Assembly (NCBI GenBank): GCA_938017975.1
Contig: CALIKQ010000009.1
Location: 1 to 64,000, forward strand
Reading direction: 5' to 3'
Origin: an uncultured Pseudomonadales bacterium
GTDB lineage: Bacteria; Pseudomonadota; Gammaproteobacteria; Pseudomonadales; Azotimanducaceae
DNA: 64,000 bases
Shown in pieces: positions 1 to 64,000 of this stretch. Both the position numbers and the translations under genes were made by a program. Under the pieces are notes generated by a model. The model was not told where the DNA came from. It searched no databases and saw only the letters and a program-made list of their open reading frames with translations. Each line of letters opens with the position of its first letter. The first letter of the stretch is position 1.

Positions 1-1
1 C

Positions 2-892
2 CGCGTCGTCGACTATTTTAAAAGCTTGCAATCAGAGATTTGTGAGGCCTTCGAGGCGCTCGATGGTCAATCGCAGTTCAGCTACGAGGAGATCGAAACA
101 CCTGGTGGCGGCCACTCTAGACCGAGAGTGCTCGATGCAGGCGCGCACATTGAACGGGGTGCGGTGCAATTTACACACAGCATTGGCGCGGCCCTTCCCC
201 CAGCTGCCAGTGAGCGTAATCCTCATCTAGCAGGTAAAGGCTTTCAGGCAGCCGCGATCTCTATGATCATGCATCCTCAAAACCCCTGGGTGCCAACATT
301 CCATGCTAATTTAAGATTCTTTTTGATTGATAACGAGAACTGGTATTTTGGCGGCGGGTTCGACTTGACGCCTTTCTACCCGATTATTGAAGACGTTGTA
401 CATTGGCACAAGACCGCAAAAGCTGCTTGCGACCCCTTTGGGCTTGAGATTTATCCACGTTTTAAAGCCTGGTGCGATGACTATTTTTTCCTGAGCCACC
501 GTCAAGAGCCCCGTGGCGTGGGTGGGCTATTTTTTGATGATTGGATGGAAGGCGGTTTTCAAAAAAGCTTCGACCTCGTGCGCAGTATTGGGGATCATAT
601 TTTGCCTGCTTACTTGCCTATTATTTTAAGGCGGCGAGAACGGCCCTACACAGAATCGGAAAAAGAGTTTCAGCTCTATCGACGCGGGCGTTACGCTGAA
701 TTCAACCTTGCCATCGATCGAGGCACTCGATACGGACTGCAAAGCGGACGTAGAATCGAGTCGGTATTAGCCTCAATGCCTCCTCGAGCGATCTGGAAAT
801 ACAATTACCAAGCTGAACCGGGTTCTAGAGAGGCAGAGTTGACAGAGTTTTTTCTTAAACCGCGGGATTGGTTGAACGATGAATCAGTCTGA
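2..892 (+). CDS. hemF: Oxygen-dependent coproporphyrinogen III oxidase HemF (5' end outside window)
   Basis: Aerobic heme synthesis: oxidative decarboxylation of coproporphyrinogen III to protoporphyrinogen IX in the cytoplasm. The product carries the family signatures FGGGFDLTPFYP, KAWCDDYFFLSHR and QLYRRGRYAEFNL and ends with the usual ...RDW tail. The frame is open to the left edge and the codons before the TTG at position 26 already match the HemF N-terminus (VVDYFKSLQ... against the E. coli VKQFLLNLQ...). The gene therefore starts upstream of the window, and about 15-20 residues are missing. It overlaps the next gene by 14 bp, so the two are probably co-transcribed. Assignment is secure from full-length similarity. 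Confidence 0.96.
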   Translation, partial: RVVDYFKSLQSEICEAFEALDGQSQFSYEEIETPGGGHSRPRVLDAGAHIERGAVQFTHSIGAALPPAASERNPHLAGKGFQAAAISMIMHPQNPWVPTFHANLRFFLIDNENWYFGGGFDLTPFYPIIEDVVHWHKTAKAACDPFGLEIYPRFKAWCDDYFFLSHRQEPRGVGGLFFDDWMEGGFQKSFDLVRSIGDHILPAYLPIILRRRERPYTESEKEFQLYRRGRYAEFNLAIDRGTRYGLQSGRRIESVLASMPPRAIWKYNYQAEPGSREAELTEFFLKPRDWLNDESV

Positions 893-2072
893 AACTCAAG
901 ATTTTTCAAAATTGCCATCGCTTGGCACGACGATCTTCACGGTTATGTCAAAAATGGCTCAGGAATTTGATGCGATCAACCTTTCGCAAGGGTTTCCTGA
1001 CTTTGAGCCACCTGAGGCGCTGATAGAGGCGTTTCGCTATCGGCTTTCCGCGGGCCATCATCAATACCCTCCGATGCACGGCATACCCGCGCTCAGGACA
1101 CAAATTCAAAAAAAAGTGGCGCGTTACCATCAGGTCTTTGTCGATCCAGAAACGGAGGTAACGATAACCTCTGGAGCGACCGAGGCAATTTTCGTTACGG
1201 TTCAAGCCTTAGTCCGCCAGGGAGACGAGGTCGTTATATTCGATCCTGCGTTTGATGCCTATGCCCCGGCGGTAACCCTCGCAGGTGGTACAGCCAAACA
1301 CTTACCGTTAACCGGAACTCAATTTGAAATCGATGTCGATGCCTTAACGCGGGCAGTATCCCCTCGAACCCGCTTGTTAATTATTAATTCTCCTCATAAC
1401 CCTTGCGGCGGCCTAATTGCCCAAGCGGTCCTTGAGCATATTGCGGACTTGGCAGATAAACACGATTTTTACGTGCTGTCAGACGAGGTTTATGAACATA
1501 TGGTCTTTGATGGTCAGCGTCACGTCAGCGCGATCGAGATTCCTGCGCTGCGAAAGCGCACTTTCATGATTTCAAGTTTCGGGAAGACGTTACACGCAAC
1601 GGGTTGGAAAGTCGCCTATTGCGTTGCGCCCCCCACGCTCACGGTTGAATTTCGTAAAATCCACCAATTCGTGACATTTACGACGCATACGCCCTGTCAG
1701 TGGGCCATAGCTGACTTTCTGGCAAAAGATGGTGGGCACGTCGAGGCTTTACCCGCGTTCTACGAAAAAAAGAGAGACTTGTTTAAGGCGCTTTTTGAGC
1801 CGTTGGGGTTCCAACTTACTCTCAGTCAAGGAACTTACTTTCAACTTGCGAATTACAGCGCAATCCCAGCATTGCGCGGGCTTACAGACAAAGACTGCGC
1901 AAACACGCTGACCCAAAAATTCGGTGTGGCCGCGATCCCGATATCGGTATTTTACGATAGGCCGCCCCAAGACCAGCGCTTGATTCGCTTTTGCTTCGCG
2001 AAAGATGATGAGACGCTTAGGCAGGCGGCGCGTAGATTGGAGACAAGGCTCAACGAGAGACGAAAGCTGTGA
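879..2072 (+). CDS. ybdL: PLP-dependent methionine/glutamine-type aminotransferase (YbdL/kynurenine aminotransferase family)
   Basis: Fold-type I aminotransferase of 397 residues. The N-terminal substrate motif INLSQGFPDFEPP, the central NSPHNPCGG, the DEVYEHMVFDG loop and the PLP lysine in SSFGKTLHATGWKVAY are all present. Members of this family transaminate methionine, glutamine or aromatic amino acids against 2-oxo acids such as ketomethiobutyrate. It overlaps hemF by 14 bp and shares a GTGA start/stop overlap with an omega-amidase gene. This pairing is typical of glutamine transaminase plus omega-amidase metabolism, where the amidase removes alpha-ketoglutaramate and pulls the transamination forward. 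The exact amino acid preference is inferred, not visible. Confidence 0.9.
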   Translation: MNQSETQDFSKLPSLGTTIFTVMSKMAQEFDAINLSQGFPDFEPPEALIEAFRYRLSAGHHQYPPMHGIPALRTQIQKKVARYHQVFVDPETEVTITSGATEAIFVTVQALVRQGDEVVIFDPAFDAYAPAVTLAGGTAKHLPLTGTQFEIDVDALTRAVSPRTRLLIINSPHNPCGGLIAQAVLEHIADLADKHDFYVLSDEVYEHMVFDGQRHVSAIEIPALRKRTFMISSFGKTLHATGWKVAYCVAPPTLTVEFRKIHQFVTFTTHTPCQWAIADFLAKDGGHVEALPAFYEKKRDLFKALFEPLGFQLTLSQGTYFQLANYSAIPALRGLTDKDCANTLTQKFGVAAIPISVFYDRPPQDQRLIRFCFAKDDETLRQAARRLETRLNERRKL

Positions 2073-2833
2073 GGGTTGCTTTGCTGCAAACTTCGCTGCT
2101 GTGGGAACAACCCAGTGCCAATAGAGTTGCGCTCGCTCGGGCTTTGAATGCACTTGAACCCGCTGATCTCGTAGTTCTCCCGGAAATGTTCACCACTGGG
2201 TTTTCCATGCGATCAAAAGACCTGGCGGAAACCATGAAGGGCCCCTCAGTAGCTTGGCTGCAAGAGATGGCGTATCAACACAAAACGGTCTTTTGCGGCT
2301 CAATCATGATTGAGGAGCAAGGCGCCTACTTCAATCGCCTGTTATGGGTCACCCCGAAAGGCTCCGTCAAGCATTATGATAAACGCCACCTTTTTAGAAT
2401 GGCTGGCGAGCATAAACATTATACCTCCGGCAAAGCTCGACTAGAGGTTGATCTCGCGACAGGTCGTTGTTGTCCGCTGGTGTGTTACGACCTCCGATTT
2501 CCTGTTTTCTCCCGCAACAGCACAACCGCTTATGATGTTTTGATCTATGTCGCAAACTGGCCTGCCGCGAGATCCCATCATTGGTCGGCCTTACTGGCTG
2601 CTAGAGCCATTGAAAATCAGTGCTATGTTATTGGCGTCAATCGAATTGGGGATGACGGCAACCAGGTTCATTATCAAGGCGATTCCATGGTGCTTGACTA
2701 TGAGGGACAGCCTTTGTTGCAGGCAGAACATCAATTAGGCCTGTATTACGCGACACTCGATATGGCCGCACTGCGCAATTATCGATCCCAGTTTCCCGCC
2801 TGGCAGGACCGAGATAGTTTTGTGCTTCATTAG
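2069..2833 (+). CDS. yafV: Omega-amidase (nitrilase superfamily, YafV/Nit2-like)
   Basis: Carbon-nitrogen hydrolase of 254 residues. The Glu-Lys-Cys triad can be read as E in VVLPEMFTTGF, K in YDKRHLFRMAGEH and C in PLVCYDLRFP. The family hydrolyses alpha-ketoglutaramate and alpha-ketosuccinamate to 2-oxo acids and ammonia. The start is GTG at 2069, overlapping the stop of the upstream aminotransferase (GTGA), so translation is probably coupled. Together the two genes form a transaminase/omega-amidase module used in methionine salvage and metabolite repair. Function is inferred from family and pairing. Confidence 0.9.
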   Translation: MRVALLQTSLLWEQPSANRVALARALNALEPADLVVLPEMFTTGFSMRSKDLAETMKGPSVAWLQEMAYQHKTVFCGSIMIEEQGAYFNRLLWVTPKGSVKHYDKRHLFRMAGEHKHYTSGKARLEVDLATGRCCPLVCYDLRFPVFSRNSTTAYDVLIYVANWPAARSHHWSALLAARAIENQCYVIGVNRIGDDGNQVHYQGDSMVLDYEGQPLLQAEHQLGLYYATLDMAALRNYRSQFPAWQDRDSFVLH

Positions 2834-2944
2834 TCGGTGAGGCTGAGCGAATACCGAAAAGTCCAAACCTCCAACAAGGCTTCATTATTGTACCTACCGG
2901 ATCACGCTATACTTGACCCCACGTACGAACAGTAGGACGTTGCT

Positions 2945-3994
2945 GTGCTTTATTACCTGGGACAATGGTTAGCCGATTGGGCGGGACCAATGCGATTATT
3001 GGGCAGCAACATTTTTTTAGCAGGTGCTGGGACTGCCATGGGCGCTCTTTCAGTCTGGTGGCTTCTGCCCCGGTATTGGCGCTTGTTGCCCAGTGACCAG
3101 GGACGTGAATACGCTGTTGGCGCCGCGCAGAGCATCGGTAAACCAATGAGCGCAGGTGTTCTATTCATTCCTGTCTTTGTCGTGATTGCTTTTTTATTCG
3201 TTCCATACCACCCGAAAGTGACTGGCTTATTAGCCTGTGCGTTGGCCGCGATGATGATCGGCTATTTTGACGATCGCGCGGTGGGTGGATGGAGTGAGTA
3301 TAGGCTGGGTGCATTAGACCTATTGGTGTCGATCTGCGCCGCTTGGTTCTTGTGTGGTGGAGAGCCCGTTTCTATCTGGCTGCCCCTTTACAAGGAAGTC
3401 TTGGTTGTCCCCGTATGGCTTTATATGGCAGGCGCAACTCCCTTGCTTTGGGTCTCGATCAATGCAACGAATTGCACAGATGGGGTCGATGGCTTATCGG
3501 CGAGTCTGACGTCGATGGCTATTTTATTTTTAGGCGGGATTCTCTACGGCATTGTGGGCCATGCTGAAATCGCTCAATACCTCTTAGTGCCTCACTACGT
3601 TGATGGCGCGCAGTGGGCGATCCTCGCTTTTGTCATGGTGGGCACGTTAACAGGTTACCTCTGGCACAACAGCTACCCGAGTGCCGTGCTGATGGGAGAT
3701 TCAGGGTCGCGCCCTGTAGGGTTGATTTTAGGTGCTTTGGCGCTCGCGTCAGGGAACCCCTTCTTGATCCTGGTGGTGGCATTTGTGATCCTGGTCAACG
3801 GCGCAACCGGGATGGTTAAAGTTGTTCTGATGCGCTTTTTCAACATTCCGATCTTTAAAAATATACGCTACCCTCTGCATGACCATGTTCGTCATAACAT
3901 GGGTTGGTCGAATACTCAGGTGCTCGTACGCTTTATGTTATTGCAAGCGGTGGGTACGCCGATCTTGCTGGTGCTATTGCTCAAAATCAGATAG
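2945..3994 (+). CDS. MraY-like phospho-N-acetylmuramoyl-pentapeptide transferase
   Basis: Polytopic membrane protein of 349 residues with the signature motifs of the MraY family. These are GKPMSAGVLF near residue 65, GYFDD with D109/D110, NATNCTDGVDGL around 173-184, MGDSGS with D252, and a C-terminal PLHDH around 310-314 in place of the usual His-His-His loop. MraY transfers phospho-MurNAc-pentapeptide to undecaprenyl phosphate, making lipid I. The start is GTG with an AGGA about ten bases upstream. The gene stands alone: no division/cell wall cluster surrounds it, although a solitary murF lies 14 kb away and murB 53 kb away. It could be the only MraY, relocated, or a divergent paralogue; the sequence alone does not decide. 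Confidence 0.8.
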   Translation: MLYYLGQWLADWAGPMRLLGSNIFLAGAGTAMGALSVWWLLPRYWRLLPSDQGREYAVGAAQSIGKPMSAGVLFIPVFVVIAFLFVPYHPKVTGLLACALAAMMIGYFDDRAVGGWSEYRLGALDLLVSICAAWFLCGGEPVSIWLPLYKEVLVVPVWLYMAGATPLLWVSINATNCTDGVDGLSASLTSMAILFLGGILYGIVGHAEIAQYLLVPHYVDGAQWAILAFVMVGTLTGYLWHNSYPSAVLMGDSGSRPVGLILGALALASGNPFLILVVAFVILVNGATGMVKVVLMRFFNIPIFKNIRYPLHDHVRHNMGWSNTQVLVRFMLLQAVGTPILLVLLLKIR

Positions 3995-4015
3995 ACGGCT
4001 TAAAAAGAGGCCTGA

Positions 4016-4594
4016 TCAGGTTTCATCCGGGTTGATCTTTGCGGTGAGTATGTGGTCTCGCCACTCACCGTTAATGAGTAATAATTTCCGGGCACGTCCT
4101 TCGATCTCGAATCCAAGTCGCGCCAGCAGGCGCGCGCTGCGCTTATTATTGGGTATGTAGTTTGCCACTACCCGATGTAGTCCTAGCGTCACAAAGGTGT
4201 AATTAATTGCTGCGCTGAGCGCCTCAAACATGTAGCCCTGACCTTCACACCTTTGCGCTAGGCTATAGCCCAATTGACATGACTGAACAGTACCTCGAAC
4301 GATTTGTGTGAAATTAATGACGCCAAGGACCTGCTGCTCCGCGTGATCCAAGACAGCGAGACAACACGACTCGCCGCGCTCAAAATCAATTTGGTGGGCT
4401 CGCAACTGGGTCTGCCAGAAAATTTCAGTGTAGAACTGTGGTGATCGAGTCGGCTCCCATCTTGTTAGGTGATGCCGGTTCTCTATTCGAAATCGCACCA
4501 TCATCGGCGCGGCGCTGGGAGCTAGGAGCTTAACGACCAACCTTTCTGTCACGAAATGGGGTAAAGGTGATTTTGAAGGTGCTGAGGTGACCAT
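4016..4594 (-). CDS. rimJ: RimJ-type ribosomal protein alanine N-acetyltransferase
   Basis: GNAT-fold acetyltransferase of 192 residues, closely resembling E. coli RimJ, which acetylates the N-terminal alanine of ribosomal protein S5. Diagnostic stretches are TERLVVKLL near residue 17, ENRHHLTRWEP, GVINFTQIVRGT, LGYSLAQRCEGQGYMFEAL (the acetyl-CoA binding loop) and HRVVANYIPNNKRSARLLARLGF. It is the last gene of a minus-strand set SDR-GNAT-rimJ, 15 bp after the preceding GNAT gene, so it is probably co-transcribed with them. Confidence 0.9.
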   Translation of the reverse strand: MVTSAPSKSPLPHFVTERLVVKLLAPSAAPMMVRFRIENRHHLTRWEPTRSPQFYTEIFWQTQLRAHQIDFERGESCCLAVLDHAEQQVLGVINFTQIVRGTVQSCQLGYSLAQRCEGQGYMFEALSAAINYTFVTLGLHRVVANYIPNNKRSARLLARLGFEIEGRARKLLLINGEWRDHILTAKINPDET

Positions 4595-4609
4595 ACTTTA
4601 AATACTTGT

Positions 4610-5101
4610 CTATGATTCTTTAGGGTAGTTTCGAAGCATTATTTTATATTGTGTCTGGTTGTGCCAAAACCTAGATTGTTCTCTGAATCCCAACTTAATG
4701 TACAAGCGCAGGGCTCTGGCGTTAAATTTAGCAACCGTCAAACGCAACGCGGCTGGCGAGAAGCGGTTGGCAGCGAAACTAAAAATAGCCTCTGCAAAAA
4801 CGGGTCCTAATCCCTGCCCTGTCAAATCTGGGCGCATTCCTAGTCCGATATCCAACGCGTCATCTACATAGTGCCCACCCAATAACTGTCCATCCTTGCC
4901 ATATGAGGCATACCCGATAAAGTCGCCTTGAAGGCTTACGCCGTGAAAGCCCCACTTTGTGTTCAGCAAATTATCAATCACCTCCTGGCTTTTTGGTGGA
5001 GGATTGTAGAAATCATAAGGTGCAGAATAGCGCCAGGTAAGTATGGCTTCAGCTTGGGTGCGCGTTAAAGGAAGAACTGTTAGTTGAATTGGCTTGATCA
5101 C
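4610..5101 (-). CDS. GNAT family N-acetyltransferase
   Basis: Acetyltransferase of 163 residues. The acetyl-CoA loop is visible as MRPDLTGQGLGPVFAEAI, followed by LRLTVAKFNARALRLYIKLGF, the usual motif B of the GNAT fold. The N-terminal half contains YSAPYDFYNPP, a pattern common in small uncharacterised GNATs. The start is GTG at 5101, in a 4-base GTGA overlap with the stop of the upstream SDR gene, and rimJ follows 15 bp downstream, so the three genes look like one transcript. The substrate is unknown. Confidence 0.85.
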   Translation of the reverse strand: MIKPIQLTVLPLTRTQAEAILTWRYSAPYDFYNPPPKSQEVIDNLLNTKWGFHGVSLQGDFIGYASYGKDGQLLGGHYVDDALDIGLGMRPDLTGQGLGPVFAEAIFSFAANRFSPAALRLTVAKFNARALRLYIKLGFREQSRFWHNQTQYKIMLRNYPKES

Positions 5102-5868
5102 CCCACGCTATATCCTCCATCGACGGGCAAAGCGACACCAGTTACAAAGTTAGCGGCTTTCGAGGCAAGAAACACAGCAGCGCCCGACAGGTCATCGGGT
5201 TCACCAAAACGTGCGGCTGGGGTACGCTCAATGATTGAGTCACTGAACGCCGTGTCCTCTTGGACGGCTACAGTCATATCGGTTGCAATCCAGCCCGGCA
5301 GAATCGCATTGACTTGGATATCATGGGCGCCCCAAGCCGCTGCCAAAGCCTTGGTCAGCTGAACAACTCCCCCCTTGCTGGCGCCATAAGAGGCAACTCG
5401 AGCGCCTCCAAAGATTGAGTACATCGAACCAATATTGATGATTTTTCCAGCACGACCCCGACCGGACTGTTGTTTTAGGTCGTCAAAGGCCGCTTGGCAA
5501 CACCAAAATACTGACTTTAGGTTTGTGTCGAGGACCGTGTCCCAATCCTCATCGGTGATGGACTCAGGCGCTACGCCAATAGCAACACCTGCGTTATTAA
5601 CCAGAATTTCTACCGGGCCATAGCGCGCGCGCGTCTCGTCAAACAACGCAGTGATAGCCTTCTTGTCACGAACATCACAGCGCACTGCATGACATTCGGG
5701 CTGAGACGCTTGAAGTTCCGCCAAAGCTTGCTGGTTTTTAGTTTCATTTCTGCCGCTGATCACGACTCGAGCGCCAGCCTCTGCAAGCCCTTTGGCAATG
5801 CCCAAACCAATACCGCCATTGCCGCCAGTGACAACAGCCACCGCATCATTTAATTCTAAGTTTTTCAT
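5098..5868 (-). CDS. SDR family NAD(P)-dependent oxidoreductase
   Basis: Classical short-chain dehydrogenase of about 256 residues. It shows the nucleotide-binding GGNGGIGLGIAKG, the NNAG motif, the catalytic YGASK and a C-terminal GVALPVDGGYS. It resembles gluconate/2-deoxygluconate and sugar-alcohol dehydrogenases of the KduD/Gno type, but the substrate cannot be told. The frame is open up to 5919. I chose the ATG at 5868 (MKNLELND...) because a GGAAC lies about nine bases upstream and the dinucleotide motif then falls at the usual distance from the N-terminus. It is first in a probable SDR-GNAT-rimJ operon and divergent from the AlaX-like gene. Confidence 0.85.
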   Translation of the reverse strand: MKNLELNDAVAVVTGGNGGIGLGIAKGLAEAGARVVISGRNETKNQQALAELQASQPECHAVRCDVRDKKAITALFDETRARYGPVEILVNNAGVAIGVAPESITDEDWDTVLDTNLKSVFWCCQAAFDDLKQQSGRGRAGKIINIGSMYSIFGGARVASYGASKGGVVQLTKALAAAWGAHDIQVNAILPGWIATDMTVAVQEDTAFSDSIIERTPAARFGEPDDLSGAAVFLASKAANFVTGVALPVDGGYSVG

Positions 5869-5929
5869 CGTCTGCGGTTCCATTACGGGATAATGTAGTG
5901 AACTATGTGTGCTTCTCAAGGGAACTGCA

Positions 5930-6652
5930 ATGACGGAAGCTTATTATTATGAAGATGCTTATACACGATCGATCTCGGCGGTCGTCACGGGCGTTTTCAA
6001 CGACAGTGTAACGTTCGACCGAACAATTTTTTATCCGTTGGGAGGTGGCCAGCCTGGAGATCAGGGTTTTCTTAACATTGGTGACGATCAAATCATGATC
6101 TCTGATACCCGCCGGGACCCCAAAACAAGAGAGATCTTACATTTTTTTGCTGCCCCGCCTGAGCAAAGGTCGCTTCTTGCGCCGGGAGCGCGGGTCCAGC
6201 TCGAACTTGATTGGTCGCGGCGGTTTCGGCATATGCAGATGCATACTGCAATGCATTTACTCGGAGCACTGATTGACGCGCCTGTCACTGGCGGCCAAGT
6301 TGGGCGTGATAAAAGCCGTTTGGACTTTGATGTTGGGGATCTTGCGCTTGACAAGTCTGCGCTGACGCTTCAGATCAACGCACTCAGAGAGCAAAGCGTA
6401 TCACTTGAGTTCGAAACAGTCAGTGAACGGGTGTTAGATGCCCAACCTGATCTCATCAGAACCATGTCTGTAAAGCCACCCAGGGGTGTGGGCGATGTCA
6501 GGATGGTCAGAATACCAGGAATTGATTATCAACCCTGCGGCGGTACACACGTGAGCAAGCTTGAAGAGATACAACCACTCATGATCTCAAAGATCGAAAA
6601 CAAGGGCCGCCAGAACCGCCGGGTTCATCTAACTTTTGAGGAAAGAGAATGA
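5930..6652 (+). CDS. AlaX-type trans-editing factor (alanyl-tRNA deacylase)
   Basis: Free-standing relative of the alanyl-tRNA synthetase editing domain, 240 residues. The zinc site is intact: H105-x3-H109 in HTAMH and C203-x3-H207 in CGGTH. The glycine-rich YPLGGGQPGDQG near residue 35 is also typical. Such proteins hydrolyse Ser- or Gly-mischarged tRNA(Ala). The chosen ATG at 5930 has AAGGGA about seven bases upstream, better than the in-frame upstream start at 5909. It is divergent from the SDR gene with 61 bp between, and it is not part of alaS. Confidence 0.88.
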   Translation: MTEAYYYEDAYTRSISAVVTGVFNDSVTFDRTIFYPLGGGQPGDQGFLNIGDDQIMISDTRRDPKTREILHFFAAPPEQRSLLAPGARVQLELDWSRRFRHMQMHTAMHLLGALIDAPVTGGQVGRDKSRLDFDVGDLALDKSALTLQINALREQSVSLEFETVSERVLDAQPDLIRTMSVKPPRGVGDVRMVRIPGIDYQPCGGTHVSKLEEIQPLMISKIENKGRQNRRVHLTFEERE

Positions 6653-6798
6653 TTCGCCGAGGGCGCTTTCAGTGCGGGCTTGACGGCCTCAAAACATGGC
6701 ATTGATGTTTGCCAACGGCGCCAAGTATATAACAAGGGCGTTGATTAATATTTTTTAGTTTTTGAAACAACGTGCTGTTTTCAATGTGAGTAGATCCA

Positions 6799-8190
6799 AT
6801 GATAGAAAGTTTGACCGTTTTGATGGCGTCAGCGGACAAAGGGCTTGCCGTTGCGGCGGAATTTGCCTGGGGCACCCCACTGGTTGTTTTGATTTTGGGA
6901 GGCGGTTTGTATTTTTTGGGTTTATCCAAGTTACTGCCTTTTCGTTATCTTGGTCATAGCATTGATTTGCTGAGGGGTCGATTTGACAATCCGGATGATC
7001 CGGGTGAAATCAGTCACTTTCAGGCGCTTGCCAGTGCGCTCGCCGGCACTATCGGCATGGGCAATATCGCGGGCGTTGCGGTGGCGATCTATGTGGGCGG
7101 GCCTGGCGCTATATTTTGGATGTGGATGACAGCACTCGTTGGAATCGCAACTAAGTTTTATACCTGTAGTTTAGCTGTTATGTACCGTGGCCGTGATAGT
7201 CAAGGCAACCTTCAAGGCGGCCCCATGTATGTCATCACTGAAGGTCTTGGACCGAGGTTCAGACCTCTGGCTATTTTCTTTTGCGCAGCAGGCATGATCG
7301 GCTGCTTGCCACTGGTTCAAGTCAACCAGTTGGTTCAGACCATTCGCGAAGTTGTTTTTATTGATCAAGGATGGCTGGATCCTAGTCAAAGCACCCTTTT
7401 CAACTTTAGCGCTGGAATGGTTCTCGCGGCGATTGTCGCGCTAGTCATTTTTGGAGGGCTCAGCCGCATTGCAAGCGTTGCCGGAAAACTTGTGCCTGCC
7501 ATGGCCGTACTTTATATCAGCGCCGCATTATGGGTGGTCATTACTCACATCACAGAGGTGCCCAGCATCTTGTGGCTCATTGTCTCAGATGCCTTTACCG
7601 GCACCGCAGCTGCTGGAGGTGCGATCGGAGCCGTTATTTCAAATGGGGTTCGCCGCGGGGTATTTTCTAACGAAGCAGGTGTCGGCACTGAAGCAATGGC
7701 TCACGGTGCTGCCAAAACCAATGAGCCGATTAGAGAAGGATTGGTTGCGATGGTTGGTCCGATTGTCGATACCCTGTTTATTTGCACCTGCACAGCGATC
7801 ATTATTTTGCTGTCGGGGGTATGGCAATCGGGCGATGCTAACGGGGTGACGATGACCGCAAGAGCATTCGAAAGCACCATTCCACACGTCGGGCTGGTTA
7901 TCCTGGTCACCTGTATTTTCTTTTTCGGCATCAGCACGATTTTTAGTTACAGCTATTATGGCGCCAAGTGCCTAGGTTTTTTGATCGGCGCGGAACGCCA
8001 ACACTATTATAACTATGCCATCGTTGTGATGACCGTGGTTGCGGCCATGATGTCAATCGATGCCATGGTGAATCTAATCGACCTTACGTTCGCGTGCATG
8101 GCCATCCCGACAATGGTCTCCGCTCTCCTACTCAGCCGCAAAGTCATGACAGCGGCGCAGGCATACTTTGCTAAGCTTGCCGACATCTGA
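6799..8190 (+). CDS. Alanine/glycine:cation symporter (AGCS family)
   Basis: Inner-membrane sodium- or proton-coupled amino acid importer of 463 residues with about ten hydrophobic spans. Family hallmarks are SALAGTIGMGNIAGVAVAI near residue 90, TKFYTCSLAVMYRG, GGPMYVI and the strongly conserved RRGVFSNEAGVGT followed by AHGAAKT. It stands alone: 146 bp separate it from the AlaX-like gene upstream and 277 bp without a recognisable gene follow. Alanine or glycine as substrate is the family norm and is not separately visible here. Confidence 0.92.
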   Translation: MIESLTVLMASADKGLAVAAEFAWGTPLVVLILGGGLYFLGLSKLLPFRYLGHSIDLLRGRFDNPDDPGEISHFQALASALAGTIGMGNIAGVAVAIYVGGPGAIFWMWMTALVGIATKFYTCSLAVMYRGRDSQGNLQGGPMYVITEGLGPRFRPLAIFFCAAGMIGCLPLVQVNQLVQTIREVVFIDQGWLDPSQSTLFNFSAGMVLAAIVALVIFGGLSRIASVAGKLVPAMAVLYISAALWVVITHITEVPSILWLIVSDAFTGTAAAGGAIGAVISNGVRRGVFSNEAGVGTEAMAHGAAKTNEPIREGLVAMVGPIVDTLFICTCTAIIILLSGVWQSGDANGVTMTARAFESTIPHVGLVILVTCIFFFGISTIFSYSYYGAKCLGFLIGAERQHYYNYAIVVMTVVAAMMSIDAMVNLIDLTFACMAIPTMVSALLLSRKVMTAAQAYFAKLADI

Positions 8191-8467
8191 TCGATTGGTC
8201 TGCCTTCAAAGTGCCTCGTGGAAAAGTTTAACTTGGTAGTGGCTTAAGGGCTTATTTGCGCACTGACTAATGACACTCGCCCGACGCTTCATCTGTACCC
8301 GCCCAATCAGCTGTAGGGGAATGTGGGCATTAGGGCCTAGGTGGAACCGGTTTGACGTTGTTAATCGCGCTTTCGCTTTGATCGATTCAATAAACTTGCT
8401 GTGCCCTCCTTACTCTAGGGGCGCTCGGTGATATACCGCTTCTCCGAATTCCGTCTCGTTAAGGTAT

Positions 8468-8938
8468 TCAATAAAGGCCTGCTTCAAGGCCGGCCGCCAT
8501 AGAAGCGCCTAAATCACGACAATGTTGCAGATCCGCCACGCTCGGCTCGCCAACGATGATCGTCTCGGGCTGAACCTCTCTGAAGCGGTATCCGTTGCAA
8601 ATTCTTCGAATGCTCGACAGCGCGCCTTGGCCATCTAACCCGGTCCCAATCACGATACACATGCTACGCCCTGCAAGTAGATTTTCAGTGGGGTAAAAGG
8701 TGCGTTCAAAAAAGTCTTTGAGTGCTCCTGCCATATATCCGAAATGCTCTGGGCTCACAAATATCGTCGCATCTGCCCACAGCAAATCATCGGCATCTGC
8801 CTCGAAAGCAGATTTCATTCTAAAGTCTACGGCCTCCGGATCACTGGTCGCGCCAGCGGCAATCTCCTCGGCAAGGCGCTGGTTGGTTCCGCTTCGGCTG
8901 TGACAGACCAGGAGTAAGTGTTTCTTGATGGCGCTCAT
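8468..8938 (-). CDS. Flavodoxin-fold NAD(P)H-dependent oxidoreductase
   Basis: Protein of 156 residues with a flavodoxin-like FMN site: the phosphate loop CHSRSGTNQRLAEEIA near residue 13 and the second loop SPEHFGYMAGALKDFFER near residue 62. The family includes FMN-dependent NAD(P)H quinone or azo reductases and flavodoxins; the particular reaction is not evident. Its start overlaps the stop of the upstream Rieske gene by four bases, so the two are very likely translated together and may act in one electron-transfer path. Confidence 0.8.
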   Translation of the reverse strand: MSAIKKHLLLVCHSRSGTNQRLAEEIAAGATSDPEAVDFRMKSAFEADADDLLWADATIFVSPEHFGYMAGALKDFFERTFYPTENLLAGRSMCIVIGTGLDGQGALSSIRRICNGYRFREVQPETIIVGEPSVADLQHCRDLGASMAAGLEAGLY

Positions 8939-9486
8939 GTTGGACGACTACGCTCTAATCGAACTGCGTTCGCTGAGACCGGTCTGTAATTTGGAACTTC
9001 AAGGTTTAAACTAGCGGCTGCATTTCTGAGCACACGACCTGAAGCATCAAAACCACTTTGATGACAAGGACATTGGATTGGCACCTCGGTTTGAGCCGGG
9101 TCAATTGCGACCTCACACCCCAAGTGAGTGCAGTTACTGTAGAAAATAAAAACGTCATCACGGTAAGATCGGGCTGTATTTTGGGCGAAGGTGGGCTGCT
9201 CGGAGTTGAGACTTTCAGGATCTTTGAGCTCAACTAGACCGGAGGGGTCAGTGAGCCAGCGCCGCCCTCGCTTAAAGACGATGACCGTTCGCCCGAGCCA
9301 AGGTACTGACTTAAATTCGCCTGGTCTCAATTCACCAAACTCGACATCCAAATAACCATCCTCTCTCAGACCAGGCATCAGGACTTTCATAAAAGGATAT
9401 GCCAAAAAGCCAAGCCCAGTGATTGAAAAGCCCTGGACCCAACGCATGAGTACTCTGCGCCTAGAAAGATTCTTTGGTTCGGACAT
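8935..9486 (-). CDS. Rieske [2Fe-2S] protein resembling the ubiquinol-cytochrome c reductase subunit
   Basis: Protein of 183 residues with an N-terminal SRRRVLMRW twin-arginine-like motif and one hydrophobic segment (about residues 18-35). A C-terminal Rieske fold follows, with cluster ligands in CTHLGC and CPCHQSGFD. The tail ASLNLEVPNY is like that of bc1 Rieske subunits. In PetA the second motif is normally CPCHGS; here Gln replaces Gly. No cytochrome b or c1 gene is adjacent, and the next gene is a flavodoxin-fold oxidoreductase overlapping by 4 bp. It is therefore probably an accessory electron-transfer protein rather than the main bc1 subunit. Confidence 0.8.
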   Translation of the reverse strand: MSEPKNLSRRRVLMRWVQGFSITGLGFLAYPFMKVLMPGLREDGYLDVEFGELRPGEFKSVPWLGRTVIVFKRGRRWLTDPSGLVELKDPESLNSEQPTFAQNTARSYRDDVFIFYSNCTHLGCEVAIDPAQTEVPIQCPCHQSGFDASGRVLRNAAASLNLEVPNYRPVSANAVRLERSRPT

Positions 9487-9557
9487 GTTACAGCCAATTG
9501 GTTGTTGATCTTTGATTATCGCAGAGCGGGCATTTCAGGCAAGTACTCGAGTAGCGT

Positions 9558-10415
9558 ATGATCGAGCCATCAATCCTTCTGAGCGAAATCTTTTTGAAAA
9601 AATTAAAACACCAGGCTCTGGCCATTGACCTAGATGGGACCCTGCTCGATGGGCGCTTGATTCCTACGGCACATCGCGATGCAGTCCGTCTGGCGATCAA
9701 AAAAGGCTTTAAGGTGATCATTGCAACAGCCCGTTGGCGGCACATGGCGGAAGAAATCCAGCGAGAGTTAGGCTGCAGCGATCTCATCATCGCCTGCAAT
9801 GGTGCTCAGCTCTATGATCCGGTTTCAGGTGAAGATCTCGTGGATCACCGCCTGTCCGCAGATTTGTCGAACCGTTTTGCTCAAGTGGTCCGTGCAATGC
9901 CAGGATTTGCAAGCGCTACAACAGACCATGAAACCTTAATTCAAATCGCGCCGACAACCGACACGGCAGAGTGGTCGCATCCCCTTCGAGCTGTCGAGCA
10001 ATTTCCCGATTTTCAGAAAGAAGCTCCGAGAATTTTGACCGTTCAGGGGGATCAAATGGTCCAAGCTGTAATGACCGCCTTCGCCACAGAGCCTTCTGAT
10101 CGTCTTTTGATGCTCGAATCTAAGGGCCCCTCAGGTGAAACTGTATTGACCCTGACCACAGGTTCAGCCAGTAAAGGTAACTGTCTTGAGGTCGCCTGTT
10201 CAGCGCTTAATCTGGGTTGTGATTCGGTCATTGCTTTTGGTGACTCAGACGGCGATCTTGATCTGTTTCAGGCTGCCGGCCTGTCGGTTGCGATGGGCCA
10301 AGCCAGAGAATCGGTTCGAAAGGCAGCTGATATCGTCACTGGTGCGAACTATGAAAACGGTATCGCAACCTTTTTAAACGCCTATTTTGATGGACATTTC
10401 GATGGCAAATTCTAA
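9558..10415 (+). CDS. Cof-type HAD phosphatase
   Basis: Haloacid dehalogenase superfamily protein of 285 residues with a large C2 cap, as in the YbiV/YidA group. Motif I is DLDGTLLDG near residue 22, motif II includes IATARW, the lysine of motif III is in ASKGNCLE, and motif IV is FGDSDGDLDLF. These enzymes dephosphorylate sugar phosphates, FMN or pyridoxal phosphate with broad specificity. The 3' end overlaps the start of the following alpha/beta hydrolase gene by 14 bases. Confidence 0.85.
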   Translation: MIEPSILLSEIFLKKLKHQALAIDLDGTLLDGRLIPTAHRDAVRLAIKKGFKVIIATARWRHMAEEIQRELGCSDLIIACNGAQLYDPVSGEDLVDHRLSADLSNRFAQVVRAMPGFASATTDHETLIQIAPTTDTAEWSHPLRAVEQFPDFQKEAPRILTVQGDQMVQAVMTAFATEPSDRLLMLESKGPSGETVLTLTTGSASKGNCLEVACSALNLGCDSVIAFGDSDGDLDLFQAAGLSVAMGQARESVRKAADIVTGANYENGIATFLNAYFDGHFDGKF

Positions 10416-11364
10416 GCCGGTGATAGAGGTTTTTGAACGTTACGATCCTGGTGGTGTTCGTCTGAACGGATATCGCTGTATGCCCCTGGTTGCGCCACGA
10501 GCGATGGTCTACGTAGCTCATGGCATGGGTGAGCATGCAAGACGCTATGAGAACCTGATGCAGGCGCTTGCCGGTGTTGGTTTTATGGTCTGTGCAAACG
10601 ATCACCGCGGCCATGGCGGCTCCGGGCCTTATCTGGGTGATTTTGGGGAAAATGGCTGGGACCAGGTTTTAACCGGAACTCGTGAAATACTGCTTGAATT
10701 GAAGCAGTCAAACCCTAGCCTACCTTTAATCTTTTTGGGCCACAGTATGGGCGCAATGATTGCCCAACAGTATCTGGCACGCTGGCCAGAGGATCTCGAT
10801 GCTGCGGTACTCTCAGGGTCACCTGGTCAAATGCCGGAAATTCTCTACACCTTGCTCCTCAAAGTCATTCGATTTGAATGCTGGCGGAGCGGTAACCAAT
10901 ACAGTGCACTGCTACGATACCTAATTTTTGGGGCTTCCAATAAGCCGTTCAAAAAAGAAGGACAACAGACAGGTTTTGAATGGTTGAGTCGTGACAACAA
11001 TGAAGTCGCGAAGTATGCGGTTGATCCGCTCTGCGGCACAGTTCCCAACAGTCTAAGTTTAGAAGGCTTATTCAAAGCAGAAGCCGAACTTTGGAAAAGC
11101 GTCCCAAACCTTAATCGGAACCATGGATTCCCGATCTATCTTATCTCTGGGGAGGACGACCCTGTTCATGGCAATCAACGTCAGCTCAATCGCTTGATAG
11201 CCTGGCTTCAAAGCGGTGGCGCCCGGGTTGACGCTGACATCTATCCCTCAGGGCGACACGAAATGCTCAACGATATTAACCGTGCTGAGGTGACAGCAAG
11301 GTTGATTAATTGGCTCACCGATTTGATCACAAAAATGGAAGATCCAATCACGGATCCCGACTAA
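10402..11364 (+). CDS. Alpha/beta hydrolase, monoacylglycerol lipase-like
   Basis: Serine hydrolase of about 320 residues. VYVAHGMGEHARRYENL forms the oxyanion region, DHRGHGGSG follows, the nucleophile lies in GHSMGA, and the late acid and histidine appear in SGEDDPVHG and YPSGRHEML. This is the lysophospholipase/monoacylglycerol lipase (PldB-like) layout. Two in-frame starts lie slightly upstream (TTG 10387, ATG 10390); I prefer ATG 10402. In every case the gene overlaps the end of the HAD gene, so co-translation is likely. Confidence 0.85.
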   Translation: MANSKPVIEVFERYDPGGVRLNGYRCMPLVAPRAMVYVAHGMGEHARRYENLMQALAGVGFMVCANDHRGHGGSGPYLGDFGENGWDQVLTGTREILLELKQSNPSLPLIFLGHSMGAMIAQQYLARWPEDLDAAVLSGSPGQMPEILYTLLLKVIRFECWRSGNQYSALLRYLIFGASNKPFKKEGQQTGFEWLSRDNNEVAKYAVDPLCGTVPNSLSLEGLFKAEAELWKSVPNLNRNHGFPIYLISGEDDPVHGNQRQLNRLIAWLQSGGARVDADIYPSGRHEMLNDINRAEVTARLINWLTDLITKMEDPITDPD

Positions 11365-11428
11365 ATGAAGAGTCTCCATGGTTGCGTTGGACAAGTGGCT
11401 GATGCTTCATTTTGACCGATCTAAACTA

Positions 11429-11851
11429 TTACCAATCACCGCTGTTTTCCATGCTAACCCAGGGTTCTGCCGGAGCAAGAGGCTCACCGCTTTGCAGTAG
11501 CTCAATCGAAATCAAATCAGGCGATCGAACAAAAGCCATTCTGCCATCCCGGGGGGGGCGATTGATTAAAACGCCATGATCCTGCAGGCGCGCGCAGGTA
11601 GCATAGATATCATCGACGGAATAAGCTAGATGTCCAAAGTTTCTTGACCCATCGCCCAGATCATCACCATCCCAGTTATAAGTGAGCTCGATTTGAGCTG
11701 AGTTATCCCCTGGCGCTGCTAAAAAAATAAGAGAGAACCGCCCGGCTTCGATGTCGTGTCGACGGAGCACTTCCAATCCCAGCGCATCGCAGTAAAAAGC
11801 CAGCGAAGCCTCCACATTGTTGATGCGCACCATCGTGTGAAGATATTTCAT
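11429..11851 (-). CDS. gloA: Lactoylglutathione lyase (glyoxalase I)
   Basis: Vicinal-oxygen-chelate enzyme of 140 residues that isomerises the methylglyoxal-glutathione hemithioacetal to lactoylglutathione. The four expected metal ligands are visible: His5 in LHTMVRI, Glu in QIELTYNW, His in FGHLAYSVDD and Glu in SIELLQSG. The start MKYLHTMVRI matches E. coli GloA closely. It is a single gene between the alpha/beta hydrolase and the large secreted protein. Confidence 0.9.
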   Translation of the reverse strand: MKYLHTMVRINNVEASLAFYCDALGLEVLRRHDIEAGRFSLIFLAAPGDNSAQIELTYNWDGDDLGDGSRNFGHLAYSVDDIYATCARLQDHGVLINRPPRDGRMAFVRSPDLISIELLQSGEPLAPAEPWVSMENSGDW

Positions 11852-11946
11852 AATTGTCCCTTACGATTTAATTTAGTATTGATATTCGGTGATTGAAGAG
11901 CTCCATGATCGTCGCCCCGTCGCCCCCTCTGACTGGACACACCAAC

Positions 11947-14643
11947 CTATTGAGAAACATCAGATCTACCCTCGGCAAAGCCACCGACAAAAATAGGCGA
12001 GCCGAATAGCTGGCTGCCATCCTCAAGTAACACTTCGATCGTATAATAATCTCCCGGCAAAGGATCTACCGTATCGGCATAAAATGACGTGTAATCACGA
12101 GGGCTAACTGTGGCTTCAGAGGTGGTTGGTGTAGCGGATTCAAACCACAGCGATATTCGGTCATGATATCCGCCAACCCAAAAATCGCGTTCTGCGCGCT
12201 GACGCTTTAGATCTAACAGACTAAAGGTTTCTGAAAATTTAGGGGTGGCCATTGACGGTCGACTTGGCTCGATAAATGAGAGGTCCTCAAAACCCTCGGC
12301 AATCTCCAATTGAACGCTCTGAAATTCGTCGCTCTGCGAATTGCCCAAAGCAGCGGCGCCGGGCTCGGCATCCGAGTCGGCCACCTCTGTGTCTACATCC
12401 ATGATCTCCGGAACAGATCGCTCGAGGTCTATTCGAATCAGCGCACTTTGCCCTTGCGTCCAAGCTAGGAAGTCGACTTGCGCGGCGCTCGGGCGCGCTT
12501 GCAACCGAGTGCCAGCAACTTGCAACATCTGGGGTGCCAATGCAGATTTGAGGGTCATACCATTTAGGGTGATCAATCCCAACCACTCCCTCCCATTGCG
12601 AGGTAGTGTCATTCCCGGTTTCAGTGGCCGTGCGCTCGATTCTAAAAGAAGGTAGATCGTGCCAGATTCTTGGCTCGCCAGAGGAACATCCGTCATCGTG
12701 GAGTCAATGAGCTGCGGGGCTGGCTGCAGTTTTGAGGTAAACCGCTGCTCACTAATCTGGACACCATTTTTTTTGATTTTGGCCCAAACCGGCGGCATTT
12801 CGCTTCTTAAGGCGATCGAAATTTTCCGGACTGGTTGATCCTTTGATCGCCCCCACTGAGTGCCATTGACCTTAAATTCAAGGTGAGCCCTGTGCCCAGT
12901 GGTGACGTAAGTTTGACCACGTTTTAAAGCCTCGAACAAGGTTTGGTCCTCGTCGATCACAATTGCGGTCTCTGGGCTGTTGATGCGCGCTCTCGGATTG
13001 AAACTTCGCCGACTTGCAGTGATGCCAAAAGAGTCACCCAGCGCTGCAAAATGGTCGACCATCCATGCGTGCCCTCCTGGTCCAGATAGCTGTTCAACAA
13101 GTTCAGGATGAACGGATCGGCGATCGGATGTTAGCTCAGGTTGAGCGATCGTAATTGTGTTTTGATTCTGACTAAGCGTGAGGATCTGCCCACCGGCATT
13201 GAAAGCACGAATATCGCGATCAAAAAAAACATCTGCTGAGTGTGCCACTCTCTCTTCCCTAAATTCGGCGCTTTCAATTGCTTCTGATCCGATTTGCGTT
13301 GGATTTTCGAATGCTACATCGCTAGCGGCTTGAATTTTTGTCAGTTCAACCTCGGGGTCCGAGACCGATTCTCGGCGTGCATCATTCAATCCAACTTCAG
13401 AATCACCTGATTTGTCGCCCTCTGATCGAGCAGGCTTCGTCAGAAGACGCTGATCGGTTGAGATCACGTTGAACGGCTGAGCGTTATTGCGCTGGCCCAG
13501 CAAACCAATCCGGATTAAATCAGTGACGGGAACCTGAGAAAGCTGTGCCACCGTCAGGTCAGCAGCTGTAATCAAATCTTGAAGTAAATTTTCTGCTGCG
13601 AGAAATTCAGTTCCATCGGGGGTGAGTTGGGCAAGCGTATCGGGGGGTGCGCTCATCCCGAGGGCATTCAATGAGGCATTTGAGAAATCAGTCCAGACCA
13701 CTCGTGGTGACCTTTGACGACTGCGTGAGTCATACGTCTCAGAGCCTCTTAGTCCACCGCCAGGCGACCTCGCCGTAAAACGATTGAGTTGGTCTTGTTC
13801 GATTAGCACGTTTGATGCGCGATAGCTGCCATCCACTTTATTAACTTGAGCATACAACTTATTGTTTATTAACAAATCGAAGGACGAAACTTCAGAAGTG
13901 GTAGGAAAGCCTAGGCCGTCGATAGGCTGGATTAAGACGTCTACCGCTTCTATCGATTCTCGGCCCTCGAGGATCTGGATTCGAAGTTCTACAGCGTCAC
14001 CGGGTTTGAGCTGTCTGGTTTCTGACTCTAATCGTTGCCACTGATTTGAGCCGGCAGGACTTAGTTCAACCGGAAGCTCAAGCCCCTCAAGGTCCCCAAA
14101 CGGGAGACGAAGATCCATGAATTTAATTTCGAATTGTTCACCGGCTTCAATCGATCGGCCCTCCAGTCGAAACGTTAAATTGGGCTGCACGAGCAAGGCT
14201 GGCTTAGGCATCACAGAAACCCATTTAAAACCGGGACCTGGGCTGATTGTGACGAAATTGTGAGAATTCGGATCAGCGGTCTGCAACCAAGTACCCAAAG
14301 GGTGACTGGAGGATACCTTCATCAATGAGTGTTCTGGGAGGTCCTTGGCCAAACGAACGATCTGCGTGACGACTATTGTCTCTGTGATGTCGATGACTTC
14401 GGAGCGGGCAAAAAAGGTTCGTCCCCATGGCAACGAACTGTCGACGCTCTCCTCGCCACTTTCTATTAGGCTTTCACTGTCCTCCTCTAGGGATACCATG
14501 TGAAACGACTTATTCGAGTCGTTATCGGTCATTGATTGGCGCAAAGCAACTTGCTCAGCGTTTGCAACCGCCACAGCAAATGTCGCAGCAAGCGCAACAG
14601 ACATGAAGCCTATTCTGGTCAGAGCTTCGAGAATATTCAGCAT
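11947..14643 (-). CDS. Large secreted protein, apparently a histidine-less DUF3604/PHP-like pseudoenzyme
   Basis: Protein of 898 residues with a probable signal peptide (hydrophobic 12-28, AxA-like cleavage near AVANAE). I read the order as follows. An N-terminal beta domain (about 70-300) has the pattern HPLGTWLQTADPNSHNFV. A region near 313-360 aligns in position with the PHP start of DUF3604 proteins. A long acidic, low-complexity insert covers about 400-470. The C-terminal LFEALKRGQTYVTTGHRAHL at 569-588 is the best-preserved DUF3604 signature. Where active relatives have a GDxHxHS-like motif this one has WTDFSNAS (317-324), and where they have a DxH it has ITASRRSFNP (541-550). The catalytic metal ligands thus seem lost. 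Function unknown; the family call rests on motif memory. Confidence 0.6.
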   Translation of the reverse strand: MLNILEALTRIGFMSVALAATFAVAVANAEQVALRQSMTDNDSNKSFHMVSLEEDSESLIESGEESVDSSLPWGRTFFARSEVIDITETIVVTQIVRLAKDLPEHSLMKVSSSHPLGTWLQTADPNSHNFVTISPGPGFKWVSVMPKPALLVQPNLTFRLEGRSIEAGEQFEIKFMDLRLPFGDLEGLELPVELSPAGSNQWQRLESETRQLKPGDAVELRIQILEGRESIEAVDVLIQPIDGLGFPTTSEVSSFDLLINNKLYAQVNKVDGSYRASNVLIEQDQLNRFTARSPGGGLRGSETYDSRSRQRSPRVVWTDFSNASLNALGMSAPPDTLAQLTPDGTEFLAAENLLQDLITAADLTVAQLSQVPVTDLIRIGLLGQRNNAQPFNVISTDQRLLTKPARSEGDKSGDSEVGLNDARRESVSDPEVELTKIQAASDVAFENPTQIGSEAIESAEFREERVAHSADVFFDRDIRAFNAGGQILTLSQNQNTITIAQPELTSDRRSVHPELVEQLSGPGGHAWMVDHFAALGDSFGITASRRSFNPRARINSPETAIVIDEDQTLFEALKRGQTYVTTGHRAHLEFKVNGTQWGRSKDQPVRKISIALRSEMPPVWAKIKKNGVQISEQRFTSKLQPAPQLIDSTMTDVPLASQESGTIYLLLESSARPLKPGMTLPRNGREWLGLITLNGMTLKSALAPQMLQVAGTRLQARPSAAQVDFLAWTQGQSALIRIDLERSVPEIMDVDTEVADSDAEPGAAALGNSQSDEFQSVQLEIAEGFEDLSFIEPSRPSMATPKFSETFSLLDLKRQRAERDFWVGGYHDRISLWFESATPTTSEATVSPRDYTSFYADTVDPLPGDYYTIEVLLEDGSQLFGSPIFVGGFAEGRSDVSQ

Positions 14644-14701
14644 AGAGGTCCAGTTAAGGGTTCCATCTCAAGTATATCATCGCTCAGAGGCGTTATTAGT
14701 T

Positions 14702-14725
14702 AAAAAAAAGACCGCATCAGCGGCC
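14702..14725 (-). terminator. Rho-independent terminator of the acyl-CoA dehydrogenase gene
   Basis: On the minus strand a GGCCGC stem, TGAT loop and GCGGTC stem (one G-U pair) are followed by a run of eight T's. It lies about 30 bp beyond the stop of the acyl-CoA dehydrogenase gene and just before the large secreted-protein gene, so it separates those two same-strand units. Confidence 0.85.
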
Positions 14726-14756
14726 TTCTTTCTATCACCTGCTGCCTTCGTGGCAG

Positions 14757-15974
14757 TTATTGATACTGCTTGAGTTCCTCCCGCGCAATCACCCGGCGAT
14801 GTACCTCATCAGGCCCGTCTGCAAGCCTTAAGGTTCTTTGGCCGGTCCACATTGCAGCAAGTGGCGTATCTTGAGACACACCTAAAGCACCGTGAATCTG
14901 AATGGCTCGATCGATGATTTTTAAGGTCATGTTTGGGACCGAAACTTTAATCGCAGAGATGTACTTTCGGGCCTCCTTATTACCAATAGTATCCATCATG
15001 TAAGCGGCTTTCAGCACTGCAAGACGGCACATATCCAGTTCAATACGACTATCGGCAATCACGTCATAATTGCCGCCGAGCTCCGCCAAAGGCTTGCCGA
15101 ATGCCGTTCGACTGAGTGCGCGCTTACAAAGCATCTCAAGGGCGCGTTCTGCAACACCGATCGAACGCATACAATGGTGGATTCGCCCTGGTCCAAGTCG
15201 GCCCTGACTGATTTCAAAACCACGGCCTTCACCCAATATCATGTTATCTTTCGGTACACGCACATTGTCAAACTTGATATGCATATGCCCGTGAGGCGCG
15301 TCGTCTTTTCCAAAGACGTACATTGGACGCAGCACATCGACTCCTTCAGCGTCCATCGGCACTAAGATTTGAGATTGCCTCAAATGCTTGGGGGCATCTG
15401 GATTGGTTACAACCATCGTGATCATAACCTTGCAACGCGGATCACCAGCTCCCGAGATATAGTGCTTTTCACCGTTGATCACCCACTCATCACCATCAAG
15501 CACTGCTGAGGTACAAATGTTGGTTGCGTCTGAGGACGCAACGCCAGGCTCTGTCATCGCAAAAGCGGAGCGGATCTTACCCTCGAGTAACGGCTCGAGC
15601 CATGTTTTCTTCTGATCTTCAGAACCGTAGCGCTCTAATACTTCCATGTTTCCCGTATCCGGTGCTGCGCAATTAAAAACTTCAGACGCAATTGGATTGC
15701 GGGCCATGACTTCAGCCAGATGGGCGTACTCTAAATTGGTGACGCCTGCTCCACCTTGGCTTGCTGGGAGAAAAAAGTTCCAGAGCCCGGCTTCTTTAGC
15801 CTGCGCTTTAAGACCATCCATAATTTCTACTTGTCGGTCTGTTAGTTGCCAACGATCGCCGACATCAATCTCGTCGTAGTACTCCTGAGTTAATGGATCC
15901 ACTCTTTCTTTGACAAATTGATCAATTTTATCGCGGACTGGAATCAGTCGTTCTGGTATATCGAGGTCCATCAT
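14757..15974 (-). CDS. Acyl-CoA dehydrogenase (ACAD10/11-like)
   Basis: FAD-dependent acyl-CoA dehydrogenase of 405 residues. It carries the flavin and substrate motifs AFAMTEPGVASSDATNI and INGEKHYISGAGDP, the central RTAFGKPL and the C-terminal QIHGALGVSQDTPLA, with RLADGPDEVHRRVIAREEL at the end. The layout matches the ACAD10/ACAD11 branch, which acts on long or hydroxylated acyl chains; the chain specificity is not visible. It is monocistronic, ending in a clear terminator. Confidence 0.92.
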   Translation of the reverse strand: MMDLDIPERLIPVRDKIDQFVKERVDPLTQEYYDEIDVGDRWQLTDRQVEIMDGLKAQAKEAGLWNFFLPASQGGAGVTNLEYAHLAEVMARNPIASEVFNCAAPDTGNMEVLERYGSEDQKKTWLEPLLEGKIRSAFAMTEPGVASSDATNICTSAVLDGDEWVINGEKHYISGAGDPRCKVMITMVVTNPDAPKHLRQSQILVPMDAEGVDVLRPMYVFGKDDAPHGHMHIKFDNVRVPKDNMILGEGRGFEISQGRLGPGRIHHCMRSIGVAERALEMLCKRALSRTAFGKPLAELGGNYDVIADSRIELDMCRLAVLKAAYMMDTIGNKEARKYISAIKVSVPNMTLKIIDRAIQIHGALGVSQDTPLAAMWTGQRTLRLADGPDEVHRRVIAREELKQYQ

Positions 15975-16141
15975 TGCTTCTTCTCCGAGTGTTGAGGTTC
16001 AGCGCGGTTTTTACCGAGCTTATGTTGCCAAGATTAGTGGTATAGAGTGTAGCGCTCCTTTTAGTTGCACCGCCACCGGTATCCGCCGGGCTTATACCTT
16101 AAAATCCCCAGAGCGAATTTTCCCTCAGTGCATCTTTAATA

Positions 16142-17104
16142 TTACCCGCCGATGAATTTCATGACGGTGGTTTCGCCTTGGAATGCTAACTGTTTATCAC
16201 CCAGAGCATTCAGTAAAATTTTTTGTAGTTTTGGTAACGCCATATGATTAGGCTCGTCGACGAGATCGCCAATGTAGGTTCTAGCAGCATTTGAAAGACA
16301 ACCGTATAGGTAACCATCTGATGAGAGTCTGAGCCGTGTGCAGGATGTGCAAAAAGGTTCACTTTCGTTGGCAATAATACCGAAGGACCCCGAGCCGGGT
16401 ATGCTAAACCGGACTGCTGTTGAATCAAATGGCGCGTCTGTGCGCTCGAACGTGTATTTTGAGCCGATTTCATCTAGGAGCTGTTGCATCGAAAAGAATT
16501 CGGTTTGGTAGGTTGAATCAGCTTTCAAATGCCCCATCCGCATCAGCTCGATGAATCTCAGTTCAATGTTACGTTCCAGGCAGTAATCAAGCAGCGGTAA
16601 TATGTCCTGCCGGTTACTCTGGCGCATTGGCACCATATTAATTTTGAGTTTGATCCCTAGGGCCAACATGCGCTCAATGCCCGCGAGCACCGTTTCAAGA
16701 TCGCCACCACGGGCGATTTGTTTGAAGCGGAGGGGGTTGAGTGTGTCTAAACTAATATTCAGGCGTTTGATACCGCTCGCGCGCAAGACCTCTTCTTTCG
16801 CCAGTAACAGCTGACCGTTAGTCGTTAGGCTAAAATCCTTGAGCGGCAGTCGAGCGACCCCCATCAAGAAAGCTTCAAATTTAGGCGTGACCAGCGGGTC
16901 ACCACCGGTCATCCTCAATTTTTCAAAACCGGTCGCTTCTTGAATCAGTTCTGTAAGCTTCAGTAAGGCAGGAGCGCTCAGCTCGTTTTGGGCCTTCATC
17001 AGTCGCTTTCCATTGGGGACACAATACGTACAGGCGTAGTTACAGGCAGCCGTTAGACTAACGCGCAAGTTATTGAACCGCCGGCCGAGCTTATCCACAA
17101 TCAT
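16142..17104 (-). CDS. moaA: GTP 3',8-cyclase MoaA (molybdenum cofactor synthesis)
   Basis: Radical SAM enzyme that converts GTP to 3',8-cyclo-GTP, the first step of molybdopterin synthesis. The SAM cluster motif CNYACTYC lies near the N-terminus, MTGGDPLV follows, and the C-terminal cluster ligands are in CTSCTRLRLSSDGYLYGC. The protein ends in the essential Gly-Gly. The frame is open to 17200, but the ATG at 17104 has GAGGTAG about seven bases upstream and gives a normal-length enzyme of 320 residues. No other moa or moe gene is adjacent. A molybdenum hydroxylase operon that needs this cofactor lies about 20 kb away. Confidence 0.92.
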   Translation of the reverse strand: MIVDKLGRRFNNLRVSLTAACNYACTYCVPNGKRLMKAQNELSAPALLKLTELIQEATGFEKLRMTGGDPLVTPKFEAFLMGVARLPLKDFSLTTNGQLLLAKEEVLRASGIKRLNISLDTLNPLRFKQIARGGDLETVLAGIERMLALGIKLKINMVPMRQSNRQDILPLLDYCLERNIELRFIELMRMGHLKADSTYQTEFFSMQQLLDEIGSKYTFERTDAPFDSTAVRFSIPGSGSFGIIANESEPFCTSCTRLRLSSDGYLYGCLSNAARTYIGDLVDEPNHMALPKLQKILLNALGDKQLAFQGETTVMKFIGG

Positions 17105-17250
17105 ATTTACTACCTCGCCAAAAGTATGGCATGTCTCGCTAGGGGTTAGAAGACTGCGGGAGTGTAAACAGGCCCATTTGCTCTGGCAAGAGCACTGCAT
17201 CGAATCGAAGACATAAGGTAGACTAACGCCAACCGAAAAGGATGGTTTTT

Positions 17251-18105
17251 ATGTCTTGGGTCCAGCAAATCATTACTCGGTTCCTCAATGCGGAACCGCA
17301 TCACCCGGGCCGAGTCATTCCGCTGAGTGACGTCTCTGCACTCACCCGGGAGGCACGAAGAGGCGACGTCATACTGGTTGAGGGGCAATCCAGAGTAAGT
17401 GATGTGATTCGATGGGTGACGCTTTCACCTTGGACCCACGCAGCCCTCTATATCGGCGCTCTCAGCGATTTACCAGATTCGAAACTGCGATCAGAAATCC
17501 AAAATTTTTACCAAGGTCCAGAGGATGAGCCCCTTGTCATTGAAAGCTTTTTGGGACAAGGCACGATCGTCCAGCCGATCAAGGTCTATGAAAAAAAACA
17601 TCTGAGACTCGCTCGGCCCAAAGGGCTCACGCAAATTGATGCGCTTCGGGTCACGGAGTATGCGGCATCTCGACTGGGCGCTGCTTACGATGTGCGTCAA
17701 ATTTTCGATCTGCTGCGATTTCTTTTTCCCTGGTTTATCGTTCCCCGCCGGTGGCGCTCTAGCCTTTTCCATAGAAACTCGGGAGCAAATACGCGCACTG
17801 TGTGCTCTACCATGATCGCCGAGGCATTCGGGCGTGCTCAATTTCCGATCCTGCCCTTGGTGATACGGCTCGAGGATGGGAGCTCGCGATTCTATCGCCG
17901 TAATCCAAAGCTTTGCACGCCCAGTCACTTTGACTACTCTCCCTACTTTGAGATTATTAAATACCCTCTGTTGAGCGATGCAGTGTCTACGGGATACGAG
18001 CAGATTAGCTGGCGCAGCGCCTCAGAACTAACGCCAGAGCAACAAGGACTTTATGTCGACTTGGATTTTGAGCCGTCCCTTCATGATATTGAGCAATTGC
18101 CTTAA
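17251..18105 (+). CDS. YiiX-type permuted papain-fold (NlpC/P60-like) hydrolase
   Basis: Protein of 284 residues with the circularly permuted papain arrangement: GDVILVEGQSRVSDVIRWV followed by WTHAALYIG (catalytic His) in the N-terminal half, and VCSTMIAEAF (catalytic Cys) later. Relatives include YiiX/YebB, thought to cleave amide or lipid ester bonds. No signal peptide is evident. ATG at 17251 is preferred over 17242 because an AGGA sits eight bases before it. It is divergent from moaA and convergent with murF. Confidence 0.75.
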   Translation: MSWVQQIITRFLNAEPHHPGRVIPLSDVSALTREARRGDVILVEGQSRVSDVIRWVTLSPWTHAALYIGALSDLPDSKLRSEIQNFYQGPEDEPLVIESFLGQGTIVQPIKVYEKKHLRLARPKGLTQIDALRVTEYAASRLGAAYDVRQIFDLLRFLFPWFIVPRRWRSSLFHRNSGANTRTVCSTMIAEAFGRAQFPILPLVIRLEDGSSRFYRRNPKLCTPSHFDYSPYFEIIKYPLLSDAVSTGYEQISWRSASELTPEQQGLYVDLDFEPSLHDIEQLP

Positions 18106-18157
18106 TTTGAATTTCATTGACCGATCTGGGCTTCCGGGATGATTGCCTCTTAAGTCG

Positions 18158-19507
18158 TTACGATGTGTTTCGTTGCTGTAGAGCAGCTTCGAGCCTTGGT
18201 ACAAATTGTTTCGCCCAGAACACTTTATTGGACCCTTTGACCAAGATTTGGTCACCCTGGTTGAGTTGGCTCACAAACAGTTTAAGGTCGATATCATTAC
18301 TATCTGCGTAGTTCCTTATTCCCCGTTCCTGGGAAGGGGCAGAAAATTCTGGCCCGACAGTTAAACAATTATAAAAACCATTGCTCCAGTTCAACACATC
18401 ACGGTGCGCGGTGGGACTTAAATCCCCGAGCTCATGCATCTCACCAAGGACCAGGTGAACTCGCCCTTCAGGCTCTTGTCTCAATGACTTCAGCGCTAAT
18501 CGCATGCTTTCAGGGTTTGCGTTATAGCTTTCGTCTATCAAGGTAATACCGTGAATATTCGCACGATTTCCTCGTCCCTTCGGAATGGGCGCAGAACGCA
18601 AACAACGAATGGCTTGTGGGATATCAAGCCCGAGCTGATCAACGACAGCAAGACAGGCAGCGGCGGTCGCCTGCAAGTGCTCTCCTAATGCCGGGAGCTC
18701 GAGGGGAAAGGCATGCCCGTCAATTACAGCATTGAGAAGCCCTGGGCCAAGGTTGGTCGGACTCACGCTAACATTTGCACTGGTTTCGGCACTGAAGGTT
18801 CGAGTACGACCAGAGACATGCTCATTGAGTGCTTGCTCTAAAACAAGGGTTCCGTCTGATTTCAGCCCTGCAGTGATGGCCAGCTTTTCTGAACGAAGCG
18901 CATCTAATCCATTAAAGTGCCCAATATGGACGGGCAGTACATTTAGAACCACCGCGATGTCTGGTTTGATTTGATCAGATAAGGGACCAATTTCTCCTGG
19001 GTGGTTGGTCCCCACTTCAAAAATTCCGTAGCGTGTGGATGCAGGCATCCTAGCCAATGAAAGCGGTACGCCCAGATGATTGTTAAAGCTGCCTTCAGAT
19101 GCGTGGGTATCATTAAACGCTGAAAGAATGTGTTCGATCCATGCGCGCAAGGTCGTCTTGCCACTGCTGCCGGTGATTGCTATCACGCGCGCTGCCGGAT
19201 CTAGCCGCTGCCTTGCAGCTCTGCCAAGCGTCACGAGCGCATCAAAAGTATCGGATACCCTTATCACTCGGTCTAGGTCTGAGGGCTTTGATGATAAAGC
19301 CGCTACTGCTCCACGATTGAGGGCCTCGATAATGTAGTCGTGGCCATCTCGGGCAGCAATAGGAGGTGTCAGTGGGATGAACAGATCCCCAGGCTTAACT
19401 TTACGCGAATCAATCTGAACGTCATGCACATAGGTTTCCGCTAGATTCGGAAGTCGCTCAGCTTTGAAACCAACTAATTGAAGGATATCTTCGGCGTGCC
19501 ACAGCAT
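18158..19507 (-). CDS. murF: UDP-N-acetylmuramoyl-tripeptide:D-Ala-D-Ala ligase MurF
   Basis: Mur ligase of 449 residues. The N-terminal domain (VHDVQIDSRKVKPGDLFIPL) binds UDP-MurNAc-tripeptide. The ATP-binding P-loop is ITGSSGKTTLRAW, followed by SFNNHLGVPLSL, the MurF-typical EVGTNHPGEI and IDESYNANPESM. It adds D-Ala-D-Ala to the muramyl tripeptide in the cytoplasm. Unusually it is alone, away from murE, mraY and ftsW; its neighbours are unrelated. The motifs look fully functional. Confidence 0.92.
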   Translation of the reverse strand: MLWHAEDILQLVGFKAERLPNLAETYVHDVQIDSRKVKPGDLFIPLTPPIAARDGHDYIIEALNRGAVAALSSKPSDLDRVIRVSDTFDALVTLGRAARQRLDPAARVIAITGSSGKTTLRAWIEHILSAFNDTHASEGSFNNHLGVPLSLARMPASTRYGIFEVGTNHPGEIGPLSDQIKPDIAVVLNVLPVHIGHFNGLDALRSEKLAITAGLKSDGTLVLEQALNEHVSGRTRTFSAETSANVSVSPTNLGPGLLNAVIDGHAFPLELPALGEHLQATAAACLAVVDQLGLDIPQAIRCLRSAPIPKGRGNRANIHGITLIDESYNANPESMRLALKSLRQEPEGRVHLVLGEMHELGDLSPTAHRDVLNWSNGFYNCLTVGPEFSAPSQERGIRNYADSNDIDLKLFVSQLNQGDQILVKGSNKVFWAKQFVPRLEAALQQRNTS

Positions 19508-19558
19508 AAGGGTGTGTCTCCATGACCGACAAAAGATGGGCTATTGTTCTAGACGCTT

Positions 19559-20221
19559 ATGGTAAACTGCTTCCCTGCTGCTGTCATGACTGAGGTTTGC
19601 TCATTGCCCTCTGAACAACTGATCATATTCGATTGCGACGGTGTGCTGGTTGATTCTGAACCCTTAGCAAATACCCTGTTAGAGGAGGCGCTGCTACCCT
19701 ACTTTGGCAAAGATGCAAAACGGGTAACAGAAAATTCGATCGGCCGGTCATTCAGTGATATCCGTGATCAGATCGAGAAGCAGCTCTCTACCAAGCTGCC
19801 CAATGCCTTCTGGGAGAACCTTCAGGATAAAACCCTTATAGGATTGGCGAGCACCCTGCGACCTGACCCTGCATTACGCGAGTTTTTGGAGAGTTTATCC
19901 ATTCCTTTTTGTGTCGCCTCCAGTGGATCACATCAAAAAATACGAACGTCGCTGGCTGCCGCAGAACTGCTCGATTTATTTGATCACGCAATATTCAGCG
20001 CTGAGGACGTCACGATAGGGAAACCTGCGCCTGATTTGTTTCTCTTGGCCTCAGGGCGCTACCGGACTGCAGCAAAAAACTGTTTAGTGATTGAGGATTC
20101 CCATCCCGGACTGGAAGCTGCGAGAGCTGCAGGAATGAGCGCGCTACACTTTGTACCCAATCAAGATTTCCTCGGACCCGGTCAGATCAACCAACTTCAG
20201 ATGCTGGTGGAATACCTCTGA
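19559..20221 (+). CDS. HAD-IA family phosphatase (6-phosphogluconate/phosphoglycolate phosphatase-like)
   Basis: Small HAD hydrolase of 220 residues with a helical cap. Motif I is FDCDGVLVDSEP, the cap begins after it, motif II is VASSGS, the lysine is in IGKPAPDLF and motif IV is VIEDSHPGLEAARAAG. This pattern is that of YieH and beta-phosphoglucomutase-like phosphatases. No clear ribosome site marks the start; an ATG at 19586 (MTEVCSLP) is an alternative. It is divergent from murF and convergent with the LLM gene. Confidence 0.82.
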   Translation: MVNCFPAAVMTEVCSLPSEQLIIFDCDGVLVDSEPLANTLLEEALLPYFGKDAKRVTENSIGRSFSDIRDQIEKQLSTKLPNAFWENLQDKTLIGLASTLRPDPALREFLESLSIPFCVASSGSHQKIRTSLAAAELLDLFDHAIFSAEDVTIGKPAPDLFLLASGRYRTAAKNCLVIEDSHPGLEAARAAGMSALHFVPNQDFLGPGQINQLQMLVEYL

Positions 20222-20254
20222 GCCGTCGATGGTTGCAGCCGCCGCGCTGCAAAA

Positions 20255-20292
20255 CACTAAACCGATTGAATGACACTAAACCGATTGAATGA
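20255..20292. repeat. Perfect 19-bp tandem duplication
   Basis: The unit CACTAAACCGATTGAATGA occurs twice head to tail, followed by a partial third start. It covers the stop codon and last codons of the LLM gene. It looks like a recent slippage duplication with no coding consequence, because the stop lies in the first-read copy. Confidence 0.9.
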
Positions 20293-21142
20293 CACTGAAA
20301 TATCCTTCAATGCGTTTGAGGTGACCGTCTATATTCGTAGGCTCAGCGTTGTGAGTGGCAAATGCCATGTGCGTTGCTCCTAAGCCCAACCACTTCTGAT
20401 AATGACTAGCCCATCGCTCTGGATTACCCCCCGCAAACTGTGCTTGTGATTGGATACCAAAGCTATCCCAATCGAGGCCTGCTTCAGACCTGATCGTTCG
20501 AAGATAATCAATTGCCTCTTTAGCTGCTGCATTTGCGCCCATCAGCGGCATCCAACCATCACCCATGCGCGCACATCGCTTCAGCAACGGCTTCGCGCTG
20601 CCACCGAACCAAATTGGGATGGGTGCTGCTGGACGAGGATTAATGCCGGCCGCATCAACCCGATGAAACCTACCGTCGAACGAAAACACATCCTCAGTCC
20701 AAAATTTTCTCAACAGCTCGATCTGTTCAGCTTGCCGAGCGCCTCGGTGCTCGAAAGGAATGCCTAAGGCTTCATATTCGATTTTATTCCACCCTGTGCC
20801 AGCACCAAGCCTGAATCGATTGCCTGACAAAATTTGCAGTTCAGCGGCTTGTTTTGCAACCAAGGCTGTCTGGCGTTGGGGCAGAATCATGACCGTCGTG
20901 ACTAATTCAATGGTCCTTGTGATACCAGCAATAAAACTTAAAAAAGTAAGGGGCTCATGAAATGCCACATTGCTATCGTACATACCACGCCAACCGCCGG
21001 GACGATCTGGATCCGCCCCTAGCACGTGGTCATAGACTAACAAGTGGTCAGCTCCAAGATCTTCTATACCTTGGGCAAAATCTCGAATCATTGCGGGATC
21101 CGACCCAATTTCATTATGGGGTAGCACGACGCCTAATTTCAT
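20276..21142 (-). CDS. LLM-class (luciferase-like) flavin/F420-dependent oxidoreductase
   Basis: TIM-barrel monooxygenase-like protein of about 288 residues. It starts MKLGVVLPHNEIGSDP and has FAQGIEDLGADHLLVYDHV, the typical VMILPQRQTALVAKQAAELQ and the ligand-binding FRLGAGTGWNKIEYEALG. IPIWFGGSAKPLLKRCARMGDGW is the conserved C-terminal segment. The annotated class includes F420-dependent enzymes, but no F420 synthesis gene is seen here, so the cofactor is uncertain. The start at ATG 21142 is chosen over the in-frame 21166 because the family begins with MKLGV. Confidence 0.85.
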   Translation of the reverse strand: MKLGVVLPHNEIGSDPAMIRDFAQGIEDLGADHLLVYDHVLGADPDRPGGWRGMYDSNVAFHEPLTFLSFIAGITRTIELVTTVMILPQRQTALVAKQAAELQILSGNRFRLGAGTGWNKIEYEALGIPFEHRGARQAEQIELLRKFWTEDVFSFDGRFHRVDAAGINPRPAAPIPIWFGGSAKPLLKRCARMGDGWMPLMGANAAAKEAIDYLRTIRSEAGLDWDSFGIQSQAQFAGGNPERWASHYQKWLGLGATHMAFATHNAEPTNIDGHLKRIEGYFSVIQSV

Positions 21143-21297
21143 ACACTCAATCCTATTAACTGTCACCTGATTCTATCTAAAGCCGCAGTCCTTTGCGCGA
21201 TCTAAGAGACCTTCGATCAAAATTCAATATAGGATCCCCGCAGAAATTCCATCATCGAGGGCTTTGAGGTTACTGCTCGCTGGGCACCTGACTTTGC

Positions 21298-23712
21298 TCA
21301 TGGGGCCTTAAGCGGCTTAAGACATCGAAAATCTTCAGCGGAAGCTTGCCAAAATGAATTGAGGGCTTGTGTGAATTGCTGAGAGTTCCTGACGGTCTGC
21401 GGTCGCCAGTGCTCTGGCAGGAGGTTGAGATTGCGGGCGTGACAAAATCGGGGGTCTACCAAAACCACGACGCCTTTATCATCCTCGCTACGGATAACGC
21501 GACCCGCAGTTTGAATAATCCGCTGAAGCGCCGGAAACCGGTAAGCATAGTCGTATGCATCGATCGGAAGTGTCGCTGAAGGATTATCGTCCGATGTGGC
21601 GCGGCTCTTTAATCTCTGGTTTAACTCATCAAGCCGTACGGTCCTGGGCGCCAGACCAAGGCTAACGATCACTGCACCGCGCAACCGCAGCCCTTTTAGA
21701 TCGATGCCCTCGGCAAATTTTCCGCCAATGACAGCGAATCCAGTGACTCTTGACCCGGCTGTAAAACTATCTGTAAATTCTCGGCTCTCTATATCGCTCA
21801 TATCAATCGTCTGTCGAAGCACAGACTCCTCGCTATCACTAGCTTGGTACTGGGATGCGATGAGGTCCAGATAATCAAAGGAAGGCAAATAAATGAGATA
21901 GTTGCCCGGATGTGATTGCGTGAGCAGCGATACCAACTCTACCAGTGCACTGGCAGTATGGATTCTCCTCTCATAGTTGACGCTGACAAACTGGGTGATC
22001 AACGTAAGCTGGTTTTGTGCAGGGAAAGGAGATGGTACCCGCAGCCAGTGTACTTTCTCAGATAGGCCAAGGAATTCTGCAAAGTAGGCTTTTGGCGCCA
22101 AGGTCGCGGAGAAACCTACCAAGCTCTGCACACAATCATACCCAGCTTGAAGCTGAGGTCCCGGGTGGATGCAATTGAGTTGAACTGAGCGCAAACCCTT
22201 GGATATCGAAAGCGTTGGGCAGTAATCGTCATTGACCTTCTCAGCTACTTGTTGGAACTGATGAGCATCAAAGAAAACATCCATCAACGGCTTGGGAGCT
22301 TCATGCCCAAAATCCACCTCTTCCATCAAAGCGAGAAACTGCTGAACTCGTTTAAGTAGCGAATTAAGTTGAGCACGCTCGAGCCGTGCCTCTGATTGGT
22401 TCTCACCATGTTCGCGGGACAGCTTCAGAATCGACGCGTTCATCTGTTTGAGCGCTTTGACGATTTGAGGCCTCTCAAGCTTCTGGCCCTTCATAGCATT
22501 TAAAATTTGAGCTTGCGTCAGACCGGCTGAAAACATCGACCGGCCTCGCTCCACGAGGTTGTGGACTTCATCGAGCAACACGCTATAGGGGCCGGTTTGA
22601 CCGCCATCGAAAAATCGTTTTAGTCGACTCGAGGGACTAAACAGGTAATTGTAGTCTCCGACGATCACATCGGCTTCGACAGCAGCGTCTAGACTCAGTT
22701 CGAACGGACAAAGTGACTGCGACCGCGCGAGCGCTTCAATCTGTTTTCTGCCCCAATGTCCTGAATCATCCTGTATTCGCGACAGAGCCTTGGGCAGGCG
22801 GTCGTAGTAACCCCTGGCATATTCGCAGTACTTTGGGTCGCAAGGTAAATCTGGATTGAAGCAAGTTTTCGCCTTAGCAGTAATCACCACCGACCGAAGT
22901 GCCGAACCTGCATCATGGATCTGTTCGAGGGCGGTCTCAGCACTGGCTTGACCTGCTGTTTTAGCGGAAAGGTAAAAAATTTTATCGCACCCATTGGCGG
23001 GCAACGCTTTCAGTGCAGGATACAAACCTGCTATTGATTTACCAAGACCGGTGGGCGCTTGCAGCATTAGCCTGGCCTTTCTTACCGAATTTCGATAAAT
23101 GGATTCGGAGAGTAATCTTTGACCAGGCCTAAAATGCTGAAATGGAAACTCTAGGGAAGCAAGCGCTCGGTTTCGCCTGACAAACCAGCGTGACCGTTGC
23201 TCAAACCATAGTATCAATGGATCCATGAGTTTCTCAAAAGCGCTTTGTAACGAGCCGGCATTCAGGGTTTCTTTAACGATGCGCTCTTCTAGCGTATCTG
23301 GATGCACATATGTTCTTTGGATATTCAGGTCCTCATAGCCTTCTGATTGGCAGAGCATATGGCCGTAGATGGTCGTCTGGTTTATATGCTGCCGGACGAT
23401 GCCCTCCGGAATTTCCTCTAAGGCGAGGCGCGTCGTTTTAATTTCTTCAATCCAAGGCAGCTCGGAATCAGTTGGCGGCCGATAACCGTCAGCCCTTCCT
23501 TGTATCGTGATTCGATGTGCTTTGTAAGAAAATTCAAAGCTGAGCTTTTTTTCTGCAATATAATTTGAACCTCGGGAGTGCTGAATTTTGCGATGGGTTT
23601 GAATGCCTTCCATGGCACTGGTTTGGTGGGAAATTCTTGCATTTATATCGCCCACTTTTGAAAACCCCGAGACAAAACCTACGGAAAAGACCAGTTTTAA
23701 ACCATCGCTCAT
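21298..23712 (-). CDS. XPD/DinG-like DEAH helicase with N-terminal PD-(D/E)XK nuclease domain
   Basis: Protein of about 804 residues. The N-terminal 130 residues carry a Cas4/RecB-like nuclease pattern: GRADGY (D75), WIEEIKTT (E90, K92) and a downstream Q112/Y116 in INQTTIYGHM. The helicase follows: Walker A APTGLGKS (219-226), four cysteines spaced as in the XPD iron-sulfur domain (C284, C291, C296, C335), and the DEVH box at 381-384. Motif VI is near QTAGRVIRSEDDKG. Start 23712 is preferred over in-frame 23853 because family similarity begins there and a GAGG is upstream. It lies downstream of the FAN1-like gene on the same strand and is probably part of the same SOS-controlled repair unit. 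Confidence 0.88.
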   Translation of the reverse strand: MSDGLKLVFSVGFVSGFSKVGDINARISHQTSAMEGIQTHRKIQHSRGSNYIAEKKLSFEFSYKAHRITIQGRADGYRPPTDSELPWIEEIKTTRLALEEIPEGIVRQHINQTTIYGHMLCQSEGYEDLNIQRTYVHPDTLEERIVKETLNAGSLQSAFEKLMDPLILWFEQRSRWFVRRNRALASLEFPFQHFRPGQRLLSESIYRNSVRKARLMLQAPTGLGKSIAGLYPALKALPANGCDKIFYLSAKTAGQASAETALEQIHDAGSALRSVVITAKAKTCFNPDLPCDPKYCEYARGYYDRLPKALSRIQDDSGHWGRKQIEALARSQSLCPFELSLDAAVEADVIVGDYNYLFSPSSRLKRFFDGGQTGPYSVLLDEVHNLVERGRSMFSAGLTQAQILNAMKGQKLERPQIVKALKQMNASILKLSREHGENQSEARLERAQLNSLLKRVQQFLALMEEVDFGHEAPKPLMDVFFDAHQFQQVAEKVNDDYCPTLSISKGLRSVQLNCIHPGPQLQAGYDCVQSLVGFSATLAPKAYFAEFLGLSEKVHWLRVPSPFPAQNQLTLITQFVSVNYERRIHTASALVELVSLLTQSHPGNYLIYLPSFDYLDLIASQYQASDSEESVLRQTIDMSDIESREFTDSFTAGSRVTGFAVIGGKFAEGIDLKGLRLRGAVIVSLGLAPRTVRLDELNQRLKSRATSDDNPSATLPIDAYDYAYRFPALQRIIQTAGRVIRSEDDKGVVVLVDPRFCHARNLNLLPEHWRPQTVRNSQQFTQALNSFWQASAEDFRCLKPLKAP

Positions 23713-23907
23713 AGCAAGAAAACCTCGCCCGCTCGAAGGCTTACCTGTAAGAAAAGCTGCCCCCCCGAAAAGTCTACTTGGTCTCTGGAGTCGCGACTTC
23801 GTTGCGTTCCGAAAACACCTAAACCGGCTTGGTGTAAACCGCTGGTCCCGCATGTAGGCACCGGTGGCGAAGTGGCTCTAGCCAAATTCGACCCGTTGAA
23901 ACTGGGT

Positions 23908-25599
23908 TTAAGAAAGCTCACATTCATTTGAGCGCGGTTCCTCGGCGGTTATAAACAATGTTGATGCAGTAATGCCTTGCGCGATCAGAAACTCAAGCCA
24001 AGCGATCTGATGGTTCTGTAACCGGTCTCCCGGCCCTTTTATCTCGATCAACTCGTAGGTCTCTGCTCGTAAAACCACAAGATCGGGGAAACCCTTACGA
24101 AAAGCTTTTGGATCTTTCAATAATCGTCGAAAGATCGCCTCAAGAGCCGACCAGGGTGTTTGAGTCATGACCTGGCTGAATAAATCTAACGAAACCGCGG
24201 GCCAGTATACAAACGGATTTGTAATCCCTTGCTTGGCGCCAAACAGAAGACCTAACTGATCCGCTCGATACTCGCTATTGGCGAGCATGTTAAAACGGGC
24301 CTCGAACATCTGCGCGCGATGATTGTAAAAGTCAGGTTCATAGAGGTCTGCAGGTCCGCGCTCGAAAGGATGATGAAAAGCACCTTGAATCGGCAAGAAG
24401 ATGACTTCCCAAAATAAGAGTCCAAACAGACCCGGAAACAAATGATTTTCGATATGAAGCGCTGTCAACCCTTGGCCCTTGTAAACGTCGACTATTTGTT
24501 GCTCGATGTTCACTGATATATCAATCTCAAGGGTGATATCTCTCCGAGGGATTGGTGGCCTAGGATGCTGAATGCCGTTTAATCGGATGCCATTCTCATG
24601 CTTAAGTTGCTTATGCGCGTAGCTGAGTTCCGAGGCATCGGTTGATGCTTCGAGGATCTCGAAGCAGAGCCGGCGAACGATGTCTGTGTTCTGGCTTTGA
24701 AGCCTGGCTTGGCGCTCCCTCGACGGTGGTCGCGTTGTACCTCGATAACAGCTTATAGCATCATCAGTGGCGCCAAGGCGCTCAAAAGATTGCCCGAGCA
24801 GTAAATACAGCTTATCTTGCAACCGACTCAGCGATGGCATTTTTGAACGAAAGGGCATCAACGATTTCAAATCTGCCAACTGCCTTAGGAGGTCTAATCT
24901 GGCTATCGGATCGGGTGATCGCCTAAGCTGCCGACTGCAGACTTCGAGCTCTGTCGCCCAGTGTTTCAATACGGCCAGAAGTCTTGCGAGATCGAACGTT
25001 TCCCGATCTAAAAAAGAACGGCTGAGACTTAAATCGACTGACTCAAAGACTTGGTGTCCAAGATCGGTTCGAACAAATTCGTCCAGATGTTGATGTGGGT
25101 TGCCAAAGAAAAGATGTTGGCAAATCGACATTAGCCCCCTTTTTCTTTGACGCACAATCATCAGTTTCGGTATGTCCTGGTCAGAGGTAATTAGGGCCTG
25201 GTCTATGACTTGTCGATGGGCTTGGGCTAAACCCGGCACACGCAACGCGCCGCAGGATTTGAGCTCTGCTTTGGACCGCATTGAAATATCGAGATCACGG
25301 CGAGGGGCTGTCACTGGTTCAAGAAACTCGACACGGATTAACTCATCGATGGCATTAGGAATGTCAGATATCTCTGGATAGGTGATTTTATCCACTCGAA
25401 AATAAGAGGGCTTGCGTGTCAGCAATCGCCCGTAAAGTGCTCGCGCGTTTAAAGAACATGCAAGAAACCGGTCGAGGCTTTGTGTTTCCTCTACAAGTAA
25501 AACATTCCTGTAGCGATCGCTGACAAATTCCAAGAGGAATTCAAGATAATCGAGATAGTAAAGCGGATTGGTTGTAGGGTCGGTTGACTGTAAGGCCAT
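23908..25599 (-). CDS. FAN1-like VRR-NUC structure-specific nuclease
   Basis: Protein of 563 residues whose C-terminus is a VRR-NUC domain: GFPDLVVL supplies the catalytic Asp and YELIEIKGPGDRLQNHQ the Glu-x-Lys, followed by AWLEFL. The central part is helical with TPR-like stretches, as in bacterial FAN1, a nuclease that unhooks DNA interstrand crosslinks. A LexA box lies 13 bp before its ATG. The XPD-like helicase/nuclease gene follows after 195 bp on the same strand, an association known for bacterial FAN1 genes. A helper role in crosslink repair is inferred from family and context. Confidence 0.88.
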   Translation of the reverse strand: MALQSTDPTTNPLYYLDYLEFLLEFVSDRYRNVLLVEETQSLDRFLACSLNARALYGRLLTRKPSYFRVDKITYPEISDIPNAIDELIRVEFLEPVTAPRRDLDISMRSKAELKSCGALRVPGLAQAHRQVIDQALITSDQDIPKLMIVRQRKRGLMSICQHLFFGNPHQHLDEFVRTDLGHQVFESVDLSLSRSFLDRETFDLARLLAVLKHWATELEVCSRQLRRSPDPIARLDLLRQLADLKSLMPFRSKMPSLSRLQDKLYLLLGQSFERLGATDDAISCYRGTTRPPSRERQARLQSQNTDIVRRLCFEILEASTDASELSYAHKQLKHENGIRLNGIQHPRPPIPRRDITLEIDISVNIEQQIVDVYKGQGLTALHIENHLFPGLFGLLFWEVIFLPIQGAFHHPFERGPADLYEPDFYNHRAQMFEARFNMLANSEYRADQLGLLFGAKQGITNPFVYWPAVSLDLFSQVMTQTPWSALEAIFRRLLKDPKAFRKGFPDLVVLRAETYELIEIKGPGDRLQNHQIAWLEFLIAQGITASTLFITAEEPRSNECELS

Positions 25600-25611
25600 G
25601 AAGATATGATA

Positions 25612-25631
25612 AACTGTATTTATATACAGTT
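25612..25631 (-). promoter_or_regulatory. LexA (SOS) box upstream of the FAN1-like gene
   Basis: The 20-base site AACTGTATTTATATACAGTT has the gammaproteobacterial LexA pattern CTGT-N8-ACAG with an AT-only spacer, palindromic except at its centre. It ends 13 bp before the ATG of the FAN1-like gene. On the minus strand a TTTACG/17 bp/TACAGT or TTAACT/16 bp/TATCAT promoter can be read, and LexA would cover it. Both imply a very short or absent 5' leader. Confidence 0.85.
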
Positions 25632-25893
25632 AAAGCGTAAAGACCGATCAGCTTGAGTAGAGGGATTCCAGACTAGATCGAAGCCAAAGATCCTGCTCTG
25701 AACACGCCTTCACCAGTAGAAGGCAAAATCACACATGACATCGACTTTTTTCAATACGAAGGTCGCACATTGGCCCGATGCAGAGACATCTCATAAACGA
25801 CGTACTCCGGTTACATAAACATTATCGAACTTCATGAATATCAATCGGATAGGACATCATCGTAAAAAGCACAAAAGCTGTTGGATAGCCTCT

Positions 25894-27294
25894 TTACGCA
25901 GCGGCCCCTGGCGCGTCAAACCCAAAACGCTTCATTTTATTTTTCCACCGCCCGGATCTGAAACGGTGCGTCAGCATCAACGCCTTGATTAAGTAATCGC
26001 CCAACAATGCGGCAAAGATCCAGACGACGGAAAGCCCAGCGAGTGTAAACAGCGCCGCCAATCCGACCCGAATTCCAATCAACCCGACCATCGTAGCAAG
26101 CAATGGGTATCGGGTATCTCCTGCCCCGCGTAGACAACCGCTCAGGGTAAATTCTATGCCCATAAGTGGCTGTGCAAGACCAAGGATATAAATAAAAATG
26201 ACCGTGTAATGAACGACTAAGTCATCATCGATGAGATAACGAGAAATTTCTTCAGCAAAAAACATAATCATCAGCGACATCGCCATCATACTTCCAATGG
26301 CAAGACGAGTCGCTCGCCAGCCCTGCCGCTCTGCTGCCTCTGGCTCCTGCGCACCGAGATGCTGACCGACGAGTGTTGCCCCTGCAATGGAAAACCCAAA
26401 ACCAACGACGAAGGATAGGCTCAAGATCTGTACACCGATCCCGTAGGCCGCGTAAGGTTCGGTGCCGTAATAAGCCACCAACCATAGAAAGCCAATGAAA
26501 CCCAGTTGGAAAACAAACTGCTCTACTGCTGCTGGATATCCGATTTGATAAAGCTGTTTGATACGCAACCATGTGAGAGACCCACGCCCACCCACTGCCA
26601 CCTTAAGCTTCCGTGCGTACCAGAGACCGAGCAGCACCGCAGCCGAAACGGTTAGCGAGAGCCCACTGGCCAGGGCCGCTCCCAGAGTGTCTAATTTCGG
26701 CATCCCAAATTCACCGAACACTAGGCCGTAGACCAAAAAAACATTGATAATGTTCATCAATACCCCGATCCACAGCGGCGTTTTTGCGTCGCCAGCAGCG
26801 CGCAAGGCAGCCCCAAAAACCATATTGATCGCAAAGCTGATATTGAAAAGCGCGAGGACCTGGATAAATTCGGCCGCCATTCGCGTGGTGTTTTCGTTTA
26901 GTCCAAAGACGCCGGCGATTGAGCCAGCAAAGGCAATGCAAGGAATCGTCAAGACAATAGAGACGCCAATACCTACCCATAACGACGCACTGGTCACCCG
27001 AGCCGCCTCATTAGGGTCATTGGCGCCCCAAGCCCTAGCGACCATTGCGGTCGTACCTGCCGAAATCGCCATCAAAATTGCTTGAATCGCAAAGAACAAT
27101 CGATGGCCTGTTGTCACAGCGGCGACCGCCTCAGACCCGAGGTTCCCAACGATCTTTATGCTGATGATTCCGATTACAGAAAACAACAAGTTGCCCAGAA
27201 TGGAGGGCCAAGCTAACTCCCATATTTTAAGCTGAACAGGGCTAGCCTCAAGCACGTTATCGGTTTGGTCTTGAGGTGTCGACGAATTGGACAT
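25894..27294 (-). CDS. MATE family multidrug/cation antiporter
   Basis: Inner-membrane exporter of about 466 residues with twelve hydrophobic segments in two homologous halves. ELAWPSILGNLL opens the first, GTTAMVARAWGAND is the conserved loop of the N-lobe, and GATLVGQHLGAQEPEAAE is its C-lobe counterpart. FTLSGCLRGAGDTRYPL is also typical. MATE proteins expel cationic or amphipathic compounds using sodium or protons. Start ATG 27294 (MSNSSTP) is chosen over in-frame 27378, which would add an atypical extension. It appears monocistronic. Confidence 0.9.
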   Translation of the reverse strand: MSNSSTPQDQTDNVLEASPVQLKIWELAWPSILGNLLFSVIGIISIKIVGNLGSEAVAAVTTGHRLFFAIQAILMAISAGTTAMVARAWGANDPNEAARVTSASLWVGIGVSIVLTIPCIAFAGSIAGVFGLNENTTRMAAEFIQVLALFNISFAINMVFGAALRAAGDAKTPLWIGVLMNIINVFLVYGLVFGEFGMPKLDTLGAALASGLSLTVSAAVLLGLWYARKLKVAVGGRGSLTWLRIKQLYQIGYPAAVEQFVFQLGFIGFLWLVAYYGTEPYAAYGIGVQILSLSFVVGFGFSIAGATLVGQHLGAQEPEAAERQGWRATRLAIGSMMAMSLMIMFFAEEISRYLIDDDLVVHYTVIFIYILGLAQPLMGIEFTLSGCLRGAGDTRYPLLATMVGLIGIRVGLAALFTLAGLSVVWIFAALLGDYLIKALMLTHRFRSGRWKNKMKRFGFDAPGAAA

Positions 27295-27470
27295 GACGGG
27301 GATAGTGGCCCTGCTAAAAAGGATGCGTAGGTTAAGGACGGGAGCGTCATAGGGTTTTTGAAGATGGGACGCGAACATACACGATGCGGCGTCTCGGGTA
27401 AAGCTGCGATTAATCTCAAATGCTATACGCGATAGTCCTTAAGACATCGGAAAATCGATGAGCGAGCGGT

Positions 27471-29279
27471 TTAAGCCTTTGGAATACTTACCGTAAAGGT
27501 TGAGCCCTCTCCAAGCGTTGAGGTCACGGAGACCTTGCCACGATGGCGCTCTGCGATGTGTTTGACAATCGATAATCCAAGGCCTGTTCCCCCTGCATCG
27601 CGTGAGCGTGCTTGGTCCACGCGATAGAACCTTTCAAAAATTTTGTCATGTTCCTTAACGGGTATTCCAGAACCTTGGTCAATCACTTGGATGATCATCG
27701 ATTTTTGCTGAGTAAAGGCATCGATCAGCACCTTCTGTCCTGGATCACTATAGTGGATGGCATTCTCGACCAGATTTGCAATCATTTGAGAAAAATCACC
27801 CTGATTGGTACGAATACGGGCCGTTGAAGCTGAATCACTGACCTTTAACTCAAGTTGTACTTCCTGCAACTCAGCATCCGAACGATGTGTTTTATACACC
27901 GTTTCGAGCAGGGGTTTTAGACGCCTTTCCGATGTATAAGGCAAAGCCTGTCCTGCTTCTAGGCGGGAGAGCTGCATGAGATCTTGGACAATCGCGCCTA
28001 GCCGCAAAACTTGCTGCTGACTGCGCTCTAAAAAAGAAGTTCGAATGTCATTTGGCATGTCATTATCGTCGGCCATCGTATCGATAAAACCCCGAAGTGC
28101 AGAGATCGGGGTCTTGAGTTCGTGGGACGCATTTGCCACAAAATCTGTCCTTACCCGTTCGAGTCTCAATAATTCTGAAACATCCTTGATCACCAATAGC
28201 ATGCCCATCGGGGTTTGATCATCCGGCATCAGGACCGAAACCTCAGCTGAACGAATGCCAATTTGAACAGATTGAAAACCTGTGGTCATTTCAGACCATC
28301 CCTCCTCCACAATTCGATTCAAATCGTCATAATGATGAAGCGACGCGAAGGGCTTATCCTGTGCGGTTTCAGCCGATATCTGTAAAATTTGACACGCAGA
28401 ATCATTCAAATAGATTACTCGGCTCGATCTTCCAAGAGCAACGACACCCTCGGTCATGCCTTGCAAAACCGCCGCCAGCTCATTTCTGCGCGCTGTGACT
28501 TCAAGCATTTTCTCTTCGGTTCCAGCCGCAAGTTGATTGAGCGCGCGTGCTAATTGACCAAGTTCATCGCGGCGCTCCTCCGGGATTCTCAAACTAAATT
28601 CTCCAGCCGCCATTGACCTCGAAACCGTTGTCATTTGCAGCACAGGCAATACAATTTTCCGGGTAAAATACAGACCGATCAGCAACACAAGAGCTGTTAA
28701 CAGCATTGCCACCAGAAGGGTTTGGTTGCGCAACTGAGCCACTTTTTCGTCGATACTGGTTAAGGGCATGCTGACCCTGACGTAACCAGTTTTTGAGGAT
28801 TCAGACCCAAGCGCTAATGCGAGATAGAGCATTTCTTGGTTCAACGTTGCACTGTAACGTTCTGCCATTCCAATTTCGCCAACACGACTTCCAGCAAAGA
28901 TAATCTCAGGGCGGGTCAGATGATTTTCCATCAACCGCGGATCTTTCTCATTGTCATATAAAACGGTGCCCAAAGGGTCTAAAACGGTAATACGTTGCTG
29001 AGAGCTGATGAACGGCAGAGCCAGCGACTGGCTCATGAACGGCTCATAGAATTGCTTTAAAAGTAGAACTTGCTCGGCCAGAGAAGATTCAATCGATGCT
29101 CTGGCGTCTTCCTCGACCTGATTGACTGCTAAGTAGCCAAGACTCAACGAGCTCACCAACACGAGCGCTGATAACATTCCCCAAATCTGCCAAAGCAGTC
29201 GAGATCTAAAAATACTGGGTCTAAATGTTGCTGACAATCCGGTACCCAACGCCTCTAACGGTTTCAATGAGTCCTGCAT
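27471..29279 (-). CDS. phoR: PhoR-like sensor histidine kinase
   Basis: Membrane histidine kinase of about 600 residues. A first transmembrane span lies near residues 30-55, an extracytoplasmic loop follows, and a second span lies near 190-210. HAMP and PAS domains come next. The phospho-acceptor is in FVANASHELKTPISALRGF around residue 385. The ATPase has NLVENAIHYS, GSGIPVKEHDKIFERFYRVD and GTGLGLSIVKH. With the adjacent PhoB it should sense phosphate limitation. The start is uncertain: ATG 29279 or GTG 29285 overlap the end of phoB by about 60 bases, and a TTG at 29237 would shorten the overlap. Confidence 0.87.
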   Translation of the reverse strand: MQDSLKPLEALGTGLSATFRPSIFRSRLLWQIWGMLSALVLVSSLSLGYLAVNQVEEDARASIESSLAEQVLLLKQFYEPFMSQSLALPFISSQQRITVLDPLGTVLYDNEKDPRLMENHLTRPEIIFAGSRVGEIGMAERYSATLNQEMLYLALALGSESSKTGYVRVSMPLTSIDEKVAQLRNQTLLVAMLLTALVLLIGLYFTRKIVLPVLQMTTVSRSMAAGEFSLRIPEERRDELGQLARALNQLAAGTEEKMLEVTARRNELAAVLQGMTEGVVALGRSSRVIYLNDSACQILQISAETAQDKPFASLHHYDDLNRIVEEGWSEMTTGFQSVQIGIRSAEVSVLMPDDQTPMGMLLVIKDVSELLRLERVRTDFVANASHELKTPISALRGFIDTMADDNDMPNDIRTSFLERSQQQVLRLGAIVQDLMQLSRLEAGQALPYTSERRLKPLLETVYKTHRSDAELQEVQLELKVSDSASTARIRTNQGDFSQMIANLVENAIHYSDPGQKVLIDAFTQQKSMIIQVIDQGSGIPVKEHDKIFERFYRVDQARSRDAGGTGLGLSIVKHIAERHRGKVSVTSTLGEGSTFTVSIPKA

Positions 29280-29913
29280 CAACACCTAGCTTTTTCCGAA
29301 CTGAACGGATGTGAACATCGATATTCCGATCGATCACCACCACCGACTCGCCCAAGACCCGGTTAATCAACTGTTCTCGTGAAAAAACTCGACCAGGCTG
29401 CTCAATTAAAGCAGAAAGCAATCGAAACTCTGTAGCTGTCAGTCTTAATTCTGTATCTTTAAGAAACACTTGGTGACGCAACACATCAATGCGAAGGTTC
29501 TGATGGACAAGCATTTCCTCAGCGCCCTTGCTGTTGCTTGATCCGCGCCGAAGCACGGCTTTCACCCGGGCAAGCAGTTCCCGTGGACTAAAAGGCTTAG
29601 GCATATAGTCATCAGCACCGAGCCCCAATCCAATCACGACATCAGCCTCCTCGCTTTTTGCAGAAAGAACAATGATGGGAATTTCTTGAGTGGCGGTATC
29701 TGACCGAATGGACTGGCAAATACTCAGCCCATCCAAACCTGGCAACATCAAATCTAGTATAATCAGGTCAGGACGCTTGGCTTGAACCAGCGCAAGCCCC
29801 TCGTCGCCGCGTTCCGCCGTGACCACCTCATAGCCCTCACGACGGAGGTTGTAGGCGATCACATCTTGAATATCTCGTTCATCTTCCACAACAGCGATTA
29901 ACGATTTCGACAT
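29221..29913 (-). CDS. phoB: PhoB response regulator
   Basis: OmpR-family regulator of 230 residues. The receiver domain has the acidic pocket VVEDERD, phospho-acceptor D54 in LDLMLPGLDG, and K106 in YMPKPFSP. The C-terminal winged helix has RLTATEFRLLSALIEQPGRVFSREQL and the DNA-reading segment DRNIDVHIRSVRKKLG. The sequence follows PhoB closely over its length. It overlaps phoR and begins 32 bp after fabB on the same strand, so it may be read in part from the fabB transcript. Confidence 0.92.
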   Translation of the reverse strand: MSKSLIAVVEDERDIQDVIAYNLRREGYEVVTAERGDEGLALVQAKRPDLIILDLMLPGLDGLSICQSIRSDTATQEIPIIVLSAKSEEADVVIGLGLGADDYMPKPFSPRELLARVKAVLRRGSSNSKGAEEMLVHQNLRIDVLRHQVFLKDTELRLTATEFRLLSALIEQPGRVFSREQLINRVLGESVVVIDRNIDVHIRSVRKKLGVDAGLIETVRGVGYRIVSNI

Positions 29914-29945
29914 TCGGTTATCTTCCGATGATGATCAGTGCTCGA

Positions 29946-31157
29946 CTAAATCTTTTGGAAGACCAGCACCGCATTGGTGCCGCCAAACCCAAAACTATTA
30001 GACATCACAGTGGAAATACCCGCGTGGTCAATACGTTCGGTCACGATGGGCGCTGGCTCAATATTTGGATCAATCAGGTCGATATTGGCCGATGCACAAA
30101 TAAAGTCGTTGTCCAGCATTAATAACGAGTAGATGGCTTCATGGACTCCGGCAGCACCCAGCGAGTGGCCACTCAACGACTTGGTTGCGCTAATTTTAGG
30201 CAAATCTGCGCCAAACACGCGACGTATGGCTGCAATTTCGGGTGGGTCACCCGCCGGCGTGCTGGTACCATGCGCGTTAATGTAATCGACGGGGTCGTTA
30301 AGGTCTGCAGTTGCAAGGCGCATTGCCCGCTCACCACCTTCTCCAGAGGGCGCAACCATGTCGAAGCCATCAGAAGTCGCGGCATAACCTTTAATTTCAG
30401 CATAGATTTTTGCGCCCCGGGCTTTAGCATGTTCTAGCTCTTCGACGATCACGAAGCCAGCGCCACCCGCTATAACAAATCCATCCCGATCTGCATCGTA
30501 AGCCCGAGAAGCAGTCTGAGGATCATGATTGCGTTTAGTCGATAAAGCACCCATTGCATCGAACAAGGCTGTCATTGACCAGTGCTCTTCTTCGCCACCA
30601 CCCGCAAAAACGATATCCTGTTTGTTCAGCTGAATTTGCTCAAGTGCATGACCTATACAATGTGCACTGGTTGAGCAAGCGCTGGTAATTGAATAGTTAA
30701 TACCCTTAATTGAGAAGGCTGTCGCAAGGCAAGCCGATATCGTTGAGCTCATGGTTCGAGTAACTCGGTATGGCCCAACACGCTTGAGGCCCTTTTCTCT
30801 GAGGATATCAGCTGATTCTGTCAAGTTAGAAGAACTCGCACCACCAGAGCCGGCAACAATACCGGTCCTTTCATGAGACACCTCGTTTTCCTCGAGACCC
30901 GAATCTGCGATCGCTTCTTGCAATGCGATATAAGAAAATGCCGCGGCATCTCCCATAAAACGCCGAAGCTTGCGATCGATTAGCGCTTCTTGGTCAATCT
31001 CAATACTACCCGCAACATGCGATCGTAATCCCATCTCTTCGTAGATCGGTTGATGTTTGATTCCTGATTGAGTCGCTCGAAGCGACGCGAGCGTCAGGGG
31101 AATCGAATTCCCCAACGGCGAGACGATTCCTAGACCGGTAATCACTGCTCTTCTCAT
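29946..31157 (-). CDS. fabB: 3-oxoacyl-ACP synthase I FabB
   Basis: Condensing enzyme of 403 residues for fatty acid elongation, needed for unsaturated chains. The nucleophilic Cys is in [14 protein letters not shown], and the two histidines are in [12 protein letters not shown] and [27 protein letters not shown] closes the protein. The N-terminus [17 protein letters not shown] is FabB-like. A good AGAGGAA precedes the ATG. It follows fabA on the same strand after 359 bp, the usual fabA-fabB pairing. Confidence 0.95.
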
Positions 31158-31516
31158 GGTTTGCTGATTCCTCTTTTGAAGTCCAATAGGGCTGTTTCAT
31201 CAGCTCCGGGTTTTTTGTACTTTGATTCGCATCACCGATTTTTCTCTTCAGCCATGCTCGCTTAACCTTTCTTGATTACTTTTGGCGAGCAAAGGCCGAT
31301 GAAGATAATCCCCGTTTGCTCCCTGGCGCTAAACCTCTTTAGTGTGTTCTGCCCCTGAAGCTTTTCTGCCACTGAACTTTTTCTGTCACTGCATCCTCTC
31401 GCGCGGGTAAGGTCTCAATGCTCCCAAACCTCAGAGTTACAAAAATTGACGTTAAGGCTAGGCGGTTTTTCAACCACCGATCACCCGGTCCTCGATATAC
31501 AAAAACCAACTAGGTG
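31158..31516. other. 359-bp fabA-fabB intergenic region with a three-copy 17-bp repeat
   Basis: No coding frame is convincing here. The stretch 31347-31396 holds three imperfect copies of a 17-bp unit beginning TTCTGCCCCTGAAG, TTCTGCCACTGAAC and TTCTGTCACTGCAT. It may contain a separate fabB promoter, but I see no clear -35/-10 pair and no recognisable FabR or FadR site. Confidence 0.5.
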
Positions 31517-32056
31517 TCACTTAAAATCGTCTAACGATGTAAACAAGCCAACCTTGATACTCTCCGCCGTATAAATCAGAGCATCATCAACCAGGACTCG
31601 ACAGTCTGCAATGCCCAGGACAGTTTTTCCTTCTCGAATTCGAGTCACATCAATTTCATAACGGACGAGCTTATTCGTCGGTAAAATTTGGCCCCGAAAT
31701 GCGACCTTGCCGCAACCGAGTGCGCGACCTAAACCTTTATTGCCCTTCCAGGCGAGAAAGAATCCGAGTAACTGCCAAAGTGCATCTAGACCAAGACAGC
31801 CTGGCATCACGGGGTCGTCGACGAAATGGCAGTCAAAAAACCACAGATCTGGATGGATATCTAGCTCAGCGATGATTTGGCCTTTACCTGCTTTTCCAGC
31901 CTCGGAATCGATGCGAGTAATCCGATCCATCATGAGCATCTGACCAATCGGTAGGTGCGCACCTCCTGGCCCAAACATGCGTCCGTAGCCACATTCCAGC
32001 AACGCGGTCTTATCAAATGCGTGTTGCGTGTTTATTTCAGCTCTTTCTGTGTTCAT
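31517..32056 (-). CDS. fabA: 3-hydroxydecanoyl-ACP dehydratase/isomerase FabA
   Basis: Hot-dog-fold enzyme of 179 residues that dehydrates 3-hydroxydecanoyl-ACP and isomerises trans-2- to cis-3-decenoyl-ACP, the branch point of anaerobic unsaturated fatty acid synthesis. The catalytic His lies in FFDCHFVDDPVMPGCLG and the Asp in LGLDALWQLLGFF, and the length is typical of the family. It is divergent from lpxA and upstream of fabB on the same strand. Presence of FabA with FabB supports a gammaproteobacterial host. Confidence 0.95.
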   Translation of the reverse strand: MNTERAEINTQHAFDKTALLECGYGRMFGPGGAHLPIGQMLMMDRITRIDSEAGKAGKGQIIAELDIHPDLWFFDCHFVDDPVMPGCLGLDALWQLLGFFLAWKGNKGLGRALGCGKVAFRGQILPTNKLVRYEIDVTRIREGKTVLGIADCRVLVDDALIYTAESIKVGLFTSLDDFK

Positions 32057-32207
32057 AGAATTCGTGGAAAAGCCACGCTGTTGTTAGGTGGGGCGAGTAT
32101 AGCATCGAAGAAAAGGAATAAAACTTTGACATCTATGGGACAATATGGAAATTTGCTGTACGAAAGAAGCGCAGACTCTGCGCACAAACTCATCAATGGA
32201 GCTGGTT

Positions 32208-33017
32208 ATGCCAGACATTAGCTCACTCGCTGTTGTCCACCCGAATGCGGACATTGGTTCCGATTGCGTAATTGGGCCTTTTTGCACGGTTGGAGAGCAT
32301 GTCCAGATCGGCGCTAGGACGCGCCTAATGAGCCATGTTGTTGTGGACGGCCACACGCGCATTGGTGAGGACTGCACGGTTTACCCCTTCGTTACCCTAG
32401 GGATTGCCTCTCAAGATCTTAAACACGAAGCAAATTCGGCAACTTACACAGAGGTGGGTGATCGAAATATATTTCGAGAGTTTGTTTCAGTACACAGTGG
32501 CACCGAGGAAGGAAGTTCTACAACCATTGGGAACGACTGCGCACTCCTCGCTCACGCTCATGTGGCACACAATTGTACCGTGGGCAATGATGTGGTCATG
32601 AGCCATAGCGCGACCCTAGGAGGACATGTATCTGTGGGTGATTACGCAAACATCGGAGGATTAGCAGCGGTGCATCAGTTCTGCCATATCGGCAGAGTTG
32701 CCATGATTGCTGGGATGGCCCGTGTTGTCCAGGATGTATTGCCGTATACCATTGCCGAGGGGTTTCCAGCTCATATGCGCGTGGTAAACAAGGTTGGACT
32801 AGAACGCGCCGGCTTTGAATCAAAATCCATCCTCGAGGTCCGCAAAGCATTCAGGATTTTATTTTCGCGTGAATTACGTTTGGACGACGCTGTCAGAGAG
32901 GTCGCTAAAGAATTCCCAAATTCCCCTCATATTGATGAAATGCTAGCCGCCATATCTGACTCTCAGCGGGGGTTGGCGCGCCCTGATTCATCGACTTTTG
33001 AACTCAACGTCGGATAG
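32208..33017 (+). CDS. lpxA: UDP-N-acetylglucosamine O-acyltransferase LpxA
   Basis: Left-handed beta-helix acyltransferase of 269 residues that begins lipid A synthesis. Hexapeptide repeats run from HPNADIGSDCVIG on. The catalytic histidine region reads AHAHVAHNCTVGN, and GGLAAVHQFCHIG follows. The C-terminal helical part contains VNKVGLERAGF. ATG 32208 has GGAGC about eight bases upstream and is preferred to in-frame 32145. Normally lpxA sits between fabZ and lpxB; here it is alone, divergent from fabA. It may be the only copy or a second one. Confidence 0.9.
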   Translation: MPDISSLAVVHPNADIGSDCVIGPFCTVGEHVQIGARTRLMSHVVVDGHTRIGEDCTVYPFVTLGIASQDLKHEANSATYTEVGDRNIFREFVSVHSGTEEGSSTTIGNDCALLAHAHVAHNCTVGNDVVMSHSATLGGHVSVGDYANIGGLAAVHQFCHIGRVAMIAGMARVVQDVLPYTIAEGFPAHMRVVNKVGLERAGFESKSILEVRKAFRILFSRELRLDDAVREVAKEFPNSPHIDEMLAAISDSQRGLARPDSSTFELNVG

Positions 33018-33048
33018 TTAAGCCCTCGTTTTTGACTAAGGAGATCCA

Positions 33049-33702
33049 GTGATCAAAGCTGTACTTTGGGATTTTGGCGGTGTTTTAACCAGTAGCCCTT
33101 TTGAGGCATTTAATCGTTTTGAAACGGAGAAAGGGCTGCCACAAAACTTCATCCGATCGATTAACGCAACCAACCCAGACACCAACGCCTGGGCACAATT
33201 TGAGAGTAACAAGATGAGCGTCGATGCCTTTGATGCGGCATTCGCCTCAGAGTCGAGGGATAAAGGTCATGAGATACCCGGCAAGGATGTCCTGGCATTA
33301 TTATCCGGTGATATTCGTCCTAAAATGGTTGCAGCGTTGCGCAAGATTAAACAGAGCTATGCCGTCGGATGCATCACCAACAACGTCAAGTCAGGCAAAG
33401 GTGCGGGGATGGCAAGATCCTCCGTCAAGGCTAAAGCTGTTTCGAATGTAATGGCGCTTTTTGATGTTGTGATCGAGTCCAGTGTCATCGGATTACGGAA
33501 ACCAGATCCAAAAATTTATCAATTGACCTGCGAGGAAATGGGCGTCGATCCTTGCGATGCCCTTTTTATTGATGATTTGGGAATTAATCTAAAGCCTGCG
33601 AAAGCGATGGGCATGCAAACGATCAAAGTCCTCAATGAGTCTCAAGCATTGGACGACCTGAGTTCGGCCCTAAACTTGGATTTTTCGGACATTGAACACT
33701 AG
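33049..33702 (+). CDS. HAD-IA hydrolase (ACAD10-type/epoxide-hydrolase N-terminal-like)
   Basis: HAD protein of 217 residues. Motif I is LWDFGGVLTSSPFEAF with Gly where classical enzymes have the second Asp, as in epoxide-hydrolase/ACAD10-type HAD domains. It also has a helical cap, GCITNN, GLRKPDPKIYQL with the lysine, and FIDDLGINLKPAKAMGM. Substrate unknown. Its stop overlaps the stop of the convergent galK by four bases (CTAG read on both strands). Confidence 0.82.
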   Translation: MIKAVLWDFGGVLTSSPFEAFNRFETEKGLPQNFIRSINATNPDTNAWAQFESNKMSVDAFDAAFASESRDKGHEIPGKDVLALLSGDIRPKMVAALRKIKQSYAVGCITNNVKSGKGAGMARSSVKAKAVSNVMALFDVVIESSVIGLRKPDPKIYQLTCEEMGVDPCDALFIDDLGINLKPAKAMGMQTIKVLNESQALDDLSSALNLDFSDIEH

Positions 33703-34880
33703 AGCGCATCAATACGAGCACCATTACCTGACTCTGCGATCAGCAGCATCGGCTTGACCCCGGTTTGCTTTTGGTAAGACGCAGCAACCACTGCGTTGTG
33801 CTGCTCGACGTCAATTTTTGCCACCAAAGCGATGGCACATCCACCAAACCCTGCACCAGTCATGCGGGCGCCCAACGCTAGCCCTGAATCTCTGCTGGCT
33901 TGTGTGATCTGATCTAATGGGCCACAACTCACCTGATAATCCTCTGATAAAGATCGATGGCTCTCGTTCATCAGATGTCCTAACCGCGATAGATTACCCT
34001 CGCTCAATGCCTCAGCAGCTTTTTCGACCCGTGCTTGCTCGGAAAAGATGTGGCGCGCCCGCGCTTTAAGTTTTGGATCAGAGAGCCCGCTCAGGATGGA
34101 ATCAGCTGTGCCGGCATCTAATTGAGCAAGCCCCTGCCGATGATTAACCCCAGAGTGGAAAGACTCTATTTGAGCAATCTCACGGACTCGTTCCGCGTAG
34201 CCAGATGCCGCCAGGGTGCGAGGCATTCCAGTGTCCATTACGACAAGGCAATGGCTTTCAGGTATGGGCCTGAGCCGTTCAAATTTCAAAGTCCGACAGT
34301 CAAGTTTAATCAGCCCCCCCATTAAAATGCTCACGGGGTCCATGACCCCCGAGGGCACACCGACAAAATTATTTTCTACTTGTTGGCATAACAGCGCTAA
34401 AGTAAGTCGAAAGCTAGAATTACTGTCATCCACAATTTGCTCAGATAAGGCGTGATGATTCACCATTGCCAGGAGTGCTAATAAAGAGGCCGAGCTTGAG
34501 AGCCCACCGCCGCTGAGGTCAGATGTCAGCCAGAGGTCAAAACCGCGACCCAGCTGACGGTGAGCGCCGATTTTGAGTAGGCCTTGTACATAGTCACCCC
34601 AAGAACCACTGGGCAATCGCATCACATCCAAGGGGTTAAATCTGTTTAGTGCATCGAACCGATCGCTGAAAACCCGAACTTCTGATCGACCTGTGAACCG
34701 ATAATAACCCCGAGTCTGCTGCTTGATCGTCATAGGCATTACCAGACCGCCGCAGTAATCAATATGCTCGCCAATCACATTAATTCTGCCCGGGGCTTGT
34801 GCAACATGCGTTGGCTGTTCGCCGAAAACTTTGTAGAACTGGTCTGCCGCCTGGCGGTGCTGGACTATTTTCTCAGTCAT
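33699..34880 (-). CDS. galK: Galactokinase GalK
   Basis: GHMP kinase of 393 residues: ATP-dependent phosphorylation of alpha-D-galactose. The signatures are APGRINVIGEHIDYCGG near the N-terminus, the ATP loop SGGGLSSSASLLALL, the catalytic region VPSGVMDPVSILMG and GARMTGAGFGGCAIAL. The frame is open to 35042, but ATG 34880 (MTEKIVQ) gives the family length. It overlaps galM by eight bases and is last in a six-gene run headed by molybdenum hydroxylase subunits. Confidence 0.93.
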   Translation of the reverse strand: MTEKIVQHRQAADQFYKVFGEQPTHVAQAPGRINVIGEHIDYCGGLVMPMTIKQQTRGYYRFTGRSEVRVFSDRFDALNRFNPLDVMRLPSGSWGDYVQGLLKIGAHRQLGRGFDLWLTSDLSGGGLSSSASLLALLAMVNHHALSEQIVDDSNSSFRLTLALLCQQVENNFVGVPSGVMDPVSILMGGLIKLDCRTLKFERLRPIPESHCLVVMDTGMPRTLAASGYAERVREIAQIESFHSGVNHRQGLAQLDAGTADSILSGLSDPKLKARARHIFSEQARVEKAAEALSEGNLSRLGHLMNESHRSLSEDYQVSCGPLDQITQASRDSGLALGARMTGAGFGGCAIALVAKIDVEQHNAVVAASYQKQTGVKPMLLIAESGNGARIDAL

Positions 34881-35844
34881 AATCTGAGAATTTGAGGAGG
34901 CTGTGCCAGCGATAGCGCTCGCCCGGACGTAAGATTGTGTCTTCGGCGCAATCCCGATTAATTGCATTGGGCACAATCTGCGGCTCAAGGCAAATTGCCT
35001 CCAAAGTCCCCGCCTCATCAAAACGGGTGTACATCTGAACACCGGGTTGATCTGTCCAGAGGTCCATTGTTAGGCCATCATAGCTCAATGATGCGATCAG
35101 TGACGGATCGGTTTGGACCAGTGCGGAACTCGAACGATAGAAGTAGTGATCGAACCCGCCCAGATCGCTCAGACGGGTACGATGGGTTTGCAACCAGTCT
35201 GAAACAAATTGCCCTGAATTAGGTTCCAATTCAGGTTGCGCAAGTCCAAAGCGTGTTGTCGTGGCAATTCGTTCAGAATCTACGGTGTATCCGTCTTCGA
35301 CATAAAGCGAGAGATGATGATCAGAAAGACTGCCTGATGGCCCAAGACAATAGTAATTGTGTTGGGTCACATTAACCAAAGTTGGCGCAGTACACCGCGC
35401 CTCGACCGCGTATGAAACGCCACTTTCAAGCAGTCGAACAGAGCAAGTCAAGTCTATTGCTGCCGGATAACCGCCATGCCCTTCCGGTAATCGTGCTGTA
35501 AAGTCGAGCCCTTGCTCATGCTCCTCAACGTCCCAATACCATTGCCCCAAACCGAGTTCGCCGCCATGAAGCTGATGAGCACCGTCATTGGGCTGCAGGT
35601 GGATGTCGACCTGATCGATCAAGCAACGGCTATTTTGAATACGCCCGCCAACAGGGCCAACCAGCGCTCCAAGGCTAACGGTGTCGAAGCAATAGTCTAG
35701 ATGCTCGGGGAGTGAGAGAACCACAGATCGCCATTCACCGTGAGAGCGAACCTGGAGTGCTGTGGTTCGCGCGCCATAGTTGATCATCTTTAGCTTTACA
35801 GTTTCGGAATTAAGCTCGTAGCCTTGGAGTCGATCAGTATCCAT
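34873..35844 (-). CDS. galM: Aldose 1-epimerase GalM
   Basis: Mutarotase of 323 residues converting beta- to alpha-galactose for GalK. Substrate motifs are GPVGGRIQNSR, GAHQLHGGELGLGQ with one active-site His, NVTQHNYYCLG with the other, and the catalytic Glu in CLEPQIVPNAIN. Its ATG shares one base with the stop of the MoaD-like gene (TGATG), and its end overlaps galK by eight bases. Tight coupling to the upstream molybdoenzyme genes is unusual for galactose genes. Confidence 0.92.
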   Translation of the reverse strand: MDTDRLQGYELNSETVKLKMINYGARTTALQVRSHGEWRSVVLSLPEHLDYCFDTVSLGALVGPVGGRIQNSRCLIDQVDIHLQPNDGAHQLHGGELGLGQWYWDVEEHEQGLDFTARLPEGHGGYPAAIDLTCSVRLLESGVSYAVEARCTAPTLVNVTQHNYYCLGPSGSLSDHHLSLYVEDGYTVDSERIATTTRFGLAQPELEPNSGQFVSDWLQTHRTRLSDLGGFDHYFYRSSSALVQTDPSLIASLSYDGLTMDLWTDQPGVQMYTRFDEAGTLEAICLEPQIVPNAINRDCAEDTILRPGERYRWHSLLKFSDYD

Positions 35845-36086
35845 CAGCCAGCTGCAATTTTTTGGATAAAATGGAGCTCGCTGTTTGCCTCAAAGGTTGC
35901 AAGGAACGGTTCTTGCACAATTTCACCGTCGATCACGAGCGCGAAGGTCTCGAGGTTCGCTTCCAAGTAATTCGGAAGACATTCGCTCAATTCGTTTAGC
36001 AATTCACGGTAGCTCAGCGCTGCAACCTTGAGCTGTGTGCATCCTAAGATAGCCTCTAACTCAGAAGAGAAAAAAACAATGGCCAC
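35844..36086 (-). CDS. MoaD/ThiS-like ubiquitin-fold protein with an Ala-Gly C-terminus
   Basis: Beta-grasp protein of 80 residues. The pattern LVIDGEIVQEPFLATFEANSE followed by LHFIQKIAAG is that of MoaD, the sulfur-carrier subunit of molybdopterin synthase. The tail reads Ala-Ala-Gly where sulfur carriers normally end Gly-Gly; I verified the codons gca-gct-ggc-tga at 35846-35855. It lies seven bases after the molybdoenzyme large-subunit gene and is coupled to galM by TGATG. It may be a dedicated helper of this operon's enzyme rather than a general sulfur carrier. Confidence 0.78.
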   Translation of the reverse strand: MAIVFFSSELEAILGCTQLKVAALSYRELLNELSECLPNYLEANLETFALVIDGEIVQEPFLATFEANSELHFIQKIAAG

Positions 36087-36092
36087 TGCCGC

Positions 36093-38345
36093 TTATCCAC
36101 GCTTCATGATCAATTCCAAAAGTTTTGGTGGAGAACAAGGCAACGAGGTGATTGGCAACCCTATGGCCTCGCTAACAGCAGTCCCAACTGCCGCCAAGGG
36201 CGGCACGATACCCGTCTCGCCGACGCCTCGGACACCAAAAGGATGGAAACTATTCGGTACTTCAACAATAATCGTTTCAATCTCTGGCAAATCCGAGGCT
36301 AAAGGAATTCGATAGTCTAAAAACCCTGCATTTTCCATTACACCATCAGCGCTGTAGACATATTCTTCATTCAGGGCCCAACCAATCCCCTGTACCGCCC
36401 CGCCTTGAAATTGCCCTTCTACGTAACTGGGGTGAATGGCTTTGCCCGCATCTTGAATTGCGGTGTACCTCAAAACATCGGTCTTGCCGGTCTCGGGATC
36501 GACTTGAACATCGCAGAGATGAACAGCAAAACTCGGTCCCGCCCCCCGGGCATTAATATTGGCCCTGCCTGTAATTTGACCACCCGTTTTTTCTGCTTTC
36601 GCGCAAATCTCGGCCAAGCTCAGACGCTCATCGCTGGACAAGTTGTAAGCAACACCATTCTTATAATCAACCTGTTCTGGCGTGACGTTCCAAAGCTCAG
36701 CGGCCCTGGCTTTTAACTGGTCTACGATATCTTCTGCTGCCTCGATGACGGCCATTCCGGTGGCAAAGGTTGTGCGACTACCTCCTGTCGTCTGATTATA
36801 GGCAACGTGCTCTGTATCAGCGACGATCGGGTTGAGCGTCGAAGGAGAGACACCCAACACTTCAGCAGCCATCATCTGCATAGAAGCCCTTGATCCGCCA
36901 ATATCGGGAGAACCTTCAATGATTGATCCAGTACCATCCGGATTAAGATGGATCATGACACTCGATTGACCACCGATGTTGAACCAAAACCCTGCGGCGA
37001 GACCACGCCCCGCATTTTCTTGTAGCGTAGACTGATAATGAGGAGATGACTTGGCCGCGAGAAGACAGGCTTCGAGCCCTACTGTTTTTAACTTAGGACC
37101 ATAAATTGTTTGTGTCCCTTCTTTTGCTGCATTTTTTAACCTCAAATCAATGGGATCCATCCCAAGTTTAGAGGCGAGCTCGTTTACAGCCATTTCGGCC
37201 GCGAATTCCGCTTGGGGCGCTCCGGGTGCCCGATACGCTGCAGCTTTGGGTTTGTTGACAACAACGTCGAAGCCCTCGACGTACATATTCTCAACATCGT
37301 AAGGTGTGAAAATTGTCATGCAGCCTGGCCCCATTGGGGATCCTTTAAACGCCCCTGCTTCATAATGCAGTGAGGCCTGCATTGCAGTGATGGTCCCATC
37401 CGACTTGGCCCCGATCTTCACCTTACTTTGGCTAGCAGAAGCTGGCCCTGAGGCTCTAAAGACATCCTCTCTAGACATCGTCATCTTGACAGGTCGGCCG
37501 GATTTTTTGGATAAGATAAGCGCAACGGGCTCAAGGTAGACGGTTGTTTTCCCGCCAAAGCCCCCACCAATTTCACTCGCAACGACTTTAATTTGTCCTA
37601 ATTCCATGTTCAGCAGCTGAGCGACTCGCGCTCGAACGTCGAAGTGACCTTGAGTAGGACACCAAATCATCGAAGGACCATTATCATCAAAGCGAACCGT
37701 CGTCGCATGCGGTTCGATATAGCCTTGGTGAACCGTTGGCGTCTCGTAGGACCGCTCAACAATGATATCCGCAGCCTCAAAACCCAGATCAATATCGCCT
37801 TTTTTGAGTTCCATTCGGGCTGCGATGTTGGAAGCAGCCGAAGCCGGCTCCAGTAATCCTTGCGTCATCATATTATCGTGTAGCAGCGCGGCGCCGTCCT
37901 TGATCGCAGCATCAATGGTCAAGACTGGATCCAGCACTTCATAGGCGACCTGAATTAGCTCAAGCGCAGCCTGGGCTGCCGCCTCGGTTCGCGCAGCTAC
38001 CGCCGCAATGGCGTGGCCATGATAGAGCACTTTGGTGTCCGCGAGCACATTCGCCGCAGTATCAAACAGATCCTTACGCGCCGTTCCTGCCGCCACAGCC
38101 TCGGCATTGACGGACGGAAAGTCTTGGTAGGTCGCAACGGCGAACACATCGGGATGCGCCTCGGCCTCAGAAACATCCAGAGATGTGATCTTAGCGTGGG
38201 CATGGGGGCTTCTGAGAATCGCACCCCAAATCATCCCGGGAATCGAAAGGTCAGCGCCGTAGTTCGCTTTGCCTGTTACTTTATCGAAACCGTCAGGCCG
38301 AATGGTTCTTTGTCCGATATGTTGGTATTCTCGCGCTTCGCTCAT
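36093..38345 (-). CDS. Molybdenum hydroxylase large (Mo-cofactor) subunit, xanthine dehydrogenase family
   Basis: Catalytic subunit of 750 residues binding the molybdopterin cytosine dinucleotide. It has the N-terminal RPDGFDKVTGKANYGADL, GGGFGGKTTVYLEP, the active-site loop AYRAPGAPQAEFA (neither the AYRCSFR of true CO dehydrogenase nor AYRGAGR), and the base-catalyst Glu in GVRGVGETGIVPP. ATG 38345 follows a strong AAGGAGC and lies one base after the small-subunit stop, so it is preferred over in-frame 38378. The substrate is unknown: an aldehyde or N-heterocycle is usual for the family, and CO is unlikely. Confidence 0.92.
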   Translation of the reverse strand: MSEAREYQHIGQRTIRPDGFDKVTGKANYGADLSIPGMIWGAILRSPHAHAKITSLDVSEAEAHPDVFAVATYQDFPSVNAEAVAAGTARKDLFDTAANVLADTKVLYHGHAIAAVAARTEAAAQAALELIQVAYEVLDPVLTIDAAIKDGAALLHDNMMTQGLLEPASAASNIAARMELKKGDIDLGFEAADIIVERSYETPTVHQGYIEPHATTVRFDDNGPSMIWCPTQGHFDVRARVAQLLNMELGQIKVVASEIGGGFGGKTTVYLEPVALILSKKSGRPVKMTMSREDVFRASGPASASQSKVKIGAKSDGTITAMQASLHYEAGAFKGSPMGPGCMTIFTPYDVENMYVEGFDVVVNKPKAAAYRAPGAPQAEFAAEMAVNELASKLGMDPIDLRLKNAAKEGTQTIYGPKLKTVGLEACLLAAKSSPHYQSTLQENAGRGLAAGFWFNIGGQSSVMIHLNPDGTGSIIEGSPDIGGSRASMQMMAAEVLGVSPSTLNPIVADTEHVAYNQTTGGSRTTFATGMAVIEAAEDIVDQLKARAAELWNVTPEQVDYKNGVAYNLSSDERLSLAEICAKAEKTGGQITGRANINARGAGPSFAVHLCDVQVDPETGKTDVLRYTAIQDAGKAIHPSYVEGQFQGGAVQGIGWALNEEYVYSADGVMENAGFLDYRIPLASDLPEIETIIVEVPNSFHPFGVRGVGETGIVPPLAAVGTAVSEAIGLPITSLPCSPPKLLELIMKRG

Positions 38346-38346
38346 T

Positions 38347-38823
38347 TCAAGCTCCTTGTCGCATAACGTCAGCGGCATCCATCACTGCCTTAATAATTTT
38401 GTCGTAGCCCGTACATCGACACAGATTTCCTGCCAGATAGTACCTGGCTTCTTCTTCTGTGGGCGCAGGGTTTTCCTCGAGCAGCGCTTTTGTTGAAACA
38501 ATGAGGCCAGGTGTACAAATCCCGCACTGAAGCGCTGCATGCTCTAAAAACTTCTCTTGAATAACATGCAATTTATCTTGATGAGCAATGCCCTCGATCG
38601 TCTCGACTTGGCTGCCTTGCGCTTCGACTCCCAGCACGAGGCACGAGCAAACCAGCGCGCCATCCAGCATGACTGAGCAAGCCCCGCAATCGCCCGACCC
38701 GCAACCTTCTTTGGTGCCCGTCAATCCGATTTCGTTGCGCAACGCGTGTAGTAGCGTGTCACTGGGCGAACAAAGAAATTCCACCGCATCGCCATTCACC
38801 ACCGTTGAAACATGTGTTTTCAT
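38347..38823 (-). CDS. Molybdenum hydroxylase small [2Fe-2S] subunit
   Basis: Subunit of 158 residues with both iron-sulfur clusters of the family. The plant-ferredoxin-type cluster is in GCGSGDCGACSV with a later Cys in LVCSC. The helical C-terminal cluster is in QCGICTPG and NLCRCTGYDKI. It passes electrons from the molybdenum centre to the FAD subunit. Its ATG overlaps the stop of the FAD-subunit gene by four bases, and the large-subunit gene begins one base after its own stop. Confidence 0.94.
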   Translation of the reverse strand: MKTHVSTVVNGDAVEFLCSPSDTLLHALRNEIGLTGTKEGCGSGDCGACSVMLDGALVCSCLVLGVEAQGSQVETIEGIAHQDKLHVIQEKFLEHAALQCGICTPGLIVSTKALLEENPAPTEEEARYYLAGNLCRCTGYDKIIKAVMDAADVMRQGA

Positions 38824-39692
38824 AATTGCGCTCCTGCTCGCTCCGCCGCGATCAGCGTCGCGCGCTTAGTTAATACCCCAACCACGTGGCGCCTGAATTC
38901 AACCGTGCCACGTCGATCTGAAATTGGGCTGGCAGCATCAGAGGCAGCTTGTGCAACACCGGCGAGGACCTCATCGCTGATTCTCTCCCCAACCAAAATA
39001 TCTTCTGCTGCCGGTACTAAGATCGCCGTAGGAGCTACCGCACCAATGGCTATCCGAGCGTTCCTGCAGACGCCCCTGCTGTCCAACGTCAGACTGACTG
39101 CCGCACCTGCAACGGCAATATCCATTTCAGTTCTTGGAATAAATCTTAGGTAGGCATCTGCCGTTCCAGGCTCAGGCCTTGCCAATGTTAATGCCGCTAA
39201 CAGCTCCCCTTGTTCTAGGCAGTTCTTACCAACGCCCGTGACAAATGCTTCGACTGGAACGACTCGTGTACCACTGGGTCCTTGAATGACGCAAATCGCA
39301 CGATTGGCGATTAAGGCAGGTATCGTGTCTGCTGCCGGGGATGCATTGCAAAGATTTCCACCCAAACTTGCGCGCCCCTGGACTTGAGTCGATCCAATTA
39401 AGTACGCGGCTTCCACCAGGCCTGGGAAGATCGATTTGATATCCTGACGTTTGGTAAACTCTGCGCAGCTCATAGCGGGCCCGAGCGTCAATCCATCTTC
39501 ACTCCATTCGGCATCTCGCATTCCTGGTATTTTTTTTACATCCACTACGAGCGATTCGGGTGCCTTTGGTCGCTGCATTTGGATAATTAAATCAGTCCCT
39601 CCTGACAACACTTTTGGGGGCAAGCTAGCGTCCGCAAGTATCTTAATCGCATCATCAATAGAATTAGGGGCGTGGTAGGTCAAAGCAGCCAT
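38820..39692 (-). CDS. Molybdenum hydroxylase medium FAD-binding subunit
   Basis: FAD subunit of about 290 residues in the xanthine dehydrogenase/CO dehydrogenase medium-chain family. VLSGGTDLIIQM near residue 35 and GSTQVQGRASLGGNLCNASPAADTIPAL (given here only as key residues GRASLGGN and SPAAD) form the two FAD loops. ATG 39692 (MAALTYHAP) is chosen over in-frame 39716. It is the first gene of the run FAD-FeS-Mo subunits, MoaD-like, galM, galK. The order M-S-L is that of cox-type operons. Confidence 0.92.
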   Translation of the reverse strand: MAALTYHAPNSIDDAIKILADASLPPKVLSGGTDLIIQMQRPKAPESLVVDVKKIPGMRDAEWSEDGLTLGPAMSCAEFTKRQDIKSIFPGLVEAAYLIGSTQVQGRASLGGNLCNASPAADTIPALIANRAICVIQGPSGTRVVPVEAFVTGVGKNCLEQGELLAALTLARPEPGTADAYLRFIPRTEMDIAVAGAAVSLTLDSRGVCRNARIAIGAVAPTAILVPAAEDILVGERISDEVLAGVAQAASDAASPISDRRGTVEFRRHVVGVLTKRATLIAAERAGAQL

Positions 39693-39825
39693 GTTTTCTC
39701 CAAATAATCGGCTCAAAGCAAGAGCCCGTTATATCACGACGACGATCAAGGCGCATTACCTTCGGTTGCGATCAACGTCAATAACTACCTGTTCATTTAG
39801 TAGGGTGTTCTGGGGTGAATCAAAG

Positions 39826-40221
39826 TCAGCTCATACCCTGCGCCCAAGCAATTGCGACGGCAATGAAACCGCCGATCAGCATAATCCAAATCGGCAATTC
39901 GGTGATGATCATTCCGATCCCGCGCTTTGAAGGATCTTTGACGTAGCCTGCTGCATAAACCGCACGACCGACTAAATAAAAACAACCCAGGCCTGCGGCG
40001 TAATATTGTCCAACGTAGTACCCGAAAAGCCACATTACTGGCAGGAAAATTATCAACCGCTCGAGGGTGTTGTAATGAACCCTGAACCAACGTTCGAAGT
40101 GCTCATTGCCGGTCACTGCGGGTGCAGCGACGCCGTATTTACCGCGCGCTCGACCGACCAGCAGACCGAAAACAGAAAATTGAAGGATGGCAAGCAAAGA
40201 GACTGCACTGACTAGTTCCAT
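39826..40221 (-). CDS. MAPEG family membrane protein
   Basis: Integral membrane protein of 131 residues with about four hydrophobic helices. The MAPEG signature is visible in HFERWFRVHYNTLERLIIFL, where the Glu, Arg and Asn contact glutathione in eicosanoid/glutathione-metabolising relatives. GRAVYAAGYVKDPSKRG is also typical. Bacterial members are thought to act in glutathione-dependent detoxification. It is on the same strand as, and 133 bp upstream of, the molybdoenzyme operon; a link is possible but unproven. Confidence 0.85.
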   Translation of the reverse strand: MELVSAVSLLAILQFSVFGLLVGRARGKYGVAAPAVTGNEHFERWFRVHYNTLERLIIFLPVMWLFGYYVGQYYAAGLGCFYLVGRAVYAAGYVKDPSKRGIGMIITELPIWIMLIGGFIAVAIAWAQGMS

Positions 40222-40494
40222 GAAAACCTCGACGAATAGTTGGAAGTTCCGATTGTGATGATATTTTTTGCCTTGGGCAACCTAAACGCTGAAGCAATGC
40301 TTAAGCCCAACGTGGGGAATCAGAGCTCGCGATCTTTAATGGGTCAGACGAGTTAAAGAGTACCTAGACAGTTAATTTCCCGCGAATTAGCAGACGAGTT
40401 CCTGTAAACTTTACGTACTAGGGAGACAGGCTCACTAGGAGCCAAAAAGACTCCTTTTGATTAATTATGCCCCCTTTCGAACCGAGATCAGAAC

Positions 40495-40962
40495 ATGATT
40501 AGTTTGCGCAAAGCGTTACAGGAAGACGTCCCTATTATTGCTCAATTTAACGTTGCAATGGCATTAGAGACGGAAGATAAGACGTTGGACCCAGAAGTTC
40601 TGCGTTCTGGCGTGCGTAGAATGCAAGCAGACGCAAGTCTTGGCTTTTATCTCGTGGCTTTAAGAAATAATGAGGTAGCCGGTTGTTTAGGCGTCACCTT
40701 TGAGTGGAGTGATTGGCGAGATGGCTTGTTTTGGTGGATTCAAAGTGTTTTTGTTGATCCCAGTCATCGAGGATGCGGCGTATTTACTGCGCTATATCGC
40801 GATACAGAGCGTTTGGCGATTGCAACCCCCGAAGTCATTGGACTAAGGCTGTATGCAGATCAAGATAATGATCGAGCAATTCGCACTTATCATCGCTTGG
40901 GCATGCGCACAACAGAGTATCGCCTGCTCGAAGTCGATCTGCGTCGAAATAAGATTGGATAA
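40495..40962 (+). CDS. GNAT family N-acetyltransferase heading the Anbu-associated operon
   Basis: Acetyltransferase of 155 residues. The N-terminal ISLRKALQEDVPIIAQFNVAMA, WIQSVFVDPSHRGCGVFTAL (acetyl-CoA loop) and LYADQDNDRAIRTYHRLGM fit the GNAT fold. Its stop is two bases before the ATG of the ATP-grasp gene, so it is the first cistron of a compact plus-strand operon. It might modify a peptide or amino acid handled by the ATP-grasp enzyme; that is conjecture from position. Confidence 0.85.
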   Translation: MISLRKALQEDVPIIAQFNVAMALETEDKTLDPEVLRSGVRRMQADASLGFYLVALRNNEVAGCLGVTFEWSDWRDGLFWWIQSVFVDPSHRGCGVFTALYRDTERLAIATPEVIGLRLYADQDNDRAIRTYHRLGMRTTEYRLLEVDLRRNKIG

Positions 40963-40964
40963 CG

Positions 40965-42425
40965 ATGGACTTAGACGCTTACACCTCTCAGCCCGGATTC
41001 TTTGATGAGCTCCTAACCCCCAAGGGTCGAGCCCGCCCAGGCTCTGCACAACTAGCACGGTTTCTCAGGAAGAGCACCGGCGCAGAGCTGAATCTAAAGA
41101 GAGAATCCGCTGACCTAGCGATCAAAACTTTGGGGATTTCTTTTACTGTCTACAGTGAAGGACAAAATATCGATCGGCAATGGCCTTTTGACCTCGTCCC
41201 TCGGATCATCCGTGCCAACGAATGGCAAATGATCGAATTGGGGTTAAAACAAAGGCTTAAAGCACTAAATTTATTCATTACTGATGTCTATAACGAGCAG
41301 TTCATCGTAAAAGATGGGATTATCCCTAATGATATTCTTGCATCATCTAAAGACTTTCGGCCCGAGTGCATCGGCATGCGACCAAAGTTTGATGTTTGGG
41401 CGCACATCTGTGGCACGGACCTCATTCGGGACAAAGATGGTACCGTTTACGTCCTCGAAGACAACCTTAGAGTGCCGTCTGGGGTCTCATATATGCTTGA
41501 GAACCGAAACATCAGCAAACGGGTTCTTCCAGAATTGCTGGATCGTCATAACGTCATGCCGATGGATGATTATCCCTCACAGCTCTTCAACACACTCTGT
41601 TCGCTATCACCCCGATCTATTAAAAGTCCGGAAGTCGTACTTCTAACTCCTGGAATTTTTAATTCAGCCTATTTCGAGCACGCGTTCCTCGCGCAGCGGA
41701 TGGGCGTTGAGCTCGTGGAAGGCTCAGATTTGGTGGTCGAAAATGACGACTGCGTCTACATGAAGACAGTCGAAGGCGCTTCACGCGTTGACGTAATCTA
41801 TCGCCGAATTGATGATCAGTTTATGGACCCTGAGGTTTTTAAGCCAGAATCGATGCTGGGAGTAAAGGGCCTGATGCGGGCTTGGCGCGCCGGTAATGTT
41901 GCAATCGCAAATGCTCCTGGAGTAGGTGTCGCAGATGACAAGGTGGTTTATACCTACGTGCCTGACATGATTCGATACTATCTCAACGAAGCGCCATTAC
42001 TACCCAATGTGCCCAGCTATCTTTGCTCTAACGCCGAGGAGCGCGCATTTGTGATTGATCACTGCCAAGATTTAGTGATCAAACCGGCCAACGAGTCCGG
42101 CGGTTATGGCATGTATATCGGACCGAGAGAAACGGCAAAATCAACCCGTAACATTCGCAAGCTGATTACTGCTAATCCGCGCAATTATATGGCTCAGCCG
42201 GTGATCAGCTTATCCACCGCTCCCACGCTCATTGGTGATCAACTAGAGCCTAGACACGTCGATCTCCGCCCTTTCATCCTTCAAGGTGAGGATAGCTTTG
42301 TGACTGCAGGTGGATTAACGCGTGTCGCGCTGGTTCGTGGGTCTCTCGTGGTTAATTCCTCCCAAGGGGGAGGTAGCAAGGATACCTGGGTTGTTTCTGA
42401 CGTCACAAAAAATGGAATGAGATAA
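40965..42425 (+). CDS. Circularly permuted ATP-grasp ligase (Anbu-associated)
   Basis: Protein of 486 residues of the permuted ATP-grasp family that accompanies alpha-E and Anbu genes. Recognisable stretches are RPECIGMRPKFDVWAHICGT, VLEDNLRVPSGVSYMLENR, KPANESGGYGMYIG and HVDLRPFILQGEDSF, with ARVALVRGSL-like residues near the end (here LTRVALVRGSLVVNSSQGGG). Such enzymes are predicted peptide-bond-forming ligases. Two bases separate it from both flanking genes. Confidence 0.92.
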   Translation: MDLDAYTSQPGFFDELLTPKGRARPGSAQLARFLRKSTGAELNLKRESADLAIKTLGISFTVYSEGQNIDRQWPFDLVPRIIRANEWQMIELGLKQRLKALNLFITDVYNEQFIVKDGIIPNDILASSKDFRPECIGMRPKFDVWAHICGTDLIRDKDGTVYVLEDNLRVPSGVSYMLENRNISKRVLPELLDRHNVMPMDDYPSQLFNTLCSLSPRSIKSPEVVLLTPGIFNSAYFEHAFLAQRMGVELVEGSDLVVENDDCVYMKTVEGASRVDVIYRRIDDQFMDPEVFKPESMLGVKGLMRAWRAGNVAIANAPGVGVADDKVVYTYVPDMIRYYLNEAPLLPNVPSYLCSNAEERAFVIDHCQDLVIKPANESGGYGMYIGPRETAKSTRNIRKLITANPRNYMAQPVISLSTAPTLIGDQLEPRHVDLRPFILQGEDSFVTAGGLTRVALVRGSLVVNSSQGGGSKDTWVVSDVTKNGMR

Positions 42426-42427
42426 CA

Positions 42428-43345
42428 ATGCTATCCCGAGTCGCAGAACGATTGTACTGGTTTGGCCGGTATTTAGAGCGGGTCGAAAACACTGCAAGGC
42501 TGCTTTCGGTCTATTCAAACGTCGTCTTAGACCTCCCAAAAGCAGGTTTTGTTTGGGGCTCTTTGGTCGATATCACCGGATATGTTGAGCCATTTAAGAC
42601 GCGTTTTAAATCACCAACTGAACGCAATGTCGTAAAATTTCTCCTCGATGACCCTTCTGGCTCACTCAGGGCAAATGTACTGCGTGCTCGGGAAAATGCT
42701 CGAACGACCAGAGACCTCATGCCGAGTGAGGCTTGGGAGAAAATGAATGAACTACATTTCCTGCTCAGTCGAAACCTAAATCAGCAGGTTAGTCGAAATG
42801 ACCGACACGAATTTTTGGCTCAGATAATTGACCTTTGCCTTGAGTTAACCGGTTATTTAAGCGGTAGCATGAGCCGTCTCGCCCCTTACTATTTCATCAA
42901 AATGGGTCGAAACATTGAGCGAGCAGATATGACAACACGCGTTATCGATGTGGCCTCCCTAAACTTAATCGGACCAGCAAGCTTGTTGAGCGAAAACGAC
43001 AACATTTTATGGATGGGGGTCCTTCAATCACTGAATGCCTATCAAATGTACCGCCAGCAAATTCAGGCCCGCATTCAAGGGACCGAGGTCGTAGACTTTC
43101 TGCTCAAAGATCGATCTTTTCCGAGAAGCGTTAGCTACTGCTTGGGCGAGGTTGGCAGCAGCTTTAAGCATCTCCCTCGTCACGATAAGGCTCTGAAGAC
43201 GGTCCGGCGTGCCCAGCGCATTGTCGCTAGAGCCGCCGCGGTGGATTTGTTGGCCAATGACAAATTGCATGACTTTATTGACCACACTCAAGAGAACATT
43301 GGTTTGACGCATGCCAGCCTCACTCATATTTGGTTCAGTGCTTGA
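42428..43345 (+). CDS. Alpha-E domain protein (Anbu-associated)
   Basis: All-helical protein of 305 residues in the alpha-E family. The opening MLSRVAERLYWFGRYLERVE is diagnostic, and ARENARTTRDLMPSEAWEKMN and KMGRNIERADMTTRVID are its two other conserved helices. Its biochemical role is unknown; it always travels with the permuted ATP-grasp gene and is predicted to work with it in peptide tagging. It is last in the plus-strand set and convergent with the Anbu gene. Confidence 0.92.
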   Translation: MLSRVAERLYWFGRYLERVENTARLLSVYSNVVLDLPKAGFVWGSLVDITGYVEPFKTRFKSPTERNVVKFLLDDPSGSLRANVLRARENARTTRDLMPSEAWEKMNELHFLLSRNLNQQVSRNDRHEFLAQIIDLCLELTGYLSGSMSRLAPYYFIKMGRNIERADMTTRVIDVASLNLIGPASLLSENDNILWMGVLQSLNAYQMYRQQIQARIQGTEVVDFLLKDRSFPRSVSYCLGEVGSSFKHLPRHDKALKTVRRAQRIVARAAAVDLLANDKLHDFIDHTQENIGLTHASLTHIWFSA

Positions 43346-43363
43346 GACTTCAGAAGCAAAAAG

Positions 43364-43378
43364 CCAACAGGCTGTTGG
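43364..43378. terminator. Inverted repeat between the convergent alpha-E and Anbu genes
   Basis: CCAACAG-G-CTGTTGG is a perfect 7-bp palindrome around one base, usable as a hairpin with a 5-bp stem. A-rich sequence precedes it and a T-rich tract follows loosely. It could act as a weak bidirectional terminator, but there is no proper T-run. Confidence 0.3.
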
Positions 43379-43448
43379 TCCATCTTTCGTTGCGGTCGTG
43401 GAGAATTTGATAGCGGCGAGTATTAAACCCTGTCCTGTCGTCGCAGGG

Positions 43449-44198
43449 CTAACGTTCTTGGCCCATGGGTTGATCCCATGTCTGACTCCAGGCAATCGGC
43501 GGGAGATTGCCGAAAGCCTCCTTTAAACGCTCGTCCCAAGCTGCGTGCAGCTGTCGCAGATATTCGCTCGACTCTTCAAAACGATATCGGTGCTGAGCGT
43601 TATAACTATCAAGTGAGTACATTAAGACTTCGATCGGCGGGCCTACGGATAGGTTACTCCTCATCGTTGAGTCCATAGAAACAAGGCCACAAAGCGCTGC
43701 GGTCTCCAAAGTCAGCCCCGGGGAAATCATGCGATCAAGTATGGGTTTACCATACTTGCTCTCTCCAATCTGAAGAAACGGTGTATCTCGCGATGTTGTG
43801 ATGTGATTACCCTGGGGGTAGATCAAAAAAGCCCCATGTTTTTGTCCTCGGATCTGCCCGCCAACAATAAAACTGGCTTCGAAGGGTTTTCCTCCACCCG
43901 TATGCTTTCCCTGATGCTCGACAGAGATCTCACCAATGTAGTCTGCAATATCCTCAAGCGTTTCAAGATTTGCTAAATTTTTAAATGCGCGTTTTTTAAT
44001 ATCTTTTTTAACTTGTGCGATCACGCCCTGGGTGGTGGCAAGATTCCCCGAGGACAAAACCACCAACTGCCGTCGAGTAGGATCTTCGTAGGTATACATT
44101 TTTGAATAGGTTGAAATATTATCGACACCCGCATTGGTTCGTGAATCACTGACAAAGCAAAGACCAGCGTCTATTCGAATAGCAACGCAGTACGTCAT
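43449..44198 (-). CDS. Anbu (ancestral beta-subunit) proteasome-like protease
   Basis: Ntn-hydrolase of 249 residues. The N-terminal Thr follows Met directly (MTYCVAIRIDAGLCFVSDSR), and SDSRTNAGVDNISTYSKMY contains the Asp17- and Lys33-like residues of the proteasome active site. The length and C-terminal helical extension fit Anbu rather than HslV. It lies tail to tail with the alpha-E gene, whereas Anbu usually runs in the same direction in an operon that also has a transglutaminase-like gene. No such gene is present here. Confidence 0.9.
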   Translation of the reverse strand: MTYCVAIRIDAGLCFVSDSRTNAGVDNISTYSKMYTYEDPTRRQLVVLSSGNLATTQGVIAQVKKDIKKRAFKNLANLETLEDIADYIGEISVEHQGKHTGGGKPFEASFIVGGQIRGQKHGAFLIYPQGNHITTSRDTPFLQIGESKYGKPILDRMISPGLTLETAALCGLVSMDSTMRSNLSVGPPIEVLMYSLDSYNAQHRYRFEESSEYLRQLHAAWDERLKEAFGNLPPIAWSQTWDQPMGQER

Positions 44199-44256
44199 AT
44201 CAATCCTGTTGTAAAATCATAGACAAGAGACCCCAGCATTAATCAACCAGACCAAC

Positions 44257-44607
44257 CTATAAGGTCGCTGTTGCGGTTGGAGCACTCATCACGCCGGCGA
44301 GATAAGTTTCTATCTTATCTTTCGCATCATTATCGGGATCAGTAAATTGCACGCCGATACCTGCTCGGTGAGGATTTTTAACGTCTGCTCCGGCAAGCCA
44401 AACGACCTGTACCGCGAGAGGGAGTTGTTCAACCTCGTCCATAAGCCTCAGTAACAGAAAGAATTGTTCGCCCAATTCATAGTGTTCACTGGTCTCGATA
44501 AAAAGTCCGCCCTGCTCGACGAACGGCATATACCTAAATTGCAGCTGATGGATATCCCGGATATCAACTGTAAGAAGATTCTTGGCAGAACTTTTCCGCT
44601 TAAGCAT
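44257..44607 (-). CDS. pilZ: PilZ-domain protein of the holB-pilZ cluster
   Basis: Protein of 116 residues following holB, exactly where type IV pilus assembly factor PilZ is found in Pseudomonas. The C-terminal AGIGVQFTD and the hydrophobic QLPLAVQVVWLAG match PilZ. The N-terminal RxxxR c-di-GMP motif is not evident, in line with PilZ proper, which does not bind the nucleotide but works with PilB/FimX. It is the last gene of the mltG-tmk-holB-pilZ set; no tatD follows. Confidence 0.85.
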   Translation of the reverse strand: MLKRKSSAKNLLTVDIRDIHQLQFRYMPFVEQGGLFIETSEHYELGEQFFLLLRLMDEVEQLPLAVQVVWLAGADVKNPHRAGIGVQFTDPDNDAKDKIETYLAGVMSAPTATATL

Positions 44608-44652
44608 GACTCAGCCTAGCTAATAGTGCGAAGGGAAAGTTTGCCTTAAGCC

Positions 44653-45651
44653 TCAGGCTTGCACAAGCAAATCACGATCGCTGCGGTAACACTCGATCAG
44701 AAACGCCTCCAGAGTCAGTTGCGGGTTGAGGTTATGATCGCTCAACGCAAGGTTTTTATACGTCACACAGCGTGTATTGAGCGCGATGAGTCGCCCAGGG
44801 CTGGTGGAGCGCATTAGTCCCTCCACCAATACTTGAAAACCATGTGATTGTCGCGAAATCGCCGTTAATGAGCTTCTTAAAGCAAAGACCGTCGCGCGAA
44901 ACAATATGTCATAGGGAGCTGCAAGATCTTCTTTGCTGTGGAGGGTTTTCGCAGCGACGATCGCGCTGGTGTTCCCTGCTATCCACTCACCCAAAACCGA
45001 AACACAATCGAGGTAGAATTGAGTCAAGCCTTGATCGATGATGTCTTTGGCGACCTGTGGTTTTTGCCCCGAAAGCTCATAGATCGTCAAAAGAGACTCG
45101 GGTTTAAGTTCGGGATGCAATCCCTTCAACCACTCAACACCTTCGCTAAAAGAAGGCGTAGTGAGATTAAGGATCTGACACCGACTTCTTACTGTGGGTA
45201 GGAGTTTTGCGGTGTTTTTTGATAACAAAAATAGGTACGTGTCACCGCTGGGCTCCTCCAAAAGCTTGAGCAAAGAATTTGTAGCAAAGAGATTCATATT
45301 CTCTGCGGGATCAATGATCAAGACCTTTGCCCGCCCTTGTTGAGGCGTTTTTTGACTCCAAGCAATCGCTGATCGGACTTGCTCGATTTTAATTTGCGTA
45401 GATCCTTCAGGCGCAACCCACAGCATATCAGCGTGGCTCCCAGCGCTGAGCAGCTTACAAGCAGAACAAGTCTGGCAGCCACCGGTCACTGTTTCTTGGC
45501 ACAAAATCGTCGCGGCGATCGCACGGACGCAGTTGGCCCGCCCGTCTCCTGGACTGTCATCAATCAGGTAGCCGTGAGCAAGCTCCCCTTGTCGATAAAG
45601 GTTCGTATAGAACGTTAAGGCTTCGGCTTGCCAGGGCAAGGATGTGCTCAC
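44653..45651 (-). CDS. holB: DNA polymerase III delta-prime subunit HolB
   Basis: Clamp-loader subunit of 332 residues. The zinc module is visible as CQTCSACKLL after an earlier Cys; the sensor-like region is NSLLKLLEEPSGDTYLFLLS and SRCQ follows. The P-loop position (SPGDGRANC) is degenerate, as is normal for delta-prime, which does not hydrolyse ATP. Its ATG overlaps the tmk stop by four bases, the standard tmk-holB coupling. Confidence 0.93.
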   Translation of the reverse strand: MSTSLPWQAEALTFYTNLYRQGELAHGYLIDDSPGDGRANCVRAIAATILCQETVTGGCQTCSACKLLSAGSHADMLWVAPEGSTQIKIEQVRSAIAWSQKTPQQGRAKVLIIDPAENMNLFATNSLLKLLEEPSGDTYLFLLSKNTAKLLPTVRSRCQILNLTTPSFSEGVEWLKGLHPELKPESLLTIYELSGQKPQVAKDIIDQGLTQFYLDCVSVLGEWIAGNTSAIVAAKTLHSKEDLAAPYDILFRATVFALRSSLTAISRQSHGFQVLVEGLMRSTSPGRLIALNTRCVTYKNLALSDHNLNPQLTLEAFLIECYRSDRDLLVQA

Positions 45652-46301
45652 GAAAGCCCCTCATGGTCTCCGAAACACGTTGTTCGAATAATTTCCAAAG
45701 CATCCTCAGCTACTTTATTTTGAGCTTGGAGGGCATCGATCAAATGAATGCGATCGGTTTGGCTCGCACGCAGTAAAAAAGTGCGACGAACACGTTCAAA
45801 AAAAACGGTCTGCTCCCGTTCAAACCGATCTGGCACCCCCTCTGCGCTGGCTCGCTTAAGCCCCACATCGACTGGCAAATCAAGCAAAAGCGTTAGATCA
45901 GGCTTAAATTCGCCAAGGAAAATGGATTCAAAATGTTCAATAACCTCTGCGGCGATACCACGACCACCACCTTGATATGCATAGGTTGAATCGGTAAACC
46001 GATCACAAACAACCCATTTACCAGCCCGTAATGCTGGTTTGATGAGTGTTTCAACGTGTTGCACTCGTGCTGCAAACATTAATCCAAGCTCAGCCTTAGG
46101 ATGAATCTCAGTCATTTCCGGATCAAGTAAAGCTGTCCGCACCTGCTCTCCCAAACTGGTGCCTCCCGGCTCTCGAGTTTTAACCACTTCTTGACCTTGA
46201 TCACGAAGATAACCGCTTACGACAGTCATTAGACTGGACTTCCCGCCGCCCTCGCTACCTTCTAGTGTTATAAACCGCCCCTGCTTTCGCGCTATTGTCA
46301 T
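45648..46301 (-). CDS. tmk: Thymidylate kinase Tmk
   Basis: dTMP kinase of 217 residues: the P-loop GSEGGGKSSLM, KTREPGGTSLGEQVR, the substrate site CDRFTDSTYAYQGGGRG, and a lid region with PDRFEREQTVFFERVR. It makes dTDP for DNA synthesis. It overlaps holB by 4 bp and follows mltG after a 178-bp gap. Confidence 0.95.
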   Translation of the reverse strand: MTIARKQGRFITLEGSEGGGKSSLMTVVSGYLRDQGQEVVKTREPGGTSLGEQVRTALLDPEMTEIHPKAELGLMFAARVQHVETLIKPALRAGKWVVCDRFTDSTYAYQGGGRGIAAEVIEHFESIFLGEFKPDLTLLLDLPVDVGLKRASAEGVPDRFEREQTVFFERVRRTFLLRASQTDRIHLIDALQAQNKVAEDALEIIRTTCFGDHEGLS

Positions 46302-46364
46302 GGGCTATTACTCATCCGATTTTCAGCTGAAGGGCTTATAGTAACCCAATCGTGCGCAGGGTTG

Positions 46365-46511
46365 ATGAACACCTCGACCAATCCACCAAGCCCAGTTGAT
46401 GTACTCAAACAAAAGATTGAGCTTTGTTGCAAGTTCGCGCCATTTATTGGCCTCATTATCGGGTACAAGCTCTGCACAGCTATTGGATTATTCCGAGTTG
46501 ATAGCGGTTGA
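46365..46511 (+). CDS. Possible 48-residue single-span membrane peptide
   Basis: Between tmk and mltG, on the opposite strand, an ATG opens a 48-codon frame ending inside the 3' end of mltG. The peptide starts MNTSTNPPSPVDVLKQKIEL and continues into a hydrophobic stretch (about residues 24-43) ending RVDSG. An AGGG lies only three bases before the ATG. The shape resembles small membrane proteins, but I recognise no homologue and the frame could be chance. Confidence 0.22.
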   Translation: MNTSTNPPSPVDVLKQKIELCCKFAPFIGLIIGYKLCTAIGLFRVDSG

Positions 46512-47484
46512 CGGCTTGCTGGTGACTTTTAAGGTCCAGGGAAAACTGGCTCGAACCATCTCCACGTCCCACAAAATAAAGCCAATCGCCGGGTAAAGGA
46601 GACAGCACGGCTCTGATGGCATCGAGCCCAGGATTGGCAATTGCAGTCGGCGGCAAACCAAACCGTGTGTAAGTATTGAAGGGGTTGTCGGTTCTCAGGT
46701 GACGCCTTGTCAAGTCGCCATCGAATTTACTGCCCAAGCCGTAAATGACGGTTGGATCAGATTGAAGGCGCATTCCCTTGTCTAATCGATTGAGAAAAAC
46801 CCGTGCAATTTTTCGGCGATCATTTGCTTGACCAGATTCTTTCTCAACCATTGACGCCAGGATTAACAGGGACTGATCATCAAATGCCGCGCCGCTTTGC
46901 TGTGGTGACACTTTCTCCAAAGTCTCCAGCATTGCTCGATAAGCACGCTGCAAAATCTCGACGTCACGCGCACCGTAACTGTACGTGTAGGTATCAGGGA
47001 AGAGCCATCCCTCCAGTGCTGTATTGCTTCCTCTGACTTGTTGGCTCAATGCCTCTGGGGACATTGTTATTGCGGTCGACTTGACCCCAGTCATTTTTGC
47101 TAAGCGTGAGACCCACTGCTGCACGGTCCAACCCTCGGGGAATGTAACTTTACGAAGATAGACATTGCCTCCACGAACATCGCTTAAAAACTCAGCGATC
47201 GTCATTTCAGGTGTTAGCTGGTACTCACCGGCTTTGATCGGTGAAGCGCCAGTAGCCCTGTCATAGATCAACAGCTGCCAGGGCTCGCCATTCCATAGGT
47301 CTTCTCGGTTCATTTGCCCTATTAACGAGCGGACACCCGTCCCTTTCGGGATCAGCAAGGTTGTGGGTTCAGTGATCGGCAGGCTTTGGTGGAGCCAATG
47401 ATTCATCCAAAGACCAACAGTGAGACAACAAACGACAATGATGCAGATCACCGAAAGAAAAGCATATTTCCTAAGCACCTGCAT
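46480..47484 (-). CDS. mltG: Endolytic murein transglycosylase MltG
   Basis: YceG-family protein of 334 residues. One N-terminal membrane anchor (about 10-30) is followed by a LysM-like subdomain with LLIPKGTGVRSLIGQM. The catalytic domain has the active-site Glu in ASMVEKESGQANDRRKIARV and the motif RLQSDPTVIYGLG. It cleaves nascent glycan strands and sets their length. It lies in the standard position between fabF and tmk, though the pabC gene usually found there is absent. Confidence 0.94.
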   Translation of the reverse strand: MQVLRKYAFLSVICIIVVCCLTVGLWMNHWLHQSLPITEPTTLLIPKGTGVRSLIGQMNREDLWNGEPWQLLIYDRATGASPIKAGEYQLTPEMTIAEFLSDVRGGNVYLRKVTFPEGWTVQQWVSRLAKMTGVKSTAITMSPEALSQQVRGSNTALEGWLFPDTYTYSYGARDVEILQRAYRAMLETLEKVSPQQSGAAFDDQSLLILASMVEKESGQANDRRKIARVFLNRLDKGMRLQSDPTVIYGLGSKFDGDLTRRHLRTDNPFNTYTRFGLPPTAIANPGLDAIRAVLSPLPGDWLYFVGRGDGSSQFSLDLKSHQQAVNRYQLGIIQ

Positions 47485-47535
47485 TACCGAATCTGTAAAT
47501 GCGGAGCGAGCGCAAGGGAGAGCGCTGTATCGAAA

Positions 47536-48777
47536 CTATTTATTAAACGACTTGAAGATAACTGTGCCATTGGTCCCGCCGAAGCCAAAGGAGTTGCTTA
47601 AGACGACATCGATATTTTGTGGCTGAGCCGAATGCGCCACATAGTTTAAATCGCAGCCCTCCCCGGGTTCATCGAGATTAATCGTGGGAGGAGCGACATT
47701 GTTCTGCAAAGCTTTGATCGCAATAACCGCCTCAATCGCACCAGCAGCTCCTAGGGCATGTCCCATCATTGATTTCGTCGAACTGACACTCAACTGGTAG
47801 GCGTGTTCCTGGAAGACATGTTTGATTGCCTGGGTTTCAGCGACATCGCCTAAAGGTGTTGAGGTACCATGGGCGTTGATGTAGTCGACCGAATTAGGCT
47901 CTAAGGCGGCATCCTTAAGGGCAGCGGACATTGCCCTTGCCGCGCCTGCACCGTTTTCTGCCGGCGAGGTCATATGCGACGCATCGGCACTCATGCCGAA
48001 ACCCACAAGCTCGCAATAGATGTTAGCACCTCTTGCCTTAGCGTGTTCCAGCTCTTCAAGAACGATTGCCCCTGCCCCATCACTAAGTACAAAGCCATCT
48101 CGATCGCGATCCCATGGCCGGCTGGCTGCTTCAGGGTCCTCATTGCGGGTACTGAGCGCTTTCATTGAGGCAAAGCCAGCCATGGTGGTTGGTGATGTCG
48201 ATTTTTCTGAACCACCAGCAATCATGACATCTGCGTCCCCATAGCTGATCAAGCGAGCGGCTAAGCCGATATTGTGAGTACCTGTTGTACAGGCTGTTGT
48301 GATCGCTAAATTCGGCCCCTCTAAACCGTATTTAATCGATAGGTGGCCCGCCACCATATTGATAATAGATGAAGGCACAAAAAATGGGGACACCTTCTGG
48401 GGGCCTCGAGTAAGAACCACTTCGTGACAGGTTTCAATGGTAACAATGCCGCCGATACCTGACCCGAAAGCGACACCGACTCGATCAAGAGACAGCTGCG
48501 GGCTCATTACTCCAGAGTCATCAAGGGCTTGAATGCCCGCTACCAAGCCATGCTGAATGAACCCGTCCATTCGACGAGCCTCTTTACGAGAGATGTACGG
48601 CTCTAAATCAAAATCGGGGACCCGTCCACCAAATCTGACAGCGTAGCCTTCTGTATCGAAGCTGGTAATCGGGCTGATGCCACTGACGCCAGCCGAGGCG
48701 GCCGACCAGCTCGTCTCAGTGTCAACCCCAAGGGGGCTGAGCATACCAAGGCCGGTCACGACGACTCGTCGGGTCAT
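47536..48777 (-). CDS. fabF: 3-oxoacyl-ACP synthase II FabF
   Basis: Condensing enzyme of 413 residues. The Cys nucleophile is in [12 protein letters not shown], with His residues in [12 protein letters not shown] and [23 protein letters not shown] ends the core. [17 protein letters not shown] opens it. It elongates palmitoleoyl-ACP to vaccenoyl-ACP and acts in general elongation. It lies downstream of acpP, separated by a strong hairpin. Confidence 0.95.
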
Positions 48778-48823
48778 GATGAACTCTCAATCGGTTGAGT
48801 TAGAGGGCGAAGAAGTATGATGG

Positions 48824-48859
48824 TCTGCATTGCGCGATGAAATTCTGGCGCAATGCAGA
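48824..48859 (-). promoter_or_regulatory. 12-bp perfect stem-loop between acpP and fabF
   Basis: TCTGCATTGCGC pairs with GCGCAATGCAGA across a 12-base loop, 16 bp beyond the acpP stop. No T-run follows on the minus strand, so it is not a standard intrinsic terminator. A 3'-stabiliser or processing site that lets acpP be expressed above fabF is plausible. Confidence 0.7.
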
Positions 48860-48874
48860 TCAATCGAAGGACAA

Positions 48875-49108
48875 TCAGGTGTGTGCTTCAATATAGTCCA
48901 CAGCTTCTTTAACTGTGGTTATCTTTTCTGCTTCTTCGTCTGGAATTTCGGTTTCAAATTCTTCTTCAAGCGCCATCACGAGTTCAACAGTGTCGAGGGA
49001 GTCTGCCCCGAGATCCTCAACAAAAGATGCTTCAAGGGTTACCTCGTTTTCCTTGACGCCGAGTTGCTCGCAAACCAACTTTGTCACTCTTTCTACTATT
49101 GTGCTCAT
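48875..49108 (-). CDS. acpP: Acyl carrier protein AcpP
   Basis: Acidic four-helix protein of 77 residues carrying growing acyl chains on phosphopantetheine. The modified serine is in [19 protein letters not shown]. The sequence matches gammaproteobacterial ACPs throughout. An AGGAGA about ten bases before the ATG supports strong translation. It lies between fabG and fabF in the usual order. Confidence 0.97.
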
Positions 49109-49217
49109 GCTTGGGTATTCTCCTAAGTTTATGCAGCCATGCTGCGTTAGTTTAATAAATCGATGGAGGGCTTTAAAGCGTTAATTGGTATTGACGGAGC
49201 CTGCGACATTGCAGACA

Positions 49218-49946
49218 TCAAGACATGAATAAACCGCCATTGACGTGAATCGTTTCGCCCGTCACATAACCTGCACTATCGCTGGCCAGAAACGCAACCA
49301 ACTTTGCAACTTCATCAGGTTGGCCTAGTCGACCGGCCGGTACTCGCGATAGCATCGCTGCCGCTTGCGACTCAGATAATTTGCTGGTCATATCGGTATC
49401 GATGAAGCCAGGCGCGACAACATTGACGGTTATATTACGACTGGCGATTTCCGCAGCCAGCGCTCTACTCATACCCTCGAGACCAGCCTTCGCAGCTGCA
49501 TAATTTGCCTGACCTGCATTGCCCATTCTGGCAACGACTGAGCTGATGTTAATGATCCGGCCATACTTCGCTTTCATCATCCCGCGCAGCAAACTCTGAG
49601 TGAGATGAAAAACACCCGTTAAATTCGTTCCTATGACACCATCCCATTCCTCAGTCTTCATGCGAAGTGTGAGGTTGTCCATGGTAATACCCGCGTTATT
49701 AACCAGCACGCTAGGCGTTTCATTATCGGTTTTTAATTCACCGACCAGGGCATCAATTGCCTCTCGATGGGAAAGATCAAGACAATATCCCTTCCCATGA
49801 TCTCCTAGTGCGGCTGAAATTCGAGCAGCTCCCGCTTCCGTGGTCGCTGTTCCAAGTACCCGGAATCCGTTGTCAGCAAGGGCTCGTGCGACCGCTTGAC
49901 CAATACCTCGACTAGCACCTGTCACCAAAGCTACCTGATCCATCAA
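49218..49946 (-). CDS. fabG: 3-oxoacyl-ACP reductase FabG
   Basis: SDR of 242 residues reducing 3-oxoacyl-ACP with NADPH. TGASRGIGQAVARAL binds the cofactor, NNAGIT follows, the catalytic Ser is in INISSVVARMG, YAAAKAG holds Tyr and Lys, and GETIHVNGGLFM ends the protein. Its ATG overlaps the fabD stop by four bases. Confidence 0.96.
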   Translation of the reverse strand: MMDQVALVTGASRGIGQAVARALADNGFRVLGTATTEAGAARISAALGDHGKGYCLDLSHREAIDALVGELKTDNETPSVLVNNAGITMDNLTLRMKTEEWDGVIGTNLTGVFHLTQSLLRGMMKAKYGRIINISSVVARMGNAGQANYAAAKAGLEGMSRALAAEIASRNITVNVVAPGFIDTDMTSKLSESQAAAMLSRVPAGRLGQPDEVAKLVAFLASDSAGYVTGETIHVNGGLFMS

Positions 49947-50869
49947 ACGAAATCCTTTAACTCTGGAAGAAGGGCCGATGAGTCAAGGTTGAAGACCTTT
50001 ATTTCGCGGTCTATTCGTCGGTTCAGTCCCGTTAAAACCTTACCGGGTCCACATTCGACAACTCGATCAACACCCGCCTGCTTCAAGTACTCGATAGATT
50101 CGCGCCAACGAACGGCGCTGTAAAGCTGTGTAACAAGGTGGTCTATCATGGCCTCAACGCTTTCCGCTGCTCCGGCAGGTACATTTTGAACAATCGGGAT
50201 ATCGGGATCAGAAAACGTCACCGAACTCAGCATCTCTGCGAGTGCTTCTGCAGCAGGTTTCATCAAACGACTGTGAAAAGGAGCACTGACATTCAGTGGT
50301 ACGACTCTCTTTGCTCCTGCCTGCTCGCAAAACGCGGACGCCTGCTGGAGTGCTTCAAGCGTACCAGATATTACAACTTGCCCCGGCGCGTTGAGATTTG
50401 CTGCTTGCACTGTGCCATCTGCGATCGAATCGCACGCACGCTGACAAGCACTGTCGATTAACGCATCGTCAAGCCCCATGACCGCTGCCATGCCGCCTTG
50501 CCCGAGAGGCACAGCTTCTTGCATAAGTTGACCACGCCTCTGGACCACTCTGACGCCATCCGTAAGCGAAATTGAGCCGCTGGCAACGAGCGCGCTATAC
50601 TCTCCTAGACTGTGCCCTGCGACAAAATCAGCAGAGCCGCCCTCAGCAGCCCACAAGCGCCAAAGCGCCACGCTCGCCGTCAGTAACGCTGGCTGCGTGA
50701 ACTCAGTCTGATTAAGGGTGTCTTCAGGACCGTTTTGAGTCAGCGTCCATAGGTCGTAGCCTAGCGCCTCAGAGGCCTCATCGAAGGTTCCGCGAACCTC
50801 AGAGGCACTGCTACTGAGCATGCCCAGTGATTGCGATCCTTGTCCAGGAAAAACGAAAGCGGTGGTCAT
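49943..50869 (-). CDS. fabD: Malonyl-CoA:ACP transacylase FabD
   Basis: Acyltransferase of 308 residues charging ACP with malonate. FPGQGSQSLGM opens it, the serine nucleophile is in GHSLGEYSAL, the Arg in QRRGQLMQEAV, the His in NVSAPFHSRLM, and the tail GPGKVLTGLNRRI is typical. It is coupled to fabG by a 4-bp overlap. Upstream lies rpmF directly, with neither plsX nor fabH between. Confidence 0.95.
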   Translation of the reverse strand: MTTAFVFPGQGSQSLGMLSSSASEVRGTFDEASEALGYDLWTLTQNGPEDTLNQTEFTQPALLTASVALWRLWAAEGGSADFVAGHSLGEYSALVASGSISLTDGVRVVQRRGQLMQEAVPLGQGGMAAVMGLDDALIDSACQRACDSIADGTVQAANLNAPGQVVISGTLEALQQASAFCEQAGAKRVVPLNVSAPFHSRLMKPAAEALAEMLSSVTFSDPDIPIVQNVPAGAAESVEAMIDHLVTQLYSAVRWRESIEYLKQAGVDRVVECGPGKVLTGLNRRIDREIKVFNLDSSALLPELKDFV

Positions 50870-50907
50870 GTTGGGGTAGGAACCTTGTGTCGAGTTTCAA
50901 AGGACTA

Positions 50908-50928
50908 AAGGGCGTTTACGACGCCCTT
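50908..50928 (-). promoter_or_regulatory. 8-bp stem-loop between rpmF and fabD
   Basis: AAGGGCGT and ACGCCCTT form a perfect 8-bp stem with a 5-base loop, directly after the rpmF stop. The minus-strand sequence after it lacks a proper T-run. It may attenuate or process the transcript at the point where plsX is usually encoded. Confidence 0.55.
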
Positions 50929-50933
50929 CAATA

Positions 50934-51119
50934 CTAATCTTCTTCAGTTTCACCGCTAACGACTTTCTTGCCACGGTAAAAACCGTCTGCTGTCACGTGA
51001 TGTCGGCGATGAGTTTCTCCGGTCGTTGGGTCCTCGGAAAGTGCTGGCCCTTTCAAACTGTCATGTGCTCGGCGCATGCCACGTTTTGAACGGGATACTT
51101 TATTCTGCTGTACCGCCAT
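50934..51119 (-). CDS. rpmF: 50S ribosomal protein L32
   Basis: Basic protein of 61 residues with the standard L32 start [20 protein letters not shown], then [17 protein letters not shown]. The zinc-binding cysteines of some L32 proteins are absent, so this is the zinc-free form usual in gammaproteobacteria. It follows yceD after nine bases. Confidence 0.97.
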
Positions 51120-51128
51120 GATGTACTC

Positions 51129-51707
51129 CTAGTCGATCTTTTTGGTTATCGCTTTTAAATCTGCAAATGGGCGCTGCCGCCCTTCTGCAATGTCTCCCTC
51201 ACGCTCATTGAGCTTTGATGACGGTGCATCCCTATCCATTTCTGCATCTGTTTCTGATGCCAAGCCTCTGCATTCCCAATGCTTTGGTGACATTGGAAGC
51301 GCCAAAAGCAGCTGATCTTCAATCAGCTCAGCGACACTGATGTGCTCTCCCTCTAACAGCAAACTGTCTTGATCGAAATCTAGTTGCTCGATCACTGAAG
51401 CCTGAGCAGACAGAACAACATCAACGTCTACTGCAATCGTTAGGCTGACAGGTTCCAAGCATCGCTGGCAGCACCATTGATAATCAAACGTTGCATCACC
51501 CAATGCTTTCACAGCATCGACCCCATTGCTCTCGAATTTCATACCGACCGTGATATTCGGCAAGGGTCCTTGGTCTGTAAGCCCGTTTTCGAGTAGCGCT
51601 GTCGCTAAACGCTCCAGAGATTGACTATTGATAACACCCGAAATTTGGCCTTTGTCTAGGGCCATTCGAGTATATCGAATTCGCTTGGGCAACGGCTCTG
51701 CTAACAT
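51129..51707 (-). CDS. yceD: YceD family 23S rRNA accumulation protein
   Basis: Protein of 192 residues of the YceD/DUF177 family: a central CCQRCLEPVSLTI cysteine pair, then SVAELIEDQLLLALPMSP and HWEC. The family is needed for normal 23S rRNA levels and nearly always precedes rpmF, as here. It is divergent from maf with 60 bp between. An internal ATG at residue 15 is an alternative start. Confidence 0.92.
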   Translation of the reverse strand: MLAEPLPKRIRYTRMALDKGQISGVINSQSLERLATALLENGLTDQGPLPNITVGMKFESNGVDAVKALGDATFDYQWCCQRCLEPVSLTIAVDVDVVLSAQASVIEQLDFDQDSLLLEGEHISVAELIEDQLLLALPMSPKHWECRGLASETDAEMDRDAPSSKLNEREGDIAEGRQRPFADLKAITKKID

Positions 51708-51767
51708 AAGGGGCGCATATTAGGCATCTCGAGCAGAGCTGTCAAAACATTATTACGGAGTTAATCT

Positions 51768-52391
51768 TTGTCAAAGACACCTGAAAATCATCCTGAACTG
51801 ATCTTGGCGTCAACATCGGCCACCCGACGAGCCATCTTGAATAACCTAAAACTTCCCTTTTCGGCAATCGAGCCCCAATTTATTGAATTACATGAAGCGT
51901 TAAGCCAGCCTAGAAGGCGGGCGCTTGAAAATGGACGGGGTAAAGCATTGAGCATTCCCGTACCCATTACGCAATTAGGAAGCCTGCATCGCTTGGTGAT
52001 TGGTTCGGATCAGGTTTGCATATCTGCAACTGGCCAAACCCTGCATAAACCGGGGACTAAAGATCGCGCCAAAGATCAATTACGCCAAGTCTCGGGCCAA
52101 TGGGTCACGTTTTATACCAGTATCGTCGTGGCGCAATGCGGTAAAGTGCTTAAGCAGGCAGTAATACCAAGTCAAATCAAATTCAGGTCGATCAATGATA
52201 TCCAGATTGAGCGTTACATTAACGCCGATCAACCCTTTCATTCCGCAGGTAGTATTCTGATCGAGGGCGCAGGTCTGCGGCTTATCGAGCAAATAAAGAC
52301 CGCAGACGTCAACGCTCTATATGGTTTACCCGCACTGAAGTTGATGGATTTTTTGCAAGAATTAAACGTCGAATTGAGCTATCAGTCTTAA
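51768..52391 (+). CDS. yceF: Maf family nucleotide pyrophosphatase (YceF-like)
   Basis: Nucleoside triphosphate pyrophosphatase of 207 residues, probably acting on modified nucleotides such as m7GTP. LILASTSATRRAIL is the substrate loop, the catalytic Asp is in VIGSDQVC, and FHSAGSILIEGAGL is the late conserved segment. The start is TTG at 51768 with GGAG a proper distance upstream. It is divergent from yceD, as in Pseudomonas. Confidence 0.9.
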   Translation: MSKTPENHPELILASTSATRRAILNNLKLPFSAIEPQFIELHEALSQPRRRALENGRGKALSIPVPITQLGSLHRLVIGSDQVCISATGQTLHKPGTKDRAKDQLRQVSGQWVTFYTSIVVAQCGKVLKQAVIPSQIKFRSINDIQIERYINADQPFHSAGSILIEGAGLRLIEQIKTADVNALYGLPALKLMDFLQELNVELSYQS

Positions 52392-52665
52392 CAAGGGCCA
52401 AAACGCTGGATTGTCGCCCTATTCAATCGAACAAGCTTCAGCTTAAAAGCTTTCATTTTTGTCAGCACATCGGCTGATAAATAATTTTATGATCTTGATT
52501 ATCAAAATTACCGTCTTTCATTGAGAGTCACAGCGTTAGTGTGGCTTTCAGCTTACAGTTGAGCCAACTTTCAGGTTGGGGCGCAGCACGAGCATCCAAA
52601 ACCAAGTTTCAATCCACCAGCCTCACTCTAGCACCTAATCGCGTTTAAGGAGGCCAAACAAATGC

Positions 52666-53634
52666 TTAGTCTTGAGGGAAATGCTTATCGATAAACAGCG
52701 CCATTGTCTTCTCGAGCGGCGCGTTTAGTTTGATATCCGGTAGTCCACTCTCAGCGTTGGCGAGCGTGTTCCCGTTTAAAACCATTGACGACGCGTGTAG
52801 CATCATCCGCGGCGCGGCGAGCCCGGCGTCCTTCACCTCGTCCCCATATTTGATATCGCCTATTACCGGATGCCCCATTTCGGCTGCATGGAGACGGATT
52901 TGATGCATGCGTCCCGTTACCAAATGCGCACTGAGCCAAGTGGCTTCGCGATTGCGGCGCTTGACAGTAAATTGTGTTCGACTGGGCTTACCATCCTCAT
53001 TGACTCTAGATCGCCTTTCCCCACTGCGGAGCTCAACCTTCTGAATCGGTAAGGCGACCGTTTCTAACTTTTTAGGCCATGAACCATGAACAACAAGATC
53101 ATAGTTTTTCTGCAGGAACAGCCTAGAACGTAGCGCGGCTTGGAATCGTCTTAGAAATGACCTCTTTTTGGCAATAATAATCAGCCCTGAAGTATCCCGA
53201 TCGAGTCGGTGCGCGAGCTCTAAATAGGGCGATTCGGGTCGGTGAGATCGGAGGGCCTCAATAAGTCCTGCCTGCAGACCAGTGCCTCCATGAACCGCTA
53301 ATCCAGCCGGCTTGTTAATCGCAAGAAACTGATCACTTTCAAAGAATATATACTCTAAAATCGATATGAAGCGATAATCAACTGGCTCGTTGCTAATAGA
53401 GCGTCTAATTGGGGGAACTCGAATCAAATCGTTGTCTTGAAGCTTATAATCGGGCCTCTTTCGACCTTTATTAACCCTAACCTCTCCTTTGCGAATCATT
53501 TGATAAACCCTACTTTTAGGCACGCCTTTGAGCTCTAACATCAGGAAATTATCAATCCGCTGACCTATCCGATCTTTTTCAACCTGAATCATTCGAGCAG
53601 GTTCATGCATCATAGGGTCTTGGTCGGGGGGCAT
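52666..53634 (-). CDS. rluC: 23S rRNA pseudouridine synthase RluC
   Basis: RluA-family enzyme of 322 residues making pseudouridines in 23S rRNA helices near 955, 2504 and 2580. An N-terminal S4 domain (GQRIDNFLMLELKGVPKSRVY) is followed by the catalytic Asp in LELAHRLDRDTSGLII and by TGRMHQIRLHAAEMGHPVIGD. It is divergent from rne across a long leader, the classical rluC/rne arrangement. Later in-frame ATGs are possible starts. Confidence 0.94.
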   Translation of the reverse strand: MPPDQDPMMHEPARMIQVEKDRIGQRIDNFLMLELKGVPKSRVYQMIRKGEVRVNKGRKRPDYKLQDNDLIRVPPIRRSISNEPVDYRFISILEYIFFESDQFLAINKPAGLAVHGGTGLQAGLIEALRSHRPESPYLELAHRLDRDTSGLIIIAKKRSFLRRFQAALRSRLFLQKNYDLVVHGSWPKKLETVALPIQKVELRSGERRSRVNEDGKPSRTQFTVKRRNREATWLSAHLVTGRMHQIRLHAAEMGHPVIGDIKYGDEVKDAGLAAPRMMLHASSMVLNGNTLANAESGLPDIKLNAPLEKTMALFIDKHFPQD

Positions 53635-54177
53635 TTTTTTGCTGTATCCACTTGCGTTAACTGCTATGCTCCGCCCGTCGACAACAAAAAAATGTCGATT
53701 TCAGGCGAAAAAAGAGTTTAACGCGGTTTCACGGAGACTGCATTGTACGGAACTATTTCGTCTTTATCGCTCAGTTTTATTTGAGCAAAGAACCCGCCAA
53801 ACACAATGTGCTTTGGCAAGAACATGTTGGTCGTCGAGCCTTTAGGTCTCCTTACCCAACGCAAACAGGCCAGCGGAATGGCCATTAATGATGAGCGAAC
53901 TCTAGAACGTATCGCCAAATCGAATTACACAGTGAGTGTCTTTTAGGACAAAGTGAAACGCCTCTCAAACTTGAGGCCCATCATGCACATCAGATCATCT
54001 CCTCAAAATAGTCGCTGAGGAATGTGCACAGAGCCAAATAGACGCACCTTAGAATAATGCTTCTCTGAAAAGAAGCCTGATAGACTCGGTTATCCGAGGC
54101 CTGAATGACATAAAGCTGGGCACATCAGTTGGTTTGCCGATACCTAGGCGTCGCGAGTCGCTTTTAAAGGTATCGTT
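53635..54177 (+). promoter_or_regulatory. 543-bp rluC-rne intergenic region with structured rne leader
   Basis: This long gap precedes rne. Three hairpins lie in the last 220 bases: GCCTC/GAGGC at 53960-53977, GCTTCT/AGAAGC at 54059-54076 and CTCGG-TTAT-CCGAG at 54085-54098. In E. coli the long rne 5' UTR folds similarly and lets RNase E cut its own mRNA. That role here is inferred from position and structure. No tRNA or small RNA was recognised. Confidence 0.6.
53806..53946 (+). CDS. Doubtful 46-residue frame in the rne leader
   Basis: A frame beginning MCFGKNMLVVEPLGLLTQRK and ending in NYTVSVF is open on the plus strand. Its composition looks rather protein-like, but there is no ribosome site and I recognise no homologue. 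It may be chance or an upstream leader frame of rne. Confidence 0.15.
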   Translation: MCFGKNMLVVEPLGLLTQRKQASGMAINDERTLERIAKSNYTVSVF

Positions 54178-56766
54178 ATGAAAAGAATGTTAATCAATGC
54201 AACACACACTGAAGAGTTGCGTGTTGCCCTCGTTGATGGCCAGAAACTCTACGATTTAGACATCGAGAGCTTGGCAAGAGATCAAAAGAAATCAAACATT
54301 TACAAAGGAAAGATAACTCGAGTCGAGCCTAGCCTCGAGGCCGCTTTTGTTGATTTTGGCGGCAATCGACATGGATTTCTTCCCCTTAAAGAGGTCTCTA
54401 GAACCTACTTCACAAAGGGAGGCGCGGACAATAAAGGCCGCCTCAACATTGGTGATGTCCTAAAAGAAGGGCAGGAAATCATTGTTCAAGTGGACAAAGA
54501 GGAACGCGGTACCAAAGGCGCCGCATTGACCACTTTTTATAGTTTAGCCGGTCGCTATCTCGTTCTTATGCCTAATAATCCTCGTGCTGGAGGCATTAGT
54601 CGAAGAATCGAAGGCGATGAACGTGACGACTTAAAAGACGCGCTTGCCACACTAGAAATCCCCAAAGATATGGGAGCCATCGTTCGAACCGCCGGTGTCG
54701 GTAGAACCGCGGAGGAGCTTCAATGGGATTTAAAATACCTATTGCAATTAGCTGAAGCAATTAAAATTGCCGTCAATGATCGGCCTGCCCCGTTCTTAGT
54801 TTATCAAGAAGGTGATGTCATCACTCGAGCTGTGAGAGATTACATGCGAGATGACATTGGAGAAATCTTAATCGATACCGATGAAGCGCTAGAGCAGGCG
54901 CAATCCTTCGTGTCGCAAGTCATGCCTCACCTTAGCGCCAGGGTCAAACGTTACACGAGCGATGTCCCCCTTTTTAACCGGTATCAGATCGAGGGACAGA
55001 TAGAATCAGCTTTCCAGAGAGAGGTCAGACTACCTTCGGGCGGATCAGTTGTTATCGACCCGACAGAAGCATTGGTGTCGATCGACATTAATTCAGCGCG
55101 TGCGACAAAAGGATCGGACATCGAGGAAACGGCACTCAATACCAACTTAGAAGCTGCCGACGAGATTTGCCGACAATTGCGATTACGAGACATTGGCGGT
55201 CTTGTCGTGATCGATTTTATCGACATGTCTTCGACGAAAAATCAGCGTGCAGTTGAAAATCGCATGAAAGATGCGCTTGAAGTTGATCGCGCGAAAATTC
55301 AAGTGGGACGAATATCAAGATTTGGCTTGCTCGAAATGAGTCGGCAACGGTTACGCCCATCTCTTCGAGAGATCAGTCACATTGTCTGTCCTCGGTGCGA
55401 AGGTCTGGGAACGATCAGAGATATTGAATCGAGCGCGCTATCTTTGCTCCGATTGATTCAAGAAGAAGCTTTGAAAGATTCAAGCGCCGAGATCAGAGCT
55501 TTTCTGCCTGTTGCAGTGGCAGCGTTTGTTTTAAACGAAAAACGGCAGATGATTGCGGATATCGAAACACGAAATGGTGTTCGTGTTGTCGTCATCCCGA
55601 GTGCAGAGATGCAAACCCCGCATTACAGGGTTGAGCGTTTGAGGAGCAATGATATCGAAGAGAGTGAGGCCAGTTACGTCATCACTCCGGTTGTCGAGGA
55701 GGAGCCCTCGGAGCCTGGCATCGACCTTCGTCCTTCGGTTAAAGAGACAGCTGCGGTTGCAGTGGTGCGAGATGATCCCCCTGCCCCTACCACGCCTACA
55801 GAGCCTCCGACGAATCATGAAGAGCCCAAGGCCGCTGTCGCTAAGCCAGTAAAACAAAAACGCCGTCAAAGTCGACGCAAAACCAATCGGCCTTCAGAAT
55901 CAGTTATCGATCGACTAATCGCCCTGATATTCGGTCGAAAGAAAACAAAATCCAATCGTCCAAAAGCTAAATCAAAGGCGCAGAAGCCAGCGAAAACAAC
56001 CAAAACCTCAAATGCTCAGGTAGCTAAAGCCGAAGTCGACGCCAAGCAGGCGCCAGAGGCCCCGAAGGGCCAGACCAGCCAATCACCCGGCAAGCCTGCT
56101 GCTCAGCGAAAAAGGCGGAGGAATACAAGATCAGAATCTGACTCAAGCGCTGTAGAAACTAAAGTCGCAGCATCCAGCGAAACGCTCAATACAGAGCGCG
56201 GCTCAGAAGATGGTCAAACCTCCAACGATAAGAGGGACCGAGGAAATCGAGAACGCACTGGGCGAAGACGTCGATCTCGGGCCACCGCGCAAGACGGCGG
56301 TGCTGATTCGGCCCGCACGGTTGTTGAGACCACAGCTGATGACAGTAATGACGTCGAACAGAACATTGCTGCACCCGCTGACGGCACCGCGGGCGAGGCG
56401 CTTGTCGATGGGGCAGTATCCGCTGCCACAAACGCCGGATCAAGTTCAGGTCAGCATCATTTAGACAGCGTCCGCGACCTGTCTACTGATCAAAACAGCT
56501 CTAACAATGATGTCGATACGGCCGTAGCTAGTGAAAACTCAGTGCAAGGCGTTAGCGACGTTGTTACGGAGGTCGCGACACCATCGAGCTGGGGTTCTGC
56601 TGCCAATGATCCTAGAATTGCTCCCAAACCGGTGAGCCAAAGCCCGGTTCTTCAGGACGCGCCGCCGGCTCCACCAAAACCCGTATTACCGTACGTGCCC
56701 ACAGAATATGATGAGACCCATCCGAGTCGTTGGCTTCGTGCCAGCAATGATCCTAGAGCTGTTTGA
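54178..56766 (+). CDS. rne: Ribonuclease E
   Basis: Endoribonuclease of 862 residues that initiates mRNA decay and processes rRNA and tRNA. The catalytic half is nearly residue-for-residue with E. coli: S1 domain around 37-120, active-site D303 ([12 protein letters not shown]) and D346 ([10 protein letters not shown]), and zinc-link cysteines C404/C407 in CPRCEG. The C-terminal 330 residues are disordered, rich in Lys/Arg and Pro/Ala blocks (about 555-700), and end in two related [26 protein letters not shown] motifs. Such tails scaffold the degradosome. The start follows a GGTATCGTT stretch with only a weak ribosome site, in line with autoregulation. Confidence 0.96.
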
Positions 56767-56788
56767 CTGGGATCCCGATAAGGTGGCT

Positions 56789-57808
56789 TCAAGGGTCCGT
56801 CGTATTTTGCGGCGAACCTTTGAGGCCCTGAGGTTCGACCTCAAGCTGAACGCCAAACTGCTCCCGAACCTCTGAGCGAATGTAAGCAGCCAACTTTAGG
56901 ATATCTGCGAGGGTCGCTTGACCGGTATTTTCAAGAACTAATGCGTGCTTTGAAGAAATCCGTCCGCCTCCTATCTGCGTTCCCACTAGACCTGCCGCTT
57001 CGATCAAAGCGGCCGCCGATACCTTAAACCGATTATCGACTGAGTACGCGCGGACGCCTTTTGATAGCAAATCCTGAGCGAGAGACTCTGTGACGAAAGG
57101 GTTTTTAAAGAAACTGCCGGCATTGCCTCTGACTCGGTAGTCTGGCAGTTTGCGATTACGAATATTAAGCACCGCATCGCGTAGGGCGTACCCAGAAGCA
57201 ATGTCTGATTCGGGTAAGTGGGCGAGGTCTGGATACTCAAGAACAGGAGAAAAGCGGCGGCTGAGTTCCAGTACTACTTTCGTAATCAAATATTGTCCGG
57301 ACTGATCTGTTTTAAAATAACTCGTTCGATATCCAAACCGGCAAGCATCTTGGTCGAAAAAAGAAATCTGTTTATTAACAAGATCAAAAACCTCAACGCC
57401 GACAATCACGTCACTGAGTTCAACGCCGTAAGCCCCAATATTTTGCATGGGTGCAGCGCCTACCGTTCCAGGAATACCTGATAAATTCTCAAGACCAAAC
57501 AGATTTCGTGCCAATGTGATTTGAACCAACTCATCCCACTCAAGCCCTGCACCTGCTGTAACTCGAGCGCCATCGATTTCTACACCCCGATCTCTGCTAC
57601 TGAGCACGATCCCGTCAATCCAAGTGTCTAACAGCACATTGCTTCCGGAACCTAAAGGAAAAATGTTGAGGCAATCCCTCTGCGCAAGTTCAAACAGAGC
57701 GCTCAAGTCTCGCGCCGTTTCGAACGTTCCCCCAAAGCGCGCGAAAGATCTTAGCCCCAGCGTATTACGAGATGTTAGGTCAACATTAGTGTAGACAGTT
57801 AATGACAT
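56789..57808 (-). CDS. murB: UDP-N-acetylenolpyruvoylglucosamine reductase MurB
   Basis: FAD enzyme of 339 residues giving UDP-MurNAc. The FAD loop is FPLGSGSNVLL, ENLSGIPGTVGAAPMQNIGAYG is shown by its key residues IPGTVGAAP and NIGAYG, and the catalytic Ser is in GNAGSFFKNP. The length and CRFGYRTSYFK (YxSxF-type loop) mark the type I E. coli form. It is convergent with rne (22 bp between stops), as in Pseudomonas. The usual downstream genes ptp and kdsB are displaced. Confidence 0.94.
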   Translation of the reverse strand: MSLTVYTNVDLTSRNTLGLRSFARFGGTFETARDLSALFELAQRDCLNIFPLGSGSNVLLDTWIDGIVLSSRDRGVEIDGARVTAGAGLEWDELVQITLARNLFGLENLSGIPGTVGAAPMQNIGAYGVELSDVIVGVEVFDLVNKQISFFDQDACRFGYRTSYFKTDQSGQYLITKVVLELSRRFSPVLEYPDLAHLPESDIASGYALRDAVLNIRNRKLPDYRVRGNAGSFFKNPFVTESLAQDLLSKGVRAYSVDNRFKVSAAALIEAAGLVGTQIGGGRISSKHALVLENTGQATLADILKLAAYIRSEVREQFGVQLEVEPQGLKGSPQNTTDP

Positions 57809-57878
57809 AGAGCGATCCGATAAAGCGGTTAATAAATGAACCGTGTATACTCACTGCGGTTAACTATAGGGGAATCAC

Positions 57879-58649
57879 ATGCAATTAAAAGATAAAGTTG
57901 CGTTCGTCACTGGCGGCGCGTCTGGTTTGGGTAGAGCCACTGCCGAGAATTTTATTAACGCCGGCGCAAAGGTCGTTTTGTTCGACCTAAACGAAGAAAA
58001 TGCTGAAAAAACAGCAACCGAACTTGGCAGCAATGCCACTTTTGCAGCCGGTGACGTCGCTGATGAAGCATCTGTGACCGCCGCGATCGAGAAGGGTTTG
58101 AGTACCTTTGGCGCAATCCATATCAACATAAACAGTGCTGGGATTGGTGCGGCGGCTCGCACTTTGGGCAAAGATGGCCCTATGCCGATTAAAACATTTG
58201 AATTTATTGTCCGAGTTAATTTGATCGGAACTTTTAATTGTTTGAGACTTTGTGCGGACGTTATGCAGAAGAATGATGTCCAAACAGAAGATGGTGAGCG
58301 TGGCGTCATCGTCAACGTCGCGTCAGTCGCCGCGTTTGATGGCCAAATTGGCCAAGCCGCCTATAGCGCGAGTAAAGGTGGCGTCGCAGGAATGACGCTT
58401 CCCATAGCAAGAGATTTATCCCGCACGGGGATCCGGATTGCCACGATCGCGCCAGGTATTTTCGAAACACCAATGATGAAATTTGCACCGCCACAGGTTC
58501 GAGAACCACTCATCGAAATGACCCAGTTTCCGAAACGGCTTGGGCAACCAGAGGAATTTGCTCAAACCGCCGCATACATTGTCGAATGCGGCTACATCAA
58601 TGGCGAGGTTATTCGTCTTGATAGCGGTATTCGAATGGCTCCGAAATAA
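57879..58649 (+). CDS. 3-hydroxyacyl-CoA dehydrogenase type 2 (HSD10-like SDR)
   Basis: SDR of 256 residues. VAFVTGGASGLGRATAEN binds NAD, NVASVAAFDGQIGQAAYSASKGG carries Ser, Tyr and Lys (key residues YSASK), and APGIFETPMM with FPKRLGQPEEFA is characteristic of HSD17B10-type enzymes. These oxidise 3-hydroxy-2-methylbutyryl-CoA and similar substrates in isoleucine and branched fatty acid breakdown. It is monocistronic and ends in a clear terminator. Confidence 0.88.
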   Translation: MQLKDKVAFVTGGASGLGRATAENFINAGAKVVLFDLNEENAEKTATELGSNATFAAGDVADEASVTAAIEKGLSTFGAIHININSAGIGAAARTLGKDGPMPIKTFEFIVRVNLIGTFNCLRLCADVMQKNDVQTEDGERGVIVNVASVAAFDGQIGQAAYSASKGGVAGMTLPIARDLSRTGIRIATIAPGIFETPMMKFAPPQVREPLIEMTQFPKRLGQPEEFAQTAAYIVECGYINGEVIRLDSGIRMAPK

Positions 58650-58680
58650 TCCAAAAAGCGCTGTTCCATAGGCCGACGCA

Positions 58681-58716
58681 CCCCGCTTTTAGTAGACGCA
58701 AAGAGCGGGGTTTTTT
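58681..58716 (+). terminator. Rho-independent terminator of the HSD10-like gene
   Basis: CCCCGCT and AGCGGGG form a 7-bp GC-rich stem across a 16-base loop, followed directly by six T's. It lies about 30 bp after the stop of the dehydrogenase gene. Confidence 0.9.
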
Positions 58717-58894
58717 GTCCGCCAGAACCGAATTGATAGGAACATTGCTGATCTGTCTTTCGCAAAACCTGACTATTGCGAAAGAATTCGGCATACGGTG
58801 GAGGCTTTGTAGCTTCCACTCTCTCGATCTTTTAAACATCGATCATCCGCCCCGGATATATTCAGACGCCCCACGTCAAGACTACCGAGAGAAA

Positions 58895-61210
58895 TTAGAA
58901 TTTTGTGCTCATTTCTTTCAGGAGTTCTGCCAACTTCGAGCGCGTAAAAGGCTTCGAGAGTACCGGCACATTTGCTGGCAAGACCTCACCCCTCCTGGTT
59001 AACTCCCTCAGATCACCGCTGGTTATGGCCAATTTAAGGTTCGGGAAATCACGCTTACAGAGCGCTATAAAATGAAGGCCGTCCCGTTGCTCTGGTATTC
59101 TCAAATCAGAGATCAAAATGTCAACTGGCTTTGATTCATCCATTAGAGCTCTTTGCGCTTCCTGAGGGCTTGCGACATCAATGGTCGAATATCCCTCCGC
59201 TTCTAGATAACTTTTAGTAATAAATCGAACATCATCATGATCATCAACTAAAAGAACCCGGTTTTTTTTGAGCGCCGATTGTGATTGGTTGATTGGAACA
59301 GACGCCCTCGTCTCTCCATCAGAGGAGCGCTTTTGCGACAGACCCCTGAAGTGTGGTGACCCAACGGCGGGCCTTTCGACCTCTGGCTCGCTTAGCAGCT
59401 CTGAAGTTGTCGCCTCGGCGACTGGCAAGTAGATGAAAAAGGTTGTTCCAAAGCCCAACACGCTTTCCACCCTGATGTGGCCCCCGCTCTGGGCAACAAA
59501 CCCGAAGACCATCGCCAAGCCCATTCCTGTGCCCTTCGTTTTCGTCGTGTAGAAGGGTTCAAAAACCCTCTGAACAACTGCTTCGCTCATCCCCTCACCA
59601 TCATCCCGAACAGACAACACAACAACTTGCTTACCTTTGAGTTCATCAGGCAAAAAAGACGCGATATCTTTCGTGCTAACTGCATTCAAAGCGAGGTTGA
59701 CGTTTCCGCCCTCCGGCATTGCATGACGGGCATTGACAATAAGATTGAGCAGAGCGCTGTTGAGCGCCGAGATATCCAACCGAGTCAGTATTCGCTCAAG
59801 ATTCGAGTTAAAATTGATTGAAACTTTTTCTCCGGCGGCCTGTTCAAGAAGTGGTAAATTTCGGCGTACTGCTTCGAAGAGATTGATTACTTGAGGATCA
59901 AGGTCCTGTTTTTTAGCAAAAGCGAGTAACTGCCCTATCAAGTCAGCCCCTTGCTCGGATGCGCGTTCTGCAATCGCTAAACTGCTTTTTACCTGGGCCG
60001 AGGCAAGGTCAGATGATCCTTTAATGGTATCGATCGCGCCTTGTATCAATTGGAGTAAGTTATTGAAATCATGCGCGACACCCCCCGTCAATTCACCGAG
60101 TGACGTCAGCTTTTGCGCATGCGCTAAATTCATCTCTAATCGCTTACGACCACTCATATCGCGAATAAAAGATAAAAGCAGCCTCCTACCTTCTAAATCA
60201 ATGCTCGAGGATGTGCTTTCGACGGGAATTTCATCGCCATTTTTTGAGATTAAAATAGATTCACGCTGATGCGCCCGGATCTTCGACACAATTCGAACAC
60301 GCTCGAACCACTCCGTTCGATCTAGGCTAGGACTGATATCAAATACTCCCAGTGTGAGTAATTCCTCTTGGGTATAGCCAAGAAGCTCAGTCGCGGCATC
60401 ATTGGCATAAACGATTTCTCCTTCGCCCTGGGCAAATAATACGCAGGCATCGCCAGCGCCATCGAGGATCGATTTTAGACGCTGCTCATTTTCCTCTATC
60501 TGGGCCATTTGGAGGCGTTGTCGACCCAAACTTTGATTGATCCCGTGAACCAAAAGTCCAATCTCGTCAGCTTCATGTCCCTGCGGTATGCCCAGACCTT
60601 GCTCTTCAGCAGATGCTGATTGGAGCCCCAGCACCACTTGTCGAAGGGGGAGAATCAATAGATAACGCAGACTTAGGACCAAGACAATTAAAGTCAAAAA
60701 TGTTCGTAAAACTCCGATCCAAAACAGTTGGCGAGAGCGCTCAGCAAAGCCAGAGAGACCGCGCTGTTGATTGATTGTCAGATGCAACCTACCCACAGCT
60801 TCTGCCTTAGTTGCTGACATCTCGGGTGTAGAAAAAAGGGCGATGGACTGATCGAAAGAATTTTTCGGCAGCAGAAAGGAAACAATGGGTGTCCGAGCTA
60901 ACGGCTCTTGAACAACTCTCTCAAACAAAATACTGCCATTGGCGTCTTCGATAATCAGCGCTTCAATTGTTTTGTTGAGCATCAATCCTTCAACAATTTG
61001 CGAGATCATAAGGAGGTTGTTTTGATCAATTGCTCCGGCAATTAGCGGCGCGCTGTTAAACGCCGCTTGATCGACTCGCTCGATATTTGCGTTCAACTCA
61101 TTCAGCAAGTCAAAGTAAGCTCGCCCTAGATTGAAAATCAATGTGATCCCCACGATCACCACCAGAACAATCAAGGTGACGCGGTTCGCTAACGATTTAG
61201 AGATCATCAA
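58895..61210 (-). CDS. Hybrid sensor histidine kinase with PAS and C-terminal receiver
   Basis: Membrane kinase of 771 residues. The first transmembrane span lies at about 11-30, an extracytoplasmic sensor at 31-160 and the second span at about 163-187. A HAMP-like region and a PAS domain (about 240-355) follow. The phospho-acceptor is H380 in GGVAHDFNNLLQLI, and the ATPase has NLIVNARHAMPEGG, DDGEGMSEAV and TKGTGMGLAMV. A receiver domain begins near 650 with D702 in SDLRIPE and a late LSKPF. It would phosphorylate itself or a separate regulator; no DNA-binding partner is adjacent. The signal is unknown. It follows the selenoprotein gene on the same strand after 92 bp. Confidence 0.9.
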   Translation of the reverse strand: MMISKSLANRVTLIVLVVIVGITLIFNLGRAYFDLLNELNANIERVDQAAFNSAPLIAGAIDQNNLLMISQIVEGLMLNKTIEALIIEDANGSILFERVVQEPLARTPIVSFLLPKNSFDQSIALFSTPEMSATKAEAVGRLHLTINQQRGLSGFAERSRQLFWIGVLRTFLTLIVLVLSLRYLLILPLRQVVLGLQSASAEEQGLGIPQGHEADEIGLLVHGINQSLGRQRLQMAQIEENEQRLKSILDGAGDACVLFAQGEGEIVYANDAATELLGYTQEELLTLGVFDISPSLDRTEWFERVRIVSKIRAHQRESILISKNGDEIPVESTSSSIDLEGRRLLLSFIRDMSGRKRLEMNLAHAQKLTSLGELTGGVAHDFNNLLQLIQGAIDTIKGSSDLASAQVKSSLAIAERASEQGADLIGQLLAFAKKQDLDPQVINLFEAVRRNLPLLEQAAGEKVSINFNSNLERILTRLDISALNSALLNLIVNARHAMPEGGNVNLALNAVSTKDIASFLPDELKGKQVVVLSVRDDGEGMSEAVVQRVFEPFYTTKTKGTGMGLAMVFGFVAQSGGHIRVESVLGFGTTFFIYLPVAEATTSELLSEPEVERPAVGSPHFRGLSQKRSSDGETRASVPINQSQSALKKNRVLLVDDHDDVRFITKSYLEAEGYSTIDVASPQEAQRALMDESKPVDILISDLRIPEQRDGLHFIALCKRDFPNLKLAITSGDLRELTRRGEVLPANVPVLSKPFTRSKLAELLKEMSTKF

Positions 61211-61302
61211 GTTTTGACGCCTTCGTTACTTGTATAGGCCATCATACCTTGCGAGCTATCGACAACTGGTTGGGCCTTTTAAGCCCTGGGGCATCGTGCT
61301 TT

Positions 61303-61815
61303 TCACGCTTCCGAAAGCGCGCGAACCACCTGAGGAAAAACGTTCTCTGCAATTCGACGAACCTCATCATCAGTTCGGTCTTGAATAGGATGCTCAACAA
61401 ATAGCTGATAAGGATGGAAGCCAAGCGAATCGCCTTGCGCCTCTGCTGCCTGCTCAAATTCTACAGTCGCCACAAAGGCTCCAGGAAGTCCTCGGCGATC
61501 CAAATCTAAAATGTCATGCAAACTGCACGACGTGCAAGAGCCTCAGTCTGCTAACGCTTCGAGGACAGCATCGCATGAACCCGCAATTTCTTGTCGAAGG
61601 GCATCAGGCGCAACGCGCGTAAAAGTTGGCTTTTTGAATCGCTTTGTTTTTGCGCCGTGTTGAAGCAGCAAATCCTCTATCCGGTCGATAAAAACATCCC
61701 CCCTAGGCTTAGCTATATCTAGCAGCCCAATTGTTTTTCCAACCAACGCGTTGAGCCTTGGTAATGGCTGCCGTCCTTCGGGTTGTAATTCAGAAGTTGG
61801 GTCAAGTAATTCCAT
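61303..61815 (-). CDS. UGSC-family selenoprotein (in-frame UGA = selenocysteine at residue 91)
   Basis: The frame from ATG 61815 reads 90 codons to a TGA at 61543-61545, then continues open for 79 codons. Across the TGA the product reads ...LEALAD-U-GSCTSCSLHDILDLD, which is the UGSC motif that names this selenoprotein family. Total 170 residues, Sec91 and Cys94. Both halves look coding, and a stem-loop of SECIS type begins 12 bases after the TGA. AAGGAG lies six bases before the ATG. It follows the thioredoxin-fusion gene after 12 bp, itself coupled to kdsB. A thiol/selenol redox role is expected from the U-x-x-C pattern; the substrate is unknown. Selenocysteine insertion requires selA, selB, selC and selD elsewhere in the genome. 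Confidence 0.87.
61513..61531 (-). promoter_or_regulatory. Bacterial SECIS stem-loop of the UGSC gene
   Basis: The mRNA segment GTCGTGCAGTTTGCATGAC folds into a 7-bp stem (one G-U) with an AGUUU apical loop. The loop starts 19 nt after the UGA and has G at its second position. Bacterial SECIS elements have a small loop about 16-37 nt downstream of the UGA with a G in the first two loop bases, so all criteria are met. Confidence 0.82.
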
Positions 61816-61827
61816 AGCGATCTCTCC

Positions 61828-63246
61828 TTATGCTAAAACAATTTCTCGGGTCACTGGCACGCTTCCCATACTACCACTGGCACCCCATCCAGCAATAATC
61901 GCTGAGAACAGGCCAGCACTGCCTCCAGCGCGTACGATATTGAGTCCATCCGGTCTGAATTTACACAAAATTCTATCGCTGAGCCCGACCGGAATTCCTT
62001 CAGAGATCCCTCCTGCACCCTGAATGAGCTCTTCTCCGGGAATCATCAAAAGCTCCAACAGCCTTGATTTCAATTCCTGCTTAGACCAGCCACCCTCCCT
62101 GAAGACACGTTCATGCTCGGGGGAAACGACCAGAAAGGCGTCAGAGCCCATCACCATTTTCGGATGACCAATCACACGTAAACCGCTAGCAAATGAGCGA
62201 CATAGAGACTCAGGTGTTCTTGATTTTTGATCGACTAGGCCCTGCATCCCATCTGCAGCAAAAACAGTCACAGTTGATGTTTCTTTGGAGAATCCTCGCT
62301 CTATCGAAAGAGAATCCCAACACGAATTAACTTCATCCTCTGCGAAGCAAAAAGTGTACTTGCCCGGGTTGCCTAGGGCCGCTCGGTCGACACCTCCAGG
62401 TTTTCCGCCGCCGACATTCCGAATTAGAAGTTGCAAAGCTCTTCCAATAGTCGCGTTCGCACGATTGCCCTGCCCCAAAGCATTTCCACCAGAATTCATG
62501 CCAATCGAACGAGAAAGTGGACCATTGACGATCAATAAAGGACCCGAAAAATAGGTCGTCGCCAAGAGGCCGTGCATACAAAATTGATCTTCCAAGACCG
62601 CCTCGACCGCAGTGATTACGACGGGTAGATATTCCGGGAGACAACCCGCTAAAACAGCGTTAATTGCAACTTTTTCTATCGTGCAGACCGCATAGTCGGG
62701 GGGCACGCGTCCGATCACCTCAGCCGGCTCACGATGAGTGCCTTCTAGCATTCTCATCACTCGCTCAGGCGTCGGTGGCACAACCGGCAGGCCGTCACTC
62801 CAACCTTGATCAAATCCAACCTCAAGCTCGTCAGCGTGATCAAAATTCAATCTCCTTGAGCGCAGCCGCTCAGGAGCAAATCGAGCCGCCAGCTCGGCCT
62901 GGCGGCCTGGATCATGCGTCATCGATCCACATCCCGGCCTAAACTTGGGCAAGTCTGTATCAAATTCAATCCCTAGCAGTCCGGACCATGCTGTCTCGTC
63001 CCAGCCAAAGATTCTGGAGGACTCTTGGCCGTCACGCATCACAATCAGCGTCGGAACAATTTCAATATTCAGCTTAAAGCTCTGCTCTAAACTTTCATCG
63101 AAGGTGACCGGTACGTTAGCCGGAAAGGATGATGAATCCTGGCAGATCACCTCGAGCTTATGCGCCTTAGCAATCTGAGGAACTAGGGGTTCTATCATGA
63201 GGCAAGTCTCACAACCTTGCTTCATCACCAGTTTAAGCTCCGTCAT
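61828..63246 (-). CDS. Thioredoxin-fold fusion protein partnered with the UGSC selenoprotein
   Basis: Protein of 472 residues. The first 90 form a thioredoxin-like domain with C12-x2-C15 (GCETC) and a cis-Pro loop EIVPTLIV. PGCGSMTHDPG then leads into a larger domain of unknown function with GWSDGLPVVPPTPERV near 150, AGCLPEYLPVV, NGPLSRSIGMNSGGNALG and AGGISEGIPVGLSD. No transmembrane span or signal peptide is visible. The ATG overlaps the kdsB stop by four bases, and the selenoprotein gene follows after 12 bp. I infer that the two act together, the thioredoxin module perhaps recycling the selenoprotein. Confidence 0.75.
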   Translation of the reverse strand: MTELKLVMKQGCETCLMIEPLVPQIAKAHKLEVICQDSSSFPANVPVTFDESLEQSFKLNIEIVPTLIVMRDGQESSRIFGWDETAWSGLLGIEFDTDLPKFRPGCGSMTHDPGRQAELAARFAPERLRSRRLNFDHADELEVGFDQGWSDGLPVVPPTPERVMRMLEGTHREPAEVIGRVPPDYAVCTIEKVAINAVLAGCLPEYLPVVITAVEAVLEDQFCMHGLLATTYFSGPLLIVNGPLSRSIGMNSGGNALGQGNRANATIGRALQLLIRNVGGGKPGGVDRAALGNPGKYTFCFAEDEVNSCWDSLSIERGFSKETSTVTVFAADGMQGLVDQKSRTPESLCRSFASGLRVIGHPKMVMGSDAFLVVSPEHERVFREGGWSKQELKSRLLELLMIPGEELIQGAGGISEGIPVGLSDRILCKFRPDGLNIVRAGGSAGLFSAIIAGWGASGSMGSVPVTREIVLA

Positions 63247-63998
63247 TTATTCACTCCCTGAAAATTAAGCCTCGCCCGCTTTAAATCATCTGCGGTGTCA
63301 ACGCCTGGTGGAACCTTTGAAGCAGCTTCTAGGACATGAATCGATCTTCCCCGCTGGAGCGCCCTAAGCTGTTCAAGTTTTTCTATATTCTCGAGCTCTC
63401 CAGTGGGCCAAGTGACAAACTCTTTCAGGAATTTAACGCGATAAGCGTACAGGCCAATGTGTCGAAGATACGTTGAATTGTTTGAGGGGGTCAGCCCATC
63501 TCGATCAAAGGGAATAGTCGCGCGACTGAAGTACAGTGCCCTGCCACTTTTGGTAATGACTACTTTCACACTATTGGGGTCGGATAGCGTTTCGCTGCTT
63601 TCAAATCTGCAAGCCAGCGTAGCCATATCAGCACCAGACGCCGCAAGCCCCTCGGCAACTTGATCGATACATTCCGGCGGCATCAAGGGCTCATCACCCT
63701 GCAAATTGACGACAATGGTTTCGGGATCCAAAGATAAAGACACTGCGGCTGCCGCCAGCCTATCCGTTCCAGATTGTAGCGAAGGTGAAGTCATCACTGT
63801 TTCGCAATTAGAGCGCTGCAGCACTTCAAAGACAGCCTCATGATCAGTTGCGACAATGGTGCTACTGGCTTTACTCTTTTGAGCTTGCTCGACGACTCGC
63901 TGGATCATTGGCTCGCCACAAATATCTGCGAGCGGTTTCCCAGGCAGGCGTTGACTATGCCATCGCGCAGGAATAATCACCACAAACGAAGTGGTCAC
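63243..63998 (-). CDS. kdsB: 3-deoxy-manno-octulosonate cytidylyltransferase KdsB
   Basis: CMP-KDO synthetase of 251 residues for lipopolysaccharide core. SFVVIIPARWHSQRLPGKPL is the CTP loop, IVATDHEAV, QSGTDRLAAAA and VVNLQGDEPLMPPECI follow, and LYFSRATIPFDRDG and RHIGLYAYR bind KDO. The GTG at 63998 gives the family N-terminus (MTTSFVVIIPAR), two bases from the window edge. Its stop overlaps the start of the thioredoxin-fusion gene. Confidence 0.95.
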   Translation of the reverse strand: MTTSFVVIIPARWHSQRLPGKPLADICGEPMIQRVVEQAQKSKASSTIVATDHEAVFEVLQRSNCETVMTSPSLQSGTDRLAAAAVSLSLDPETIVVNLQGDEPLMPPECIDQVAEGLAASGADMATLACRFESSETLSDPNSVKVVITKSGRALYFSRATIPFDRDGLTPSNNSTYLRHIGLYAYRVKFLKEFVTWPTGELENIEKLEQLRALQRGRSIHVLEAASKVPPGVDTADDLKRARLNFQGVNK

Positions 63999-64000
63999 GC

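Follow-up and report, generated by a model that had tools for sequence, protein, structure and literature searches.

The two adjacent minus-strand frames at 61303-61815 of the window (the whole 64-kb stretch of DNA that was analysed) represent, on strong sequence evidence, a single UGSC-family selenoprotein gene, in which the UGA at codon 91 would be decoded as selenocysteine (Sec). We propose, with a probability of roughly 0.7, that this selenoprotein and the product of the gene upstream of it form a two-component enzyme that is regenerated by thioredoxin and performs reductive chemistry similar to that of GrdB.

The UGSC gene, its in-frame UGA and the downstream hairpin

The upstream frame (61543-61815, minus strand) is an ATG-initiated ORF of 90 AAs terminated by the TGA at 61545-61543, and the downstream frame (61303-61521, minus strand) is a TTG-initiated ORF of 72 AAs in the same phase. 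Reading this TGA (61543-61545) as Sec results in one frame of 170 AAs (61303-61815, minus strand), which terminates at a second UGA (61305-61303) and carries Sec at position 91 within LADUGSCTSCSLHD. An AAGGAG ribosome-binding site (61824-61829, minus strand) lies 8 nt ahead of the ATG and overlaps the TAA of the partner gene. The original prediction had described two same-phase minus-strand frames parted only by the TGA, a U-G-S-C-T-S-C junction and an AAGGAG before the first frame, and the ORF coordinates and the translation agree with it. Its assignment of the 170-AA product to the UGSC family was borne out by two family models that align across the UGA with scores over their cut-offs, NF041046 (142.2 bits, cut-off 125, E 1e-41, residues 26-167) and PF24696 (140 bits, cut-off 25, E 1e-40, residues 2-168). 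Decisive for the reality of the frame is that one curated profile aligns through the TGA. The active-site motif of the window protein is U91-G-S-C94, and U/C-G-S-C is invariant in all rows of an alignment of 18. A scripted search for open runs joined by a TGA (at least 75 codons plus at least 70 codons) found two places in the 64-kb window, one being the UGSC gene and the other lying on the opposite strand of the same region.

The window gene adds a member to a known family (NF041046, PF24696), whose motif, length, UxxC and Sec/Cys exchange it shares with no defining difference. UGSC proteins have been on selenoprotein lists since 2008 (PMC2398784); Table 2 of that year's GOS survey gives 255 Sec and 21 Cys sequences (PMC2398784), and a 2026 review still places the family among the largely uncharacterised selenoproteins (PMC13188914).

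Homologues were counted in 58 genomes, that of the window and 57 relatives, where 59 of a total of 66 UGSC matches are longer than 400 nt and are referred to as full-length. Exactly one TGA falls inside the match in 58 of these 59, a count made by eye for a TGA anywhere in the match; its exact place was verified in 31 loci, and in all 31, once aligned, the TGA stands on the Sec column. In the exception (G016:C111, locus L129, 9478-9909) Ser occupies the Sec column (IGDSECSSAS); this copy is moreover the sole full-length one without a partner match within 500 bp, the active residue and the partner having been lost together. Eleven distant homologues were read, eight with Cys (three actinobacteria, Arthrobacter, two Natrinema, Roseovarius and Variovorax) and three with TGA (two Paracoccus and Acidovorax), so that the Sec/Cys alignment at position 91 anticipated for homologues was found in near and distant relatives. 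The three actinobacterial Cys forms were retrieved with a Cys-only pattern (a contig scan yielding 32 stretches and 3 loci). Among the forms read, Sec and Cys both occur in proteobacteria, and Cys occurs in actinobacteria and haloarchaea. The Cys form of Arthrobacter sp. ERGS1:01 (L132:8015-8830) carries a NifU-like domain (PF01106, E 4e-6) as a C-terminal extension. On the Paracoccus ferrooxidans plasmid pFER4 (L134) the UGSC gene is annotated as two hypothetical proteins (WGR63593 and WGR63594) split at the TGA, which illustrates how gene callers cut UGSC genes in two; selB is located 4.4 kb downstream of it.

A bacterial SECIS is a hairpin just after the UGA with a G early in the loop. The candidate in the window (61513-61531, minus strand), described through alignment, folding and frozen synonymous sites, pairs nt 15-21 with nt 27-33, counted from the U of the UGA, and consists of 7 bp (one of them G-U) and an AGUUU loop containing the GU. 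The stem begins at the 12th nt past the UGA, and this pairing matches the 7-bp stem, the loop and the 12-nt start given in the original prediction; the RNAfold version has 8 bp and a 3-nt loop. The stability of the window hairpin is unremarkable alone (z -1.78 for 43 nt and -0.76 for 55 nt), and over nine folds z ranges from +0.42 to -4.93. Each of six predicted pairs is retained in 30 or 31 of the 31 sequences and two-sided changes were found in none of the six; since conservation of the stem leaves no room for covariation, synonymous-codon diversity was used instead. In the 26 of 31 sequences retained after an 85% identity cut, mean codon heterozygosity was 0.088 at five conserved hairpin residues versus 0.617 at 25 conserved residues elsewhere, four conserved residues between the UGA and the hairpin (heterozygosity 0.36-0.62) being excluded from both groups. 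The GU of the loop is kept in 30 of the 31 aligned sequences, along with a nearly identical CGTGCAGTTTGCATGAC; a paralogue (L021) is without the conserved loop. We read the low codon diversity of the hairpin as a probable sign of purifying selection on the RNA, as expected of a SECIS, and this constraint suggests that the hairpin functions as a SECIS.

The partner gene and its thioredoxin links

The partner gene (61828-63246, minus strand), recognised as an ORF and by its conserved adjacency, stops 12 nt short of the UGSC start codon and encodes 472 AAs, with a thioredoxin-like N-terminal domain (residues 1-93, 62968-63246, minus strand) and a conserved core (approximately residues 140-472, 61831-62829, minus strand) that is common, by homology, to distant partners. 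A partner homologue adjoins UGSC in all 31 loci first inspected and lies within 500 bp of 58 of the 59 full-length UGSC matches (61 of 66 when all are counted). The partner profile matches 35 of the 58 genomes, precisely the 35 that carry UGSC, and 61 of 65 partner matches are within 500 bp of a UGSC match; the other four are split-gene pieces in G012 and G034 and matches in G002 and G004 without UGSC on the same contig. The order of the two genes varies, the partner being upstream in the window and downstream in the paralogue at contig C45.

The pairing was also seen in actinobacteria and haloarchaea. Twenty-four plasmid records match the partner, nine of which were compared by coordinates with UGSC matches, and in all nine UGSC-bearing records (from Natrinema, Halorientalis, Halalkalicoccus, Embleya, Paracoccus and Acidovorax) the partner adjoins UGSC. 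The partner-matching plasmid loci inspected were those of Arthrobacter, Roseovarius, Variovorax SRS16, Sporomusa and Vibrio. On the Halorientalis (L130) and Halalkalicoccus (L131) plasmids a partner copy is present on both sides of UGSC. Plasmids of Sporomusa termitida (L126) and Vibrio europaeus (L133) carry fusion ORFs in which a UGSC-like N-terminal domain precedes the partner core; these domains match NF041046 under its cut-off (E 3.7e-5 and 3.2e-5), and their motif (DMGTS) lacks both U and C. The fusions suggest that UGSC and its partner are physically associated. Both fusion genes are found near genes for aconitase X and a DUF126 protein.

No Pfam or NCBIfam model matches the partner core, and a PDB sequence search with the partner returned thioredoxin-type matches only (best E 0.089). 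Fold searches were filled by the thioredoxin part, the predicted model having a pLDDT of 76.8 overall and mixed values in the core. Kinship of the partner itself to the GRDB-type proteins was considered and rejected (profile E 0.12, no relation).

The N-terminal domain matches TIGR01068 with E 3e-4 and 20.9 bits, far under the cut-off of 96.8, and its fold match has a Z of 7.2 (72 aligned, rmsd 2.2), a Z below 8 being weak by itself. It contains CETC at residues 12-15 (63213-63202), and a CxTC near the N-terminus was found in all 15 partners of relatives that were read (rows from 15 of 29 loci, one strand scripted). Thioredoxin-system genes lie close to the pair in five of the 13 distant loci searched: Arthrobacter and a Nocardioidaceae MAG have the order trxB-trxA-partner-UGSC, Nonomuraea has trxA-partner-UGSC and Roseovarius has partner-UGSC-trxB, while in Variovorax SRS16 trxB is near the pair with two genes between. 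The remaining eight have no close trx gene, six showing none and two weak trxB-like matches further off. A shorter, trx-less type of paralogue is found in the window genome and in related genomes, and trxB is near one of its 14 copies. The thioredoxin link is recurrent and not universal, since a close trx gene is missing from eight of the 13 distant loci and trxB was seen in one of the 14 neighbourhoods of the trx-less paralogue.

Kinship to GrdB and the proposed chemistry

A profile of 41 UGSC sequences was aligned by hhalign with five GrdB/F/H sequences with a probability of 95 and E 3e-8 (a one-pair E-value) over 78 columns, Sec on Sec. The alignment scored 61.0; none of 100 column shuffles exceeded 24.0, and reversing the profile gave 26.2. 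With 18 UGSC versus 16 GRDB-type sequences the E-value was 3e-7; masking eight motif columns in both profiles left a match of E 1.8e-5, and shuffling all but these eight columns gave scores of at most 30.3 versus 53.9, hence the match consists of more than the motif. When the single true GrdB row was left out and the PrdB-like rows of relatives stood alone, the match fell to E 0.022. None of the 18 UGSC proteins is matched by PF07355, even at E values as high as 5, and UGSC is for that reason not a PF07355 member; TIGR01917 is touched by five of the 18, far under its cut-off (best E 0.0095), and its match in the window protein spans the Sec. By these comparisons UGSC is remotely homologous to the Sec domain of GrdB but does not belong to its family. 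A PDB sequence search with the GrdB of L071 gave unrelated molecules only (best E 0.17).

Similarly to UGSC, GrdB, GrdF and GrdH (PF07355, TIGR01917) have the Sec in UG[ST]CT.C, followed in the same order by G[IL]P- and HP[IL]-type motifs; they differ in being proteins of 430-444 AAs with a large N-terminal part that is missing from UGSC. In the GrdB system the partner is a pyruvoyl-forming proprotein; the core of the UGSC partner is without a Pfam or NCBIfam match. PrdB (TIGR04483) and the PrdB-like UPVC and UPNC selenoproteins, two of which are in the window genome, share with UGSC the Sec, the UxxC and similar downstream motifs, but their profile match to UGSC is weak (E 2.9e-4 with three PrdB; 0.022 with the PrdB-like rows).

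The AF2 model of UGSC (pLDDT 90.5) alternates strands and helices, and Sec91 starts the helix 92-107 after the strand 83-89, a helix-start position that favours the selenolate. A thioredoxin fold was rejected for UGSC, as the alternating elements of the model follow another order than in thioredoxin; the best 50 rows of Foldseek and of VIA-align include no thioredoxin, which by itself excludes nothing. The best VIA-align row is 8s7v_H, from the methyl-coenzyme M reductase activation complex (Z 13.1, 129 aligned, rmsd 2.6), and no function was derived from it. Foldseek matches (fungal catalases and others) with a TM of about 0.4 were disregarded, and a PDB sequence search with UGSC gave nothing convincing (best E 0.22).

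We propose that codon 91 is decoded as Sec under the control of the downstream hairpin and that UGSC, as one subunit, supplies the selenol to a two-component enzyme whose other subunit is the product of the upstream gene. During the reaction the UxxC would become oxidised or alkylated; thioredoxin would then reduce it again, a task that here presumably falls to the thioredoxin-like domain of the partner. Judging by the remote homology, the chemistry is most likely reductive and thiol-dependent, the substrate being a small organic molecule that the partner holds. In the glycine-type reductases the selenol attacks a substrate-derived carbon; UGSC would make a similar attack, or would run a selenenyl-sulfide cycle with C94, while the partner would hold the substrate and thioredoxin would close the catalytic cycle. 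As to the substrate, parts of TRAP or tricarboxylate transporters are present in six of the 11 annotated plasmid neighbourhoods read, mostly together with CoA transferases, CoA lyases or LysR regulators, the other five being without transporter parts. These neighbourhoods may hint at organic-acid catabolism.

The UxxC and the thioredoxin links would suit any thiol redox role, and reviews class UGSC with selenoproteins of uncharacterised function (PMC13188914, PMC9312934). Together with its partner, UGSC might serve in general thiol-disulfide redox reactions or in peroxide detoxification, as other UxxC selenoproteins do, and not as a GrdB-like substrate reductase. We consider this unlikely: the order of elements in the UGSC model is not thioredoxin-like, the kinship found by profiles is with GrdB, the partner is nearly always present, and transporter parts of the TRAP or tricarboxylate type are present in six of the 11 plasmid neighbourhoods.

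The GrdB-like two-component reading can be extended further, although we do so tentatively and at somewhat less than even odds. UGSC and its partner may constitute a previously unrecognised, widespread enzyme of organic-acid catabolism, a slimmed relative of selenoprotein B that is fed by thioredoxin and in which the partner replaces the pyruvoyl subunit. Passages on UGSC from six papers (PMC2398784, PMC13188914, PMC9312934, PMC5029168, PMC9402790 and PMC7435645) contain neither a partner of UGSC nor a link to GrdB or PrdB; in the open-licence literature PF24696 is not mentioned and NF041046 occurs in one paper, an earlier report elsewhere being possible. The two-gene module and the kinship with GrdB are a useful addition to the known family; now that UGSC is seen with a constant partner, is linked to thioredoxin and is related to GrdB by homology, its function becomes a question for the bench.

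Selenocysteine machinery and neighbouring genes

The original prediction looked to selA, selB, selC and selD in the same genome, and half of this set was recovered: a tRNA-Sec and selD were found, while selA had no match and selB no match passing the cut-off in the draft assembly of the window genome. ARAGORN places a tRNA-Sec(tca) on contig 24. Its Rfam score of 45.8 bits is just below the gathering score of 47 and a tRNA-Leu reaches 43.6 bits, for which reason we base the assignment on ARAGORN together with the anticodon and the 8-bp acceptor stem read from the sequence. selD is over its cut-off (about 269.1-272 bits) within an oxidoreductase-SelD fusion, which also matches TIGR04369 ('fusion_not_SelD') with 438.6 bits, below the cut-off of 700 of that model. 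SelD is the C-terminal half of this 745-AA protein, encoded 1.5 kb from the tRNA-Sec (L019:8814-11051, minus strand, on G000:C24). Three further genes of selenoprotein families in the window genome have an in-frame TGA, a second UGSC and two GRDB/PrdB-like genes (L127 on G000:C1 and L128 on G000:C41). The latter two score over the PF07355 cut-off with the TGA before PNC and PVC, respectively, and the UPNC and UPVC motifs make it likely that they encode selenoproteins too.

selA was found in 10 of 14 congeners, always adjoining selB, and in the relatives G001, G012 and G013 it is 29-32 kb from UGSC (in G012, selA at C46:249-1589 and UGSC at C46:33609). The window contig C9 is collinear with C46 of G012 down to C46 position 14378 and then ends, about 13 kb short of the syntenic place of selA/selB. 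For the lolC-like gene that belongs in the missing stretch, the window genome has no more than a 26% match elsewhere. As the contig ends before the syntenic place and the lolC-like gene is missing too, the absence of selA/selB looks like an assembly gap. Across the whole genome set, 31 of the 35 genomes in which selA is matched have UGSC, as do four of the 23 that lack a selA match; these four (the window genome, G003, G004 and G014) all belong to the same genus. The congener G003 (93% complete, 8 contigs) has neither selA nor selB, and the high-scoring UGSC copy is also missing from it.

The lack of a selA match and of a selB over the cut-off, shared with G003, would also be expected if both genes had been lost in the species, the UGA now terminating translation and UGSC being a relic here that is functional in relatives. 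We regard this as very improbable: the contig stops before the syntenic selAB position, the lolC-like gene of the missing stretch is absent as well, and selD, the tRNA-Sec, two UGSC genes and two PrdB-like TGA genes have all been kept in frame. That the gene is decayed or mis-sequenced, its frames being two fragments of a former Cys protein, is hardly credible, for although selA/selB were not found in the draft assembly, 58 of the 59 full-length homologues have the one TGA, the RNA stretch behind it is frozen, the frame is intact on both sides and the family score exceeds a curated cut-off.

The gene upstream of the partner is kdsB (63243-63998, minus strand; TIGR00466, 280 bits), which overlaps the partner start by 4 nt. 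It is likely co-transcribed with the partner, its role is probably unrelated, and it gives no functional hint for UGSC. Downstream of UGSC lies a gene for a hybrid sensor kinase of 771 AAs with PAS, HisKA, HATPase and receiver domains (58895-61210, minus strand). Just beyond the window, an ORF of 960 AAs (L059:4303-7185, minus strand; G000:C9:64302-67184) encodes an MsbA-LpxK fusion, which scores 695 bits with TIGR02203 and 224 bits with TIGR00682.
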